Source: Lacihabitans soyangensis (lineage in GTDB: Bacteria > Bacteroidota > Bacteroidia > Cytophagales > Spirosomataceae). From it: a stretch of 51,326 nt of DNA. This document shows, piece by piece, positions 1 to 51,326 of the stretch. Every line of letters begins with the position of its first letter. The stretch's first letter is position 1. The stretch is from positions 1-51,326 of the forward strand of contig NZ_RJUF01000023.1 of NCBI RefSeq assembly GCF_024343775.1, given 5' to 3'. Under the pieces are notes generated by a model, which saw nothing but the letters and a program-made list of their open reading frames with translations, was not told the origin of the DNA and ran no database searches. A program made the translations under genes and the position numbers.

Positions 1-1
1 G

Positions 2-520
2 GTGTTTTTCTGGGGAGTACTTTGGAAACAAACCAATCCTATAGCTGCCGTAATGGTTTTGGCGGGTTCTCCCTTTATTGGTTTAGGATGTGATTGGATA
101 TTTGAAAACATACTGATTCAATACCCATTTATCAGACAAACCTTCGGCGAAACCTTCAACTTTTTGTATCGTGTATTTTCAATTTTTTTAATAGGCTCAA
201 TTTTGCTGGTGATATGGAGTAAATATCTAAATGCAAATGGAAAGGCCAAGATTGCAGAATTCGATTTAGGCATATCCTTATCTGGCATTGGAAGTACCTT
301 GTTTTGGTTTTTACTTACTCAAATTCCATTTATAGTAGTAGCATTATTGGGCCTGATTTCACCTCAAACAGCAGCCACTCCAGCCGCAATTGTTTGTTTG
401 CTTTTGTTTGTTTGGTTTCACAAACGGGCAAAAGATGAAATGACTTTATTTAAATCAGATATATTTTATGCAGGCTTGCTTACTTCTTCCATGATTTGGA
501 TTATGTTTTATTTTGCATAA
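2..520 (+). CDS. Sodium:solute symporter-like membrane protein, C-terminal part
   Basis: The reading frame is already open at the window edge, so the gene is 5'-truncated; the GTG at position 2 is not its true start. About 172 residues remain, dominated by five hydrophobic stretches (roughly residues 13-30, 52-70, 90-118, 120-138 and 152-172). The opening FFWGVLWKQTNP resembles the segment of SSS-family symporters where a helix is followed by a W-K-[RQ]-x-N turn and another helix. SSS proteins import solutes such as sugars, amino acids or carboxylates with Na+; the substrate cannot be read from this fragment. Another multi-pass transporter family is possible. Confidence 0.55.
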   Translation: MFFWGVLWKQTNPIAAVMVLAGSPFIGLGCDWIFENILIQYPFIRQTFGETFNFLYRVFSIFLIGSILLVIWSKYLNANGKAKIAEFDLGISLSGIGSTLFWFLLTQIPFIVVALLGLISPQTAATPAAIVCLLLFVWFHKRAKDEMTLFKSDIFYAGLLTSSMIWIMFYFA

Positions 521-558
521 TATTACTGCAAATTGTAAAAGGATAATATTTCAAACTA

Positions 559-1281
559 ATGTCACAAAAAGTAATTATCATAGGTGCAAGTTCGGGAATA
601 GGCAAGGCTCTTGCTATAAAATATGCCCAAGAGGGGTTTGAGGTCGGAATAACGGCAAGAAGAACAAATTTGCTCCAAAAAATTGTAGAGGAATTACCAA
701 GGGCCAAATTCTACATTGCAGAAATGGATGTGGAAAAAGTGGAGAGTACTCGGAACATTTTGGCTGATTTGGTGGAAAAAATGGGCGGATTGGATATCCT
801 CATCATCAATGCGGGCATTGGTATTCCAAAGGCGAGTTTTGAAGACGAACTCAAAACCATTGATATCAACGCCCGTGGATTTATGGGTTTGGCTCAATGG
901 GCCTATTATTATTTTAAATCTAAGGGAAGCGGAAAAATTGTAGGTATTTCTTCAGTTGCAGGTGAAAGAGGAGGGCCAACTTCGCCCGAATACCATGCCA
1001 CCAAGGCATTTGCTTCCACTTATATGGAAGGACTAAGGATTCGTTCTAAAAAGAGAAATCATGGCGTAAAAGTAATAGATGTACGGCCAGGTTATGTTGA
1101 AACTGAAATGACTGACGGTCAAAGAGGGATGTTTTGGGTCGCCAAAGCCGACAAGGTGGCAAACCAGATTTTTGACGCCGTCTTAGCGGATAAACCTGTG
1201 GTGTATGTCACTAAGAGATTTAGAATAATAGGTTTCCTCATGCGTAATTTGCCAGAGTGGATTTTGGTGAAGATGATGTAA
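559..1281 (+). CDS. SDR family NAD(P)-dependent oxidoreductase
   Basis: This is a complete 240-residue classical short-chain dehydrogenase of normal length for the family. The dinucleotide-binding motif GASSGIG lies at residues 9-15, INAGIG at about 83-88, the catalytic Ser in ISSVAG near residue 133, and the YHATK catalytic pair near 147-151. The Rossmann fold binds NAD(P)H and the Tyr/Lys/Ser triad reduces or oxidises a carbonyl or alcohol; the substrate is unknown. It has no signal peptide, so it should be cytosolic. It starts 38 nt after the transporter fragment and may be cotranscribed with it. The last codons (K-M-M-stop) are duplicated downstream at 1690-1704. Confidence 0.9.
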   Translation: MSQKVIIIGASSGIGKALAIKYAQEGFEVGITARRTNLLQKIVEELPRAKFYIAEMDVEKVESTRNILADLVEKMGGLDILIINAGIGIPKASFEDELKTIDINARGFMGLAQWAYYYFKSKGSGKIVGISSVAGERGGPTSPEYHATKAFASTYMEGLRIRSKKRNHGVKVIDVRPGYVETEMTDGQRGMFWVAKADKVANQIFDAVLADKPVVYVTKRFRIIGFLMRNLPEWILVKMM

Positions 1282-1359
1282 AAAAACACCCCAACCAATT
1301 ACTCAGTCGGGGTGAATTTTATCAAAAAAACAAAAGATTCTTATTATTCAGCCGCTTTG
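1268..1359. repeat. 92-bp direct repeat, copy 1 (end of SDR gene + terminator + remnant of facing gene end)
   Basis: Positions 1268-1359 match 1690-1781 at a constant offset of 422 with only about half a dozen substitutions and no gap. Copy 1 contains the true last codons and stop of the SDR gene, then the terminator hairpin. It also holds, on the minus strand, codons for K-A-A-E followed by a stop, mirroring the C-terminus (K-A-A-E-N-stop) of the gene that really ends at 1763. Similarity stops abruptly after 1359. Confidence 0.9.
1280..1320. terminator. Bidirectional hairpin terminator, copy 1
   Basis: CACCCC at 1287-1292 pairs with GGGGTG at 1309-1314 across a 16-nt loop. An A-run (1280-1286) precedes it and an AATTTT tract follows, so it can act for plus-strand transcripts from the SDR gene and for minus-strand ones. 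The 6-bp stem is short but GC-rich. Confidence 0.6.
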
Positions 1360-1443
1360 TATTAGACGAAACTTCTGTCTATAACTTTTACTATTTTTGG
1401 TTAAACAGATTTTCATTTTTTGGATGATCTAAATCTCAAAGCT

Positions 1444-1613
1444 GACCACAGAGTGGTCATACTATATTAGCTTAGAGGTCATCGAAATAACGCATTTTCG
1501 ACCTCAGCGAGGTCGAAGAATTTGGTATTTTGGAATATAGAAGTTCGACCTCTCTGAGGTCTATTATGGATTTTTCGTTTATTTCGTTAATAAATTTTGA
1601 CCTCTCTGAGGTC
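1444..1613. repeat. Array of four phased palindromes
   Basis: There are four perfect inverted repeats with 3-nt loops: GACCACagaGTGGTC at 1444-1458, GACCTCagcGAGGTC at 1500-1514 (extending to 1498-1516), and GACCTCtctGAGGTC at 1547-1561 and again at 1599-1613. Their starts are 56, 47 and 52 nt apart, so they recur about every 50 nt. The spacers are AT-rich and unlike one another. This is the only structure in the 1360-1689 gap and no reading frame there looks coding. They may be REP-like elements, an array of protein-binding sites, or part of a structured RNA. Confidence 0.75.
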
Positions 1614-1689
1614 ATCCATATCAATATTTTTATATGCCAAGTGCGTGAAAATTTAGGCTAAAGAAGGGAGAAGTTTGAATTGCGATTAT

Positions 1690-1781
1690 TGAAGATGATG
1701 TAAAAAAACACCCCAACCAATTTCTCAGTCGGGGTGAATTCTATCAAAAAAACAAAATATTCTTAATTTTCAGCTGCTTTG
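1690..1781. repeat. 92-bp direct repeat, copy 2 (remnant of SDR end + terminator + true end of facing gene)
   Basis: This is the second copy of the block at 1268-1359. It begins with an orphan copy of the SDR 3' end (TGAAGATGATGTAA), then the terminator. It ends inside the genuine last codons of the minus-strand VPS10-type gene, whose stop is at 1763-1765. Together the copies bracket about 330 bp containing the palindrome array. Confidence 0.9.
1702..1742. terminator. Bidirectional hairpin terminator, copy 2
   Basis: CACCCC at 1709-1714 pairs with GGGGTG at 1731-1736, with an A-run on one side and an AATTC tract on the other. It lies 20 nt past the stop of the minus-strand VPS10-type gene and is its likely terminator: read on the minus strand, the stem is followed by seven T residues. 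Confidence 0.65.
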
Positions 1782-4700
1782 AATTCCTCAAAGCTCCTCA
1801 CTTTCAATTCAGGCATTTTGGCTTTTACCATGGCTGGTGCCAATTTGTCTAAACTTGCTTTAAAACCTTCCATCTGTGTTTTGGCTGCCGAAAGTTTCTC
1901 GTCCAATACCTTCATGCTGGCCAATTGTGCGTTGGTTGGGCGGCCCGTATAACTCAAAACCTCACCATACAAACCTGAGATTTTTTCTCTCAATTGCGGC
2001 TCGGCAGCACCTACGTAGTTGTCTCCCTTCAATACCACCAAAGTTTCTTTCAGTGTTTGCATTTTGCTTGCAATGTCGGCCACTGGGAATTGTTTTTTCA
2101 ATTTAGTCGAGGTCAATTTCGGTGAAATGGAGTCGATTTTTATTTTGTAATTGTCTATTTGGTCAACCAAATAACCCAATTCCTCACTCATATTGAAAAG
2201 CTTCATTGCGGTTTCGAACTGCACTTTACGATCATCTGCCGTATGTATCGACTTCGGATTGGCGATTAGGTTCAAGGTGCTTTCGTAAGTTTTTGCTCCC
2301 TTGGTTATTTTTACTTTGTAAGGTCCGGGAAGAACAGTTGGGCCTTGGAATCCAGCCTGAATTATTGTTTTTCCTTTTGCAACCTTTGGTGGTTTGAGAC
2401 TGTAAGTCCAATCCACATAATTGATGCCTTTCGATTTACCAGGTGCTAAATCGGCAATTTTCTTGTCGTTTTGGTCGAATATTTCCAAAGACATTTTGCC
2501 AAAAGTGTGACGGCTCTTCAAATAATACACCACTTGTGCCATTGAGTTTGGGTTTTCACCTACGAATTCTCCCATACGAGCATAGCCTCCAAATGCACCT
2601 GATTCGGCCATTTTGGTAGGTTTTGTAGTGAAGAAATGCAGATCTTTGGCTATAATTTCTTTTGTCAGCTGTCTTAGAGGCGAAATATCGTCGATGATAA
2701 TTACTCCTCTACCATGTGTAGCCATCACTAAAGCATCTTCGGTCGGATGAAGGGCAATCCAGTGTACTGCAACTGGAGGCATATTGTTCTTAAACTGCGA
2801 CCAGTTTTGTCCACCATCGATAGTAACATAAAGTCCGCCCTCTGTGCCTAAAAACAACAAATTAGGGTTTTTGTAGTCTTCTTTGATGTTTCTTACGAAT
2901 GATTTCAAATCAGGTGAAACGATAGATTTCCAAGTTTTACCAGCGTCTGTAGTTTTGTACACGTAAGGTTTAAAATCTCCACTGGTGTAACCAGTGAATA
3001 CCGCATAAGCCGTATTTTTATCAAAACTACTTGGTTCTATAAAATATGCCCATGTGTTTTTTGGAAGATTCGGGATATTGGCCGTTACATTGGTCCATGT
3101 TTTTCCTCCGTCTTGAGTTAATTGAACATTACCGTCGTCTGTACCTACCCAAATGATGTTTTGGTCTAAAGGAGATTCATTAATCGCAAATATGGTACAG
3201 TGATTTTCAGCACCCGAATTATCCATGCTCAAGCCACCTGAATTTTCTTGTTGCTGCTTGGCAGGGTCGTTTGTTGTCAGGTCTGGAGAGATTTTTACCC
3301 ATGTTTCACCACGATCGTCTGATTTATGTAAAAACTGGCTTCCAACATACAATCTATCAGCATTGTGCGGACTAGTTGTAATTGGCGTATTCCAGTTGAA
3401 TCTAAATTTCGGGTCATTGGACTCAGGAAATGGCTTTATGGTTTTTACTGAGTTTTTTTCAAGATTTATTCTCCAAATATTCTCAGCACCCTGCATTTCA
3501 GAGTAAACGATATTTGGGTCTTTTGGATGTGGAAATGTTCTGAAACCATCACCCGCTCCAACAGAAATCCAATCGCGGTTTTCTATACCACCTGGCTTAG
3601 AAGATGGTCCAACCCACGAGCCGTTATCTTGCAAACCGCCGTAAACTTTAAACGGTGTTTGATTGTCTATCGCAACTTGGTAAAATTGAGAAACTGGTAT
3701 TCCTTTGGCCATGTCCCAAATAGATCCACCATCATAAGAACGGTAAAAACCACCATCATCGCACAAATAAATACGATTTGAATCATGAATGTCGAACCAA
3801 AAATCGTGAATGTCAGCGTGAATTCCACCGCCAATAGCCTTGAAGGTTTTACCACCGTCTTTACTCACCGAACCATTATAGCCTGCCTTAAACACGATAT
3901 CTGGATTTTTTGGGTCGACTACAATTCTTGAAAAATAGAATGGACGTACTACCAACTCAAAATCCCCGTTGGTGCGTTTCCAACTCGCTCCTGCGTCTTC
4001 AGATCTGTAAAGACCCTTGTCCGCATCTTTTTCCGATTCTATAACAGAGTAAAGAATATTGGGATTGGATGGTGCCGCAGCAATGGCGATTCTACCCAAT
4101 TTACCCGTAGGGAAACCATTATGAATCTTGTTCCAGGTTTTACCACCATCGGTGGTTTTGTAGAGAGCACTATTCTCACCACCTGAATTGAACGAATACG
4201 CCGTTCTGCGGAATTCCCAAAAAGAAGCATACATGATGTTTGGATTTTTGGGGTCCATTACCAAATCAGAACATCCGGTGGAGGCGTTTACATAAAATAT
4301 TTTTTCCCAAGTTTTGCCCCCGTCCGTTGTTTTGTACACACCACGGTCTTGGCTATCGCTCCAAAGAGCACCCAAGACACCCACAAAAACTTCCTTGGTA
4401 TTGTTTGGATTAACTTTAATCGAGCTTATTCTCTCAGAATTCGCCAAACCCATATTGGTCCAGTTTTGGCCGCCGTCGGTTGATTTGTAGATACCATCGC
4501 CAATGGTAACTGAGTTTCGGGTCCAGATTTCGCCAGTTCCTACCCAAATCACTTGGTCTGGATTTTTTGGATCAACGGTAATGGCCCCTATAGATTGATT
4601 GTGTTTATCGAAAATCGGATTGAAGGTAACTCCGCCGTCACCTGTTTTCCAAACACCGCCACCAGCTGCACCAGCAAAAAGCACTTTGTTGTTAGTCGGA

Positions 4701-4861
4701 TGGCCTTCGATGTCAGTGATACGTCCACTCATCAAGGCAGGGCCGATGTGCCTAGCCCGCATGGAGCCAAAAATCTCATCGCCTTTAATTGGCAATGCCT
4801 CTTGAGCAAAAACTCCCATGCTCAAGCTCAAGATTGAACTTAAAAGTGTAAATTTTTTCAT
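1763..4861 (-). CDS. Secreted VPS10/sortilin-type Asp-box repeat protein
   Basis: The protein has 1032 residues with an N-terminal signal peptide beginning MKKFTLLSSILSL and ending at VFAQ. I chose this start because the upstream ATG at 4891 would be encoded by the neighbouring terminator hairpin. Eleven Asp-box motifs (S/T-x-D-x-G-x-x-W/F, for example STDGGQNW, KTTDGGKTW, KSDDRGETW) run from about residue 70 to 740, the signature of sortilin/VPS10-type beta-propellers often labelled glycosyl hydrolase. The last 250 residues form an Ig-like region and then a helical region. Such proteins are exported by Bacteroidota; enzymatic activity is unproven. No catalytic sialidase signature was recognised. 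Confidence 0.85.
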   Translation of the reverse strand: MKKFTLLSSILSLSMGVFAQEALPIKGDEIFGSMRARHIGPALMSGRITDIEGHPTNNKVLFAGAAGGGVWKTGDGGVTFNPIFDKHNQSIGAITVDPKNPDQVIWVGTGEIWTRNSVTIGDGIYKSTDGGQNWTNMGLANSERISSIKVNPNNTKEVFVGVLGALWSDSQDRGVYKTTDGGKTWEKIFYVNASTGCSDLVMDPKNPNIMYASFWEFRRTAYSFNSGGENSALYKTTDGGKTWNKIHNGFPTGKLGRIAIAAAPSNPNILYSVIESEKDADKGLYRSEDAGASWKRTNGDFELVVRPFYFSRIVVDPKNPDIVFKAGYNGSVSKDGGKTFKAIGGGIHADIHDFWFDIHDSNRIYLCDDGGFYRSYDGGSIWDMAKGIPVSQFYQVAIDNQTPFKVYGGLQDNGSWVGPSSKPGGIENRDWISVGAGDGFRTFPHPKDPNIVYSEMQGAENIWRINLEKNSVKTIKPFPESNDPKFRFNWNTPITTSPHNADRLYVGSQFLHKSDDRGETWVKISPDLTTNDPAKQQQENSGGLSMDNSGAENHCTIFAINESPLDQNIIWVGTDDGNVQLTQDGGKTWTNVTANIPNLPKNTWAYFIEPSSFDKNTAYAVFTGYTSGDFKPYVYKTTDAGKTWKSIVSPDLKSFVRNIKEDYKNPNLLFLGTEGGLYVTIDGGQNWSQFKNNMPPVAVHWIALHPTEDALVMATHGRGVIIIDDISPLRQLTKEIIAKDLHFFTTKPTKMAESGAFGGYARMGEFVGENPNSMAQVVYYLKSRHTFGKMSLEIFDQNDKKIADLAPGKSKGINYVDWTYSLKPPKVAKGKTIIQAGFQGPTVLPGPYKVKITKGAKTYESTLNLIANPKSIHTADDRKVQFETAMKLFNMSEELGYLVDQIDNYKIKIDSISPKLTSTKLKKQFPVADIASKMQTLKETLVVLKGDNYVGAAEPQLREKISGLYGEVLSYTGRPTNAQLASMKVLDEKLSAAKTQMEGFKASLDKLAPAMVKAKMPELKVRSFEEFKAAEN

Positions 4862-4871
4862 ACTTTTTTGT

Positions 4872-4908
4872 AAAAAAAATGCCTCATTCAAGTTTTCAAA
4901 TGAGGCAT
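4872..4908 (-). terminator. Intrinsic terminator of the LolA-like gene
   Basis: ATGCCTCATT (4879-4888) and AATGAGGCAT (4899-4908) form a perfect 10-bp stem with a 10-nt loop. On the minus strand the stem is followed by eight T residues (4872-4879 are A on plus). It sits 17 nt after the stop at 4925 and only 11 nt before the ATG of the next minus-strand gene (4861), so it also lies in that gene's leader. Confidence 0.85.
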
Positions 4909-4924
4909 AAGGTTTTAGAGATTA

Positions 4925-5674
4925 TTAATCAATTGGAAATGCAAATTCTTTGTTGTCAATTGCAACGTTCATTTCTAGTTTTTCCATGGCCATACTAAAT
5001 ACTACCTGACCATTCATTTTTTGACTAACGGTGAATGGGAAAAATAGGCCGTTAACTTCTTGGTAATCACTCATTAGTGTTTCTATCGCCTGGTCTTTGC
5101 CTGGGCCTTTCTTCATAACGCTACGGTTCATGATGACAACTCCATTTTCCTTGTCGAAGAAATAGAAGCTAAAGTCTTCCTCTTCTTTACCATCTACTTT
5201 GATTGGCTTTTTGGTCAGTTTTATTTTGTAACAATCCGTTCCTTCCACTTTTTCTTCTCCTTCCAGAGCAATGCTGTAGCCTTTGGCCTTGTAGTCTAAA
5301 AATGGATCTGGGAAATCCATTGACTTGGCGGCATTTTCGCTATCTTCAGCCTCGCCTTTTTCAGCTTTCATGGTCATGAAGTTCGTTTTCCAAGTTTCTT
5401 TTCCGTCAAATGCTGACATCGTAATCTCCTTTCCTTGAAAAGAAACACTTTGCTTCATCAAGTTTGGAGCTTTCTGCAAACTGGTTATCGGGAATTCCAT
5501 ACCTCCTTGTTTGCCTTTTGCAGTCATTTTAACGGACTTTAACTCAGCCCATTTAGCTGCTCCTCCTGTTACCTCGATGTATTTGTTTACTATTTCTTCG
5601 GCAGTTTGTGCCTGTGCGAATGTTGCTGCGAAAGTCAGTACTGACGCTAGTAGAAGTTTAATTGTTTTTTTCAT
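4925..5674 (-). CDS. LolA-like outer membrane lipoprotein-sorting family protein
   Basis: The protein has 249 residues with a clear signal peptide (MKKTIKLLLASVLTFAATFA, cleavage near AQA). The mature part opens with AEEIVNKYIEVTGGAAKWAELKS. This is the start typical of Bacteroidota proteins annotated as outer membrane lipoprotein-sorting protein, followed by alternating beta-strand sequence ending in FAFPID. The LolA/LppX fold is a half-barrel that binds acyl chains. These extra copies are usually not the essential LolA, so a general lipid or lipoprotein-binding periplasmic role is the safe call. It has its own terminator, and its promoter should lie in 5675-5773. Confidence 0.7.
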   Translation of the reverse strand: MKKTIKLLLASVLTFAATFAQAQTAEEIVNKYIEVTGGAAKWAELKSVKMTAKGKQGGMEFPITSLQKAPNLMKQSVSFQGKEITMSAFDGKETWKTNFMTMKAEKGEAEDSENAAKSMDFPDPFLDYKAKGYSIALEGEEKVEGTDCYKIKLTKKPIKVDGKEEEDFSFYFFDKENGVVIMNRSVMKKGPGKDQAIETLMSDYQEVNGLFFPFTVSQKMNGQVVFSMAMEKLEMNVAIDNKEFAFPID

Positions 5675-5773
5675 TTATTCAAAGATTATTTTAGGATGTA
5701 AAAATATTGTTATTTCGAATTAACAAACTTAAAATTGGTACAAATGGTTTTTTTCTCATTTGGGGTATAAGAT

Positions 5774-7480
5774 TTAGTACCGCCAACTACTCAAATCCTT
5801 ACCAAGGGGCGTTGTTTTTTTCATATCTTCTACCCATTTGGGAATAAACATTCTGTGATAACGTAACCGACTGATATAATTGGGCTGGGTGTGATCTCCA
5901 TTCCAGCAATGTTCTGCTCGGTCGCCATAATCTACCTCACCCTCGTAGGCAGGGCTATTTAGGTTTTTGAGTTCTTCCTCGGCCAGGTACACGGCATTGT
6001 TTAAATAGAAATTATCCATATCGCCACAGTAAATTCTGATTTTTCCACGCCATTTGTCGCCATATTTTGGCCAATCTCGTTTCAAAATATAGGTTAAATC
6101 GTAGTTTTCCTTCCAATATTCAGCTACTTTTTTGTTTATAACACCACTTTTTTTGTCCCAAATGGGCTCAGGATATCCGTCTGCTCCATTGGGGGAGTAC
6201 ACGGCCTCCCAAATGTCCCATTGCTGTCCTCCACGTGATTTGGTTCCAAGTGCCAACTCTCTCATGTTCATATCTTTGAGCGTAGCTGAAATTTGACCAA
6301 GATAATTGCGGTGACCAGGCCTTAAGGTTGGTTTGAACTCGCTTTCATAGTAATAGGCATTTTTGTCTTTGTAAATATCAACGGTTGTAAAGGCCCTAAA
6401 ATCTATAGGGTCGGGACAAGCAGCATAGCAGCCGTTGTACTCATCGGGATATTTTACTTGCACAGCCAAAGCCTCCCAGCCACCGGTAGAACCTCCATAG
6501 GTAAATCTTGCCCAACCCTCTCCAATTCCTCTGAACTGCTTTTCGATATAAGGTATCAATTCATAGGTTATGGCATCGCCATAAGGCCCAATGTTTTCGG
6601 AATTTACAGCGTAAGAATCATCATAATATGGACAAGGATGCTGTATTTCAATGGCCAAAACCCTTGGAAAATTTGGCCCAGTCCACATTTTGTAAAAATC
6701 ATAGGCTTCTTGTTGGACTATTTTTTCGTAGCCATAAATATTAAATCTCGAATTGTAATCATTGGCTAAATTCTCATCTGGAGGCGTGGTTCTGAAACCA
6801 TCAAAATCGCTAGGAAAATGACCATGATAAATAGCCAAGGGATATTTTACGTCTTTTTTCTCTTCAAAACCCTCAGGTAAAAGTATATGAGCACCTAAGT
6901 ACATGGGTCTGCCCCAAAATTCGGTCAAAAGTTTGCTTTGAATTTTGATGTGTTTGATATACTTGGTATCCTTGGGTTCTTCTATTGGTGGTATGGTTTG
7001 ATCTAAACTTACTTTAAATATTTGAGTACTTTTGGGATTTATAGATACTTTAAGAGGTTTAGAATAAATATTTCCGGGAGCAAGATTCCACTGTTGGCCC
7101 TCTCCACGGTCCATGGGTAATTTTACAGTTTTACCATCTTTACGATTGAAAGTTTCATATTTGTGTAATAAAACCTGCACATAATAGTCGCCGGCGGGAA
7201 TATTTTTTAAGGCTTCAATAGGATAACCGAAAGTATTGCCCGTGGTCATTATTTGAGGTTTGGTACTCGGCCAATTATCTAATGTTAAACCAAAAACCAA
7301 TTGGGTGTCGTGTCCGTCTAAAACCTGAAAGCGTGGCTCGGCTTTATTATTTTTGGATAAAAGAAGCAGTAATCGACCATCCAATAGGCCTTTTTCGTTA
7401 GGAAATGAAACTTGAAAGGTGGTTTGAGCGAAGATGGTACTGCTTATAAATAAAAGTAAGAAAAGGAAAAGATTTTTCAT
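5774..7480 (-). CDS. Secreted alpha/beta-hydrolase (putative esterase, PF00756-like)
   Basis: The protein has 568 residues. The ATG at 7480 begins a signal peptide (MKNLFLFLLLFISSTIFAQ); the longer frame to 7540 adds 20 residues that would spoil it. The N-terminal 150 residues look like a beta-sandwich. The C-terminal part has the esterase-D layout: an oxyanion region LAIYHGHFPSDF near residue 220, nucleophile elbow GGSTGGW near 335, and a His-containing C-terminal segment (AEHCWNGDHTQPN) near 525. The family cleaves carboxylic esters; the substrate is unknown. The large N-terminal extension suggests a carbohydrate- or polymer-linked ester, but that is inference. Confidence 0.7.
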   Translation of the reverse strand: MKNLFLFLLLFISSTIFAQTTFQVSFPNEKGLLDGRLLLLLSKNNKAEPRFQVLDGHDTQLVFGLTLDNWPSTKPQIMTTGNTFGYPIEALKNIPAGDYYVQVLLHKYETFNRKDGKTVKLPMDRGEGQQWNLAPGNIYSKPLKVSINPKSTQIFKVSLDQTIPPIEEPKDTKYIKHIKIQSKLLTEFWGRPMYLGAHILLPEGFEEKKDVKYPLAIYHGHFPSDFDGFRTTPPDENLANDYNSRFNIYGYEKIVQQEAYDFYKMWTGPNFPRVLAIEIQHPCPYYDDSYAVNSENIGPYGDAITYELIPYIEKQFRGIGEGWARFTYGGSTGGWEALAVQVKYPDEYNGCYAACPDPIDFRAFTTVDIYKDKNAYYYESEFKPTLRPGHRNYLGQISATLKDMNMRELALGTKSRGGQQWDIWEAVYSPNGADGYPEPIWDKKSGVINKKVAEYWKENYDLTYILKRDWPKYGDKWRGKIRIYCGDMDNFYLNNAVYLAEEELKNLNSPAYEGEVDYGDRAEHCWNGDHTQPNYISRLRYHRMFIPKWVEDMKKTTPLGKDLSSWRY

Positions 7481-7860
7481 GTTATGCCTTGTTTTTGAAG
7501 ATTTAAATATAAGAAAACATATGCATTTAACCAGCCACAACAGTTGTTTTTTTCTTTTTTGTTTATGTGATTCTATTTGATCCTCAATCTTCTGAAATAG
7601 TATTCAAAAATTTATCATAAGTAAAGCCAAAATGGTTTTTCAGTCGCCTATTTTTGTATACAGTAAATAGAAATTAGGATTGATATTTAATCATTATCAA
7701 CGTATCCTCAATTAAATTTTACAAGTTTGTTTTTAAAAATCCCAAAACTTGGTGAGCTGAATTCAACTAAATATTTAATATGAATTGTCTTGATAAAATA
7801 TAATTTCTTGATAGTATATTTATACTTAATTAACAAAATTCATTTCTTTATTGGTTGGTT
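7481..7860. other. Divergent AT-rich intergenic region
   Basis: This gap of 380 bases separates the esterase gene (minus) from the dehydrogenase lipoprotein gene (plus), so promoters for both must lie here. It is strongly AT-rich with no coding-like frame. TATATTTA at about 7815-7822 resembles a Bacteroidota -7 element for the plus gene, but no TTG is optimally placed upstream (nearest spacing about 22). I see no RNA gene or strong hairpin. Confidence 0.4.
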
Positions 7861-10788
7861 ATGTTAAAAAACATCTACTTTTTGATAGCATTTATCATTT
7901 TAGGCCTATTTTCCTGCAATAAAAACCAAAAAACACCCGATGGCTTTGAGATTCAAGACGGCTTCAAATTAGAATTGGTAGCTTCCGAACCCCTCATCAA
8001 GGACCCCGTTGACTTAGAATTCAATGAAAAAGGTGACGCCATGGTACTCGAAATGCCCGGCTACCCAATGGAAGATAAACAAAGCCGTATATTGATATTG
8101 AAAGATAAAAACAAGGATGGCGTATATGATAGCACAATTGTCTTTATGGACAATCTGGGTTTGGCAGACTCATTTATGCCTTACAAAAAAGGCGTTTTAG
8201 TAGCAGCACCTCCCTATTTGTTGCAATTACATGACGATAATGGCGATTATATAGTAGAAAAGATTGATACGCTCATGGGTGGATTTGCCAAAGAAAATCT
8301 TCAACATAATTATAACGGATTGACTTATGGTATTGACAATTGGATATACGCCGCCAATGGTGGTAATGACGGAAAACCATACTGGTGGGGCGATACCACC
8401 ACTGCCATGGATTTACGTGGCCAAGATTTAAGATTCAACCTCGAAACCCGCCAAATGGAACGCCTTGGCGAATCGTCTGGGGGCTTTGGTTTGGCCATGG
8501 ATGAATACGGACGTTTTTTTGAAACACATAATTTGACCCATATTTCACATTTGGTTTTTCCTGATAGATATTTGAAAGGAAGGCAAATTTTACCAGAAAA
8601 TACCTTACAAAACATATCTGATCATGAGGAAAATGGTTTGGCTAGGATTTTCCCAATCGGTGAGCAAGAAGATAGGGTGAATCATCCTGAGCAGTCGGGC
8701 TATTTTTCGGGTTCTTGTGGCGTAACTTATTACGGAGGTGGTGCCTTTGGCGATAAATATAAAAATACCGTTTGGGTAGCCGATGTGGTATTGAACCTGA
8801 TTCATGTCGATAAAATAAAACCCAATGGTGCATCTTTTACAGCATCGAGGATTTTTGAAAACAAAGATTTTTTGGCGAGTTCTGACCGGGCTTTTCGGCC
8901 AGTAAATATGAGTGTCGGGCCAGATGGCTCTATGTATGTGATAGATATTCACCGTAAAGTAATTGAGCATCCCGAATGGATTCCTGATGAAATCGAAAAA
9001 ACATTAGACCTCAATGCTGGTAAAAACCAAGGTAGAATCTATAAAATTTCATTAGAAAATGAAAGCTTTGATTTTAAACAATTTAGCTCAAGCGAAGGCT
9101 TGGTTCAATCACTTAAAAACCCCAATCAATGGGTACGAAATACAGCTCAACGGCTTTTGATGGAAAACGTATTGAGCAATGAAACTTTTTTGGGTCTGAA
9201 AAAACTTCTTGAGTCTGATAATGAATTGGCTCGTCTTCATGCCATTTGGATTTTGAGTTATTCAGGCAAGCTAACACCAAACGAAGTGGCCGCGGCACTA
9301 AAAGATAAAAATGCAGCAAACCGAGAAAATGTTTTGAAGATTGCCGAAAATTATTTACCCGAAAGTGAATCGATTTTGGACAAAATAATTGGCTTACTCA
9401 ATGACCCAGATGCACGAGTGAGAATGCAGGCTGCCTTGAGTTTAAGTATGTTGCCTGAGAATCACCCTTTTTATAAGAAAAATCAGGATTTGATTCTGGA
9501 ATCATTGGCAAAAACCGCAAAATTGCCCAATGACGAATGGAATATAGCAGCCATTACCTTGGCAGCTCAAACAAAAACTGTGGAACTTTTTGCTCGAATT
9601 TCTCAAGAAAAAAACGTTAACGCCTCACTTTTGGCTTCATTGGCTTTGAATATTTCTGGTGAAACAGATGATGTTCTTTCCATTTTAAATCATCTTTCAA
9701 CAAGCCCAATTTCAGATAAAGAAAAGACTTTGGTGGTAAGCCAATTGGCTAAGCAGACCGAAAAGGTAAATGGAAAAAGTATTGAAAATCAGATAAGCCA
9801 ACTAGAACATAAGGCAGGACTGAATTTTCTGACTTCGTTGGCTTCATTAAGGCAAAAACTTAAACTACAGCCGTCATCACAATTCTTAAAGTACAGCAAA
9901 TCGGCCTCCAAAAATGTGTTAGACGCTTCGCTTCCAGATTCGGTTCGAGTTCAATACCTTTCCTTGCTTGACTTTCTGCCTTATGCTCAAAAATCAACAA
10001 TTTTATTTGAATGTCTCAAAAACAATCAACCGCTGAAACTTCAAGAAAACGCTTTGCGACAGCTTTCAAATTACAGAGAAAAAGAAATTGGGCATAAAGT
10101 GGTGGCCATGTGGAAAGCCCTTAGTCCACAGACCCGCCGCTATGCCAGTGACTTGTTGTTGTATATTGAATCTAACCACGATGCCTTGCTCACTGGCCTT
10201 GAAAAAGGCATTATCAATATCGGTGAAATGAATTTTGACCTTGAAAGAAGACGTACCTTGCTTTGGTGGACCGATAATGAAAACACCAAATCCAGAGCCA
10301 AAAGGCTTTTTTCTGACTCTGGTGTGAGTAATCGTCAGGCAGCAATGGACAAAATGAAACCAGCCTTGACGCTGAAAGGAAATAATTTAAATGGTGAAAA
10401 AGTATTTAGCAATACCTGTGCTACCTGCCATAAATACGGTAGTATTGGCAAAGAAGTTGGCCCCGTTTTGACAGAAATCAGCCGAAAAAGTAAAGCTACC
10501 ATGCTACACGACATACTGGACCCAAATGCTGCCGTTGACCCCAAATATGTGAATCACAGCCTCGAAACCAAAAGCGGTGCCATTCATATGGGAATTGTGG
10601 CCAACGAAACCGACAAGTCTGTTACTATTCATAAAATTGGTGGCGAAAAAGTATTGATCAATAAAAGTGACATCAAGAAGTTTCGCTCTATGGGTACTTC
10701 TTTGATGATGGAGGGTTTTGAAAATGCCCTTTCTAATCAAGAAATGGCAGATTTATTGGAGTTTTTACAAAAAGGAGGAAAGAAATAA
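7861..10788 (+). CDS. PVC-type haem-binding dehydrogenase lipoprotein (propeller + HEAT + CxxCH)
   Basis: The protein has 975 residues. I use ATG 7861 rather than the TTG two codons upstream because it begins a lipoprotein signal (MLKNIYFLIAFIILGLFSC). Residues about 25-400 form a glucose/sorbosone dehydrogenase-like propeller (membrane-bound dehydrogenase domain, TIGR02604 type), and about 410-640 a HEAT-repeat solenoid. The last 135 residues are a Pirellula/Verrucomicrobium-type cytochrome c domain with CATCH at Cys853-Cys856-His857. This architecture is widespread in Planctomycetes and in Bacteroidota polymer degraders, where it probably oxidises a sugar or alcohol and passes electrons to haem. 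Substrate and partner are unknown. Confidence 0.85.
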   Translation: MLKNIYFLIAFIILGLFSCNKNQKTPDGFEIQDGFKLELVASEPLIKDPVDLEFNEKGDAMVLEMPGYPMEDKQSRILILKDKNKDGVYDSTIVFMDNLGLADSFMPYKKGVLVAAPPYLLQLHDDNGDYIVEKIDTLMGGFAKENLQHNYNGLTYGIDNWIYAANGGNDGKPYWWGDTTTAMDLRGQDLRFNLETRQMERLGESSGGFGLAMDEYGRFFETHNLTHISHLVFPDRYLKGRQILPENTLQNISDHEENGLARIFPIGEQEDRVNHPEQSGYFSGSCGVTYYGGGAFGDKYKNTVWVADVVLNLIHVDKIKPNGASFTASRIFENKDFLASSDRAFRPVNMSVGPDGSMYVIDIHRKVIEHPEWIPDEIEKTLDLNAGKNQGRIYKISLENESFDFKQFSSSEGLVQSLKNPNQWVRNTAQRLLMENVLSNETFLGLKKLLESDNELARLHAIWILSYSGKLTPNEVAAALKDKNAANRENVLKIAENYLPESESILDKIIGLLNDPDARVRMQAALSLSMLPENHPFYKKNQDLILESLAKTAKLPNDEWNIAAITLAAQTKTVELFARISQEKNVNASLLASLALNISGETDDVLSILNHLSTSPISDKEKTLVVSQLAKQTEKVNGKSIENQISQLEHKAGLNFLTSLASLRQKLKLQPSSQFLKYSKSASKNVLDASLPDSVRVQYLSLLDFLPYAQKSTILFECLKNNQPLKLQENALRQLSNYREKEIGHKVVAMWKALSPQTRRYASDLLLYIESNHDALLTGLEKGIINIGEMNFDLERRRTLLWWTDNENTKSRAKRLFSDSGVSNRQAAMDKMKPALTLKGNNLNGEKVFSNTCATCHKYGSIGKEVGPVLTEISRKSKATMLHDILDPNAAVDPKYVNHSLETKSGAIHMGIVANETDKSVTIHKIGGEKVLINKSDIKKFRSMGTSLMMEGFENALSNQEMADLLEFLQKGGKK

Positions 10789-10789
10789 T

Positions 10790-12010
10790 ATGAAAAAGAT
10801 TTTTTTAGTTTTTTTGGTTCAATTGTTTTTCCAGCAAATAATAGCTCAGAATTTGAAGGTTGGGGCTTCTTCAGCCATCATAAATCCCCAGATAGGGGCT
10901 TATATAGCTGGCGATAAACAAGATAGGAAATTCACAGGGATTCATGACAACCTGTACGCCAAAGCAGTTGTGATCAGCCACAACAACTCAAATGTGGCCA
11001 TAGTAACTATAGATTGCATAGGTTTGCTGTATACAGATGTTTTGAAAATAAGGAAAAAGACATCTGAAATATGCAAAATGCCTGCCGATAGAATTGTGAT
11101 AAGTTCTACGCACACGCATGCTGGGCCTGATGTCGTGGGTATTTGGGGCGAAGACTATTCAGCCAGTGGTGTGGACGATGAGTACATGCAATTTTTGATA
11201 AATACCACGGCTAATCAAATCAAAAAAGCATTTGAAAATCAAATAAGTGCCAAAGCCTACACCGCCGAAACTACTTTTGGTGAGCCTTGGGTGCAAAATA
11301 TTTGTAATGAAGAATTGGATAGAAGTTTAAATATCATCCAATTCCGAAATTCTAAGAACAAGGCTATTGCCACCTTATCCAACTTTGCCTGTCACCCTAC
11401 TTTTATGGATGCCGTGGCATCAGAGGTTTCTGCCGACTTTATTCATGGATATTATGAAGAGCTAAAAAAGACCACGGGCGGCGAGGTACTTTTTTTGCAA
11501 GGAGCCATAGGTGGCTGGGTGCAACCTGAAAACGAGCCAAAAACGTTTGAAAATGCCTACAAAAGAGGCAAAGAATTGGCTGAAAAGGTGAATATGGTTT
11601 TAAAAACAGCAATTCCACTAAAAAAATCAGTGTTGGTTTTTAGAAGCAAAAAAATAAAAATCCCAGTAGAAAACGAGGCTTGGCAACAATTGGCGGCTTT
11701 AGGTACCATCAAAAGGAATTTTGCAGAAACCGTTGAAACAGAGATTTCATTTTTTAAAATCGGCGAAGCTCAGTTTGTTACACATCCCGGCGAAACGGCT
11801 CCTTTTTATTCTTTAGAATCAAAAAAAATGATGAAAAATGGCCCTAAGTTTATTTTGGGTCTTGGAAACGACGCTTTGGGATATATCTTAAAACCAGCAT
11901 ATTTTGAAAACCCTAGCCTACCCCATGCCGAATACCTCACCCGCATGTCGGTAGGTAAACAAACTGGGCCAATAGTACTTGAGACAGTTAAGGTGTTGGT
12001 GCAAGATTAA
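10790..12010 (+). CDS. Neutral/alkaline non-lysosomal ceramidase-family protein
   Basis: The protein has 406 residues with a signal peptide (MKKIFLVFLVQLFFQQIIAQ). It starts one base after the preceding stop, so the two are almost certainly one operon; an AGGAGG lies at 10773-10778, 11 nt upstream. The sequence matches the N-terminal metal-hydrolase domain of Ceramidase_alk (PF04734): LKVGASSAIINPQ at the start, THTHAGPDVVG near residue 105, and an ACHPTFMD metal-ligand segment near 198. True ceramidases are about 650 residues; this protein lacks the C-terminal domain, as do many Bacteroidota members found beside carbohydrate genes. An amidase or carboxylesterase role on another substrate is quite possible. 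Confidence 0.75.
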   Translation: MKKIFLVFLVQLFFQQIIAQNLKVGASSAIINPQIGAYIAGDKQDRKFTGIHDNLYAKAVVISHNNSNVAIVTIDCIGLLYTDVLKIRKKTSEICKMPADRIVISSTHTHAGPDVVGIWGEDYSASGVDDEYMQFLINTTANQIKKAFENQISAKAYTAETTFGEPWVQNICNEELDRSLNIIQFRNSKNKAIATLSNFACHPTFMDAVASEVSADFIHGYYEELKKTTGGEVLFLQGAIGGWVQPENEPKTFENAYKRGKELAEKVNMVLKTAIPLKKSVLVFRSKKIKIPVENEAWQQLAALGTIKRNFAETVETEISFFKIGEAQFVTHPGETAPFYSLESKKMMKNGPKFILGLGNDALGYILKPAYFENPSLPHAEYLTRMSVGKQTGPIVLETVKVLVQD

Positions 12011-12104
12011 GTTCTATTTACAAGTTTTTGAAATGGACAAGTTCATTGTGATTGCACTGGCTTTAAATTGCTCTTAATCAGTTTTTAGTAATTATTATTT
12101 ATTT

Positions 12105-12176
12105 TATAATTCTCCAAATTCAACATTTTTTATTAAATTTGGAGAATTATAGGAATTTATATTTCTCCAAATTCAA
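12105..12176. terminator. 16-bp inverted repeat plus a third half-site between convergent genes
   Basis: TATAATTCTCCAAATT (12105-12120) and its exact complement (12136-12151) form a 16-bp stem with a 15-nt T-rich loop. A third copy of the arm, TTCTCCAAATTCAA, recurs at 12163-12176, identical to 12110-12123. The gap lies between the converging ends of the ceramidase-family and BNR-type genes, so a bidirectional terminator is the simplest reading. The extra arm is unexplained; it could form an alternative pairing. Confidence 0.6.
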
Positions 12177-12202
12177 GTTTTTTAGTTTAAAAGCCTGAAA
12201 CC

Positions 12203-13489
12203 CTACCGCTCAAACTCCACATAATGTTCTGAGGCGTATTCGTCGTCGCCTGGTTTGATTCTTTTTACAAAAAAACGTGCCTTTTTGCCTAAAATCAAAC
12301 AGGTATATTTGTTTTTGATGTCTTCTTCCGTGTTTAAGGGCTGCAATGATGGATACCAGAGTGTGTAGCCAGGCTTTTCAAAAAACAATTCGGGCTTTGT
12401 CCATTCTTGGCTGTTAGAGCCTATTGAGAGGTCTTTGTTTTTGTTAAATGAAATATAAATTTTATCCCCTACCCATGATTTTCCTTCAACCTTCCCCATC
12501 ATCATTACCCAGCAGTCCAAATAGGTATTCCAACTTACTGATGGGCCCCAATGAAAGCCACCTGTAGGAGAAGAGGACGGCCCACCGCCCTCTTCAACAG
12601 GAATTTGTAAAGAACTTATGGGTTTACCTATACCATTATAGGGCACAGTAAAAGCCTTTCCATCCCATCTTTTGGCCTTTCCAACAGGATTTTCGAGGTC
12701 TTTCAAGGCAATCCGAGCCACACTTATGCACTGTCCCGACCACTCGATTTTTGGGTCATACGTTTTTTCGCTATAAGTACCCGGATACCCATATTCTCCA
12801 TAAAATAAATAGAGGTATTCTCCACTTGCCACTGCCGAAGGATCACCCACTCCGCCTGCAAAAGTATTGGAGGTATTAAATGGCTTTAAAATCATTCTGG
12901 GATCTAGGTCTTCAATAAAAATTCCTTTGTTTTTCCAACTTTTACCCCCATCTGTTGATTTCATGATGCCAATTCTACAGACTGCTGCGGCACTTTTTGG
13001 CCCTCTTAATCCCTGTGGCCATTTGTTGTTTTTATACCCTTCGCCAGTTTTTGGATTGTAAGGCAGAGTTTGTGGGTAATTTTCATTGTGATAAATGCCA
13101 TAAAGAGTCTTGCCTGATTTATCTTTTGCATCTTGGTAAACCGTTTCAAACCAAACTGCACCATGCAAGCCAGGTTTGCCAACCGGGGCGTTTTCGGGCA
13201 TAATGGGTTCAAAGAAGTTTTCAGAAGGACTTTTAAACACCTCATCTGCATTTTTTCCATCGGCATAGCGATTGTCCACACCAAGTCCCCACACTGGGTC
13301 TTCGCCATATTTGCCAGGAAAAATCCGAAAAGTATCTCCTACCCAAGCCTCTGCCATATTGCAATCAACAAAAGAGTTAAACTTCACTTTTTCGGCAGGT
13401 AAAAGTTTGAATTTAGGTTTGAAGGATTGAGCAACTGCAAATAGATTGGAGAACAACACAATAGCCAAAATAAAACAGACTTTCTTCAT
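12203..13489 (-). CDS. Secreted BNR/Asp-box (sialidase-like) protein of unknown function
   Basis: The protein has 428 residues with a signal peptide (MKKVCFILAIVLFSNLFAVA, then Q). One clean Asp-box, STDGGKSWKNKG, lies near residue 180. Motifs such as HWGPSVSWNTYLDCWVMM and WYPSLQPL resemble five- or six-bladed propeller hydrolases. No complete catalytic set of GH33 or a GH43-type family could be identified, so no substrate is claimed. Its nearest neighbour on the other strand is the ceramidase-family gene, a context typical of extracellular polymer use. Confidence 0.6.
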   Translation of the reverse strand: MKKVCFILAIVLFSNLFAVAQSFKPKFKLLPAEKVKFNSFVDCNMAEAWVGDTFRIFPGKYGEDPVWGLGVDNRYADGKNADEVFKSPSENFFEPIMPENAPVGKPGLHGAVWFETVYQDAKDKSGKTLYGIYHNENYPQTLPYNPKTGEGYKNNKWPQGLRGPKSAAAVCRIGIMKSTDGGKSWKNKGIFIEDLDPRMILKPFNTSNTFAGGVGDPSAVASGEYLYLFYGEYGYPGTYSEKTYDPKIEWSGQCISVARIALKDLENPVGKAKRWDGKAFTVPYNGIGKPISSLQIPVEEGGGPSSSPTGGFHWGPSVSWNTYLDCWVMMMGKVEGKSWVGDKIYISFNKNKDLSIGSNSQEWTKPELFFEKPGYTLWYPSLQPLNTEEDIKNKYTCLILGKKARFFVKRIKPGDDEYASEHYVEFER

Positions 13490-13771
13490 TTTTGATTTAA
13501 GGTTAAATAAATAGTATTTTGATTGAAGAAAAATATATTAAACAATCATCCTATCAAATATAAATGAATTTTTTAGACGAAAAATCATAATCAAATTAGA
13601 ATTATTTAAGGTTAAAAAAAAACTAAGTAATTGAGCCTTAGGACTTCAAACTTTTTTCTAAAAGCATATTGTTAAAAATCAAAAAATAGGATTGTTAAAC
13701 TTTAATTTGAATATTCAAAACCTACTTATGTATGTTTGATTTTAAAAATGATAAACATTCAGATTGGACTT

Positions 13772-14452
13772 CTAAAAACCCATTTTCTCAAACGGAATAT
13801 CAAGCAGCTCAAAAACCGTATCACTCACAAAATTAAAATGCCACCATTCCATTGGGTCAACCTTGAAGCCGTGTTTTTTCATTACAGTTTTTAGTAATTC
13901 CCGATTTTTGATGACCTCTTCGGACAATTTCATAAACTCAGGATGAGCCGCATACACCAAAGCGTCAAATGGAGTGGGCATTTTGAGCTCTTTTTTGGTT
14001 TTGAGGTCAATCAATGTCAAATCTAAAGCTATGCCTCGATTGTGTTTACTGCCTGTCCATGGCAAACCCATATAAAGTGTATCGGGCAGCATCTCAAACA
14101 TCTGACAAGTAACCGAATAGGGACGGTAGGCATCATAAATTTTCAAACCATATCCTTGAGCATTTAAATCTTTCTGCACCGCTGCCAATGCCTTTGCCAC
14201 GGGTAATCTCACTAAAGCCACAGGTTTTTTGTACAATTGGGTGTAGAATACATTTTGGGTGGTGGCATATTTGATATCTAAAGCAATATTGGGCACATAA
14301 TCTTTGATTGGCACCAATGCTTTATTAGGGTCTTTTTTGATGGTTTCTTTCAGGATTTTGGGGTCTGAAATGATGTAAAGATTGTATTTAATGGTGCTTT
14401 GAGAGAAGGAAAATACAGGTAATAGTAAAATTAAGAATATAAGATTTCTCAT
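13772..14452 (-). CDS. D-alanyl-D-alanine dipeptidase, VanX/DdpX type (peptidase M15D)
   Basis: The protein has 226 residues. ATG 14452 begins a signal peptide (MRNLIFLILLLPVFSFSQ), and the longer frame runs into the upstream gene. The zinc-site motif SKHNRGIALD gives His137 and Asp144, EWWHF gives Glu202 and His205, and Arg110 in YDAYRPY matches the substrate-binding Arg. The family hydrolyses D-Ala-D-Ala, recycling D-Ala or modifying the cell wall. It follows the ABC ATPase by 4 nt at the end of the putative metal regulon. No vanH or vanA homologue is nearby, so glycopeptide resistance is unlikely. The 282 bases downstream to 13490 hold no gene. Confidence 0.88.
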   Translation of the reverse strand: MRNLIFLILLLPVFSFSQSTIKYNLYIISDPKILKETIKKDPNKALVPIKDYVPNIALDIKYATTQNVFYTQLYKKPVALVRLPVAKALAAVQKDLNAQGYGLKIYDAYRPYSVTCQMFEMLPDTLYMGLPWTGSKHNRGIALDLTLIDLKTKKELKMPTPFDALVYAAHPEFMKLSEEVIKNRELLKTVMKKHGFKVDPMEWWHFNFVSDTVFELLDIPFEKMGF

Positions 14453-14456
14453 GGAA

Positions 14457-15152
14457 TCACACGGTTTGTAAGTACAATTTTTCCAATTCATTGGCCGAAA
14501 TCTCTTTGGCATCAATTACCGAAACTAAGTTTCCCTCTTTCATAATTCCGATGCGGTTGGCTACTTCTTTTGCCCTGAAAATATCGTGGGTAGCCATCAG
14601 CACAGCCGTTCCGTTTTGAGCTAATTCACGCAAAATCTCCGAAAATTCGTTGGAAGCTTTTGGGTCAAGTCCCGAAGTGGGTTCATCAAGCAAAAGAGCT
14701 TTGGCTTTTTTAGCGATGGCAATGGCAATGCCTACTTTTTGACGCATACCTTTTGAATAGCCGCCAACTCGCTGATTGTGAGCGGTGTTTTGCAAACCTG
14801 CTTTGCTCAAAAACGAGCTTAATTCATCTTTTTCGTAAGAAAAACCTGCTAAAGATGAGAAAAACTCCAAGTTTTCGATACCCGAGAGATTTGGGTACAA
14901 CATCACCGTTTCGGGAATATAGGCGAGGTATTTCTTGGTTTCAAGGGGATTTTCTGCTACCGAAACGCCATTGATGCTTGCCGAGCCACCCGAAGGCTGG
15001 ATAAATCCCAAAAAGCAGTTAATAGTGGTGGTTTTACCCGCACCATTTTGACCCAACAAGGCAAATATTTCGCCCTCATTGATGGTCAAATTCAGACTAT
15101 TAAGAGCCTTTTGCTCTCCATAAGTTTTGGTTAAATTCGTTGCTTGTAACAT
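14457..15152 (-). CDS. ABC transporter ATP-binding protein
   Basis: The protein has 231 residues. I use ATG 15152 (MLQATNLTKTYGE) as the start, because upstream codons run through a palindrome and a repeat arm. Walker A is GQNGAGKTT (about 34-42), the signature YSKGMRQK is near 132, and Walker B LLLDEPTSGLDP is near 152. It belongs to the CcmA/NosF-like family of ATPases that drive ABC-2 permeases. Two DUF3526-type permease genes lie directly upstream in the same direction, so the three should form one complex. Direction (export or maturation) and cargo are unknown; context points to metal homeostasis. Confidence 0.9.
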   Translation of the reverse strand: MLQATNLTKTYGEQKALNSLNLTINEGEIFALLGQNGAGKTTTINCFLGFIQPSGGSASINGVSVAENPLETKKYLAYIPETVMLYPNLSGIENLEFFSSLAGFSYEKDELSSFLSKAGLQNTAHNQRVGGYSKGMRQKVGIAIAIAKKAKALLLDEPTSGLDPKASNEFSEILRELAQNGTAVLMATHDIFRAKEVANRIGIMKEGNLVSVIDAKEISANELEKLYLQTV

Positions 15153-15168
15153 ATCTTTTAGATTTAAG

Positions 15169-15186
15169 TCCCGATAGCTATCGGGA
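15169..15186. repeat. 18-bp perfect palindrome
   Basis: TCCCGATAGCTATCGGGA is fully self-complementary and lies 16 nt upstream of the ABC ATPase ATG, between it and the second permease gene. Similar CCCGATAGCTATCGGG palindromes are, to my recollection, dispersed in Bacteroidota genomes; no second copy was seen in this window. It could be a transcript-processing hairpin within the operon. Confidence 0.7.
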
Positions 15187-15213
15187 TTCGATTTTTGATT
15201 GACGATTGTTTTT

Positions 15214-15266
15214 GCTTTAAATCTGTGAAAATCAGCGTTTCGCAGAATCCGTTTCATCAGCGTGCC
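15214..15266. repeat. Dispersed intergenic repeat, single arm
   Basis: Read on the minus strand the segment begins GGCACGCTGATGAAACGGAT and ends CACAGATTTAAAGC. It is clearly related to the right arm of the element at 18130-18174 (GGCACGCAGATGACACGGAT on the same strand). Its first bases supply the last codon and stop (CGC TGA) of the permease ending at 15257. Confidence 0.65.
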
Positions 15267-16612
15267 ATCATGTTTTTACCAAATTTCAATTTCGCCCAAA
15301 ACACACACAAAATACTGATTATCAATAATGGCAAAAGCATTTTTAGCCAATTGAGACTCGGTTTTTCTTGATAAAATTCTAAACCAAATTTCTTCCAGTT
15401 TTCATCAGAAACTGCCGTTTCGGTGAAGATTTTTGGATAAAAATAGAGTCGTTTTTGCTCATGGAAACTTTCCAGTTTTTCGATAAAATTCAGGTAATTA
15501 TCCATATCCGAAAGACTCAAAGCATTAAGGCTTAACTGAGCATGAATACTGGGAAAAAACATGCCCGCCGTACTGCTGAAGGCATTGCGTTTTTTTAGTT
15601 TTTCTTTGAATGCCAAAGCATCTTTTGCTGCCTCATCGTCGCCCATTTGTTGCATGGCGTAGTACCATAGCCAACTGTAATCCTTGCCTTCGGGGTGTTT
15701 AAATTGACTAAACTGTGGGTAATGTTGATGAAATTTCGCCACGGTAGGTTCTTTGGGCACATCCCACTTGTTGTGATAGCCATCTCGACTTTCCAGCACG
15801 GTGCTGAATGCTTCGGGAACAGGATAAAGATTGACCGTAAGAGCATTGACTCCAGCAGGAACCACGATGGTGAGCGTTACCCATGAAAGCAATAAAATCA
15901 AGGCATTTTGGCTCGAATTTTTATGAAAACTGGCTACTAACCAAGCCAAAGTAAACCAAAAAATGATGTACAAAATAGAAGTAAGAATAAATGCCAGAAA
16001 TACAGCATCAAACGGAATCGCTAAGTAGAATTTGGCAATCATGAGCAGCAACACTAAAATTAAAAACACACTCACGAACCGAATTAAAATCTTTATTCGT
16101 AGCATTTTTATCGGATTTCCCGATTGGCTCAATACCAAACTCCAAGTGCCTTCTTCTTTTTCTTCCGAAATCAGATTGAAACAAAATGCAATAATGATGA
16201 GCGGAAAAAAGTAAATCAACACGAAACTAAAATCCATGTTTCCGAGCATCTGATACATGGGATTCATCAAATCGGTGGCGTATTTTTGTTCTTCCAAATT
16301 ACGAATCGTTACGCTTTTTAACGAAGGATTAATATCTCGCTGGCCAATGGCCAAACCTGCTAAATTGGGCATTTCATTTACCAAACCAAAACGCACATAA
16401 TAAAGCAATAAACCAATTTCTTTTGGGTGAAATTCAACATTTTTGGCAATGCTTTCTTGCTGATAATGAGCGGTTTTTTCAATGATTTCCTTGTTTTTAT
16501 CTAAAAAATGTTTGCCGATATTGAGGCTAATCAAGCCCGCCACAAACAGTATCAAAAGACCTGTCATCAAGCCTTTTGAACGAAGAAAGTTTTTTAATAA
16601 TAGTGCTTCCAT
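15257..16612 (-). CDS. ABC-2 type permease, DUF3526-like (second of pair)
   Basis: The protein has 451 residues. One membrane helix lies at about 17-35, then a large extracytoplasmic loop to about 125, four or more helices between 130 and 270, a second large loop, and a final helix near 425-442. The central EEKEEGTWSLVLSQSGNPIKMLRIKILIRF is the coupling-helix region of ABC-2 permeases. It starts one base after the stop of the preceding permease. The C-terminus (MMAR) is partly encoded by a dispersed repeat arm, so its natural end may have been replaced when the element arrived. Confidence 0.8.
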   Translation of the reverse strand: MEALLLKNFLRSKGLMTGLLILFVAGLISLNIGKHFLDKNKEIIEKTAHYQQESIAKNVEFHPKEIGLLLYYVRFGLVNEMPNLAGLAIGQRDINPSLKSVTIRNLEEQKYATDLMNPMYQMLGNMDFSFVLIYFFPLIIIAFCFNLISEEKEEGTWSLVLSQSGNPIKMLRIKILIRFVSVFLILVLLLMIAKFYLAIPFDAVFLAFILTSILYIIFWFTLAWLVASFHKNSSQNALILLLSWVTLTIVVPAGVNALTVNLYPVPEAFSTVLESRDGYHNKWDVPKEPTVAKFHQHYPQFSQFKHPEGKDYSWLWYYAMQQMGDDEAAKDALAFKEKLKKRNAFSSTAGMFFPSIHAQLSLNALSLSDMDNYLNFIEKLESFHEQKRLYFYPKIFTETAVSDENWKKFGLEFYQEKPSLNWLKMLLPLLIISILCVFWAKLKFGKNMMAR

Positions 16613-16613
16613 G

Positions 16614-18062
16614 TCAAAATGCTTTGAGGTTTTTAATCGAATAATTAACTAAGAAAAACAGTCCTAAAGTCCATACAATCAGTGAAATAATTGAAATGAC
16701 TTCGTTTTTAAATACCTGAATTAAACTCAAAAACTGATGATGGAAATCGGGTAAATCAGACCAGTGTTTTTTGCTGATGATAGCTTTTTTATCGGCCGAA
16801 GTTTTTACTTTATTGCCGATGTATTTTATCTGTAATTCATTCATGGTTTGAGCCAAATGGTATCTGAAATCTTCGGCTTGATTCTGAAAATCGTTGTAAG
16901 CCGAGTGATCAGTTCCTGAAAGTGCCATCGAAAGGTTCTTGATAGCCATGTAAGGATTCAGAAATGCCGTAAAACGTACCACATTTTGCTGTTTTTGGTA
17001 GGTTTCAACCAAATGTGCCTGATGTTTTTTGTAGGTTTCGGCACTGAGTTTTTCACCCTCACGCATCACATAACCGCTGTAATTGAAAGGTAATTTATGC
17101 GTAGAATCTACATTATATGCAATAAGCAATGAGTCTTTTAATGCCTTGAAATGTGGGTCATTGGGGTTGTGACTGTCGCCCTGCCTGATGAGTTCTTGTT
17201 CTACGTTAGTGTCAAATTCAATCTTTGAAGGTGATGGAAAAAGATTTTGACCTACTACCTGCGAAACTTTGGGCAACATCAAGGTAAAAAATAACCAAAA
17301 TCCAATCAGCGAAGTTAGAGCCGACTTCGAAGATTTTGCCTTTGCCGATACCAAAATAGCCAGTACAGAAAGTATAAAAAAGTAAGCTAAGTAACTGATA
17401 ATAAGAAAGAAAAAACGGATATAACTTTGCGGATTTTCGGAGGCAAATTCATTGAAAATCAACAAAATAAAGCCAACAATGACCGATGGCACAAAAATAC
17501 TCAAAGCCAAGGCAAACAAACCAAGCGATTTACCCAAAATGAGTTCTTGCCAACTCACACCCTGCGTGAGCAAAATTCGTAGCGTGCCGTGTTCTCTTTC
17601 ACGTGCCACCATATCAAAGCCCCAAAAGAAAATGAGTAGAGGTAACAATAGTTGTAAAATCATTCCTGCCGAAATTTCACCAAAACGCAGCAATCCATTC
17701 GACAAACTGGCTTCCGAAAAGTTGACGGTATTTTGTTTGTGGGCTTCTAAAAAAACGGCATTTCCTACGTAGCTATCCATGCCAAAATCGAAGAAACTCA
17801 GAGGAAAACGATTTCTGAATGCCACATAGCCATAATGTGCCATGCGGTGTGGATGTTTATCAGGGCGATTTTCCCAGCGTTCACGCACTTCGAGGCTGTA
17901 ATGTTCTACGGTTTCTTGTTGATTTACAAGGTATTTGTACCCAGAAAACAAAGCAAAAAACAATAAACCATTAAAAATCCCAATAAGCCAAAGCGTACTG
18001 GAATTCTTGATTTTACTGGTCCAAACCTGTTTTGAAATGAGTTTTAGTATTTTGTTTCGCAT
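16614..18062 (-). CDS. ABC-2 type permease, DUF3526-like (first of pair)
   Basis: The protein has 482 residues with the same topology as its downstream partner: an N-terminal helix (about 25-45), a periplasmic loop, a helix cluster (about 130-270) and a C-terminal helix (about 452-472). The coupling region VAREREHGTLRILLTQGVSWQELILGK is easily seen. The two permeases probably form a heterodimer served by the ATPase at 14457-15152. The gene is separated from the TonB receptor upstream by a 127-nt gap filled with an inverted-repeat element, which could lower its expression relative to the receptor. Confidence 0.82.
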   Translation of the reverse strand: MRNKILKLISKQVWTSKIKNSSTLWLIGIFNGLLFFALFSGYKYLVNQQETVEHYSLEVRERWENRPDKHPHRMAHYGYVAFRNRFPLSFFDFGMDSYVGNAVFLEAHKQNTVNFSEASLSNGLLRFGEISAGMILQLLLPLLIFFWGFDMVAREREHGTLRILLTQGVSWQELILGKSLGLFALALSIFVPSVIVGFILLIFNEFASENPQSYIRFFFLIISYLAYFFILSVLAILVSAKAKSSKSALTSLIGFWLFFTLMLPKVSQVVGQNLFPSPSKIEFDTNVEQELIRQGDSHNPNDPHFKALKDSLLIAYNVDSTHKLPFNYSGYVMREGEKLSAETYKKHQAHLVETYQKQQNVVRFTAFLNPYMAIKNLSMALSGTDHSAYNDFQNQAEDFRYHLAQTMNELQIKYIGNKVKTSADKKAIISKKHWSDLPDFHHQFLSLIQVFKNEVISIISLIVWTLGLFFLVNYSIKNLKAF

Positions 18063-18079
18063 TTCTTTCCTGGATTTAT

Positions 18080-18174
18080 GGAACGCTGATGACGCTGATA
18101 TTCTACCGCTGATAAATTCGGATTAAAGTATCCGTTTAAATCTGCGTTGCTTGCATCCGTGTCATCTGCGTGCC
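18080..18174. repeat. Large imperfect inverted-repeat element in an intercistronic gap
   Basis: The left arm 18080-18123 (starting GGAACGCTGATGACGCTGAT) and right arm 18130-18174 (ending CATCTGCGTGCC) are imperfect reverse complements separated by 6 nt. They consist of degenerate units of the form ACGCnGAT and ACGGAT. The element nearly fills the gap between the TonB receptor stop and the first permease start. One related arm occurs at 15214-15266. This kind of ACGCAGAT/ACGGAT repeat is, from memory, dispersed in many Bacteroidota genomes, but no mechanism is visible here. Confidence 0.7.
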
Positions 18175-18189
18175 ATTTAACAATATGAT

Positions 18190-20676
18190 TTAAAATTTAT
18201 AAGTCGCCGTTAGCATAAAATTCCTTGGTGCTCCTGGAAACAAACGGGTATAATTTTGAGCTCCAATCCAATACGTTTTATCAAAAATATTGTTCATGTT
18301 GAGAGCTACTTGTACGTTGCTTTTGCTTGGCGTGTAATAAATAGCCGCATCAAAAGTAGTAAAGGCTGGTACTTCAAACGCTCTACTGAACCACGGAATT
18401 CTACTGCCTTGGGCGTTCATTCCTGCTCCAATTCCCAAATCTTTTAGTTTAGAATTTGCTCCGAAATTGTAGCGAGTCCAGACATTACCGCTATGTTTGG
18501 CCACATTCTCTTTGCGTTGGCCCACTAAGGCCTCATTAGCGTCAGCAATGATTTTAGCATCAATAAAGCTGTATGAAGCATTGATTTGCCAGTTTGGCAG
18601 GATAAAACCCGCCAAATCGGTCTCGAAACCACGACTACGGTCAGCTCCACGTTGTACCAATAAGTCAGGCTTGGTTGGGTCATTGGCACTCATCAAGATA
18701 TTTTTTTGGTTGATTTCATACACAGCAGCATTTAAAGTAAATCGCTTTTCGAAAAGCTCAGTTTTTACACCCAATTCTTTCAAGTCGCTGATTAATGGTT
18801 TGAATGTAGCCGCCGAAGTTGGGGTCCAAAAATAGGCTCCGGTACTTGGCAATAATGTTACAGTGTTTGATTGTGGTTGATAGCCTTCCAAGTAAGTACC
18901 ATAAACATTTATATTTTTAGTCACTTCGTAAGTCAAGCCAATTCTTGGAATCAATGCTGTGTTTTTGAATGATGCCTCGTTGGGTGCGTTATAGTTTGTT
19001 ATATCTTCAAACCATTCGTTTCTTAAACTCAACAAAGCAGAGAATTTTCCAATTTTTAGTTGCTCTTGAATATAAATAGCGTCAGTGGTAGTCAATGCCG
19101 ATGGCACTGCAATTCGACTGTTGAGTGTATAATCATTAATATTTCTAACCGTATAAACTGGATTACTCAAGTCAAAATAATTTGTGTTAGGTCTTGGTAG
19201 TGTTTTTCCACCAATGGTAACAGTCTGATAATTAGCCGCATTGGCTATCGCAAAACTTCCAGCTACCGAGCCATCTTTCAACAAAAATCCACGGGCAGCG
19301 TTCTGTCCGCCACCTTTGAGTTTATTCCAGCTTTGTAAGTCATAGCCTACCAAAAGTTTATGCGAAGTTTTGCCCGCTTTAAAATTGAAATTGAAGTAAG
19401 CGTTTAGGTTATCAGTATTCCACAATTGCTTGCGTTGCACCATTTGCATTCCTACCAAACTAGTAACTTCGGCACCTGTGATGTCTCTCGCAAAGGCGTT
19501 AGTTGTGCGGTGTTCCTGCAAATCTTCAGACCAAGTTTGTTTCATGTACGAGGCATTAAAACTGATTTTCTCGCTGAATTTATGCGAAAGATTTGCCGTA
19601 AGAATCAATTCTTTCGACTTGAAAAAGTCGTTGGCCGCACCTAAATTCAAGCTGATTGGCGTACTGTTCAAGTTTGTTTTGCCTGCTACCGCCCCGAAAA
19701 TCGGCTGACCACGGTCGAGGTTGCCGACCATATTTGAGTAAATCAACTCAGTATTAATGGCAGTTTTATCGCTCGGTAAATAGGTGATAGATGGAGAAAT
19801 CAAAACCGAATTATTCTTCACCAAATCACGGTAAGATTGTGCCTCTTGGTAAGCACCGTTGATGCGATAAAGCAAGGTTTTTGATTCATTCAATGGGCCT
19901 GTAAAATCCAAAGCCCCACGAACTGTGCTGAAACTTCCAGCACTCAGACTCACCTCTCTACGAGTTTCGGCCAAAGGTTTTTTTGTTACCATGTTGATAC
20001 TTCCACCTGGGTCAACGCTGCTAAAAGTAACCGAAGCTGGGCCTTTCAGCACCTCAACACGCTCCACATTGGTAGTAAGCGGTTGTAAAAAGTAAAACTG
20101 GCGGGTACGCATTCCGTTGATAATTTGTCCTTCCTCGTTTTGACTGATTCCTCTGATATTGAATTGATTATAAAAACTCGAAGGCGAAACCCCCGAAGCT
20201 ATTTTTACGGCATCCGCCAATTGAAACGCTCCACGGTCCGCAATCAATTCTTTGGTAACAGTGCTGAGTGCCTGTGGCAACTCTTTGTTTTTGATGGCAA
20301 TTTTGGTAGCCGAAAAACTATAGTCAGAGTTGTAATCTTTTCTGGCTCTACCCAGTACTTCTACGTCCTGGAGCAAGGTTTCTGAGGGTTTCAGACTAAT
20401 TTCAAGCGTTTGATTGGCCTTAACTTCCTGCGAAAATGCTTCATAACCAATTGAACTGATACTCAGCTTGTAATTTTTGTCTGAAAGGTTTGTAAACTCA
20501 AAATTTCCGTTTTTATCGCTCAAAACACTTTTGGTTTCTAAGGTTGAGCTAAGTTTGACAGTCGCTCCGATAATAGGTATTTTCCCATTTTCTTTTATGC
20601 TGCCATTTAAGGTATTTTGGGCAAATGAAACCGTTGAAATTAGCAGTAAGAGAGAGAGTAGTTTTTTGAAATACAT
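18190..20676 (-). CDS. TonB-dependent receptor, siderophore-receptor type with carboxypeptidase-regulatory N-domain
   Basis: The protein has 828 residues with a signal peptide (MYFKKLLSLLLLISTVSFAQ). Residues about 22-105 form a CarboxypepD_reg-like domain (LNGSIKENGKIPIIGATVKL), about 115-255 the plug (FNIRGISQNEEGQIINGM; VERVEVLKGPASVTFSSVDPGGSINMVTKKP), and the remainder a 22-strand barrel ending in the outer-membrane signal MLTATYKF. The plug resembles TIGR01783 siderophore receptors. Its place 22 nt after a COG0523 GTPase gene and behind metal-type operators suggests it imports a zinc or other metal complex rather than iron; that substrate is inference. Confidence 0.9.
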   Translation of the reverse strand: MYFKKLLSLLLLISTVSFAQNTLNGSIKENGKIPIIGATVKLSSTLETKSVLSDKNGNFEFTNLSDKNYKLSISSIGYEAFSQEVKANQTLEISLKPSETLLQDVEVLGRARKDYNSDYSFSATKIAIKNKELPQALSTVTKELIADRGAFQLADAVKIASGVSPSSFYNQFNIRGISQNEEGQIINGMRTRQFYFLQPLTTNVERVEVLKGPASVTFSSVDPGGSINMVTKKPLAETRREVSLSAGSFSTVRGALDFTGPLNESKTLLYRINGAYQEAQSYRDLVKNNSVLISPSITYLPSDKTAINTELIYSNMVGNLDRGQPIFGAVAGKTNLNSTPISLNLGAANDFFKSKELILTANLSHKFSEKISFNASYMKQTWSEDLQEHRTTNAFARDITGAEVTSLVGMQMVQRKQLWNTDNLNAYFNFNFKAGKTSHKLLVGYDLQSWNKLKGGGQNAARGFLLKDGSVAGSFAIANAANYQTVTIGGKTLPRPNTNYFDLSNPVYTVRNINDYTLNSRIAVPSALTTTDAIYIQEQLKIGKFSALLSLRNEWFEDITNYNAPNEASFKNTALIPRIGLTYEVTKNINVYGTYLEGYQPQSNTVTLLPSTGAYFWTPTSAATFKPLISDLKELGVKTELFEKRFTLNAAVYEINQKNILMSANDPTKPDLLVQRGADRSRGFETDLAGFILPNWQINASYSFIDAKIIADANEALVGQRKENVAKHSGNVWTRYNFGANSKLKDLGIGAGMNAQGSRIPWFSRAFEVPAFTTFDAAIYYTPSKSNVQVALNMNNIFDKTYWIGAQNYTRLFPGAPRNFMLTATYKF

Positions 20677-20698
20677 AATATTTGTTTTGGTTAATTAT

Positions 20699-21910
20699 TT
20701 AAATTTTGGGGAAAGGGTCTTTAAACTTGCCACCGGATTCCATACTTAATATTTCTTCCTCGGTACAAAGGCAGTTTTCGAGCTCTGAACAGATTATCTC
20801 TTCGTTGAGGTCTTGACCAATGATGACCAACTCATTTTGTCTATCGCCAAAACGTTTGTCCCAACGGCTTTCAATTTGCTGTTGATTATTAAGAAATGAA
20901 GCGTATTGTGATCTTTCTCTAAAAGTCATGCTCGCCCACCAAACTCCAGCACTTTCGGCTCGTAAAGAACCTCCAGCCTGACTCCAGTTTAGGGCATCGT
21001 CAGGACGTGATGACATCCAGAATAATCCTTTTGAGCGTATGATACCTGCATGCCATTCATCTCCAATGTAATTCCAAAATCTTTCAGGATGGAAAGGTCG
21101 TTTATCTCGGAAAACAAAACTACTTATACCATATTCCTCCGTTTCGGGGGTATGCGTTATGCCTTTGTTTCGGTTTTCAAGCTCCTGAATCCAACCGGCA
21201 GAACTTTCCGCTTTTCCATAATCAAAAAGTCCCGTGTTCAAAATTTGAGAGGTTGGCACTTTCCCGAAGCTAGATTCTATAATTTTAGCAATTGGATTAA
21301 GTGACTTAATTATGGCCTTAAGTTCACCCAACTGATATGGGCTTACGAGATCAGTTTTATTTAAAATAATGATATCAGCAAATTCAATTTGGTCAGTTAA
21401 AAGATTTACGATAGTACGGATATCATTCGGATCATCGTTGAGGTTTCGTTGCCAAATATTATCGGCCGAACCAAAGTCTTTCCCAAAATTATAGGCATCT
21501 ACTACGGTCACCATGCAGTCAATTTGGGCATATTTTGAAAGGTCAATACCATTTTCGTCGTCCACAAAACTGAAAGTTTGGGCCACGGGTACAGGTTCTG
21601 AAATGCCTGTGGATTCGATAAGTAGGTAATCGAACCGATTTTCTTTGGCCAGTTTTTCTACCTCTATCATCAGATCTTCACGAAGCGTACAGCAGATACA
21701 ACCATTGCTCATTTCTACCAATTTTTCCTCGGTTCTGGAAAGCGTATTTTCTTTTTCGACTAGGGCAGCATCTATATTTACTTCGCTCATATCATTAACT
21801 ATCACAGCCACTTTAAGGCCTTCTTTGTTGTGAAGAACATGGTTGAGCAAAGTGGTTTTTCCAGCTCCGAGAAAACCCGAGAGCAAGGTTACGGGGAGTT
21901 TTTTATTCAT
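20699..21910 (-). CDS. COG0523 (CobW/ZigA-like) metal-chaperone GTPase
   Basis: The protein has 403 residues. P-loop [11 protein letters not shown] lies at about 12-22, the metal-binding GCICC (in [12 protein letters not shown]) near 70-77, [10 protein letters not shown] near 101, NKTD near 185, and a CobW_C domain from about 265. GCxCC GTPases bind Zn2+ and deliver metal; the 400-residue ZigA-like subgroup is typically induced by zinc starvation. The start overlaps the MerC-like gene's end by 8 nt, implying translational coupling. Cobalamin genes, which would suggest true CobW, are absent here. Confidence 0.9.
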
Positions 21911-22250
21911 GATGGCATTTTTTACAATGACGCAGGTTATAAATATGACCTATTATTAAGCCTAAGCTGGCTAAGTAACTTATTTCGTGGAGAATGTGAA
22001 ATTCATCTTCGAACAAAATACAAACAGTGAGTAAGAAGAAGCTTGACCAGATTATGCCTAGTGCAACCTTACTCTCTGAGTTTTTGGAAGCTTCATAAGC
22101 GGCAAAAAAACTGATGATTAGAAACAAATAGGAAACCTCATGCCACCAAGAAAAGTTAGAGGCTATAAAGATGAGAAAAGGTGTAAATAGGCAATGCACC
22201 ACACAAAGTGATGCACTTGCGATTCCTAACCAATCTGATTTAAAATTCAT
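21903..22250 (-). CDS. MerC-like small membrane protein
   Basis: The protein has 115 residues. I chose ATG 22250 ([10 protein letters not shown]) because the longer frame to 22289 would be read through the operator and promoter. Four hydrophobic segments (about 7-27, 33-48, 58-75 and 82-97) and the early Cys pair context [10 protein letters not shown] match MerC domain proteins (PF03203). The C-terminus has a HCKKCHHE metal-binding tail. MerC proteins carry Hg2+ in mercury operons, but stand-alone Bacteroidota copies commonly sit in zinc-responsive loci, as here beside a COG0523 gene. It is the first gene of the putative metal operon. Confidence 0.8.
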
Positions 22251-22261
22251 ATGTTTATAAA

Positions 22262-22316
22262 TGCAACAATGTTGCAAATATAAAAACATAAATGATTCAA
22301 ATGCAACAATGTTGCA
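22262..22316 (-). promoter_or_regulatory. Twin palindromic operator overlapping the merC-like operon promoter
   Basis: TGCAACAATGTTGCA occurs at 22262-22276 and again, identical, at 22302-22316, exactly 40 bp apart. On the minus strand TATATTTG (plus 22275-22282) fits the Bacteroidota -7 element TAnnTTTG. A TTG inside the upstream palindrome (plus 22304-22306) lies 21 nt from it as a -33 element. A dimeric repressor on the two sites would block both promoter elements. Fur/Zur-family regulators bind 15-bp palindromes of this form; assignment to Zur comes from the regulated genes. Confidence 0.8.
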
Positions 22317-22328
22317 TAAATTTTTAAT

Positions 22329-22772
22329 TTAATTGAATTGAATTAGGCTAGCATCGTCCAAGATGTAGTTCAGGTCATCGACATTGTCAGAATTGAGTCT
22401 GAACTTGCCTTTAACGGTGATGATTTGGTCTGTTTTGAATCGATTTTTGGTAGTGAAATTGAGCTGAAGGATGGATTCTGGCCCAGAACCACCACAAAAG
22501 AAACAAGCTGCCATGGGTTTGGCAGAAAGCACATAGAGGTTTTGACTGACTGGAATTACATATCCTTTTATTTCCACAAATTTTCCTTCTAGTTTTTGTA
22601 AAGAAGCTCCGAAAGTAGGGTAGAGGAAGTCTAGCTCATATTCCTTGTTGAATTTCTTCGTGAATTTTACATCTCTCAGTGTAGCCCAAGTAATTTTTTG
22701 GGTACTTATGTCTTGAGAATATCCCTGAATTGAGATAACTATCAGAAATAGAACAAATTTTATTTTTAGCAT
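22329..22772 (-). CDS. Secreted protein with CFFCGG motif, unknown function
   Basis: The protein has 147 residues. ATG 22772 begins a signal peptide (MLKIKFVLFLIVISIQGYSQ); the alternative ATG at 22805 is inside the operator. The mature part is beta-rich and OB-fold-like (EGKFVEIKGYVIPV..., ITVKGKFRLN), with Cys90 and Cys93 in AACFFCGGSGPES. Such a CxxC may bind metal or be redox-active. It resembles DUF3299-type secreted proteins, but I cannot confirm the family. It is expressed divergently from the His-rich lipoprotein gene through a shared palindrome and ends 13 nt before the merC-operon operators, so it belongs to the same putative metal regulon. Confidence 0.6.
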   Translation of the reverse strand: MLKIKFVLFLIVISIQGYSQDISTQKITWATLRDVKFTKKFNKEYELDFLYPTFGASLQKLEGKFVEIKGYVIPVSQNLYVLSAKPMAACFFCGGSGPESILQLNFTTKNRFKTDQIITVKGKFRLNSDNVDDLNYILDDASLIQFN

Positions 22773-22783
22773 AAAAGAATTAG

Positions 22784-22810
22784 TATTTTTGCAACAACGT
22801 TGCAAAAATA
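22784..22810. promoter_or_regulatory. Symmetric operator with a -7 element on each strand
   Basis: TGCAACAACGTTGCA at 22790-22804 is the third palindrome of the 22262/22302 type. It is embedded in a longer symmetric block: TATTTTTG at 22784-22791 reads as TAnnTTTG for the plus strand (lipoprotein gene, ATG 22820). The same octamer on the minus strand (plus 22803-22810) serves the secreted CxxC gene (ATG 22772). One bound dimer would cover both -7 elements. The -33 regions are weak, as expected if an activator or derepression matters. Confidence 0.7.
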
Positions 22811-22819
22811 AATATTATT

Positions 22820-23200
22820 ATGAAAATTAGCAGACTATTCCATCTTTTTGTTGTGATACTTGGATGCTCAAGTCCGAAAGTCGAATTGACCAAGGCCAAC
22901 AAAATTCACTTGGAAAATGCCGCCATCTTTGAAGTTTTAGAAAACAAATTGGATAGTTTATTGAAAATTAGCACAAATGAAACCCAAAATAATGACCTTC
23001 AAAACCTTAATCACGAATTAAAAGAACTAGAAGAAAATATGGTAGAAGTGCCTGGTTTTGAACACGAACACCATCATGAGGGCCATAACCACAGTCATGC
23101 GGCACCTATTAACTATACTGATGATCAGATTTTGGCCATTCAAAAAGAAGTAAAATCGGAACTTTTAAAGATAAAAACCAAAATAGAAAATTTTAAGTAG
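22820..23200 (+). CDS. Histidine-rich lipoprotein, putative metal binder
   Basis: The protein has 126 residues. A short signal ends in the lipobox VILGC (Cys16), so it should be anchored in the periplasm or outer membrane. The body is mostly helical with acidic/Asn-rich stretches. Residues 81-93 hold seven His in 13 positions (EHEHHHEGHNHSH), a typical Zn/Ni/Cu-binding loop. Promoter and operator lie immediately upstream (22784-22810). A zinc store or scavenger that works with the receptor operon is a reasonable inference. It converges with the TetR gene, leaving 4 nt between stops and no room for a separate terminator. Confidence 0.65.
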   Translation: MKISRLFHLFVVILGCSSPKVELTKANKIHLENAAIFEVLENKLDSLLKISTNETQNNDLQNLNHELKELEENMVEVPGFEHEHHHEGHNHSHAAPINYTDDQILAIQKEVKSELLKIKTKIENFK

Positions 23201-23204
23201 GTTT

Positions 23205-23768
23205 CTAGGCTGAAATCATCTGCCAAAGTAAATCAAAAGTTTCGGAGATAATCTGTTCTCTTTTGCTTTCTTGCGGTTCCGAAATAATCAGGTATTGATT
23301 GATGCTGAACGTATGACCACTTATAAGGGTAAACAGTATTTCTAAATCCATATTTTTCAAAACACCCTCATCTATAGCGTTTTGTAAAAGTTCTTTCAGT
23401 GGTTTTACATATTTTTGGATTTCGTCTTCTGCTATTTTTTTTAAGTATGGAGAAGAATTAAATTGCTCCATGAACTTAAATTCATCCCGATGTTCTTTTG
23501 CCCAATCCAGGGTTGTGGTGTAGTATTTCTTAAGAATTTCTTTAAATGAAGTTTCCTGCGAAATGCTTTCTGTTATTTCACAGCCCAATTTGCTCTTAAT
23601 ATCTAAATAAAGAGCCACTACCAACTCGTCTTTGGTAGGGAAAAAATAGAACAAAGTTCCGCTCGAAATACCAGCTTCTTTAGCGATTTTGCTTGTAGGA
23701 GTGTTGTGAAAACCAAATTCCACAAAGAGCTTCAAAGCTGCGTCTAATACTTTTGCTTTTTTGTCCAT
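23205..23768 (-). CDS. TetR/AcrR family transcriptional regulator
   Basis: The protein has 187 residues. ATG 23768 overlaps the stop of the upstream hydrolase gene as TAATG, indicating coupling. The N-terminal HTH is canonical: MDKKAKVLDAALKLFVEFGF, then TSKIAKEAGISSGTLFYFFPTKDEL. The rest is the helical ligand/dimer domain, whose effector is unknown. A near-perfect TetR-type operator (24877-24894) lies in front of the first gene of this two-gene operon, so autorepression together with the hydrolase is very likely. Confidence 0.92.
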   Translation of the reverse strand: MDKKAKVLDAALKLFVEFGFHNTPTSKIAKEAGISSGTLFYFFPTKDELVVALYLDIKSKLGCEITESISQETSFKEILKKYYTTTLDWAKEHRDEFKFMEQFNSSPYLKKIAEDEIQKYVKPLKELLQNAIDEGVLKNMDLEILFTLISGHTFSINQYLIISEPQESKREQIISETFDLLWQMISA

Positions 23769-24874
23769 TACTTTACACTTTTCCACCATTCAGTAAAGGT
23801 TTGCTCTGAATTGTTGAGGTCCACTTTTTCACCAATCATGGGAGTTACGAGGTTCAGATTTTCTTTTTTATTGTTTTCAACGATTTTGTTCAATGGTTCA
23901 TCCCAAGCGTGGTTGGCTAAGGCAAACTTTGACGAATGCACTGGAAACAAACGCTTGGTATTTAAATCTTTAGCTGCTTGCAAAATCTCATGTGGCATCA
24001 AATGAATGTGCTTCCAACTTTTGTTATATTGGCCGTTTTCAAGAATAGCCAAATCGAAAGGACCAAATTTTTCCCCGATTTCGGCAAAGTGTTTGTCGTA
24101 ACCACTGTCGCCTCCGAGAAATAGATTCTGACTTGGAGTTTTCAGCACAAATGATGTCCACAAAGCTTGGTTTCTCTTAAACATTCTACCCGAAAAGTGT
24201 CTGCCCGGAGTCAGGGTGACGTTAAATCCATTTCCTAAATCTACGTTATCATACCAGTCTTTTTCGATGATGATTTTTGGGTTGTAGCCCCAATATTCGA
24301 GGTGTTCGCCTGTTCCAAGAGCGGTGATTACTGTTTTGACTTTCGATTTTAGCTTTACGATGGTTTTGTAGTCTAGGTGGTCGTAGTGGTCGTGCGAAAT
24401 GAAGAGGTAGTCTATTTCGGGAAAATCATCAACTGAGTACCTATCGGTGCCAGTAAAGGCTTTGGTGGTAAAGCTGAGTGGGGAGGCATTTCCACTGAGC
24501 ACTGGGTCGATAAGTATTTTTTTGCCGTCAACTTGAATAAAATAAGATGAATGCCCAAACCACACCAAGACATTCTCATTCGGGCTTAAAGTCTTCAGGT
24601 CGGTTTTGTGTGATGGGAGGCTGGCCTCGGGTTGTTGTCTCTTTTTGTCGCCCAAAGCAAATTCTTTCATTACAGTGTAATAGGTAGCACCTTCTGTCAA
24701 ATCTGGTGTAAAACTTTGATTTTGAAATGCTCCGTCTCGATAATTTGGAGATTTTTTTATACGTTTCAATCTGGCTCCAGAAGGCATTCTTCCGAAAACG
24801 GCCATCCTTAAAAAGGCACTTATGCTCATTGCTGCTGCTATGATAAATATTAAAATTACGGTTCTTCTTTTCAT
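23768..24874 (-). CDS. MBL-fold metallo-hydrolase, NAPE-PLD-like
   Basis: The protein has 368 residues with one N-terminal membrane anchor or uncleaved signal (about 5-22). The metallo-beta-lactamase motif HDHYDHLD is near residue 160. Other family marks are TPGRHFSGRMFKRNQALW near 222, GGDSGYDKHFAEIG near 250, LMPHEILQAAKDL near 292 and PVHSSKFALANHAWDEP near 310. This pattern matches N-acyl-phosphatidylethanolamine-hydrolysing phospholipase D relatives and bacterial YtnP/RomA-like proteins, acting on phospholipid-type esters with two metal ions. Its TetR partner suggests induction by a lipophilic compound. Confidence 0.85.
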   Translation of the reverse strand: MKRRTVILIFIIAAAMSISAFLRMAVFGRMPSGARLKRIKKSPNYRDGAFQNQSFTPDLTEGATYYTVMKEFALGDKKRQQPEASLPSHKTDLKTLSPNENVLVWFGHSSYFIQVDGKKILIDPVLSGNASPLSFTTKAFTGTDRYSVDDFPEIDYLFISHDHYDHLDYKTIVKLKSKVKTVITALGTGEHLEYWGYNPKIIIEKDWYDNVDLGNGFNVTLTPGRHFSGRMFKRNQALWTSFVLKTPSQNLFLGGDSGYDKHFAEIGEKFGPFDLAILENGQYNKSWKHIHLMPHEILQAAKDLNTKRLFPVHSSKFALANHAWDEPLNKIVENNKKENLNLVTPMIGEKVDLNNSEQTFTEWWKSVK

Positions 24875-24876
24875 AA

Positions 24877-24901
24877 ACTGACTAATCAGTCAGTAAAGGT
24901 A
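24877..24901 (-). promoter_or_regulatory. TetR-type operator next to a candidate -7 element
   Basis: ACTGACT (24877-24883) and AGTCAGT (24888-24894) form an inverted repeat with a 4-nt centre. It lies 3 nt before the hydrolase ATG at 24874. Adjacent on the upstream side, TACCTTTA (minus strand, plus 24894-24901) is a one-mismatch version of TAnnTTTG, so the operator would cover the transcription start. The TGACTnnnnAGTCA form is typical of TetR/AcrR-family sites. Confidence 0.8.
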
Positions 24902-24981
24902 GTGCATAGAAAGCAAACGAAAAATTTTAATTTTTATGAGCGGTATTTGGGAAGGATGAGGTGTAGGATTTGAGATTTTAT

Positions 24982-25446
24982 CTAAACTAATTTTAGTTTC
25001 ATTCCTTCATGACTAGCAACGTAGCCCAAGGATTCATAAAATCTTAAAGCTTCAGGTCTTTGCTTATCGGTGGTTAGCTGTACCATGTTACAACCTTTTT
25101 CTATTGCATGCGTTTTGATATATTCAAACATTTGGCCACCAATTCCTTGACCTCTAAAATCTGAATGGGTTCTAACTGCCTCCACTTGTGCTCTCAAGCC
25201 ACCTTGATGAGTTAAATATTGAATAAACGTTAGTTGGAAAGTGCCAACTTTTTGACCATTCATTTCTACTACGGTAAGCTCTTGGTTTGGGTCTTTAATG
25301 ATATTTTCAAAAGCCATTTTGTACTTTTCAGAAATCTTTTCATCAAACTGTTCTCTTTTAGAGCCCAGCGTATCATCTGAAAGCATTTTTATAATATCCA
25401 GAAGGTCATCATTTAAGGCCAGTCTAAAATTAAGTTTATTTTCCAT
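24982..25446 (-). CDS. GNAT family N-acetyltransferase
   Basis: The protein has 154 residues, normal for a single GNAT domain. Motif A, RTHSDFRGQGIGGQMFEYI, with the acetyl-CoA pyrophosphate loop RGQGIG, is near residues 97-115. The motif B region ends RFYESLGYVASHEG. Acetyl-CoA is the donor and the acceptor (small amine, amino acid or protein) cannot be told. It stands alone between the TetR/hydrolase operon and the cyclase gene, on the same strand. Confidence 0.9.
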   Translation of the reverse strand: MENKLNFRLALNDDLLDIIKMLSDDTLGSKREQFDEKISEKYKMAFENIIKDPNQELTVVEMNGQKVGTFQLTFIQYLTHQGGLRAQVEAVRTHSDFRGQGIGGQMFEYIKTHAIEKGCNMVQLTTDKQRPEALRFYESLGYVASHEGMKLKLV

Positions 25447-25495
25447 ATTTATTGATTCAAATATCTAAAAATAAATTAGTTAGTTCATATTTCTG

Positions 25496-26383
25496 CTATT
25501 TAACTTTCGCCATCGCCCTAACCGGAAAAGTACCCACTCCCTTGAACTTGGGAGGAATCGCACTGAAGGTAAAGCCAACCGTTGGTAAGAGGTAGAGGTT
25601 GCAAAGGTGTTCAACAATGAGGATTTCGGCACCTAAAAGCGTGGTATGCACAGGGCGGCTATTGAACTGGGTATTGTCAATATTGTGTGAATCTATGCCT
25701 ACCAACTTTACTTGGCAATCTCTCAAGTATTCAGCGGCTTCTTGAGTTAAATATGGATGGTTTTCGTAATATTTTTCGGTATTCCAGTGGTTTGACCAGT
25801 CGGTTTGTATCAATACCGCCCGATTTCGTATTTCAAAACCTTCGAGATGTTGCTTGGTTACGGCCAAAGTTTGGGTGAATGGAACAGAAATCTTGATTCC
25901 TTCCAAGTCTGTAAAGGCCTCTAAACCGACCTCCGAAAGGTCTTTTCCGTCAGAAAATCTATGGAATGGGCAGTCGAGATAGGTGCCTGTATTGGTCACC
26001 ATTTCTATTTTACCAATCTGGAATTCGGTGCCTACCTCATAAAACTTCCTGGAATCCTCTCTGCTCAAATAATCGCAAACAATAGGAGCGGGGAGGCCTT
26101 TGTAGGTAACCAAGCCATGCTCAATGGTGTGGCTAAGATCAATCAGTAAAGAGTTTGGGGTTTTTAAGTCTACAGGTTTACGTTTATGAGTTTCCGTAAA
26201 AATGGCTTTGTTCGATATTTCCACCCTACCAACCATTAAAAGACGCATATCAGTAACCAAGTAGTCGGCCAATTCTTTGTCAGAAATTTCCTCACCAGCG
26301 ATGTCTAACCTGAAATCTTCACCTTTGAGACTTCCGCCATTGGTGAAATATATCTCAAAATCAAATTTTACTCTTTTGTCCAT
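25496..26383 (-). CDS. Cyclase-family protein (kynurenine formamidase-like) with altered metal ligands
   Basis: The protein has 295 residues. An N-terminal domain of about 75 residues precedes the cyclase fold, which starts LLIDLSHTIEHGLVTYKGLPAP (about 79-100). The family metal motif H-x-G-T-H-x-D-x-P-x-H appears as N131-T-G-T-Y135-L-D137-C-P-F-H141, so two of the usual metal His are Asn and Tyr. DSHNIDN and HTTLLGAEILIVEHLCNL follow. Canonical members hydrolyse N-formylkynurenine or other cyclic amides. This variant may use another metal site or have lost activity; a recurring non-canonical subfamily is possible. Confidence 0.8.
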   Translation of the reverse strand: MDKRVKFDFEIYFTNGGSLKGEDFRLDIAGEEISDKELADYLVTDMRLLMVGRVEISNKAIFTETHKRKPVDLKTPNSLLIDLSHTIEHGLVTYKGLPAPIVCDYLSREDSRKFYEVGTEFQIGKIEMVTNTGTYLDCPFHRFSDGKDLSEVGLEAFTDLEGIKISVPFTQTLAVTKQHLEGFEIRNRAVLIQTDWSNHWNTEKYYENHPYLTQEAAEYLRDCQVKLVGIDSHNIDNTQFNSRPVHTTLLGAEILIVEHLCNLYLLPTVGFTFSAIPPKFKGVGTFPVRAMAKVK

Positions 26384-26426
26384 AAATAGATGTTACTTTT
26401 TTTGGCCTGATTTTAGTTTTTAAATT

Positions 26427-27035
26427 TTACGACGGGTTGGTTTTTTCCTGCTTTTTCTTCAGAATTCCTTTTTCCACATTTTCGTTAAGCAGGTTCTCCG
26501 CATATTGCCATATCACTTCTGAGCCGTTTTTTATAACTTTTTTCTTTTCGTAAACGGTCTCAAAATCAACATTATATTCTCTCCATGTGCCGCCATTGTT
26601 CGAGGTATTTTGCAGAAGTGGTTCCAATCTGTCCATCGATTTTGCAAATTTGGCTTCGTTTGTTTCCCCTGTCTCAAATTCCTCCCAAATAGCTATTAGT
26701 TCTTCTGCTTGTTCGGTGGGTAGGATGCCAAAAATACGTTTTGCAGCTAAAAGTTCCTCTTCGGTATTGGTGTGGTTTTTCTGAGAGTCATAAATGAAGG
26801 TATCGCCAGCGTCTATTTCCACAATGTCGTGTATGAGCACCATTTTGATGACCTTTAGCAGGTCAATGCTGGAGTTGGAGTATTCAGATAAAATGACCGC
26901 CATGACTGCCAAGTGCCAACTATGCTCGGCATCGTTTTCGTTTCTGTCACTATTCAAAAGTTTGGTTTTCCGCTGAATATACTTCAGTTTGTCTATTTCT
27001 TTTATGAATTCAATTTGTTTTTCAAGACTGGTCAT
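26427..27035 (-). CDS. HD-domain phosphohydrolase, YfbR/HDDC2-like 5'-nucleotidase
   Basis: The protein has 202 residues. The H...HD...D metal signature is clear: His38 in NDAEHSWHLAVM and His69-Asp70 in KMVLIHDIVEIDAGD. The spacing and the ENDAEHSWH phrase match the YfbR/HDDC2 group of deoxynucleoside 5'-monophosphatases. It is probably cytosolic. Downstream on the same strand is the cyclase-family gene (43 nt), upstream the DUF6157 gene (32 nt), so a loose operon is possible. Confidence 0.87.
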   Translation of the reverse strand: MTSLEKQIEFIKEIDKLKYIQRKTKLLNSDRNENDAEHSWHLAVMAVILSEYSNSSIDLLKVIKMVLIHDIVEIDAGDTFIYDSQKNHTNTEEELLAAKRIFGILPTEQAEELIAIWEEFETGETNEAKFAKSMDRLEPLLQNTSNNGGTWREYNVDFETVYEKKKVIKNGSEVIWQYAENLLNENVEKGILKKKQEKTNPS

Positions 27036-27067
27036 TTCTGTTTTTTCATTTATTTTCGGTAAAATAC

Positions 27068-27481
27068 TTACCTCTTCGATTTCATGGCTTTGTATTTTTT
27101 TAGACTTAGATCATTTTTTAGTCTTTCGTACTCCTCTGACCCAGCAGCGTAAAGTGCTATTCTTCCTTCAGAATTACTGTGAAGACCCCATCCGTAGCGT
27201 TTGGTAAGTGGCGATGCCCTGAAACAAGCTTGCCCTTTGGAGAAAAATTCTTTCCGAGCATTTTCTAGTTCATCTTCCAAGAGTTCTTTTCTTTCTGCAA
27301 AAACAGAGAATAAAACATCATCGGACGTGAATTTGTATGGGTTCTTATTGATAAATTCAAATTGTATATTTGCTACTGATTTTGCATCAGCTTTGATAGG
27401 CGGTATCTCTGCCTTTTCTGTGGGGCAATCGTCGGCTATTTCAATGAAAGTATTGTAATAGTTGGTCGTATGCTCTTTCAT
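27068..27481 (-). CDS. DUF6157 family protein
   Basis: The protein has 137 residues. The N-terminus KEHTTNYYNTFIEIADDCP, the middle NKNPYKFTSDDVLFSVFAER and the late SPLTKRYGWGLHSNSEGRIALY are the conserved blocks of the DUF6157 family as I know it. The function is not known. It has no signal or membrane segment. Its neighbours are HD-nucleotidase and GyrI-like genes, a small-protein neighbourhood seen repeatedly in Bacteroidota. Confidence 0.8.
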   Translation of the reverse strand: MKEHTTNYYNTFIEIADDCPTEKAEIPPIKADAKSVANIQFEFINKNPYKFTSDDVLFSVFAERKELLEDELENARKEFFSKGQACFRASPLTKRYGWGLHSNSEGRIALYAAGSEEYERLKNDLSLKKYKAMKSKR

Positions 27482-27508
27482 AATTTATGTTTTAAATGGC
27501 CCAAAATG

Positions 27509-27952
27509 CTATTTTAAGGCAATAAAAATATCAACTTCTGCATTTTCAGGGTTTGCTGCCTTGGCACCATACACCTCAAAGTCGGTGGTATAGGCTCTGT
27601 TCAAATCAGTGTTCCAGATTTTCACCCACTCATTGAAAACTATTCCTTCATTGATATTTCCTTTTGCTGTAAACTGCTGATAGTTTGCTACTTCAATAAC
27701 TTTCCCGACCATGCCATTTGGGATTTCGTCCAAACTCCTCACTGCACAGCCCAAAATCGTGTTGTAAGGTGCAGTATGATCTTTTTCGTAATCAGTATAA
27801 AGACAGTAAATGGTTTCATCAATTTTGTTGGGTATGAGTTTCGAGATGCCTTCGCCCATAAACCTTCCCCAAAGTGCCGGAATGTCTTTTGCGGCTTCAC
27901 CATTGTTGTTGCTTGTTCTGGTCGAGATTCCGACGATATTTATCTTTTGCAT
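27509..27952 (-). CDS. GyrI-like small-molecule-binding domain protein
   Basis: The protein has 147 residues consisting only of an AraC effector-binding/GyrI-like domain (SHS2-type duplication), starting KINIVGISTRTSN and ending EVDIFIALK. The central TIYCLYTDYEKDHTAPYNTILGCAV and the FNEWVKIWNTDLNRAYTTDFEVYG block are typical. Stand-alone members bind or hydrolyse lipophilic and cationic compounds. No DNA-binding domain is attached, so it is not itself a regulator. Confidence 0.83.
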   Translation of the reverse strand: MQKINIVGISTRTSNNNGEAAKDIPALWGRFMGEGISKLIPNKIDETIYCLYTDYEKDHTAPYNTILGCAVRSLDEIPNGMVGKVIEVANYQQFTAKGNINEGIVFNEWVKIWNTDLNRAYTTDFEVYGAKAANPENAEVDIFIALK

Positions 27953-28013
27953 TTTGTTTTTTCTGCAAAAATAAGTGCCCTTCCTGACAACCCTATGTCA
28001 GTAGCCTTCGTTT

Positions 28014-28337
28014 TTACTCTTCCTCTAAAGGTTGAAATCTATTCGTTCCTTCTATTCGCTCCCATTCAGAGCCTATCGGTTTTTTGAGCATCGGAATTAT
28101 GGCCCTGTCATAATTGGCGATGGTGTTTACGTCATAAATTGAGATATTGTCCAGGTTTTCAACGTATTCATCGTCTTCTGTGCCGGAATAAAACCTCCAG
28201 CCTGTATCAAATTCGTCCTCAGGTTCTTCTCTGTACATAAAGCCTACTTTTAGGCCCTCTTCAGTAATTTTTCCGGTGGCCATACAAGTGCCACCCGTTG
28301 GTATGAGGTCTTGGAATTCCTCTATTTTTGATTGCAT
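28014..28337 (-). CDS. DUF2185 (Imm33-like) protein
   Basis: The protein has 107 residues. ATG 28337 (MQSKIEEFQDLI) is preferred to 28397, whose extra 20 residues overlap the YitT gene. The conserved core is CMATGKITEEGLKVGFMYREEP, then DTGWRFYSGTEDDEYVENLDNISIYDVNTIA. The family is DUF2185, also listed as immunity protein Imm33 of polymorphic toxin systems. No toxin gene is adjacent, so an immunity role here is not supported by context. Confidence 0.8.
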   Translation of the reverse strand: MQSKIEEFQDLIPTGGTCMATGKITEEGLKVGFMYREEPEDEFDTGWRFYSGTEDDEYVENLDNISIYDVNTIANYDRAIIPMLKKPIGSEWERIEGTNRFQPLEEE

Positions 28338-28393
28338 ATTTTTGATTTTTGGAAAGTAAAGATATTGAAAATATGGAAAACCAACCAATGTTA

Positions 28394-29251
28394 TCAATGC
28401 AAGGGACGTTTTTTAATCATGCCGCCCTTGGTATCTTTTACGCTGTTCATGACCACGAACGCACTCGGCTCTATTTTCTCTATTTCGGAGTTTAATTTGT
28501 TCAATTCCAGTCGGGTAATAACCGTGTAAAGAATATCGGTTTCCTTCATTTCACCTCTTTTTCCGTAGCCGCTTTTGCCACTGTAAACCGTTACTCCTCT
28601 GCCCAATTTGTCTATAATCATCAGTCTGATTTCTTCGTTTTTGTCTGAAACCACTGTCACACCAATGTATTCTTCGAGGCCTTCAACTATAAAATCGAGG
28701 GTTTTGGAGGCCGCTAGGTAGGTTATCATGGAATAGAGGGCGATTTCGATTCCCAAAAAATAGGCTGCTGCACCGAAAATCATCACATTGATGACAATTA
28801 TAATATCACCGATGGTAGTGCCAAATTTACGGCTTAAATAAATGGCGAGAACCTCCGTGCCGTCTATAACCGCTCCACCTCTGATAGCAAAACCAATACC
28901 CGCACCTAAGAAAAACCCACCAAAAATAGCCACGAGAAGGTTATCATTGGTGATGTTTGGAAAACTCACTGTGGCCAATACAAGGGCTAATCCGGATATG
29001 GCCAATGCCGTTTTTATGGCAAATTGGCGACCAACAATTTTGTAACCCATCATGATAAATGGAAAATTTATGCCCACTATGAGGTAGGAGAGGGGTATTT
29101 TGGTCAAGGCCGATATCAAAAGTGATATTCCTGTGGCTCCACCGTCAATAAAATGATTGGTAAGTAAAAAGCCCTTAAAGCCAAAGGCAGCCGAAAAAAT
29201 GCCAATGGTTATTAAAACGGTATCTTTTATTAGTCTTTTCGAAGGAGTCAT
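28394..29251 (-). CDS. YitT family membrane protein
   Basis: The protein has 285 residues. Five hydrophobic segments lie in the first 190 residues (DUF161-type: FSAAFGFKGFLLTNHFIDGGATG, AIFGGFFLGAGIGFAIRGGAVIDGTEVLA). A cytosolic DUF2179 domain follows (RGVTVYSGKSGYGKRGEMKETDILYTVITR, about 220-255). YitT-like proteins are inner-membrane proteins of unknown transport activity; the DUF2179 part resembles PII-like ligand domains. Length and layout are normal. Confidence 0.9.
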   Translation of the reverse strand: MTPSKRLIKDTVLITIGIFSAAFGFKGFLLTNHFIDGGATGISLLISALTKIPLSYLIVGINFPFIMMGYKIVGRQFAIKTALAISGLALVLATVSFPNITNDNLLVAIFGGFFLGAGIGFAIRGGAVIDGTEVLAIYLSRKFGTTIGDIIIVINVMIFGAAAYFLGIEIALYSMITYLAASKTLDFIVEGLEEYIGVTVVSDKNEEIRLMIIDKLGRGVTVYSGKSGYGKRGEMKETDILYTVITRLELNKLNSEIEKIEPSAFVVMNSVKDTKGGMIKKRPLH

Positions 29252-29407
29252 GGCTGATGTCCGAGGGTTTGTTTAATATATTAATGGTATTCTGGGGATA
29301 AAAATTCCACAAAGTCATATTAAACCAACGTAAGAAATGGCTTTTTCTTACTCATAATTGCCCAAACTAATCGAAATAATAAAGTTCAAGGAGTTGAATA
29401 GCCTCAA

Positions 29408-30016
29408 TCACTCAACAATAGTTCTGAAAGTGAGATTAACGCGTGGCTTAGACACCATTTTGGTTGGTGGAAGACGGTGTAGCCAGTGCGTTTGGGTGGT
29501 GTCTTTCATTACCAACAAGCTACCATGCTCTAGAAAAAGGTCTATTTTTTCTTTTGATTGCTTATGTTTAAAAGCAAATTTTCTTTCGGCCCCAAAACTT
29601 AAGGAACCGATGGCACCGTCTTTTTTAAGGTCCTTTTCTCCATCGCTGTGCCAAGCCATGCCTTCATCTCCAGAATGATATAGGTTTAGGAGGCAAGAAT
29701 TAAAGGTTTCGCCGGTTGCGTTTTCTATGGTTTCTTTGAGTTCTAGCAATTCTTTGGTCCACAAAAGAGCCTGCTTGGTTGTATTGGAGTAAGTATATTC
29801 AAAGGGTTTTTCACCGTACCAAGCTACTTTTCGCTTCGTAATAATTTTTTTGCCGAAAATCACGGCTTCGTCGTTACGCCATTCTATGGTATTGAGCAAC
29901 GCATCTAGGTAATGATTGGCCTGCTGATGGTCAAACAGTTTTCCGTAATAGTTTACCGTTCCCTCGTAAGGTAGCCAGTTTTTTGATGAGTCGGGTTTGA
30001 AATCAAACAAGTCCAT
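29408..30016 (-). CDS. alkB: Alpha-ketoglutarate-dependent dioxygenase AlkB
   Basis: The protein has 202 residues starting MDLFDFKPD at 30016; a start at 30049 would overlap the Ada-domain gene. Fe(II) ligands are His123 and Asp125 (AWHSDGE) and His180 (THWLHRL). The 2-oxoglutarate Arg residues are Arg192 and Arg198 (PRVNLTFR). The lead-in NSCLLNLYHSGDEGM is typical of Bacteroidota AlkB. It removes methyl groups from 1-methyladenine and 3-methylcytosine in DNA or RNA by oxidation. It is the last gene of a four-gene alkylation-repair operon, 11 nt behind the Ada-domain gene. Confidence 0.93.
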   Translation of the reverse strand: MDLFDFKPDSSKNWLPYEGTVNYYGKLFDHQQANHYLDALLNTIEWRNDEAVIFGKKIITKRKVAWYGEKPFEYTYSNTTKQALLWTKELLELKETIENATGETFNSCLLNLYHSGDEGMAWHSDGEKDLKKDGAIGSLSFGAERKFAFKHKQSKEKIDLFLEHGSLLVMKDTTQTHWLHRLPPTKMVSKPRVNLTFRTIVE

Positions 30017-30027
30017 TCTGCCAGATT

Positions 30028-30240
30028 TTATATTAAACAATGACCACAAGGTCTGAAATTTCTTTCTAGAGCTTCTTCTTCAGAACAAAAGAACACTCTA
30101 TTCTGTTTAAACATTCTTTTTCCAGATTTGCAATTGAGTTTTCCGAAGATTTTGAGTTTTACATTTCCTCCAAAAGTAATCTTCTTTTGTCGTATTTGTT
30201 TTCGCAATTCTGCAGGATTTATGTCGTCATGCCGAATCAT
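30028..30240 (-). CDS. Stand-alone Ada metal-binding domain protein
   Basis: The protein has 70 residues from ATG 30240 (MIRHDDINP), four bases after the stop of the oxygenase gene; an ATG at 30261 is the alternative. It aligns with only the N-terminal zinc domain of Ada (PF02805): LKIFGKLNCKSGKRM, NRVFFCSEEEALERNFRPCGHC. Three of the four canonical Cys positions are seen (NCK, PCG, HCL). The second is Lys, and an extra Cys lies in VFFCS. In Ada this domain takes methyl groups from phosphotriesters and turns on transcription; here it is not fused to the DNA-binding part. Confidence 0.82.
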   Translation of the reverse strand: MIRHDDINPAELRKQIRQKKITFGGNVKLKIFGKLNCKSGKRMFKQNRVFFCSEEEALERNFRPCGHCLI

Positions 30241-30244
30241 TCCT

Positions 30245-30961
30245 TCAAGATTTAGCATCATGAAAAATGATGCCCAAAGTATGACATTCGCCCGTATGAA
30301 CTTCGCTTACACCGTGTTTCATATTTACTCTATAATAACCTTTTGAGCCTTTTATGGGTCTGAAATTGGTGGTAAAAGCCAACATGTCGCCCTTTTTTGG
30401 TTTCAAAACTATGGCCTTGGATTGGGCTCTTGGGGTTTGTTGGGTAAGTACAAACTCACCGCCAGTGTAATCCTCATCAGGTTGGTTCAAGAACAATACA
30501 GTTTGAATGGGGAAAAATACATCGCCGTACAGATCTTGGTGCAAAGTGTTGTGACCTCCCTTGCCATATTTTAGAATCAGAACAGTTGGTTTTAATTGGT
30601 CATTTTTACGGCATTTTTCCAACATTTCTTCATGAGTTTCTGGAAATTCTGTTTCGATATTTAGGACTTTAAACCACAGATTGGCTATTGGAGCAAGCTT
30701 TGCATAAATATTTGTTCTAATTTCTGAAATAAGACTCGGAAGAGGGTACTTGAAATATTTGTATTCTCCCAATCCAAATCTGTAGCGTTCCATTACTACT
30801 GTTTTGCGGTAAAGAAGAGGGTTTTCGTACTCATTTTTAAGTTCTTCACATTGGGCGGCAGTCAGTATGTTTGGGATAATTGCATATCCTTTTTCATGCA
30901 TAGTTTCTGCGAATGCTTCCCAATCAACGCTTTCTAATTTTATGATTAATTCGCGATTCAT
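30245..30961 (-). CDS. 2OG-Fe(II) oxygenase of the alkylation-repair operon
   Basis: The protein has 238 residues. The double-stranded beta-helix ligands are His141 and Asp143 (TLHQDLYGD) and His216 (NMKHGVSEV), with TGGEFVLTQQTPRAQSKA between. This is a Phytanoyl/prolyl-hydroxylase-like family that regularly neighbours ada-type genes; its target (nucleobase, protein or RNA) is not established. It lies between the AraC-methyltransferase fusion (10 nt) and the Ada-domain gene (4 nt), so it should be coexpressed upon methylation damage. Confidence 0.87.
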   Translation of the reverse strand: MNRELIIKLESVDWEAFAETMHEKGYAIIPNILTAAQCEELKNEYENPLLYRKTVVMERYRFGLGEYKYFKYPLPSLISEIRTNIYAKLAPIANLWFKVLNIETEFPETHEEMLEKCRKNDQLKPTVLILKYGKGGHNTLHQDLYGDVFFPIQTVLFLNQPDEDYTGGEFVLTQQTPRAQSKAIVLKPKKGDMLAFTTNFRPIKGSKGYYRVNMKHGVSEVHTGECHTLGIIFHDAKS

Positions 30962-30971
30962 TCTAATAAAA

Positions 30972-31814
30972 TCAAAAGTTCAATTTCGCACTTTCCCAGC
31001 CAATGATAGCCGTTTTTCTGGTGGTTCCCCACATATATCCGCCCAGATTGCCAGATGCTTGGATAATCCTGTGACACGGAATCAAAAACGCTACAGGATT
31101 GCTACCAATCGCTGTTCCAACTGCTCGTGAAGCAGTGGGTTTTTCTATTTGTTGGGCCACAGATCCATAGGTGGTTAATTGTCCCATGGGTATTTTCAAG
31201 AGCGTTTCCCAAACTTTTAGCTGAAAGTCTGTGCCTTTTAAGTGCAGTTTTATTTGTTTGAGTTTACTCCAGTCATTTTGAAAAATAAATAGGGCATTTT
31301 GTTGTAAAATGTCCAGTTTTCTCTGGAAAGTTGCCTGTGGAAAGTGACCTTGAATGGTTTGGAGACCTATTTGCTCATTTTCATAAAAGGCCATGTGGCA
31401 GATTCCTTTTTCGGTAGATGCTACCAGGATGTTTCCAAAAGGACTTTCGGCAAAACTGTAGTTTATCTTCAGGTTTTTGCCTCCGTTTTTATATTCTGCG
31501 GGTGTCATGCCTTCAATATTTATAAACAATTCGTGCAAACGACTAGTGCCTGAGAGACCCATTTCATGGGCAGTTTCGAAGACTGAGGTTTGGTTGGCTT
31601 TTAAAAGTTTCTTGGCATGCTCAACGGTGGTGTATTGTAAAAACTTCTTGGGACTTGTGCCGGCCCACTCGCTAAAGAGCCTTTGGAAATGAAAAGGACT
31701 CAGATGAACTTTTTCGGCCAATTCGTCGAGGTTCGGCTGGTCTTTGAAATTGGCCTTTATATATGCTATTGCTTCGGCAATTCTATCGTAGTTCAGTTTG
31801 TCTTGCGTTTCCAT
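30972..31814 (-). CDS. AraC-type regulator fused to O6-methylguanine-DNA methyltransferase (Ada-like, lacking the metal domain)
   Basis: The protein has 280 residues from ATG 31814 (METQDKLNYD). An AraC HTH pair (about 1-100: LDELAEKVHLSPFHFQRLFSEWAGTSP, then LGLSGTSRLHELF) precedes a methyltransferase N-domain (about 115-190). The catalytic domain has FLIPCHRII with acceptor Cys247 and the preceding SRAVGTAIGSNP. It repairs O6-methylguanine suicidally and likely activates its own operon. The usual Ada N-terminal zinc domain is absent but encoded separately two genes downstream. Confidence 0.92.
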   Translation of the reverse strand: METQDKLNYDRIAEAIAYIKANFKDQPNLDELAEKVHLSPFHFQRLFSEWAGTSPKKFLQYTTVEHAKKLLKANQTSVFETAHEMGLSGTSRLHELFINIEGMTPAEYKNGGKNLKINYSFAESPFGNILVASTEKGICHMAFYENEQIGLQTIQGHFPQATFQRKLDILQQNALFIFQNDWSKLKQIKLHLKGTDFQLKVWETLLKIPMGQLTTYGSVAQQIEKPTASRAVGTAIGSNPVAFLIPCHRIIQASGNLGGYMWGTTRKTAIIGWESAKLNF

Positions 31815-31931
31815 ATTCTCATTTTGATGGTACAAATGTCGATATAGTTTTCTTTTCAAAAAATCCGATTCTTGCTAAGATTTGTAGAAATTGCGTTAGT
31901 TAATCGAGCTTGACTTTTATCATAACCTTTA

Positions 31932-31948
31932 TTTGAAACCATTTCAAA
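31932..31948. promoter_or_regulatory. Inverted repeat in the ada/hydrolase divergent gap
   Basis: TTTGAAA-cca-TTTCAAA (7-bp arms, 3-nt centre) lies in the 166-bp gap between the ada-type operon (minus) and the RBBP9-like gene (plus). Its position about 33 nt upstream of the plus ATG suits an operator, but no promoter match is clear and no other copy was found. Confidence 0.35.
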
Positions 31949-31980
31949 CGAATGTATTGTTTGAATAAAAAACTCCTTCG

Positions 31981-32508
31981 ATGACAACTTATTTCATAAT
32001 TCCAGGCCTAGGAAATTCGGACGAAAATCATTGGCAAACACATTTTGAGAATTCGGGCGAGAATTTCGTGAGAATCATGCAAAAAAGCTGGGATGAACCT
32101 GATTGTGAGGATTGGGTTCTGAATATTGAGTACGCGATTTCAGACTATGAACCTTCCGAAGTTGTTCTGGTTGCACACAGTTTGGGATGTACAGCTGTGG
32201 CTCAATGGGCAAAAAGGTTTCCGAAAGCCATAAAAGGTGCACTTTTGGTGGCTCCCAGTGATATTGAAAATCCGGTTTATACATTTCCGATGACGGGATT
32301 TACGCCTATACCAACCGAGAAGTTGCCATTCAAAAGTATAGTTGTTTTAAGTACAAACGACATTTGGGTTTCAGAGGAGCGAGCCAGATATTTTGCAGAA
32401 ACTTGGAGTAGCGAATTTATAAATATCGGTGAGGCTGGTCATATCAATGTTTCGGCTGGATATGGTGAATGGCCTTTTGGATTGGAGCTTTTGAGAAAGT
32501 TTGATTAA
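31981..32508 (+). CDS. RBBP9/YdeN-type serine hydrolase
   Basis: The protein has 175 residues, a minimal alpha/beta hydrolase. It opens with FIIPGLGNSDENHWQTHFE, the family's oxyanion segment. Nucleophile elbow VAHSLGCTAVAQW puts Ser near residue 67. The acid is in VVLSTNDIWVS, and the His is in GEAGHINVSAGYGEWP near residue 159. Members cleave small esters or peptides; the natural substrate is unknown. It is probably cytosolic. It converges with the porin gene, only 7 nt separating the stops. Confidence 0.9.
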   Translation: MTTYFIIPGLGNSDENHWQTHFENSGENFVRIMQKSWDEPDCEDWVLNIEYAISDYEPSEVVLVAHSLGCTAVAQWAKRFPKAIKGALLVAPSDIENPVYTFPMTGFTPIPTEKLPFKSIVVLSTNDIWVSEERARYFAETWSSEFINIGEAGHINVSAGYGEWPFGLELLRKFD

Positions 32509-32515
32509 TGAATAG

Positions 32516-33610
32516 TCACAACTTCAAAGTAAGTGCGGTGGTAATTGTAAAATCAGTTTTACTAGATTGATTATCGTTTGTAAAAATCTTCTTGTCGGCA
32601 TAAAGAAGTTTGGGCTCAATTCGCCAAAGCATATTTTCTGACAATTTGTAGTCATAATTTACCGAAATTCCAGATGTTTTGAAACCCAGATTTGATTTGG
32701 TTTGTACAATGATTTCGTTTGCATCCGCGTAAGATTCAAGTCTAAGAGCCAATTGGTTATCATTTTTGAGACGGAGTTTAGAAATTATAACCGGGGAATA
32801 CCAATGAACTTTTTTTGTACTATTCAACCCAAATTCTGTACCGATATCAAACCCAATTAAAAGATCCAAGTTTTTCCTGACTTGTAATTGAGTATAAAAA
32901 TTGTGAAAAACACGGCTGATTCCCAAGGAATCGGGCTTGTCTGAACCTACAAAGTTGCTGTAGTTTACAAACACTTTTTCGTTTGGTCTATAATTTATCT
33001 GAGCCCCGAAAGAAGGTTTTCTGATACCATCTGGCCTCTTGATTTTTTGCCAACCATTCAAAACCAAAATGGAAGCATTCCATTTTTCGTCATTTGAAGC
33101 GGAAGAGAGTTTAAAGCCTGTTTCGTAGTAAGGGGAGTTTTCAGCCAAAAGACTTCTGGTCAAGGTCCAACAATCTGCTCCAAGAGCACTTTCAAAACCT
33201 ATATGCGAGGGCATAACACCCCCATCGAGCCAAATATTTCTATTTTTGACGATTTTGATACCGGCATTGGCTTCATAAATTATTCTTGCCCAGGAAGGCT
33301 CATTGGCAAGGTTATATTTGGCATAATCACCAGCCATTATCGCTAGGTTTGCTCTGATATGTCCCAAATTATAAGCACCCTTTACGAACATCAGATTTAA
33401 GTTTGGCATCTTGGTCCGTTTATGGTTGTATACAAAATCTTCTTTTAGCTTTTGCCTTCGGTCTGTTAGGTTAAAACTGAAATAGGGTTCAGCATAAGCA
33501 CTTAATACAAATTTGGCGGAGCTATCTGCTTGTGAAAATACAATTTTTGGAATTATAGTCCCTAGAACTACAAAAATTAGTGTAGAGATTTTAAAGAGTC
33601 TAAACATCAA
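32516..33610 (-). CDS. Outer-membrane beta-barrel porin (BBP2-like)
   Basis: The protein has 364 residues with a signal peptide (MMFRLFKISTLIFVVLG, then a site near VFSQ). The mature chain is alternating beta-strand sequence with conserved openings SAYAEPYFSFN, NLMFVKGAYNLGHIRANLAIMAGDYAKYN and the loop GVMPSHIGFESALGADCWTLTRSLLAENSPYYETG, which identify the putative beta-barrel porin-2 (OmpL-like, DUF1597) family. It ends in an aromatic/hydrophobic C-terminus (ALTLKL). It probably forms a passive channel for small solutes. No linked transporter indicates the substrate. Confidence 0.83.
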   Translation of the reverse strand: MMFRLFKISTLIFVVLGTIIPKIVFSQADSSAKFVLSAYAEPYFSFNLTDRRQKLKEDFVYNHKRTKMPNLNLMFVKGAYNLGHIRANLAIMAGDYAKYNLANEPSWARIIYEANAGIKIVKNRNIWLDGGVMPSHIGFESALGADCWTLTRSLLAENSPYYETGFKLSSASNDEKWNASILVLNGWQKIKRPDGIRKPSFGAQINYRPNEKVFVNYSNFVGSDKPDSLGISRVFHNFYTQLQVRKNLDLLIGFDIGTEFGLNSTKKVHWYSPVIISKLRLKNDNQLALRLESYADANEIIVQTKSNLGFKTSGISVNYDYKLSENMLWRIEPKLLYADKKIFTNDNQSSKTDFTITTALTLKL

Positions 33611-33667
33611 TCATGTTAAAATTTTACCAAAACTAGTAAAATGAAGTGCAAAAATAGTTTATTTAGC

Positions 33668-33871
33668 TCATCCCACAAACTCCAAAATATCACCAGGTTG
33701 GCAGTCAAGGGCATTACAAATGGCCTCTAAAGTGCTGAATCTTATGGCTTTGGCTTTGCCTGTTTTCAGAATAGAGAGGTTCGAAAGCGTCAGATCTACT
33801 TTTTCGGAAAGTTCGTTTAACGACATTTTTCGCTTGGCCATCATCACATCAAGGTTCACTATTATGGGCAT
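33668..33871 (-). CDS. XRE-family HTH regulator, YozG-like
   Basis: The protein has 67 residues, essentially a single Cro/CI helix-turn-helix: MSLNELSEKVDLTLSNLSILKTGKAKAIRFSTLEAICNALDCQPGDILEF. This short YozG-like form is nearly always paired with a DUF2975 membrane protein, as here (3 nt after its stop). It probably represses or tunes this two-gene operon. A matching inverted repeat lies at the promoter (34452-34470). Confidence 0.92.
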   Translation of the reverse strand: MPIIVNLDVMMAKRKMSLNELSEKVDLTLSNLSILKTGKAKAIRFSTLEAICNALDCQPGDILEFVG

Positions 33872-33874
33872 AAT

Positions 33875-34411
33875 CTATATCGTTAAATCGTTTTCGTTTT
33901 GTAATTCTATTCCTCTTTTGAAGATATTAGAGATGACATATATTATGGCCGCCATAAGAATAAAGGCTTGACTGTCAGCCCAAAACCTATTTAAATTGTC
34001 TAAGTCTAATCCACGATGCTCCAAATACCTGACAGACTCTCGAGCAAAATAGCTAATGATCCCTATAGAAAATGTAAAATAGCTAATTTTGGAAATTTTG
34101 TCAGCCACATACTCACTGAATGGCTTTGACAAGCTGAGTTTACTTACCAATTCGATTACTACGTAAAACAGGTAGGCTTTTAACATGGCTATGGCCAGAA
34201 TGAAGCTATACATGTAATAATAAGCATCTTCTGAATAGGCAAACAAATCACTTAAATCTAGTTTTTCGTAAAGTCTGGAAACAATCTCTGGTTTGTAGAT
34301 ACTCATTACAAAATTAACCAACAATGCTCCAGCTTCAATACAGAGACCAATAAAGATCATCCAAGCTATCACTCGGAGGCCGTAAAATACATACTTATTT
34401 GTGTTTGACAT
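33875..34411 (-). CDS. DUF2975 membrane protein
   Basis: The protein has 178 residues with four transmembrane helices (about 10-33, 62-88, 110-128 and 150-168). The pattern AKAYLFYVVIELVSKLSLSKPFSEYVADKISKISYFTF is the DUF2975 core: a soluble connector before helix three. Function is unknown, but the pairing with a YozG-like HTH protein is very common and suggests a membrane sensor or stress protein controlled by that regulator. Confidence 0.88.
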   Translation of the reverse strand: MSNTNKYVFYGLRVIAWMIFIGLCIEAGALLVNFVMSIYKPEIVSRLYEKLDLSDLFAYSEDAYYYMYSFILAIAMLKAYLFYVVIELVSKLSLSKPFSEYVADKISKISYFTFSIGIISYFARESVRYLEHRGLDLDNLNRFWADSQAFILMAAIIYVISNIFKRGIELQNENDLTI

Positions 34412-34437
34412 TTTTGTACTACTTTTAAATTATGTTA

Positions 34438-34470
34438 CAAACGTAATAAAATTTATTGATAAACAATAAA
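34438..34470 (-). promoter_or_regulatory. Promoter of the DUF2975/XRE pair with an inverted repeat at -33
   Basis: On the minus strand TACGTTTG (plus 34438-34445) fits TAnnTTTG and a TTG lies 18 nt upstream (plus 34464-34466). An inverted repeat TTTATTG-ataaa-CAATAAA (34452-34470) overlaps the -33 element, a suitable site for the XRE regulator. The ATG is 26 nt downstream of the -7. Confidence 0.6.
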
Positions 34471-34583
34471 TATACATTAAAAATTAGTAAATATTTTTTG
34501 TTTTAGTTAATTGAAAATTGGTTTGACCCAAAAATTGAATCAAAGAATTTCTTAATAAGTGAAATTTAGAATTGGCAAATCAA

Positions 34584-34934
34584 TTAAATATCTTGCCCAA
34601 ATGTAAGTAGGTTATGGTCGGGGTCGAGGAGTGAAAATTCTTTCATTCCCCACGGTTTAGTTTCAAGGTGTCCTGCTTTGGGCATCATTAGTTTTTTGTC
34701 GATGGCTTGCTTGTACCATTCTTCAATGTTGTTGGTTCGGATATACACCTGACCGTAGTTTTCAAGGGGATTTAAGTCTCGGAACTCAAAAAAGTGAATT
34801 TGAATTTCGTCTTTTTCAACCATTAGATAAACCTCATAATCACCAAAAAGGCTGAAGCCGAGTTTTTCAATATAAAATTCCCATGTGGCGGCTTTGTTCC
34901 GCATCGGCAATTTGGGATTGATGGATGTCAACAT
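34584..34934 (-). CDS. VOC family protein (bleomycin-resistance-like)
   Basis: The protein has 116 residues, the length of a single-domain ShBle-type VOC protein. Start MLTSINPKLPMRNKAATWEFYIEKLGFSLFGDYEVYLMVEKDEIQIHFFE and end PWGMKEFSLLDPDHNLLTFGQ are the two beta-alpha-beta modules. Family members dimerise and sequester bleomycin-type drugs or catalyse glyoxalase-like chemistry. Metal ligands are not complete, favouring binding rather than catalysis. It follows a DUF4287 gene by 19 nt. Confidence 0.87.
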   Translation of the reverse strand: MLTSINPKLPMRNKAATWEFYIEKLGFSLFGDYEVYLMVEKDEIQIHFFEFRDLNPLENYGQVYIRTNNIEEWYKQAIDKKLMMPKAGHLETKPWGMKEFSLLDPDHNLLTFGQDI

Positions 34935-34953
34935 AAATGTATTTGGTTAAATA

Positions 34954-35172
34954 TTATTCGGTTTTACCTTTTAAACTGGCATAAATGGCCATGGCATGAC
35001 CGTGTCCTAGTTCAAACTCCTCTTTGAGCCAATTGGTTATTTCGGTTGCTTTTATGCTTTTCGGTATTTCTCCTCCCACCACAAAGCCTTTTTCTTCGGC
35101 TAGTTTTTTAAAGTCTTCGGGCGATTTGCCAGTTTTAGTTTTGATGTTGTCTATGTAGGCTTGGAATGACAT
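34954..35172 (-). CDS. DUF4287 family protein
   Basis: The protein has 72 residues. MSFQAYIDNIKTKTGKSPEDFKKLAEEKGF and ATEITNWLKEEFELGHGHAMAIY are the two conserved helical blocks of DUF4287, a small all-helical domain with an invariant GHGHAMA. Function is unknown. It is commonly found alone or fused to DUF5655 or AHSA1-like domains and next to DUF1801/VOC genes, which matches this neighbourhood. Confidence 0.88.
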   Translation of the reverse strand: MSFQAYIDNIKTKTGKSPEDFKKLAEEKGFVVGGEIPKSIKATEITNWLKEEFELGHGHAMAIYASLKGKTE

Positions 35173-35274
35173 TTTGAATAAATATTTGGGGCTAAATTAA
35201 ATAATACATCGAGAAATACCACTTGAATTGGCCCTCAAATTTGAAATGAAATTTATATTTTATCTACTGCAATT

Positions 35275-35667
35275 TCAAATTAGACGCTCCAAAACTCCTT
35301 TGCGTTTTACTATATTTTTATAATCCCATTGGATTTTCCTCGACTTTTCTAACCAGCGTTTTATAACTACTATTTCGATTTCTTCCTTCGAATTGTAGTA
35401 AATACCGGCATCTTTAAATTTGCCGGTTCCAATTTCGAGCTTTGCTTCGTCGAAACTTGCACCACTCCAAAACATCAGCTTAATGCCTTTTTTCTGTTTG
35501 CTATAACCCACAATAGGGTTTCCATTCAGAAACCAGACGGGATGACCATGCCATATTTTACTTTCGGACTCAGTCAAATTTGCAGATATTTCATTGGCCA
35601 ATGTATCACATACTGCTTTTTCTTCGCTAGATAGTTGGTCGTTATAATTTTGGATGTCTTTATTCAT
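35275..35667 (-). CDS. DUF1801 family protein
   Basis: The protein has 130 residues. ESKIWHGHPVWFLNGNPIVGYSKQKKGIKLMFWSGASF is the DUF1801/YdhG core, ending with a helical tail IVVIKRWLEKSRKIQWDY. B. subtilis YdhG/FraF is a relative implicated in iron handling, but most members have no assigned role. It is soluble and cytosolic. It stands between the beta-lactamase and DUF4287 genes on the same strand. Confidence 0.8.
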   Translation of the reverse strand: MNKDIQNYNDQLSSEEKAVCDTLANEISANLTESESKIWHGHPVWFLNGNPIVGYSKQKKGIKLMFWSGASFDEAKLEIGTGKFKDAGIYYNSKEEIEIVVIKRWLEKSRKIQWDYKNIVKRKGVLERLI

Positions 35668-35710
35668 GTTAATCGATTTTTTATTGGTTTTTAGCTGAGG
35701 GTTCGAATAA

Positions 35711-36571
35711 CTATTGATCCCAAGCTCCGATATCTGTTAGAATTTTTTTCGTGATTTCTTTCCGACAATTATCAAAATCCGCACGGTTGTTTTTCCTATC
35801 TTGAAGCAATCTGGTAGCAAAAAAATAGACATTCGAGCCTTTTTCAATATATCCAATCCACCAACCTGTATTTATGCCTTTGTCCCTTGTCCATCCTGTT
35901 TTGGCACGCAAAATGTAGCTTTGGTTTTGCTCATTAATCATTACTTTTTTGACTATCGCCATGTTTTCTTTCGAAAAAGGCTGTTTATTTTCATAAAGCT
36001 TTCTCAAAAAATTAACTTGATTGATGGGAGAAATACCGAAAGCTCCGAAGTTCCAGAAATCTGCATCAGTTTGAGATAAATCACCGTTTCCATAGCCCGA
36101 AGCTTTTAGATATTTTCGATATTTTTCTTTGCCTATTTTCTTTGCTAATTCCACAAATACCCAGCCAGCTGAAACCTCAAAAGCCTCCTTGACGGTCATG
36201 TCGTGGTAAATTTCTGGTCTGTAGCCATATTTGACGGTGTCGGTACTACCCACCCATTGTACTATTTGATTTTCGTTCTTTATGGTTTGGGTTTCGAGTG
36301 CTATGAGGAGATTTATAACCTTAAAAGTGGAGGCTGGAAGTGTCTCCAAATTCACTCCAATGGTGTCCGAAAGAATCCATTTTTTGTTACTATTGTCATA
36401 AATAGCCACCGAACCTTCAACTCTACAATCTATGAAATACTTATTAAAATCTGGTCTAACAATTACGCTATCCGTCTGATTTTTGATGAATTCACTCTTG
36501 TTCTGTTCTCGCGATAGACATGAAAACATCAGTTCCAAAATTAGTATAACAAGAATTGAAGTTTTCATCAC
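35711..36571 (-). CDS. Class D (OXA-type) beta-lactamase, lipoprotein
   Basis: The protein has 286 residues. The signal ends in lipobox LMFSC (Cys18), so it is probably membrane-anchored. Class D motifs are: S81-T-F-K84 (nucleophile and carbamylated Lys), Y160-G-N, W-N-F-G-A-F near 173-178, and K224-T-G. The second motif, usually S-x-V, reads S134-A-G, a Val-to-Gly change at a position facing the carbamyl-lysine. Length is normal. No integron, IS or plasmid mark is near, so it is a chromosomal, possibly intrinsic gene. Activity spectrum cannot be predicted; penicillin-receptor homology (BlaR-type) is unlikely as no membrane-sensor part exists. Confidence 0.88.
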   Translation of the reverse strand: MMKTSILVILILELMFSCLSREQNKSEFIKNQTDSVIVRPDFNKYFIDCRVEGSVAIYDNSNKKWILSDTIGVNLETLPASTFKVINLLIALETQTIKNENQIVQWVGSTDTVKYGYRPEIYHDMTVKEAFEVSAGWVFVELAKKIGKEKYRKYLKASGYGNGDLSQTDADFWNFGAFGISPINQVNFLRKLYENKQPFSKENMAIVKKVMINEQNQSYILRAKTGWTRDKGINTGWWIGYIEKGSNVYFFATRLLQDRKNNRADFDNCRKEITKKILTDIGAWDQ

Positions 36572-36594
36572 AAGGTTTGTTCAAAAGTATCTTT

Positions 36595-36957
36595 TTAAGC
36601 TCTCAAAATTTTCTCCATCTTACGCCCAGCTGCCAGTTCATCCACTAGTTTGTCCAGGTATCTGACTTGACGTGTCAACAGATTTTCTATTTCTTCAATT
36701 CTATACCCACAAATTAGCCCTTTGATCAGGGGAGCATTAGGGTGTAGATTTGCCTGTGCAAAAAAAGCCTCAAAAGTCACTTTGTTGGATATAAATTCCT
36801 GAATTTTAGAATCATCAAAGCCAGTTAACCAAGTAATTACCTGATGAAGCTCTTCTTTAGTTCGGCCTTTTCGCTCCACTTTTGTGACATACATAGGATA
36901 AACCGAAGCAAATGTCATGTTAGCCATGCGTTCATTATGGGTATCTGTGGGCTGCAT
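36595..36957 (-). CDS. DUF2200 family protein
   Basis: The protein has 120 residues. MTFASVYPMYVTKVERKGRTKEELHQVITWLTGFD and NPNAPLIKG-like (LHPNAPLIKGLICGYRIEEI) are diagnostic of DUF2200, with a C-terminal RQVRYLDKLVDELAAGRKMEKILR. Function is unknown. Its stop is 23 nt from the beta-lactamase ATG on the same strand, so cotranscription is possible. Confidence 0.9.
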   Translation of the reverse strand: MQPTDTHNERMANMTFASVYPMYVTKVERKGRTKEELHQVITWLTGFDDSKIQEFISNKVTFEAFFAQANLHPNAPLIKGLICGYRIEEIENLLTRQVRYLDKLVDELAAGRKMEKILRA

Positions 36958-37140
36958 TTTTTGAGTTTAGTTTTAATATTTCAGAAGAATAAATTTAAGA
37001 TAAAAACAAGAATTTGCCAAGAATCAGTACAAAGTATTTGTTTAACTTTTGCTGGTTTTTTGTCGGAATATCTTAAACAATCTAGATTGTTTTACGATTT
37101 GTGATAATTAAGATGTCTTATTTAAGGTGATGCATTGTTT

Positions 37141-37563
37141 CTACGTTTTGGACTCCACATGTTTTTTGAAGTTTTTCAAAACCGATTGACAAAAATCACT
37201 TTGTAGGTCTATGGGGGTCATTTCCTCAGGTTCAAATATTTCACTTATGGTGGTGGTATTTTGGTTCTCTATGAATTCTATAATAGATTTTCTTTTATCC
37301 AAACCGGTGTATTCAATCAGCTGATTATCAATGACCTTGTCATAAAATCCAGAATGGTCAAATCCCTCACTTCCGTCTATTTTTTCCATCCTGAAAGAAA
37401 AAAATCCTTCCGCTCTTAGATCTATCTCCGCTTTTGGGCAGTGCCAGTCAGGAAAAGGAATATTCCAAAGTTTGACATCAGTTGGAGTAGTCCATGCTTT
37501 CCACACGACATCAATCGGTTTTGCAACAACAACTTCGACCTTGAGGACAGAATTATCTTTCAT
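37141..37563 (-). CDS. AHSA1/SRPBCC-domain protein
   Basis: The protein has 140 residues. The START-like fold opens LKVEVVVAKPIDVVWKAWTTPTDVKLWN and continues with DLRAEGFFSFRMEKIDGSEGFDHSGFYDKV, characteristic of AHSA1-like proteins with a hydrophobic pocket. The C-terminus SDFCQSVLKNFKKHVE is the closing helix. Ligand is unknown. It lies downstream of doxX beyond a terminator (37597-37636), so it probably has its own promoter in the 100-nt gap or relies on read-through. Confidence 0.88.
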   Translation of the reverse strand: MKDNSVLKVEVVVAKPIDVVWKAWTTPTDVKLWNIPFPDWHCPKAEIDLRAEGFFSFRMEKIDGSEGFDHSGFYDKVIDNQLIEYTGLDKRKSIIEFIENQNTTTISEIFEPEEMTPIDLQSDFCQSVLKNFKKHVESKT

Positions 37564-37596
37564 TGAATAATTTTTAAGGATAAGACAAATCTAACG

Positions 37597-37636
37597 AAAA
37601 AAACACCAAGAAGGAATCAAATTCCCTCTCGGTGTT
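37597..37636 (-). terminator. Intrinsic terminator of doxX-type gene
   Basis: AACACC...GGAA (37602-37616) pairs with TTCC...GGTGTT (37622-37636). The two imperfect positions are G-U wobbles only in minus-strand RNA (A-C mismatches in plus RNA), and on the minus strand the stem runs into seven T residues (plus 37597-37603). Both facts show it works for the minus-strand transcript arriving from the DoxX gene, whose stop is at 37664. Confidence 0.8.
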
Positions 37637-37663
37637 GCTAATTCATAATCTGTTTGGCATAAT

Positions 37664-38044
37664 CTATTGACCTATCATGGGTAGATATTTTTTGCGGTTG
37701 TCATAAATAATCCAACCAAGTATAAGCCAAATAACTGCTGCAATAGGTAAGCCTTCTGGGGCAACAGTAAGGTGAACGAATAGCACCCCTAGCATTACAG
37801 GAAAGGCAACTATTGCTCCTAGTGCTCTGGTTTTTGGAAAAATTATAAGTAATCCTGCCAATATTTCGGCAGCTCCAACCAATGGCATTAGCCAAGAAAT
37901 TTCCATAAAAGCCGCGTTGTCTTTCATCAAGGCCTCTGGCAGATTTGGCGGAACAGGCATGTAGTGCAAATACTTATCGAGGCCACCGTTAAGTAGTAAT
38001 AATCCGAATAAAGCGGATAGTACGTTTAAAATTTTCTTTTGCAT
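37664..38044 (-). CDS. DoxX family membrane protein
   Basis: The protein has 126 residues. Four helices (about 5-20, 48-68, 73-93 and 98-115) carry the DoxX hallmarks LLLNGGLDKYLHYMP, WLMPLVGAAEILAGLLIIFPKTRALGAIVAFPVMLGVLFVHLTV. Members are small inner-membrane proteins of uncertain, possibly redox or quinone-linked, function. Placed after the AHSA1-VOC fusion with a 118-nt gap, and closed by a good terminator, it is probably the last gene of the ArsR-led unit. Confidence 0.9.
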   Translation of the reverse strand: MQKKILNVLSALFGLLLLNGGLDKYLHYMPVPPNLPEALMKDNAAFMEISWLMPLVGAAEILAGLLIIFPKTRALGAIVAFPVMLGVLFVHLTVAPEGLPIAAVIWLILGWIIYDNRKKYLPMIGQ

Positions 38045-38162
38045 TTGAAATCTTTGGGTTTAAAAAGTGATTTATGAATAATTTACGTTTTCCGAAACCT
38101 TCTCATGTTTTCCGATAAAAAATCTTTGACAATGCTGGTAAGAATCACAATAAGGATTCAGT

Positions 38163-39131
38163 TCAATCTTTGGCAGTGTAACTAAACATCCAGTTTATGC
38201 CAAACTTGTCTGTTAAGCTTCCGAAAAAGGCTCCCCAAAACATGTCTTGTAGCGGCATGGTAATATTACCACCTTCTGACAAGCCCTCAAAAAGTCTGGT
38301 GGTCTCCTCTCGAGATTCTAGTTCTAATTGTATGTGCATATTATTGCCCATCGTCACTTCGAATCCCATTTCTTTTGGTGCATCGCTGGCCATCAAGACA
38401 TGATTTCCAATCAGTGGCATTTCAATATGTAATATTTTGTTTTTCAAAGCTTCGGCCATTGGCGGGTGGCTTGGGTCGGCAGGTAAATCACCAAAACGCT
38501 GAATTCCTTTCCCCGAAAACTCGGTGCGGAACACACTTTTGTAAAAATTAAGTACCTCTTCTGTATTTCCTGGAAAGTTGAGGTAAACACAAACTCTGGC
38601 TTGATAGTCAGTTTTATTTTGTTTTCTAAGGTAAAACTGTGCCGCAATATATTGGTCAAGATTATCCATGGTCATGGTGAAGCCTTCTTTAAAGCCCATG
38701 GCAATAATGTTTTCCAAGTCCTCTAGTTTTTGGTATTGCATCGTTAGGCTTACCAAAGTATTATCTCCATTTGCATCAAATTGGCTTGTCCATTGGGTAC
38801 GAGGCATTTGGGTGTTCAAAACTTGATTTTCATCGCAAAACGCATCTAAATGCTTGAAGACTTTATGTTCTTCTATGCTGCTGTAGTCGGCTACGCAATA
38901 GTGTTTTTCGCCCTCTGGGCTTATCATGGCATAGAACCACCTTCCACCTTCTCTAAAATCGAGCGAAATAGTTTTGGTTTCATAGGGGCGTGGGGCCCAC
39001 CATTGGTCGAGCATTTCGGAGGTGGTCCAAGCTTGCCAAACCAAGGGCACGTCAGCTGTAAACTCTCTTTTAACGTGTATTTGGTTGTTGATTTTGTCTA
39101 CTTCAAAATCGAATGTTAAAACGTTTTTCAT
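38163..39131 (-). CDS. Fusion of AHSA1/SRPBCC and PhnB-like VOC domains
   Basis: The protein has 322 residues. Residues about 12-165 are AHSA1-like (VKREFTADVPLVWQAWTTSEMLDQWWAP, FREGGRWFYAMISPEGEKHYC). After a linker, about 178-320 form a PhnB/3-demethylubiquinone-type VOC domain (ARVCVYLNFPGNTEEVLNFYKSVF, ending WGAFFGSLTDKFGINWMFSY). Both domains usually occur as separate proteins. A Bacteroidota fusion suggests the two pockets work on one ligand, or simply that the neighbouring genes merged. Its N-terminal half is closely related in pattern to the broken AHSA1 gene immediately upstream (26 nt). Confidence 0.88.
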   Translation of the reverse strand: MKNVLTFDFEVDKINNQIHVKREFTADVPLVWQAWTTSEMLDQWWAPRPYETKTISLDFREGGRWFYAMISPEGEKHYCVADYSSIEEHKVFKHLDAFCDENQVLNTQMPRTQWTSQFDANGDNTLVSLTMQYQKLEDLENIIAMGFKEGFTMTMDNLDQYIAAQFYLRKQNKTDYQARVCVYLNFPGNTEEVLNFYKSVFRTEFSGKGIQRFGDLPADPSHPPMAEALKNKILHIEMPLIGNHVLMASDAPKEMGFEVTMGNNMHIQLELESREETTRLFEGLSEGGNITMPLQDMFWGAFFGSLTDKFGINWMFSYTAKD

Positions 39132-39157
39132 CGTATCTTACTGAAATAAGGTTGATA

Positions 39158-39658
39158 TTAAACTAATTTTTCTAATAGGTCGTCAAGTCTTTCGAGGGTC
39201 GAAACCATTCCCTCTTTCATACCCATATTAATTACTGTTTCCAAATCCGCCAAGCTTTTGTAGTTGACCACCGTCTCTACAACGGTGCTCTCACCGAAAT
39301 CCGTAAAAGTAACTTTCCATTCTGCGGAAGGGAGGTCAGAGTTGGCTTTTCCGTTTTCATCACAAAAGGCATCAGTGGAGGTATAAAAATCAATGGGTTG
39401 TATATGGATAAAATCTGTCCAGCCCCAATGCTTCGTACCGTTGGGTTCTACCATGGCGTAATGCCAGTGGCCACCATCTCTGAAGTCCATCGACTTAGTT
39501 TTGGACGTAAGTGGACTAGGTGCAAACCACTGACTGAGTTATTCGGCCTTGGTGTAGCAGTCCCAAACGAGTTGACGTTTGGCAGTAAACTCCCTTCTGA
39601 TAGTGAGCGTGTTTTGGGCTTTGTCGGCAATGAAATCAAATAATAGGTGCTTTTTCAT
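39158..39658 (-). pseudogene. AHSA1/SRPBCC gene interrupted by one in-frame stop
   Basis: From ATG 39658 the frame reads MKKHLLFDFIADKAQNT, then REFTAKRQLVWDCYTKAE. A TAA stop at codon 40 (plus-strand 39539-39541) follows, and then continues in the same frame with LSQWFAPSPLTSKTKSMDFRDGG to a normal end at 39158 (167 codons in all). The stop falls where paralogues have a residue between KAE and L-x-Q-W. Everything else is intact, including start spacing (TGA-T-ATG with the upstream gene). A recent nonsense mutation, a sequencing error or a short truncated product are the options; translational restart at ATG 39490 would lose the first third. Confidence 0.85.
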
Positions 39659-39659
39659 A

Positions 39660-40091
39660 TCATATATTTTTTATTAAAAACTGAGGTAACGCATGGTCAA
39701 TAAAGTGTGTCCACCCTTGTTCGAAATTGTGAACGGCAAAGTCTGGATTAGAACTTGGAAAGCTCAAAAGACCAGAGTGGGTAAAATCTAATTGGGTTTT
39801 ATTGTTTTCAGAGCTGAGCTCGAAACTCACGAACGATAAGCCTTCATAACCTTCATATTTCCAGCTGTAGGTAAGTTTTTTTTCAAACTCTACTTCGGTT
39901 ATTTCGCAGAGATGATTGTATTGGATGCCGTCCTCGTGGCCTCCTTTAAACTCGAACCTAAAACCGACTATCGGTTCAAATTTTTCGAGGTCAAAATACC
40001 ACTCTTTCATGAGTTCTTTCTCTGTTATCGCTCTCCAAACCAAGCTAATGTCAGCGTCAAATACTCTACTAATTACAATATCGGGTTTCAT
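39660..40091 (-). CDS. AHSA1/SRPBCC-domain protein, second gene of ArsR operon
   Basis: The protein has 143 residues. [38 protein letters not shown] starts the START-like fold, with [33 protein letters not shown] and [17 protein letters not shown] closing it. Its ATG overlaps the ArsR stop by 4 nt (ATGA), so the two are translationally coupled. ArsR plus AHSA1 pairs are frequent in Bacteroidota; the regulator presumably controls this ligand-binding protein. Confidence 0.9.
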
Positions 40092-40408
40092 TTTTTAGCA
40101 TTTTTAAGGGTAAGTAGTAGGGCATCCAATTGCTCAAAACGGCTTTCCCAAATTTTCCTGAATTGCTCTAGCCAAATATCAATCTCTTTCATTTTTTCTA
40201 CTTCAAGTTTATAAAAAATCTCTCTCCCTTTTTGTTCTTGTTTTATTAACTCGCATTCTGTCAGTATTTTGAGGTGTTTGGATACCGCCTGCCTGCTGCT
40301 TTCAAAATGGTCTGCAATGGCATTGGGTGTCATGGCTTGAAGGGCTATTAAGGCTATAATGGCTCTTCTGGTAGGGTCGGCTATGGCTTGGAAAATATCT
40401 CTTCGCAT
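40088..40408 (-). CDS. ArsR/SmtB-family transcriptional regulator
   Basis: The protein has 106 residues. Winged [72 protein letters not shown]. No Cys metal-binding motif (ELCVCDL) is present, so it is likely a non-metal or ligand-independent member of the AHSA1-associated subgroup. It leads an operon with the AHSA1 genes; promoter at 40432-40463. It starts 24 nt from the -7 element, giving a very short leader. Confidence 0.93.
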
Positions 40409-40418
40409 TATTATATGA

Positions 40419-40463
40419 AACTATTTGGTTGCAAATATATGTGCAACTATTTGGTTTCACAAA
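40419..40463 (-). promoter_or_regulatory. arsR-operon promoter with flanking direct repeats
   Basis: On the minus strand TATATTTG (plus 40432-40439) matches TAnnTTTG and TTTG (plus 40460-40463) lies 20 nt upstream, an excellent Bacteroidota promoter. A 12-nt direct repeat AACTATTTGGTT occurs at 40419-40430 and 40445-40456, flanking the -7 on both sides. TTGCA/TGCAA half-sites (40429-40446) form an inverted repeat between them. These are candidate ArsR sites. Confidence 0.75.
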
Positions 40464-40606
40464 GTTTTATTTATTTTTTTAAAATTTTTTTTTGCAATTG
40501 CCTCATAAAGTATTCCCAAGGACTCAAATAAAGAATTTACCACTCGTAAAAATGTATTTTAAGGAGAATAATGCTCGGTATATCTTGACGCAAAAATGAA
40601 AAAGCT

Positions 40607-40801
40607 ATGTTATTAATTGCAGTTTTAGTCCCTTGGTTATCTTTTTTCTTAAGAGGGAAAATACTAAGTGGAATCTTGTGTTTGTTGCTTCAGATTACCA
40701 TTATTGGGTGGCTTCCGGCAGCACTTTGGGCAGTGGCCTCACGAGTGGATGGGAAAAATGACTCCCGAATTAGGAGAATGGAACGCAGAATGGCAAGATA
40801 A
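40607..40801 (+). CDS. YqaE/Pmp3 family small membrane protein
   Basis: The protein has 64 residues. Two hydrophobic helices, LLIAVLVPWLSFFLRG and ILCLLLQITIIGWLPAALWAV, separated by the conserved short turn, are the UPF0057/Pmp3 signature, followed by a basic tail RIRRMERRMAR. Such proteins stabilise membrane potential under salt or cold stress in yeast and plants; bacterial roles are unclear. The first Pmp3 Pro-P-Ψ segment is slightly divergent (VLVPWLSF). It is the only plus-strand gene in a long minus-strand stretch and ends at a perfect hairpin. Confidence 0.85.
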   Translation: MLLIAVLVPWLSFFLRGKILSGILCLLLQITIIGWLPAALWAVASRVDGKNDSRIRRMERRMAR

Positions 40802-40802
40802 A

Positions 40803-40835
40803 AAATTGCGAGATTCTCGAAGAATCTCGCAATTT
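40803..40835. terminator. 15-bp perfect hairpin between convergent yqaE and dnaB ends
   Basis: AAATTGCGAGATTCT (40803-40817) pairs with AGAATCTCGCAATTT (40821-40835) around a 3-nt loop. Flanking A/T tracts allow function in either direction. A partial third copy of the arm (CTCGCAATT, 40836-40844) follows, similar to the design seen at 12105-12176. Confidence 0.8.
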
Positions 40836-40869
40836 CTCGCAATTGTAGAAAATCAGTTTTTCTAAAACT

Positions 40870-42336
40870 CTACAAATCATTGGCTTTGCTTCCCAATATT
40901 TTGGTACCACTGATTTCCTCATATTTGTCTTGTGACACCGTAAAACCGTCAAATTCCATAAAACGGGTGTATTTTCCAACAAATCTCAAGTTTACGTTAT
41001 CGACAGAACCGCTTCGGTTTTTTGCAATAATTACTTCTGCCATACCTTTGGTGCTTTCACCCGTTTCGGTTTCAGTAATTTGGTAATATTCAGGTCGGTA
41101 TAAGAACATCACCACGTCGGCATCTTGCTCTATGGAGCCCGATTCCCTCAAGTCAGAGAGTTGCGGACGCTTATCACCCGCACGGGTTTCTACCGATCTA
41201 CTCAGCTGCGAAAGTGCCAGTACAGGTATGTTAAGTTCTTTTGCGATGGTTTTCAGTGACCTCGAAATGGCTGCTATTTCCTGCTCACGATTCATTCCGC
41301 CTTTGCCGTTACCTGCCGTCATGAGCTGTAAATAATCCACAATCAGAAGTCTAATATTGTGAAATGCTTTAAGACGACGTGCTTTGGTGCGTAGTTCGAG
41401 CACTGAAAGTGCCGGGGTGTCGTCAATATATATCGGTGCTGTGGCAAGGTTGTTTAGTCGGGAATGTAGGGCATGCCAATCTTCCGTTTCTAGTTCACCT
41501 TTTCGGAGTTTGTTAGAGTCTATTTCTGCCTCAGCCGATATCAAACGAAGCATTACCTGCTGACTGCTCATTTCCAAAGAAAACAAAGCAACTGGCATTT
41601 TGAAGTCAATAGCGGCATTTCGAAGTGCTGATACCACAAAGGCTGTTTTACCCATTGCGGGTCTGGCAGCGATGATGACCAATTCCGTGTTGTGCCATCC
41701 GCCCGTTACCCTGTCAAGCGATGGAAAACCAGACGGTACACTGGCCGATCCGCCGTCTTGTTCGGCTTTATTCTTAATTTCTTGAATGGTTTTTTGCACC
41801 ACCAAGTGAAGGTCTGGGATGTTCTTATTGAGATTTCCTTCCTGTATTTCTCTGAGATGTTGCTCGGTGCTATCGAGGAGGTTAAATACGTCTGTGGTAT
41901 CCTCGTAGGCTTTTGTTTGTACATCGCCCATTATTTTTACAATACTCCTCCTAATAGCATATTGTACAATGATACGAGCATCTTGTTCTATGTGGCTGGA
42001 GATTGATTTGGCACTAATTCGGGCCAAATAAGCAGCTCCACCAATGAATTCCAACTCGCCATTGAGTCGGAGTTGATTGGTAACGGTTAATAAATCTACG
42101 GGTTCGGATTTGCCAAAAAGTGTCAAAATAGCTTGATAAATGGCCTCGTGTTTTTCAGAAATGAAACTTTCGGGTTTAAGTACATCAATCACCGTGGTGA
42201 GTGCGTCTTTTTCTTTTATGACACCTCCCAGCACGGCTGCCTCCAATTCTATGATGTGCGAAGACTGCTGAAAATCAAAGATTTGCTCAGGGTTTCGTTT
42301 GGTTTTTTCAGGAGATCTTCTTCTTTGTTGTTTCAT
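40870..42336 (-). CDS. dnaB: Replicative DNA helicase DnaB
   Basis: The protein has 488 residues. The N-terminal DnaB domain is about 25-130 (SSHIIELEAAVLGGVIKEKDAL). The RecA-like domain has Walker A AARPAMGKTAF near 232, DnaB helicase motifs SLEMSSQQVMLRLISAEA, RLLIVDYLQLMTAGNGKGGMNREQEIAAISRSLK and the arginine-finger region ALSQLSRSVETRAGDKRPQLSDLRESGSIEQDADVVMFLYRPEYY. It is the hexameric helicase that unwinds DNA at the fork. No intein is present and length is normal. It lies 72 nt downstream of tamB. Confidence 0.98.
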   Translation of the reverse strand: MKQQRRRSPEKTKRNPEQIFDFQQSSHIIELEAAVLGGVIKEKDALTTVIDVLKPESFISEKHEAIYQAILTLFGKSEPVDLLTVTNQLRLNGELEFIGGAAYLARISAKSISSHIEQDARIIVQYAIRRSIVKIMGDVQTKAYEDTTDVFNLLDSTEQHLREIQEGNLNKNIPDLHLVVQKTIQEIKNKAEQDGGSASVPSGFPSLDRVTGGWHNTELVIIAARPAMGKTAFVVSALRNAAIDFKMPVALFSLEMSSQQVMLRLISAEAEIDSNKLRKGELETEDWHALHSRLNNLATAPIYIDDTPALSVLELRTKARRLKAFHNIRLLIVDYLQLMTAGNGKGGMNREQEIAAISRSLKTIAKELNIPVLALSQLSRSVETRAGDKRPQLSDLRESGSIEQDADVVMFLYRPEYYQITETETGESTKGMAEVIIAKNRSGSVDNVNLRFVGKYTRFMEFDGFTVSQDKYEEISGTKILGSKANDL

Positions 42337-42408
42337 TATTATGATTTTTGCCGCTTGCTTGTAATTTTCTTATTTGAAACAGGTTTCGTGGTCTTTTCAG
42401 TTCTTCAT

Positions 42409-45400
42409 TTATTTTACAAAATTACTGCCTGTGGAATCTAATTTTAGCATCGAAACTTCTTCTTTTTTACCAACTCCAAGTGGAATTGTTTTCGTTTTCT
42501 TGTTGTTAAGAAGCGAATTGAAGTTTCTCGAAATGATGAAATTTCCACCAGACACTACTACATTTCCAGTGGAAGAAAACGTGTAAAAATTTGTAGGAAC
42601 ACTACGCGAATAAAGTCTAAATTTATATTCTCCGTCTTGTGAAAGATTGTATTCCAATTCCCCACCTACAGACAATTGGCCGGTGGTTCCCACGTTTATA
42701 TTGTTTTCAAGACTATTTATAAACGAACTTTTTCCACTGAGTTTTATTCTGTTATTCAGAAACCTGTAACTAAAGTTTAGCTGCATATTGTTCAGTATAT
42801 TTTCCCTAAAATCACCAAACTGTACACCTAATTCGAGGTTAGGATTCAGCTTGTTGGCCAGATTACCGATTTGGTTGGATAGCAAATTGCTCACGTTATC
42901 TATGAGGAACTGTTGTGTAATGGCCTCTGATAAATTATCTGGGAAAATCTCATTAAAAACCAAAATACTCGAAACGTTTCTACTTAAAAGTTGCTCGTCA
43001 TTTCGAAGTCTTTGTTCAAATCCTAGGAGGTCCGTTTGACCGGTTAAAGGTATCTGCTTTAAGTCAAAATTTACGTCATATTTGATGGTTGGTGTCAGTA
43101 ATCTGTCAGACAGAAGCACAGAAACGTTCACTGGAAAACGTGTTGAAGTATTGGCTAAATCTTGCGAAATAGAACTCGGAATCGGAATATTGGCCGTATA
43201 GTTTGCTCTCAGGTCAAGACTGGCTTCATAGGGGTCACCTGTCCATGTAATACGGCTACCATCTACAATGTTGAATTTACGGAGCGAGGCGAGGTTCTGG
43301 AAACTAAAGTTATATTTTCCGTTTCTAACCACATATGGGCCATTAATGGTAAAGTCTCCACGCGTATCGTATAAAATACTCAAACGTCCTTCACCAAAGA
43401 CATTGAGAACGTCGTTATTGGTTCTGTCAAATATGATTTCGCACTCGGCATCAGGTGTAAAACTCAGGTTGAATGCTAATTTTACGCCACCTGTCTTTAT
43501 TTTTGGCTTCTTTGATTTTAGGAGTAAGGTGGAATCGACTTTTTCGACTTTTTTCAGGAAAGGAATACCTTCCTGCTTTAAGTCAATTTTTTTGCCGCTG
43601 TCCATTGGTATTGTAATCTTCGTACCTTTTTTACTGTTCAAATTTCCCGTTACCACGATGTTCTCAAAGTCACCAGTCATTTGTAAATCTCCACCAGCAA
43701 AGGCTGTTCCGTAGAATACATCACTCTCAAAAGACTTTAAATTCAATACTTTAAAGCCATCTTTGCCTTTGATAGTGGCATTGAGACCTACCATAAATTT
43801 ACCTGACCCGCCATTGAAAATACCCCCTTGAATAATGGCAGAGTTACCTCCAGTTGGAGCGTCACGCACGGTAACACCCTCAGGTGCAGCCACAAAGCCT
43901 TCTTCGTTGAGCAAAATTTTGTCGTCAAAATAGAGTGTTGTTCCAGATGAAATCACCTTCAAAGAACCTTTGCTTATGTCTATTTGGCCTTTGAAAATGG
44001 GGTCTAAGGGACTGCCGAATATTTCCACATCGCCCTCTGCAACACCCGTCATGTTGGTCATTACGCTGGTTAGCATACCTTCAAACATGTTCAAGTTCAA
44101 GTTCCTAACTTTGGCTTTGAGGTTTAGTGGGTTGTTCTTAATCGCAGGATCATAATAACCACTCATTCTGAATATTTCCTCAAATTGCCTAAAAACACTT
44201 CCGTTTATTTTGAGTTTGTTGGCCAAGTTGTCCCAGCTGGCCTCGGTGGTTACTGTTCCTATCAAACTATTGCGATATTCTAAATTTTCCACATGTAAGT
44301 TGCTGGTAAAGAAGGGATTCTTGTAATAATCCCTCAAACGCAATTCTCCGTTTGCAATACCCTTGGTTTCTACATTGGTAAATGGTTTTAGCGTTAACAA
44401 ATCAAAATCCTGAACGCTTAACACTGACTCCTGTTGCGGATCGTTCGACACCACGCCGTTGAACCGTACAATTTGGTTATTATTTGAAAGCTTCAAATCA
44501 TTAAAAACCACTTTGTTTTCCAACACATTGATAAGATTGTTCTCAGAAAAAGTCCATTTTTTGTCTATCAAATAAACCTCACTGTTTTTGGGGTTGAATC
44601 GGATGTCAAAACCTTCAGGGGTAAATTTCACCGAGCCAAATAGCCCGATTTTGCTATTACTGTTTTGCTGGTCTATGGAAGTGTCAAAATTTATGGTGTT
44701 AGCTTGTCCCCAATAGGCATTGGCGTAGAGGTTTTCGGTCAAAATTCCATTACTAATTCTCTGGTTAGCAGAGGTGAGTATGAGCGATGTCAGTACTTCT
44801 GGTGAACGGGCATATTTGGAAGTGTTGAAGTCTATCGTTGAATTATTAAACTGATTACCCTTGTAGCTCAGACTGTCCAGTTCACCCTCTAAGGAAAACT
44901 CCGAAGTGGCTCTTGAAGAAAACTTACCACTTAACTTCGAACCTGCAGAGACATAAATATTGGGGTCAAAAAAGCCAAAAAAACGTTTGCTATCTTTGAA
45001 GTAGAGTTGATAATTGGCATCATAAAACTTGCTGGGTGGACTTTTAAGAGAGTTTTTGTTTTTATAATAAGCTAGTCGCTCATCCTCGGTTTCATCAAAA
45101 TACAATTTGTATTCCTTCACTAGTGTGCTGGCATCGGCTATAATTTTGCTCGGAACAAAATCGCCATTGATATGAATATTAAAAAACTCTGATACCAACG
45201 AAAATCGTCTTTGGTTTTCAAAAATGCCAGAGTTGAAATACAATGAATCCACCGCCAAGATATGATTCTCATTCTCCAAAACGGTATTTGAAAATCGAGC
45301 TCGGCCTATCCAATCGTCAAGTTTGTTTCCAATAAAGTCAAAATTTATAGTAGACTTTACCTTCAGATCTTCCTTTGCAATCCCAAGCGGTTTTAGATTG

Positions 45401-47061
45401 GCGTTTTCAAGTAAACCCTTAATTTTAAAGGTATTGAGTTCTTTGTTGAGGTCGGCTTTTCCTTCTACTTGGGCGGTAATATTGGGGTCTTTTATGTCTA
45501 CGTAACCATCAAATATAGACTGTCCAAGATTCCCTTTTACCAGTATATTTTGATAATTATAACCATTGTAGGCAATTTCGCTGACGTGACCGTCTAGTTC
45601 AAGCAATGCACTTTTTACTTCAAATCCAGTACCCTTTATTTTACCGTCAAAGGTAAGTTTTTGTAAAGAAGGCTCGTCAAATAGCTTACCCAAGTCTAAT
45701 TGTTGAATTTTGAAATCTCCTTGGTAGGTGGCTTCTTTGGCTATTTTCACATCCATTTCACCATTTATTTTACCTAGGCCCGTAGCATTCAGATCTGACT
45801 TTGTTTTAAAATCATTGTAAAATCCAGCAAAAGTACCCGACAAGTCTAGTTGAGCAATTTTGGTGATATATTTCTGATAATCAGGATTTTTGCTGTATTG
45901 ACTTACGTCTTTTGCAAGCAATTTGGATGGTTTCAAAGACAAGGTGGTATTCGTTTTTAAAAGATCTGGAAATCCCTTAAAGTTTACGTCGCCTTTGAGG
46001 CTAGAACCAGTGCCAAATTTCAGGTCAAATTCCTTAAAATTCAGGTCAACATACAAGCCATCCATTTTGGCTGTAAGTAGGTAGCGTTCCTTATAATTAT
46101 ACATTTGCGAAGAAAATCTTCCCAAATCTTGGGCATCAAGTATAGTATTTTTAAGGTTGGCTTTCATTTTTACTTTCGTAAAAAAGTTATTGAATGCCGA
46201 CGGTTTGTCGTAATAAAAATGAAGTTTATCGCCAACAAACGAGTTGTTAATATATGCCGATAGCTTGTCAAGTAGCATGGCAGTTTTGCAATACAAAAAG
46301 TCCGTCTTGATGTCTTTTATCTGCAAATCACTTCGAAAATCTACTGCCGAAAGGTTAGTGGTTTTAAAAGCTACGGTATCGCCGAGAATAAGTACATCTT
46401 CGAGGTTAGCGTTTATTTTATCAAATCTAAAGTTGTAGTAATCAAAGGTTTTTTCAGGAAAACGTGCTCTTCTTGCGTCGCTGAGACTTACGTTGCCATT
46501 CGTTACATAAGCATTGTCGATTGTAAAGGGCTTATTTTGATTCGGAATAGATTTTTTAGTAGAGTCTTTACCGATTTTTTCAATCGCCGCAATCCAATAA
46601 TCGATATTAAGTTTGCCTGTATTGTCCTTTACCAGTTTTACCTCTGGGTTTTTGAGCAAAACATAGTCGAGGTTGTTATCAAATTTGAATATTTTTTTGG
46701 GATTATAAGTAATGGACGGGAGGTAATTTTCGTCCAGAGATATCTTCAGATTATTGACCAAATCAAGGGTGAAATTCGTCTTGCAGTTTACATAAAGTTC
46801 TCTCACAAAAATCATGTCTCTGCCCTGCAAATCCTTGATGTTGATGTCTTCGAAAGTTATTTCATCTAACCAAGAAATTCTAGCTTGCGAAATAGTTACG
46901 TTGCCACCCACTTTTTCACTTAGCCATTCGGTGGCTTTTTGGGTGATATTGGTCTGTACTTCAGGCAATTGTAAGGAGTAATACGCCAAAATAGCCAACG
47001 ATACAATCAGTAAGAATAATATTCCTACGGTATTGATCAGTATGTTTATGAAGCGTTTCAA
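42409..47061 (-). CDS. tamB: Translocation and assembly module protein TamB
   Basis: The protein has 1550 residues. A single N-terminal helix (about 6-28, KRFINILINTVGILFLLIVSLAILAYY is the start region) anchors it in the inner membrane. The rest is a very long beta-helical, repeat-like periplasmic region (AsmA/Vps13-like). The C-terminal TamB/DUF490 domain from about 1150 includes YDTRGDFTINGPYVVRNGKYNFSF and LSLRANYTANI-like blocks with the sequence FEQRLRNDEQLLSRNVSSILVFNEIFPDN. TamB-like proteins bridge the envelope and move phospholipids to the outer membrane or help insert outer-membrane proteins. It is divergent from tsaD, an arrangement common in this phylum. Confidence 0.95.
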   Translation of the reverse strand: MKRFINILINTVGILFLLIVSLAILAYYSLQLPEVQTNITQKATEWLSEKVGGNVTISQARISWLDEITFEDINIKDLQGRDMIFVRELYVNCKTNFTLDLVNNLKISLDENYLPSITYNPKKIFKFDNNLDYVLLKNPEVKLVKDNTGKLNIDYWIAAIEKIGKDSTKKSIPNQNKPFTIDNAYVTNGNVSLSDARRARFPEKTFDYYNFRFDKINANLEDVLILGDTVAFKTTNLSAVDFRSDLQIKDIKTDFLYCKTAMLLDKLSAYINNSFVGDKLHFYYDKPSAFNNFFTKVKMKANLKNTILDAQDLGRFSSQMYNYKERYLLTAKMDGLYVDLNFKEFDLKFGTGSSLKGDVNFKGFPDLLKTNTTLSLKPSKLLAKDVSQYSKNPDYQKYITKIAQLDLSGTFAGFYNDFKTKSDLNATGLGKINGEMDVKIAKEATYQGDFKIQQLDLGKLFDEPSLQKLTFDGKIKGTGFEVKSALLELDGHVSEIAYNGYNYQNILVKGNLGQSIFDGYVDIKDPNITAQVEGKADLNKELNTFKIKGLLENANLKPLGIAKEDLKVKSTINFDFIGNKLDDWIGRARFSNTVLENENHILAVDSLYFNSGIFENQRRFSLVSEFFNIHINGDFVPSKIIADASTLVKEYKLYFDETEDERLAYYKNKNSLKSPPSKFYDANYQLYFKDSKRFFGFFDPNIYVSAGSKLSGKFSSRATSEFSLEGELDSLSYKGNQFNNSTIDFNTSKYARSPEVLTSLILTSANQRISNGILTENLYANAYWGQANTINFDTSIDQQNSNSKIGLFGSVKFTPEGFDIRFNPKNSEVYLIDKKWTFSENNLINVLENKVVFNDLKLSNNNQIVRFNGVVSNDPQQESVLSVQDFDLLTLKPFTNVETKGIANGELRLRDYYKNPFFTSNLHVENLEYRNSLIGTVTTEASWDNLANKLKINGSVFRQFEEIFRMSGYYDPAIKNNPLNLKAKVRNLNLNMFEGMLTSVMTNMTGVAEGDVEIFGSPLDPIFKGQIDISKGSLKVISSGTTLYFDDKILLNEEGFVAAPEGVTVRDAPTGGNSAIIQGGIFNGGSGKFMVGLNATIKGKDGFKVLNLKSFESDVFYGTAFAGGDLQMTGDFENIVVTGNLNSKKGTKITIPMDSGKKIDLKQEGIPFLKKVEKVDSTLLLKSKKPKIKTGGVKLAFNLSFTPDAECEIIFDRTNNDVLNVFGEGRLSILYDTRGDFTINGPYVVRNGKYNFSFQNLASLRKFNIVDGSRITWTGDPYEASLDLRANYTANIPIPSSISQDLANTSTRFPVNVSVLLSDRLLTPTIKYDVNFDLKQIPLTGQTDLLGFEQRLRNDEQLLSRNVSSILVFNEIFPDNLSEAITQQFLIDNVSNLLSNQIGNLANKLNPNLELGVQFGDFRENILNNMQLNFSYRFLNNRIKLSGKSSFINSLENNINVGTTGQLSVGGELEYNLSQDGEYKFRLYSRSVPTNFYTFSSTGNVVVSGGNFIISRNFNSLLNNKKTKTIPLGVGKKEEVSMLKLDSTGSNFVK

Positions 47062-47190
47062 ATTCCTTATTTTTTATAATTTGTTTCGATTTTTGTTTCA
47101 AAATTCAAACCAAACTTTTGAGATTTTAGACAATTCGAAGATGAATTTTCGTCTGTCCGAAATTTCTCTTTCCCAGGAGAACCCACTAAC

Positions 47191-47221
47191 TTGGCTGCTA
47201 ATTCACTTCTCCGTATCTTTG
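47191..47221 (+). promoter_or_regulatory. tsaD promoter
   Basis: TTG at 47191-47193 and TATCTTTG at 47214-47221 (TAnnTTTG) are 20 nt apart, a textbook Bacteroidota sigma-ABfr promoter. Transcription should start near 47228, giving a leader of about 45 nt before ATG 47274. The rest of the 212-bp gap to tamB holds no other recognisable structure. Confidence 0.75.
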
Positions 47222-47273
47222 CCTACCGAAATAACCCACAAAATTTCTTAAAAATAATGATAATAAAAACTAA

Positions 47274-48284
47274 ATGCCCTTAAATACTCAAAATATAGTC
47301 ATTTTAGCGATAGAATCTTCTTGCGACGAAACCTCGGCGGCGGTTATTTACAACGGCCAAATGCGGTCAAACATTGTGGCATCGCAGATTATCCACGAGC
47401 AACACGGTGGTGTAGTGCCAGAGTTGGCTTCAAGGGCTCATCAGCAGGACATCGTACGGGTAGTTAATGCGGCCATAGAGGAGGCAAAAATCAATAAAAA
47501 TGAACTTTCAGCTATTGCTTTCACACGAGGGCCAGGTTTGTTAGGTTCGCTGTTGGTAGGTACGTCATTTGCCAAGGCCTTTGCTTTAGGTTTAGATATT
47601 CCGTTGATAGAAGTGAATCACATGCAGGCTCATGTTTTGGCACATTTTATTGACGAACCCAAGCCTTCGTTTCCCTTTTTGTGTTTAACCGTAAGCGGTG
47701 GACATACTCAAATCGTGCTCGTTAAGGGTCCATTGGATATGGAAGTTTTGGGAGAAACAGCCGATGATGCAGTGGGCGAGGCCTTCGATAAGGCAGCCAA
47801 AATGCTCGGTTTGGGCTATCCAGGTGGGCCGAAAATAGATCATCACGCAGCTTTGGGTAATCCAGATGCCTTCGAATTTCCGATTTCAGAGATGCCTTCC
47901 TACACTTTTTCTTTCAGCGGCGTAAAAACTTCGCTCTTGTATTTTATCCAAAAACACGGACCGGAATTCGTGGAGGAAAGGCTCAACGATATATGTGCAT
48001 CTTATCAGAAAACTCTAATTACTACATTGCTTAGAAAAATCAGAAAAGCTGCTAAAGAGCTGAAAATAAAGGAGATTGCAATAGCTGGGGGAGTTTCGGC
48101 CAACAAAGGACTTCGCAAGGCACTTACAGTTGAAGCGGAAAAGCAAAAATGGTCTTTGTATATCCCTGATTTTCAGTATTGTACTGATAATGCCGGCATG
48201 ATAGCGATGGCTGCTCATTTTAAATATTTAGCAGGTGAATTTACCGATCAACTGGTAAGTCCCATGCCGAGGTTCCAACTTTGA
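47274..48284 (+). CDS. tsaD: tRNA N6-adenosine threonylcarbamoyltransferase TsaD
   Basis: The protein has 336 residues, normal length. The ASKHA fold starts VILAIESSCDETSAAVI. The metal-binding pair is in NHMQAHVLAHF (His near 114 and 118). Other conserved blocks are LCLTVSGGHTQIVLV, GETADDAVGEAFDKAAKMLGLGYPGGP and IAGGVSANKGLRKAL. TsaD transfers threonylcarbamoyl to A37 of ANN-decoding tRNAs, together with TsaB and TsaE (not in the window). It is essential in most bacteria. Confidence 0.98.
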   Translation: MPLNTQNIVILAIESSCDETSAAVIYNGQMRSNIVASQIIHEQHGGVVPELASRAHQQDIVRVVNAAIEEAKINKNELSAIAFTRGPGLLGSLLVGTSFAKAFALGLDIPLIEVNHMQAHVLAHFIDEPKPSFPFLCLTVSGGHTQIVLVKGPLDMEVLGETADDAVGEAFDKAAKMLGLGYPGGPKIDHHAALGNPDAFEFPISEMPSYTFSFSGVKTSLLYFIQKHGPEFVEERLNDICASYQKTLITTLLRKIRKAAKELKIKEIAIAGGVSANKGLRKALTVEAEKQKWSLYIPDFQYCTDNAGMIAMAAHFKYLAGEFTDQLVSPMPRFQL

Positions 48285-48386
48285 CCGCTTGTTTTTTTAA
48301 TTTTTTTGGTAATTAATTGTTAACTGCTGCGTTCAATCATTTAAAATATTAATTTTGAGTTCTAAATACAATCTTTCCCTTAAAAT

Positions 48387-50735
48387 ATGAATCTTCCAAT
48401 TCTCAAAAATTTGGCTTCTGGAAAATATAGTTTTCTCATAAAATTATTCTACAGATTTTTCTATTTGGGTCTGGCTGGATTCTTGTTTTTTATAATCGCC
48501 CTCAACTTCAATCTATTCTGGCTTTTCGGGAAAATGCCTTCAGTGGATGATCTAGACAATCCCAAAAGCGAAATAGCATCCGAGATTATTTCTACAGATA
48601 TGAAGGTTATCGGCAAGTTTTTCTTCGAAAATGGCAACCGTAGCCCTATTACATTTTCAGACATTCCTGAGAATTTTATTGACGCATTGATAGCCACTGA
48701 AGACGTAAGATTTACCAAACATTCGGGTATAGATGCCCGCAGTATGCTGCGTGTTTTTGGAGGATTGATTACGCTTAACAAGAAAGGTGGTGGTAGTACA
48801 ATTTCTCAACAATTGGCCAAAAATCTCTTTAAACTTCGTCAGGACGAATCTTATGAAGGGATTTTTTACAAAATACCCGTACTCAGAACCTTGACTATTA
48901 AAGCCAAAGAATGGGTTACGGCCATTAAACTCGAGAGACGCTACACCAAAAGCGAGATAATGACCATGTATCTCAACACCATAGAGTTCAGTAGTGGGGC
49001 AGTTGGTTTGAAGTCGGCCGCAAAAATTTATTTTAAAAAACTGCCCAAAGAATTGGAACCTGAGGAATCGGCATTGTTGGTGGGCATGATCCAAAATCCC
49101 TCAAGATTTAATCCAAAGTTTTTTCCTAAAAACTCCAAAGCCAGAAGAAATATCGTGATTTCGCAAATGGTGAAGTTTAATAAACTAACCCCTGAGCAAG
49201 GCGAGGCGATGTCTGAGATGCCTATTGTGCTTAATTATTCGCCTGAGAGTCACAACTATGGCATGGCTCAGTATTTTAGAGAATATTTAAAGGATATCGT
49301 CAAGAGTGATTTGAAAAAATTGGGATACTCGGAGTCAGACTTATATACCAAAGGTTTTAAAATTTACACCACCATAGACTCACGCATGCAAAACTACGCC
49401 GAAGAGGCTATGAAAACCCACATGCGTGATCAACAGACAAAATTCAATAACGCATTTAAGTACAAAAATCCATGGGTTCAGCGTAAAAGCGAGAATTCAG
49501 GTCAATATGTCGAAATTCCGAACTTCATTGAAAATAATGCCAAGCGTACCGAGATGTACCGTATTCTGAAGGAAACCTACGGTAATGACGACAAGGCTAT
49601 TTTGGCTCGTATGCGTGAGAAAGTGCCTATGAGGATTTTTACATGGAATGGCGAGCGTGACACTGTGATGTCGCATATTGACTCATTAAAGCACTACAAG
49701 CGGTTCTTGAACATCGGAATGTTGGCCATGGATCCTCGCAATGGCAATATAAAAGCTTGGGTGGGCGGTATTAACTTCAAGCATTTTAAGTTTGACAACG
49801 TGTTCCAAAGTCGTAGGCAGCCAGGCTCTACATTTAAGCCTTTTGTGTACGTTACGGCTATTGACAATGGTTTCTCTACCTGTGAAAGAGTTACTGACGA
49901 ACCTGTCACTTTCGGTGCCGAAGACGGCATTATGGGTTCCTACACCCCAAGAAATTCAGACGGTAAATACTCTTATGCTTCACTGACGCTAAGACAAGCT
50001 TTGGGACAGTCTATTAATACGGTCAGTGCAAGGTTAATAAAGGAATTTAAGCCCTCCAAAGTCATAGAATATGCTCATCAGTTGGGAATTAAGAGCGAAT
50101 TGCCCAATTCACCGTCGCTATGCTTGGGTGTTGGTGAGGTATCACTATTTGAGTTGCTTTCTGGCTATGCCGTTTTTGCCAATCAAGGGAAGTACACCGA
50201 ACCCATGGTGTTGCTCAGAATAGAGGACAAAAACGGAGAGGTTATAAAAGAATATTTGCCAGATCAAAAGGAGGTTCTTAGCAAAGAAACCGCTTATAAA
50301 ATGATTCACCTGATGCGAGGAGCCACGGCTCCAGGCGGTACTGCAGTGGGCTTGGGTCGTTTTGGGGTTTTGGATGGCAACGAGGTGGCCGCCAAAACAG
50401 GTACTACTTCTAATTTCTCTGACGGCTGGTTTATGGGTATGACCCAAGACCTTATTGGTGGAGTTTGGGTAGGTGGAGAAGACCGTGCCATTCACTTCCA
50501 GAGTATTGAGCAAGGCCAAGGTGCACGCGTAGCCATGCCGGCTTGGGGTATGTTTATGCAAAAAGTATATGCAGACAAAGGCATAGAATTTAAGAAGACG
50601 AAGTTTGTAATTCCTGAAGGAATCAGAATAGTAGGTGATTGTGTTCTGAATCCAAATGAAGGTTTCCCTGTGCCGCAGGGTGAAACAGGTACACAACCTG
50701 CCTTAAAACCTGCCGACGACGATGAGTTGCTCTAG
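48387..50735 (+). CDS. Penicillin-binding protein 1A (bifunctional transglycosylase/transpeptidase)
   Basis: The protein has 782 residues with an N-terminal membrane helix (about 25-47). GT51 glycosyltransferase domain: ATEDVRFTKHSGIDARSMLR near 96-115, GGGSTISQQLAKNLF near 132-146, KEWVTAIKLERRYTKSEIMTMYLN near 172-195. Transpeptidase domain: active-site S-T-F-K in QPGSTFKPFVY near 480, SIN near 542, KTGTT near 670. It polymerises and cross-links peptidoglycan in the periplasm. The C-terminus is a short acidic tail (PADDDELL). apbE starts 37 nt downstream, probably cotranscribed. Confidence 0.96.
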   Translation: MNLPILKNLASGKYSFLIKLFYRFFYLGLAGFLFFIIALNFNLFWLFGKMPSVDDLDNPKSEIASEIISTDMKVIGKFFFENGNRSPITFSDIPENFIDALIATEDVRFTKHSGIDARSMLRVFGGLITLNKKGGGSTISQQLAKNLFKLRQDESYEGIFYKIPVLRTLTIKAKEWVTAIKLERRYTKSEIMTMYLNTIEFSSGAVGLKSAAKIYFKKLPKELEPEESALLVGMIQNPSRFNPKFFPKNSKARRNIVISQMVKFNKLTPEQGEAMSEMPIVLNYSPESHNYGMAQYFREYLKDIVKSDLKKLGYSESDLYTKGFKIYTTIDSRMQNYAEEAMKTHMRDQQTKFNNAFKYKNPWVQRKSENSGQYVEIPNFIENNAKRTEMYRILKETYGNDDKAILARMREKVPMRIFTWNGERDTVMSHIDSLKHYKRFLNIGMLAMDPRNGNIKAWVGGINFKHFKFDNVFQSRRQPGSTFKPFVYVTAIDNGFSTCERVTDEPVTFGAEDGIMGSYTPRNSDGKYSYASLTLRQALGQSINTVSARLIKEFKPSKVIEYAHQLGIKSELPNSPSLCLGVGEVSLFELLSGYAVFANQGKYTEPMVLLRIEDKNGEVIKEYLPDQKEVLSKETAYKMIHLMRGATAPGGTAVGLGRFGVLDGNEVAAKTGTTSNFSDGWFMGMTQDLIGGVWVGGEDRAIHFQSIEQGQGARVAMPAWGMFMQKVYADKGIEFKKTKFVIPEGIRIVGDCVLNPNEGFPVPQGETGTQPALKPADDDELL

Positions 50736-50772
50736 GGATGATTTGATAAATTATACGGAATAATTCCTCCCA

Positions 50773-51326
50773 ATGCCTTTTAAAATACTTCTTCTCTTGT
50801 GTTTGTCAGCAAGTTTTGGTTGGGATTCCACGCCATACAGGACACTTCAAGGTCAAGCTCAGGGTAGTACCTACAGAATAATTTATGAGGATAAAACCAG
50901 TGCCGATTTTTCAAAATCAATAGATAGTTTGTTCCAGTTAATAGATGCCAGTATGTCCCTGTGGGATAGCAATTCTTTGATATCTAGAATAAATGCCAAT
51001 AAAAACCTCGGGCCTTTCGATGCACATTTCGAAGAGGTTTTCATTAAATCCCAACAGATCTCTAAAAATACAAAAGGCTATTTTGACATAACCGTTGGTC
51101 CGTTGGTAAAGGCTTGGGGATTCTCTAAAACCAAAGGTTTTGCAAGCCCTACTGATTTACAAATAGATAGCCTCAGAAAGCTTGTAAATTACAAAAATGT
51201 CAGCCTTAAAGACGGGGGGATAACCAAGAAATATCCTGAAATTCAATTGGACTTCAACGCCATCGCCCAAGGTTATACGGTAGACCTGATTGCTGAGTAT
51301 TTAACAAAAAAGGGCATCTCAAATTT
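50773..51326 (+). CDS. apbE: FAD:protein FMN transferase ApbE, 3'-truncated by the window
   Basis: The frame stays open from ATG 50773 to the window end, 184 full codons (whole proteins are about 330). A short signal peptide MPFKILLLLCLSASFGW begins it. ApbE features are QAQGSTYRIIYEDKTS near 28, LFQLIDASMSLWDSNSLISRINANK near 57, TKGYFDITVGPLVKAWGF near 101 and the flavin-site variant LDFNAIAQGYTVDLI (usually DLGxIAKGYAVD). It covalently attaches FMN to exported or membrane proteins such as Nqr and Rnf subunits, using FAD and Mg2+. Confidence 0.9.
   Translation, partial: MPFKILLLLCLSASFGWDSTPYRTLQGQAQGSTYRIIYEDKTSADFSKSIDSLFQLIDASMSLWDSNSLISRINANKNLGPFDAHFEEVFIKSQQISKNTKGYFDITVGPLVKAWGFSKTKGFASPTDLQIDSLRKLVNYKNVSLKDGGITKKYPEIQLDFNAIAQGYTVDLIAEYLTKKGISN

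Follow-up and report, generated by a model that had tools for sequence, protein, structure and literature searches.

A probable zinc-starvation operon of the ZnuK-ZnuGHI type in Lacihabitans soyangensis

Introduction

The question raised by this locus is what an ABC-2 unit with two DUF3526 permeases does in a gene row that also encodes a TonB-dependent receptor, a COG0523 GTPase and a MerC-family protein. The row lies within a 51,326-nucleotide stretch of Lacihabitans soyangensis DNA (contig NZ_RJUF01000023.1 of assembly GCF_024343775.1), the whole of which is called the window below. Import is rare in the ABC-2 class. No function has been named for DUF3526 ABC-2 pairs, and the term DUF3526 returned nothing in the open-licence literature searched. 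The single published example that we found, Caulobacter znuGHI, has been classed as a zinc importer.

Results

Gene row and protein families

The ORF list together with Pfam and NCBIfam profiles gives a row of seven minus-strand genes that occupies, operator boxes included, 13772..22316; the gene positions and family names of the initial annotation were upheld. The row begins with a MerC-family small membrane protein (21903..22250), which passes the gathering cut-off of PF03203 (55.5 versus 27.6 bits). The listed ORF extends to 22289, but the start more probably lies at 22250 because the listed start would place a box within the gene. Next is the COG0523 GTPase (20699..21910), for which the closest NCBIfam model is ZigA (NF038288). 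As in the COG0523 zinc metallochaperone GTPases of the ZigA kind, the match is full length (E 3.7e-167), but the score of 556.2 bits falls below the curated cut-off of 600, so that the protein is termed only ZigA-like and its role as a zinc metallochaperone is putative. The TonB-dependent receptor (18190..20676) passes the cut-off of TIGR01783 (281 versus 223.5 bits). ABC-2 permease 1 (16614..18062), permease 2 (15257..16612) and an ABC ATPase (14457..15152) follow, all assigned by Pfam. The listed ATPase ORF extends to 15257, and the start at 15152 is preferred because the starts of homologues point there. The last gene (13772..14452, the start at 14452 being the more probable from a reading of the frames) encodes an M15 protein that resembles D-Ala-D-Ala dipeptidases and whose N-terminus is signal-like. 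It passes the M15 family cut-off (PF01427, 98.6 bits), but is below those of the VanX model NF033115 (78.3 versus a curated 320) and NF007557 (132 versus 176).

The tight packing described earlier holds at four junctions (an 8-nt overlap and gaps of 22, 1, and 4 nt), but the other two are larger: 127 nt between the receptor and permease 1 genes and ~104 nt between the permease 2 and ATPase genes, assuming the ATPase start at 15152. Both larger gaps contain repeat-like sequence and the second contains a perfect palindrome. A hidden RNA in these gaps was rejected, as Rfam gave no match there and a scan gave no minus-strand terminator.

Kinship with znuK-znuGHI of Caulobacter crescentus

The combination had been put forward as not a described system. 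However, judged by its homologues, the core (receptor, ABC-2 ATPase and DUF3526 permeases 1 and 2) corresponds to C. crescentus znuK-znuGHI (CC1517-CC1520), for which Zur repression was reported in 2014, with values in a zur mutant of 41-fold for znuK, 29-fold for znuG, 38-fold for znuH and 12-fold for znuI (available portion of PMC4176598). The published znuK/znuG operator occurs letter for letter in two Caulobacteraceae genomes, both of which carry homologues of all four core proteins around it, and in both the matches to the core proteins are one-to-one best matches. At one such operator locus (L183) the values were 36% for permease 1 (E 4e-84), 26% for permease 2 (1e-56), 42% for the ATPase (1e-63) and 25% for the receptor (2e-43). 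Permease 1 is thus assigned as the ZnuH counterpart, permease 2 as that of ZnuI and the ATPase as that of ZnuG. In a quick tree search, which among the named loci described below (80 loci, the best of at least 581) included permeases from just 13, permease 1 and the Caulobacteraceae proteins at the znuK/znuG operator formed one clade (SH-aLRT 100). A Phenylobacterium relative has DUF3526 in both permeases.

The receptor is taken as the ZnuK counterpart by position and subfamily. The receptor encoded at the znuK operator in Caulobacteraceae belongs to the same siderophore subfamily and is likewise above the TIGR01783 cut-off, as were 8/8 selected ABC-linked receptors; its likeness to the window receptor is at the subfamily level only.

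Both systems place a siderophore-subfamily TonB receptor adjoining an ABC-2 ATPase and two ABC-2 permeases, together with a Zur-type operator, here a candidate one. They differ in that the Caulobacter genes are divergent whereas those of the window form a single row, in the sequence of the operator, and in the extra MerC, ZigA-like GTPase and dipeptidase genes of the window. A Caulobacter COG0523 gene, zrpX, lies elsewhere, together with zrpW (PMC4176598, available portion). What is new here is the presence of MerC and a ZigA-like GTPase in one row with the core, the paired operator and the conserved loop residues of permease 1.

Candidate Zur operators

The double palindrome reported in the initial annotation is real. 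In it TGCAACAATGTTGCA occurs twice without mismatch, at 22262..22276 and 22302..22316, a distance of 40 bp, and paired boxes are also found in relatives. The exact pattern scan gave a third Zur-like operator, TGCAACAACGTTGCA (22790..22804), which lies outside the span covered earlier, between two divergent genes. One of these (22329..22772, minus strand; listed ORF to 22805) encodes a small protein, 'D158', that has no Pfam family and has homologues near boxes in L076, L078, L217 and L236. The other (22820..23200, plus strand) encodes a His-rich putative lipoprotein with homologues in L076, L228, L229, L233 and L236. Both genes are probable members of the regulon of the seven-gene row.

The 5.65-Mb genome contains exactly four copies of TGCAACnnnGTTGCA, three of them in the window, versus 0 exact copies of a reversed control pattern. 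The fourth is intergenic, with a ZnuD-like receptor gene on one side and a lipoprotein gene on the other, and a one-mismatch box lies at the start of the same ZnuD-like receptor gene. With up to two mismatches allowed, the window gave three boxes, all of them exact, versus 2.74 expected, which is chance level, and the genome gave 115 versus 63 for the reversed control, so that looser matches carry little weight. The paired palindromes look like candidate Zur operators. A Fur paralogue is encoded at L015:2971-3387 (contig 177 of G000).

Boxes and gene content in relatives

Three sets of loci were examined. The phylum and order samples are the window's own groups. In the phylum survey 56/345 genomes were positive, weak matches included, and the neighbourhoods taken comprised 36 with strong matches, of which two are from a single genome (G254), and 8 with weak matches. 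The order survey gave 89 positive genomes, including L. soyangensis itself, and the 20 loci taken are the best-scoring others minus G713, G849 and G866; they include near-copies within one genus (L218/L219 and L223/L224), so that the number of independent events is below the number of loci. The named set is the best 80 of at least 581 confirmed loci found by one motif and is mostly from Pseudomonadota; by title it also includes L158 (Campylobacterales), L111 (Deltaproteobacteria), and L140 and L159 ('uncultured bacterium').

Boxes within one mismatch of TGCAACnnnGTTGCA were present in 17/20 same-order loci and were frequently paired 35–40 bp apart. Expectations for all three sets came from first-order Markov simulations. 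The same-order loci gave 21 exact and 20 one-mismatch boxes versus 0.03 and 1.35 (40 runs), and the 36 phylum loci gave 10 and 17 versus means of 0 and 1.8 (30 runs). In the named set (best 80 of at least 581) the proteobacterial Zur box occurred instead, with nine exact copies versus 0.07 (15 runs). An origin of the boxes by chance was rejected given the excess over expectation in all three sets. Within the window and the same-order and phylum loci, 17 of the 23 close box pairs had the 35-40 bp spacing. No box within one mismatch was found in 19/36 phylum loci, in 55/80 named loci (best 80 of at least 581) or in any of 8 contrast loci. Palindromes upstream of ZnuK-ZnuGHI-type genes, which are candidate Zur operators, are therefore enriched, and their sequence is lineage-specific.

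Gene content varied. MerC is also first in the row in L228 and L076. Four phylum loci (L058, L088, L090 and L092) had no receptor, GTPase or MerC match and no box; L058 and L088 are short contigs. Permease 1 is absent from both other listed genomes of the window's genus. The dipeptidase was rejected as a core part, being found in 0/36 phylum loci and 1/20 same-order loci (L222 alone), and is an occasional, lineage-specific passenger.

The Zur-like operators, the ZigA-like GTPase and the kinship with znuK-znuGHI all favour the zinc-starvation role proposed in the initial annotation, and we consider it likely that the row represents a ZnuK-ZnuGHI-type operon for zinc starvation. An iron-siderophore operon with a COG0523 gene in it by coincidence would agree with the TIGR01783 score of the receptor, but the receptor of the znuK operator, which is under Zur control, is called by this model too. 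Moreover, the box is shared with the ZnuD-like receptor locus, and in the named set (best 80 of at least 581) proteobacterial Zur boxes precede the same genes above chance. An iron-siderophore operon is thus highly improbable.

Zinc entry and metallophore genes

ZnuA had 0 matches genome-wide whereas 11/14 control genomes were positive, in agreement with the earlier remark that a ZnuABC-type importer is absent. The ABC-2 unit resembles ZnuABC in presumed purpose, but belongs to another ABC class. A ZIP-family locus is present in the same genome and hence zinc entry need not rely on the ABC-2 unit.

The initial annotation had suggested release of a metallophore. Export of a zincophore or peptide for recapture by the TonB receptor is consistent with ABC-2 family membership and with the siderophore subfamily of the receptor. 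However, Pfam gave no metallophore-synthesis family among 29 window proteins (the window has 62 ORFs of at least 100 residues, many of which are not genes), and none was recognised, judged by first residues, among the unmatched ORFs of the 20 same-order loci. We regard zincophore export as unlikely.

The ABC-2 unit and a candidate metal site

Permease 1 has conserved residues H72, H76, E106, H108, D296 and H298 in predicted periplasmic loops, which form HxxxH and ExH motifs in the first loop and a DxH motif in the DUF3526 loop. This conservation suggests a metal site. Note that in the named set H72 and H76 are invariant by construction, because both are part of the scan motif. In 10 permeases of a second DUF3526 subfamily His was found at 76 in 0/10 and at 108 in 1/10, Glu at 106 in 1/10, Asp at 296 in 3/10 and His at 298 in 1/10; His at 72 was alignment-dependent (6/10 or 0/10). 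A zinc role common to all DUF3526 pairs was rejected: none of the 8 loci of this second subfamily has a box within one mismatch, the stretches examined gave no match to the window receptor, GTPase or MerC, and its 10 permeases form a separate clade.

Among solved structures, the permease 1 profile matched only NosY with confidence (7o0y, E 3.6e-11), and this match is limited to profile positions 132-262 in the membrane core. For the ATPase, ABCA proteins, which are ABCA-type lipid transporters, were the best solved matches (6.6e-56), with NosF lower (3.8e-41). NosDFY is an ABC machine for copper-site maturation. Although NosY partially matches permease 1 and NosF is among the ATPase matches, Pfam found no NosD-like family in the seven proteins of the operon, and the large predicted periplasmic loops here belong to the permeases themselves. 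With NosY as the nearest solved permease, a machine acting on periplasmic zinc is as plausible as an importer.

Discussion

With ample zinc, a Fur-family repressor (Zur) in its zinc-loaded form would bind the paired palindromes and silence the row. When zinc is scarce, a zinc species, probably chelated, would pass the outer membrane via the TonB receptor, as the ZnuK kinship and the receptor subfamily suggest. The ABC-2 machine, composed of the ATPase and both DUF3526 permeases, would work at the inner membrane, where it may act on periplasmic zinc at the expense of ATP, aided by the conserved His/Glu/Asp site of permease 1. Rather than importing in the manner of ZnuABC, it may release zinc from a carrier or transfer it to an uptake route. 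To judge by their families, MerC could be a metal carrier of the inner membrane and the ZigA-like GTPase could distribute zinc within the cytosol.

The weakest step is that of the ABC-2 unit. An ATP-driven machine acting on periplasmic zinc is our preference, held tentatively and based on residue conservation and the partial NosY match. Zinc import by the same unit is a possibility of similar standing. A TonB receptor lies beside or near the ABC-2 unit in 16/36 phylum loci, 71/80 named loci (best 80 of at least 581) and 17/20 same-order loci, and the missing ZnuA and the ABCA lipid transporters as best ATPase matches also speak for import. However, most ABC-2 folds belong to exporters or mechanical machines, and among the seven proteins of the operon Pfam found none from a known family of periplasmic binding proteins. 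In Caulobacter co-regulation with uptake receptors favours import, although a demonstration of import by znuGHI was not found in the available portion of PMC4176598. Speculatively, ZnuGHI-type ABC-2 complexes of Bacteroidota and Pseudomonadota could form a separate class of metal machines, distinct both from ZnuABC-like importers and from exporters. Their permeases would resemble NosFY, carry an integral zinc site on the periplasmic side (HxxxH and ExH; DxH) and spend ATP on stripping or passing on the zinc that TonB receptors bring in.

Searches for work on a Zur operator in Bacteroidota gave two papers from this phylum that reportedly mention Zur, one on Fur of Porphyromonas gingivalis (PMC6613475) and one on ZntR of Riemerella anatipestifer (PMC11960050), the available portion of which discusses Zur for other bacteria. 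The present analysis offers a candidate Zur operator for Bacteroidota and links one DUF3526 branch to zinc in two bacterial groups through two unrelated operator sequences. It also names a small set of conserved permease 1 residues, mutation of which could reveal how the machine acts.

Operon layout and candidate operators

All seven minus-strand genes named in the initial annotation (MerC, COG0523 GTPase, here ZigA-like, TonB receptor, DUF3526 ABC-2 permeases 1 and 2, ATPase and M15 dipeptidase) are present at 13772..22316. The tight packing described there held for four junctions, but the remaining two are gaps of 127 nt and about 104 nt. Both larger gaps (15153-15256 and 18063-18189) contain short repeat-like 17-mers in a motif scan of the window (three matches at three or fewer mismatches versus 0.03 expected), and one also contains a perfect palindrome, CCCGATAGCTATCGGG (15170-15185), present as a single copy in the window. 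Elsewhere in the window, three adjacent minus-strand genes (29408-31859) apparently function in DNA alkylation repair: two encode 2OG-Fe(II) oxygenases and the other an Ada-like methyltransferase that carries an AraC domain.

The double palindrome reported upstream of MerC was confirmed as two exact copies of TGCAACAATGTTGCA spaced 40 bp apart. A third exact copy of this candidate Zur operator (hereafter, box) lies 0.5 kb beyond the pair and separates a minus-strand gene (22329-22805) encoding a small protein, which has a Cys-Phe-Phe-Cys-Gly-Gly stretch and matches no Pfam family, from a plus-strand gene (22820-23200) for a His-rich putative lipoprotein. Homologues of both genes lie close to boxes in other genomes. 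Exact TGCAACnnnGTTGCA occurs only four times in the 5.65-Mb genome versus zero for a reversed control pattern, whereas two or fewer mismatches gave 115 places versus 63 for the control, a threshold too loose for use.

The fourth exact box, on contig 174, separates a TonB receptor gene from a lipoprotein gene, and a one-mismatch box overlaps the start of the receptor gene; the two boxes (66365-66379 and 68774-68788) flank this ZnuD-like gene. The receptor matched the ZnuD model with E 1.5e-27 and 96.5 bits, far below the curated cut-off of 950, and a haem-receptor model outscored ZnuD. Contig 174 probably carries a second zinc locus. The genome encodes three Fur-family proteins, and as a guess from sequence we picked as candidate Zur the one (L015, Pfam FUR 43 bits) that combines paired Cys motifs with a stretch rich in His. 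In agreement with the initial annotation, which saw no ZnuABC-type importer, the genome gave no ZnuA match; it has one ZIP-family locus.

Candidate operators and gene neighbourhoods in relatives

In 36 Bacteroidota loci with strong DUF3526 permease pairs (578,510 bp) we found 10 exact and 17 one-mismatch boxes, versus simulated means of 0 and 1.8. At least one box within one mismatch was present in 17 of the 36, versus none of eight weakly matching contrast loci. Twenty neighbourhoods from the same order, picked among the best matches to window permease 1, gave 21 exact and 20 one-mismatch boxes (simulated, 0.03 and 1.35), with boxes at 17 loci. Across the window plus 56 loci, 17 of 23 adjacent box pairs were 35-40 bp apart.

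The best 80 of at least 581 loci from a motif scan, mostly from Pseudomonadota, have a proteobacterial operator, TGTTATnnnATAACA, in place of the window box (9 exact and 33 within one mismatch, versus 0.07 and 1.7). The exact box of one lineage was absent from the loci of the other in both directions, and only two and one were found within one mismatch (same best 80 of at least 581). Of the computed arguments for the zinc reading, the strongest is that the same genes stand behind two different operators, each matching its lineage. Counting against this argument, 55 of these 80 loci (best of at least 581) and 19 of the 36 Bacteroidota loci lack a box within one mismatch.

A box or a match to the window receptor, GTPase or MerC accompanied 32 of the 36 strong loci versus none of the eight contrast loci, although some matches are weak (GTPase 37-42%, MerC 25%) and may represent different family members. 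At 71 of the best 80 of at least 581 loci, a receptor match was found somewhere in the retrieved sequence, which extended up to about 8 kb per side. Locus L228, from the window's family, is nearly identical in layout: box, MerC, ZigA-like gene, oxidoreductase-like gene (named by eye), box, His-rich protein, receptor, permease 1, permease 2 and ATPase. MerC and the ZigA-like gene were each matched in only 3 of the 20 same-order loci, and therefore both are optional; the dipeptidase was found in one, where it closes the row (L222, 63% identity). The system is patchily distributed: of 341 genomes from the order, 89 gave a permease 1 match, weak matches counted, and neither of the two other listed genomes of the genus did. 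Downstream of the ABC-2 unit in one same-order genome (L076:12742-14409), a CDF-like protein with a His stretch and a ZIP-like protein, both named by eye, adjoin a box with one mismatch.

Relation to znuK-znuGHI of Caulobacter

The initial annotation considered the combination undescribed. The core, however, is already described in a Caulobacter crescentus study, which reports that Zur represses znuK (a TonB receptor) and znuGHI (an 'ABC-2 type transport system'), with fold changes in the zur mutant of 41, 29, 38 and 12 for znuK, znuG, znuH and znuI (Mazzon et al. 2014, PMC4176598). The published 19-base znuK operator was present in 2 of 299 genomes of the Caulobacteraceae, the family to which a Phenylobacterium locus belongs. 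On either side of the operator site, each of the two genomes has a TonB receptor and a divergently oriented ATPase-permease-permease set, and the window proteins match these proteins one to one. The window and znuK-operator receptors both score above the cut-off of one siderophore-receptor subfamily.

In a quick maximum-likelihood tree (62 rows), window permease 1 clusters with 14 others from its phylum, every one from a receptor-linked locus (support 99). The sister group (n=15, support 99) comprises 13 proteins from the best 80 of at least 581 loci, a Caulobacteraceae protein and one from the phylum sample (L063). Together the two groups have support 100. Support is weaker at two deeper nodes (91 and 94), and the tree program flagged long branches elsewhere and uneven residue composition among many rows.

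Permease 1 residues and possible mechanism

The hydrophobic stretches of permease 1 lie at 21-42, 127-154, 173-209, 213-244, about 248-270 and 444-477, a topology in which residues 43-126 and 271-443 (DUF3526) would be periplasmic. Among the 36 Bacteroidota proteins H72, H76 and H108 are invariant, and E106, D296 and H298 are conserved in 35, 34 and 31; the Caulobacteraceae protein retains all six. As this set was selected by the DUF3526 domain, H72, H76, E106 and H108 lie outside the selecting part, whereas in the best 80 of at least 581 loci H72 and H76 were fixed by the scan motif. In 10 contrast permeases His76 is absent and the other conserved residues mostly so, although one of two alignments places a His opposite H72 in six of them. 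The contrast loci (L093-L100) form a second DUF3526 ABC-2 subfamily that lacks boxes and zinc-type neighbours and, for the most part, the conserved histidines.

Among solved structures, NosY was the sole confident match to the permease 1 profile (E 3.6e-11, positions 132-262 only); permease 2 by itself had none. NosDFY is a machine that spends ATP to act on periplasmic proteins that handle copper. We therefore prefer to view the ABC-2 unit as a putative periplasmic zinc machine. That the unit is a true importer is an equal rival, and export of a metallophore by the unit ranks third. The conserved gene row looks like a zinc-starvation operon, and what is new here is the form of the row that includes MerC and a ZigA-like GTPase, its paired candidate operator and the conserved residues of permease 1.
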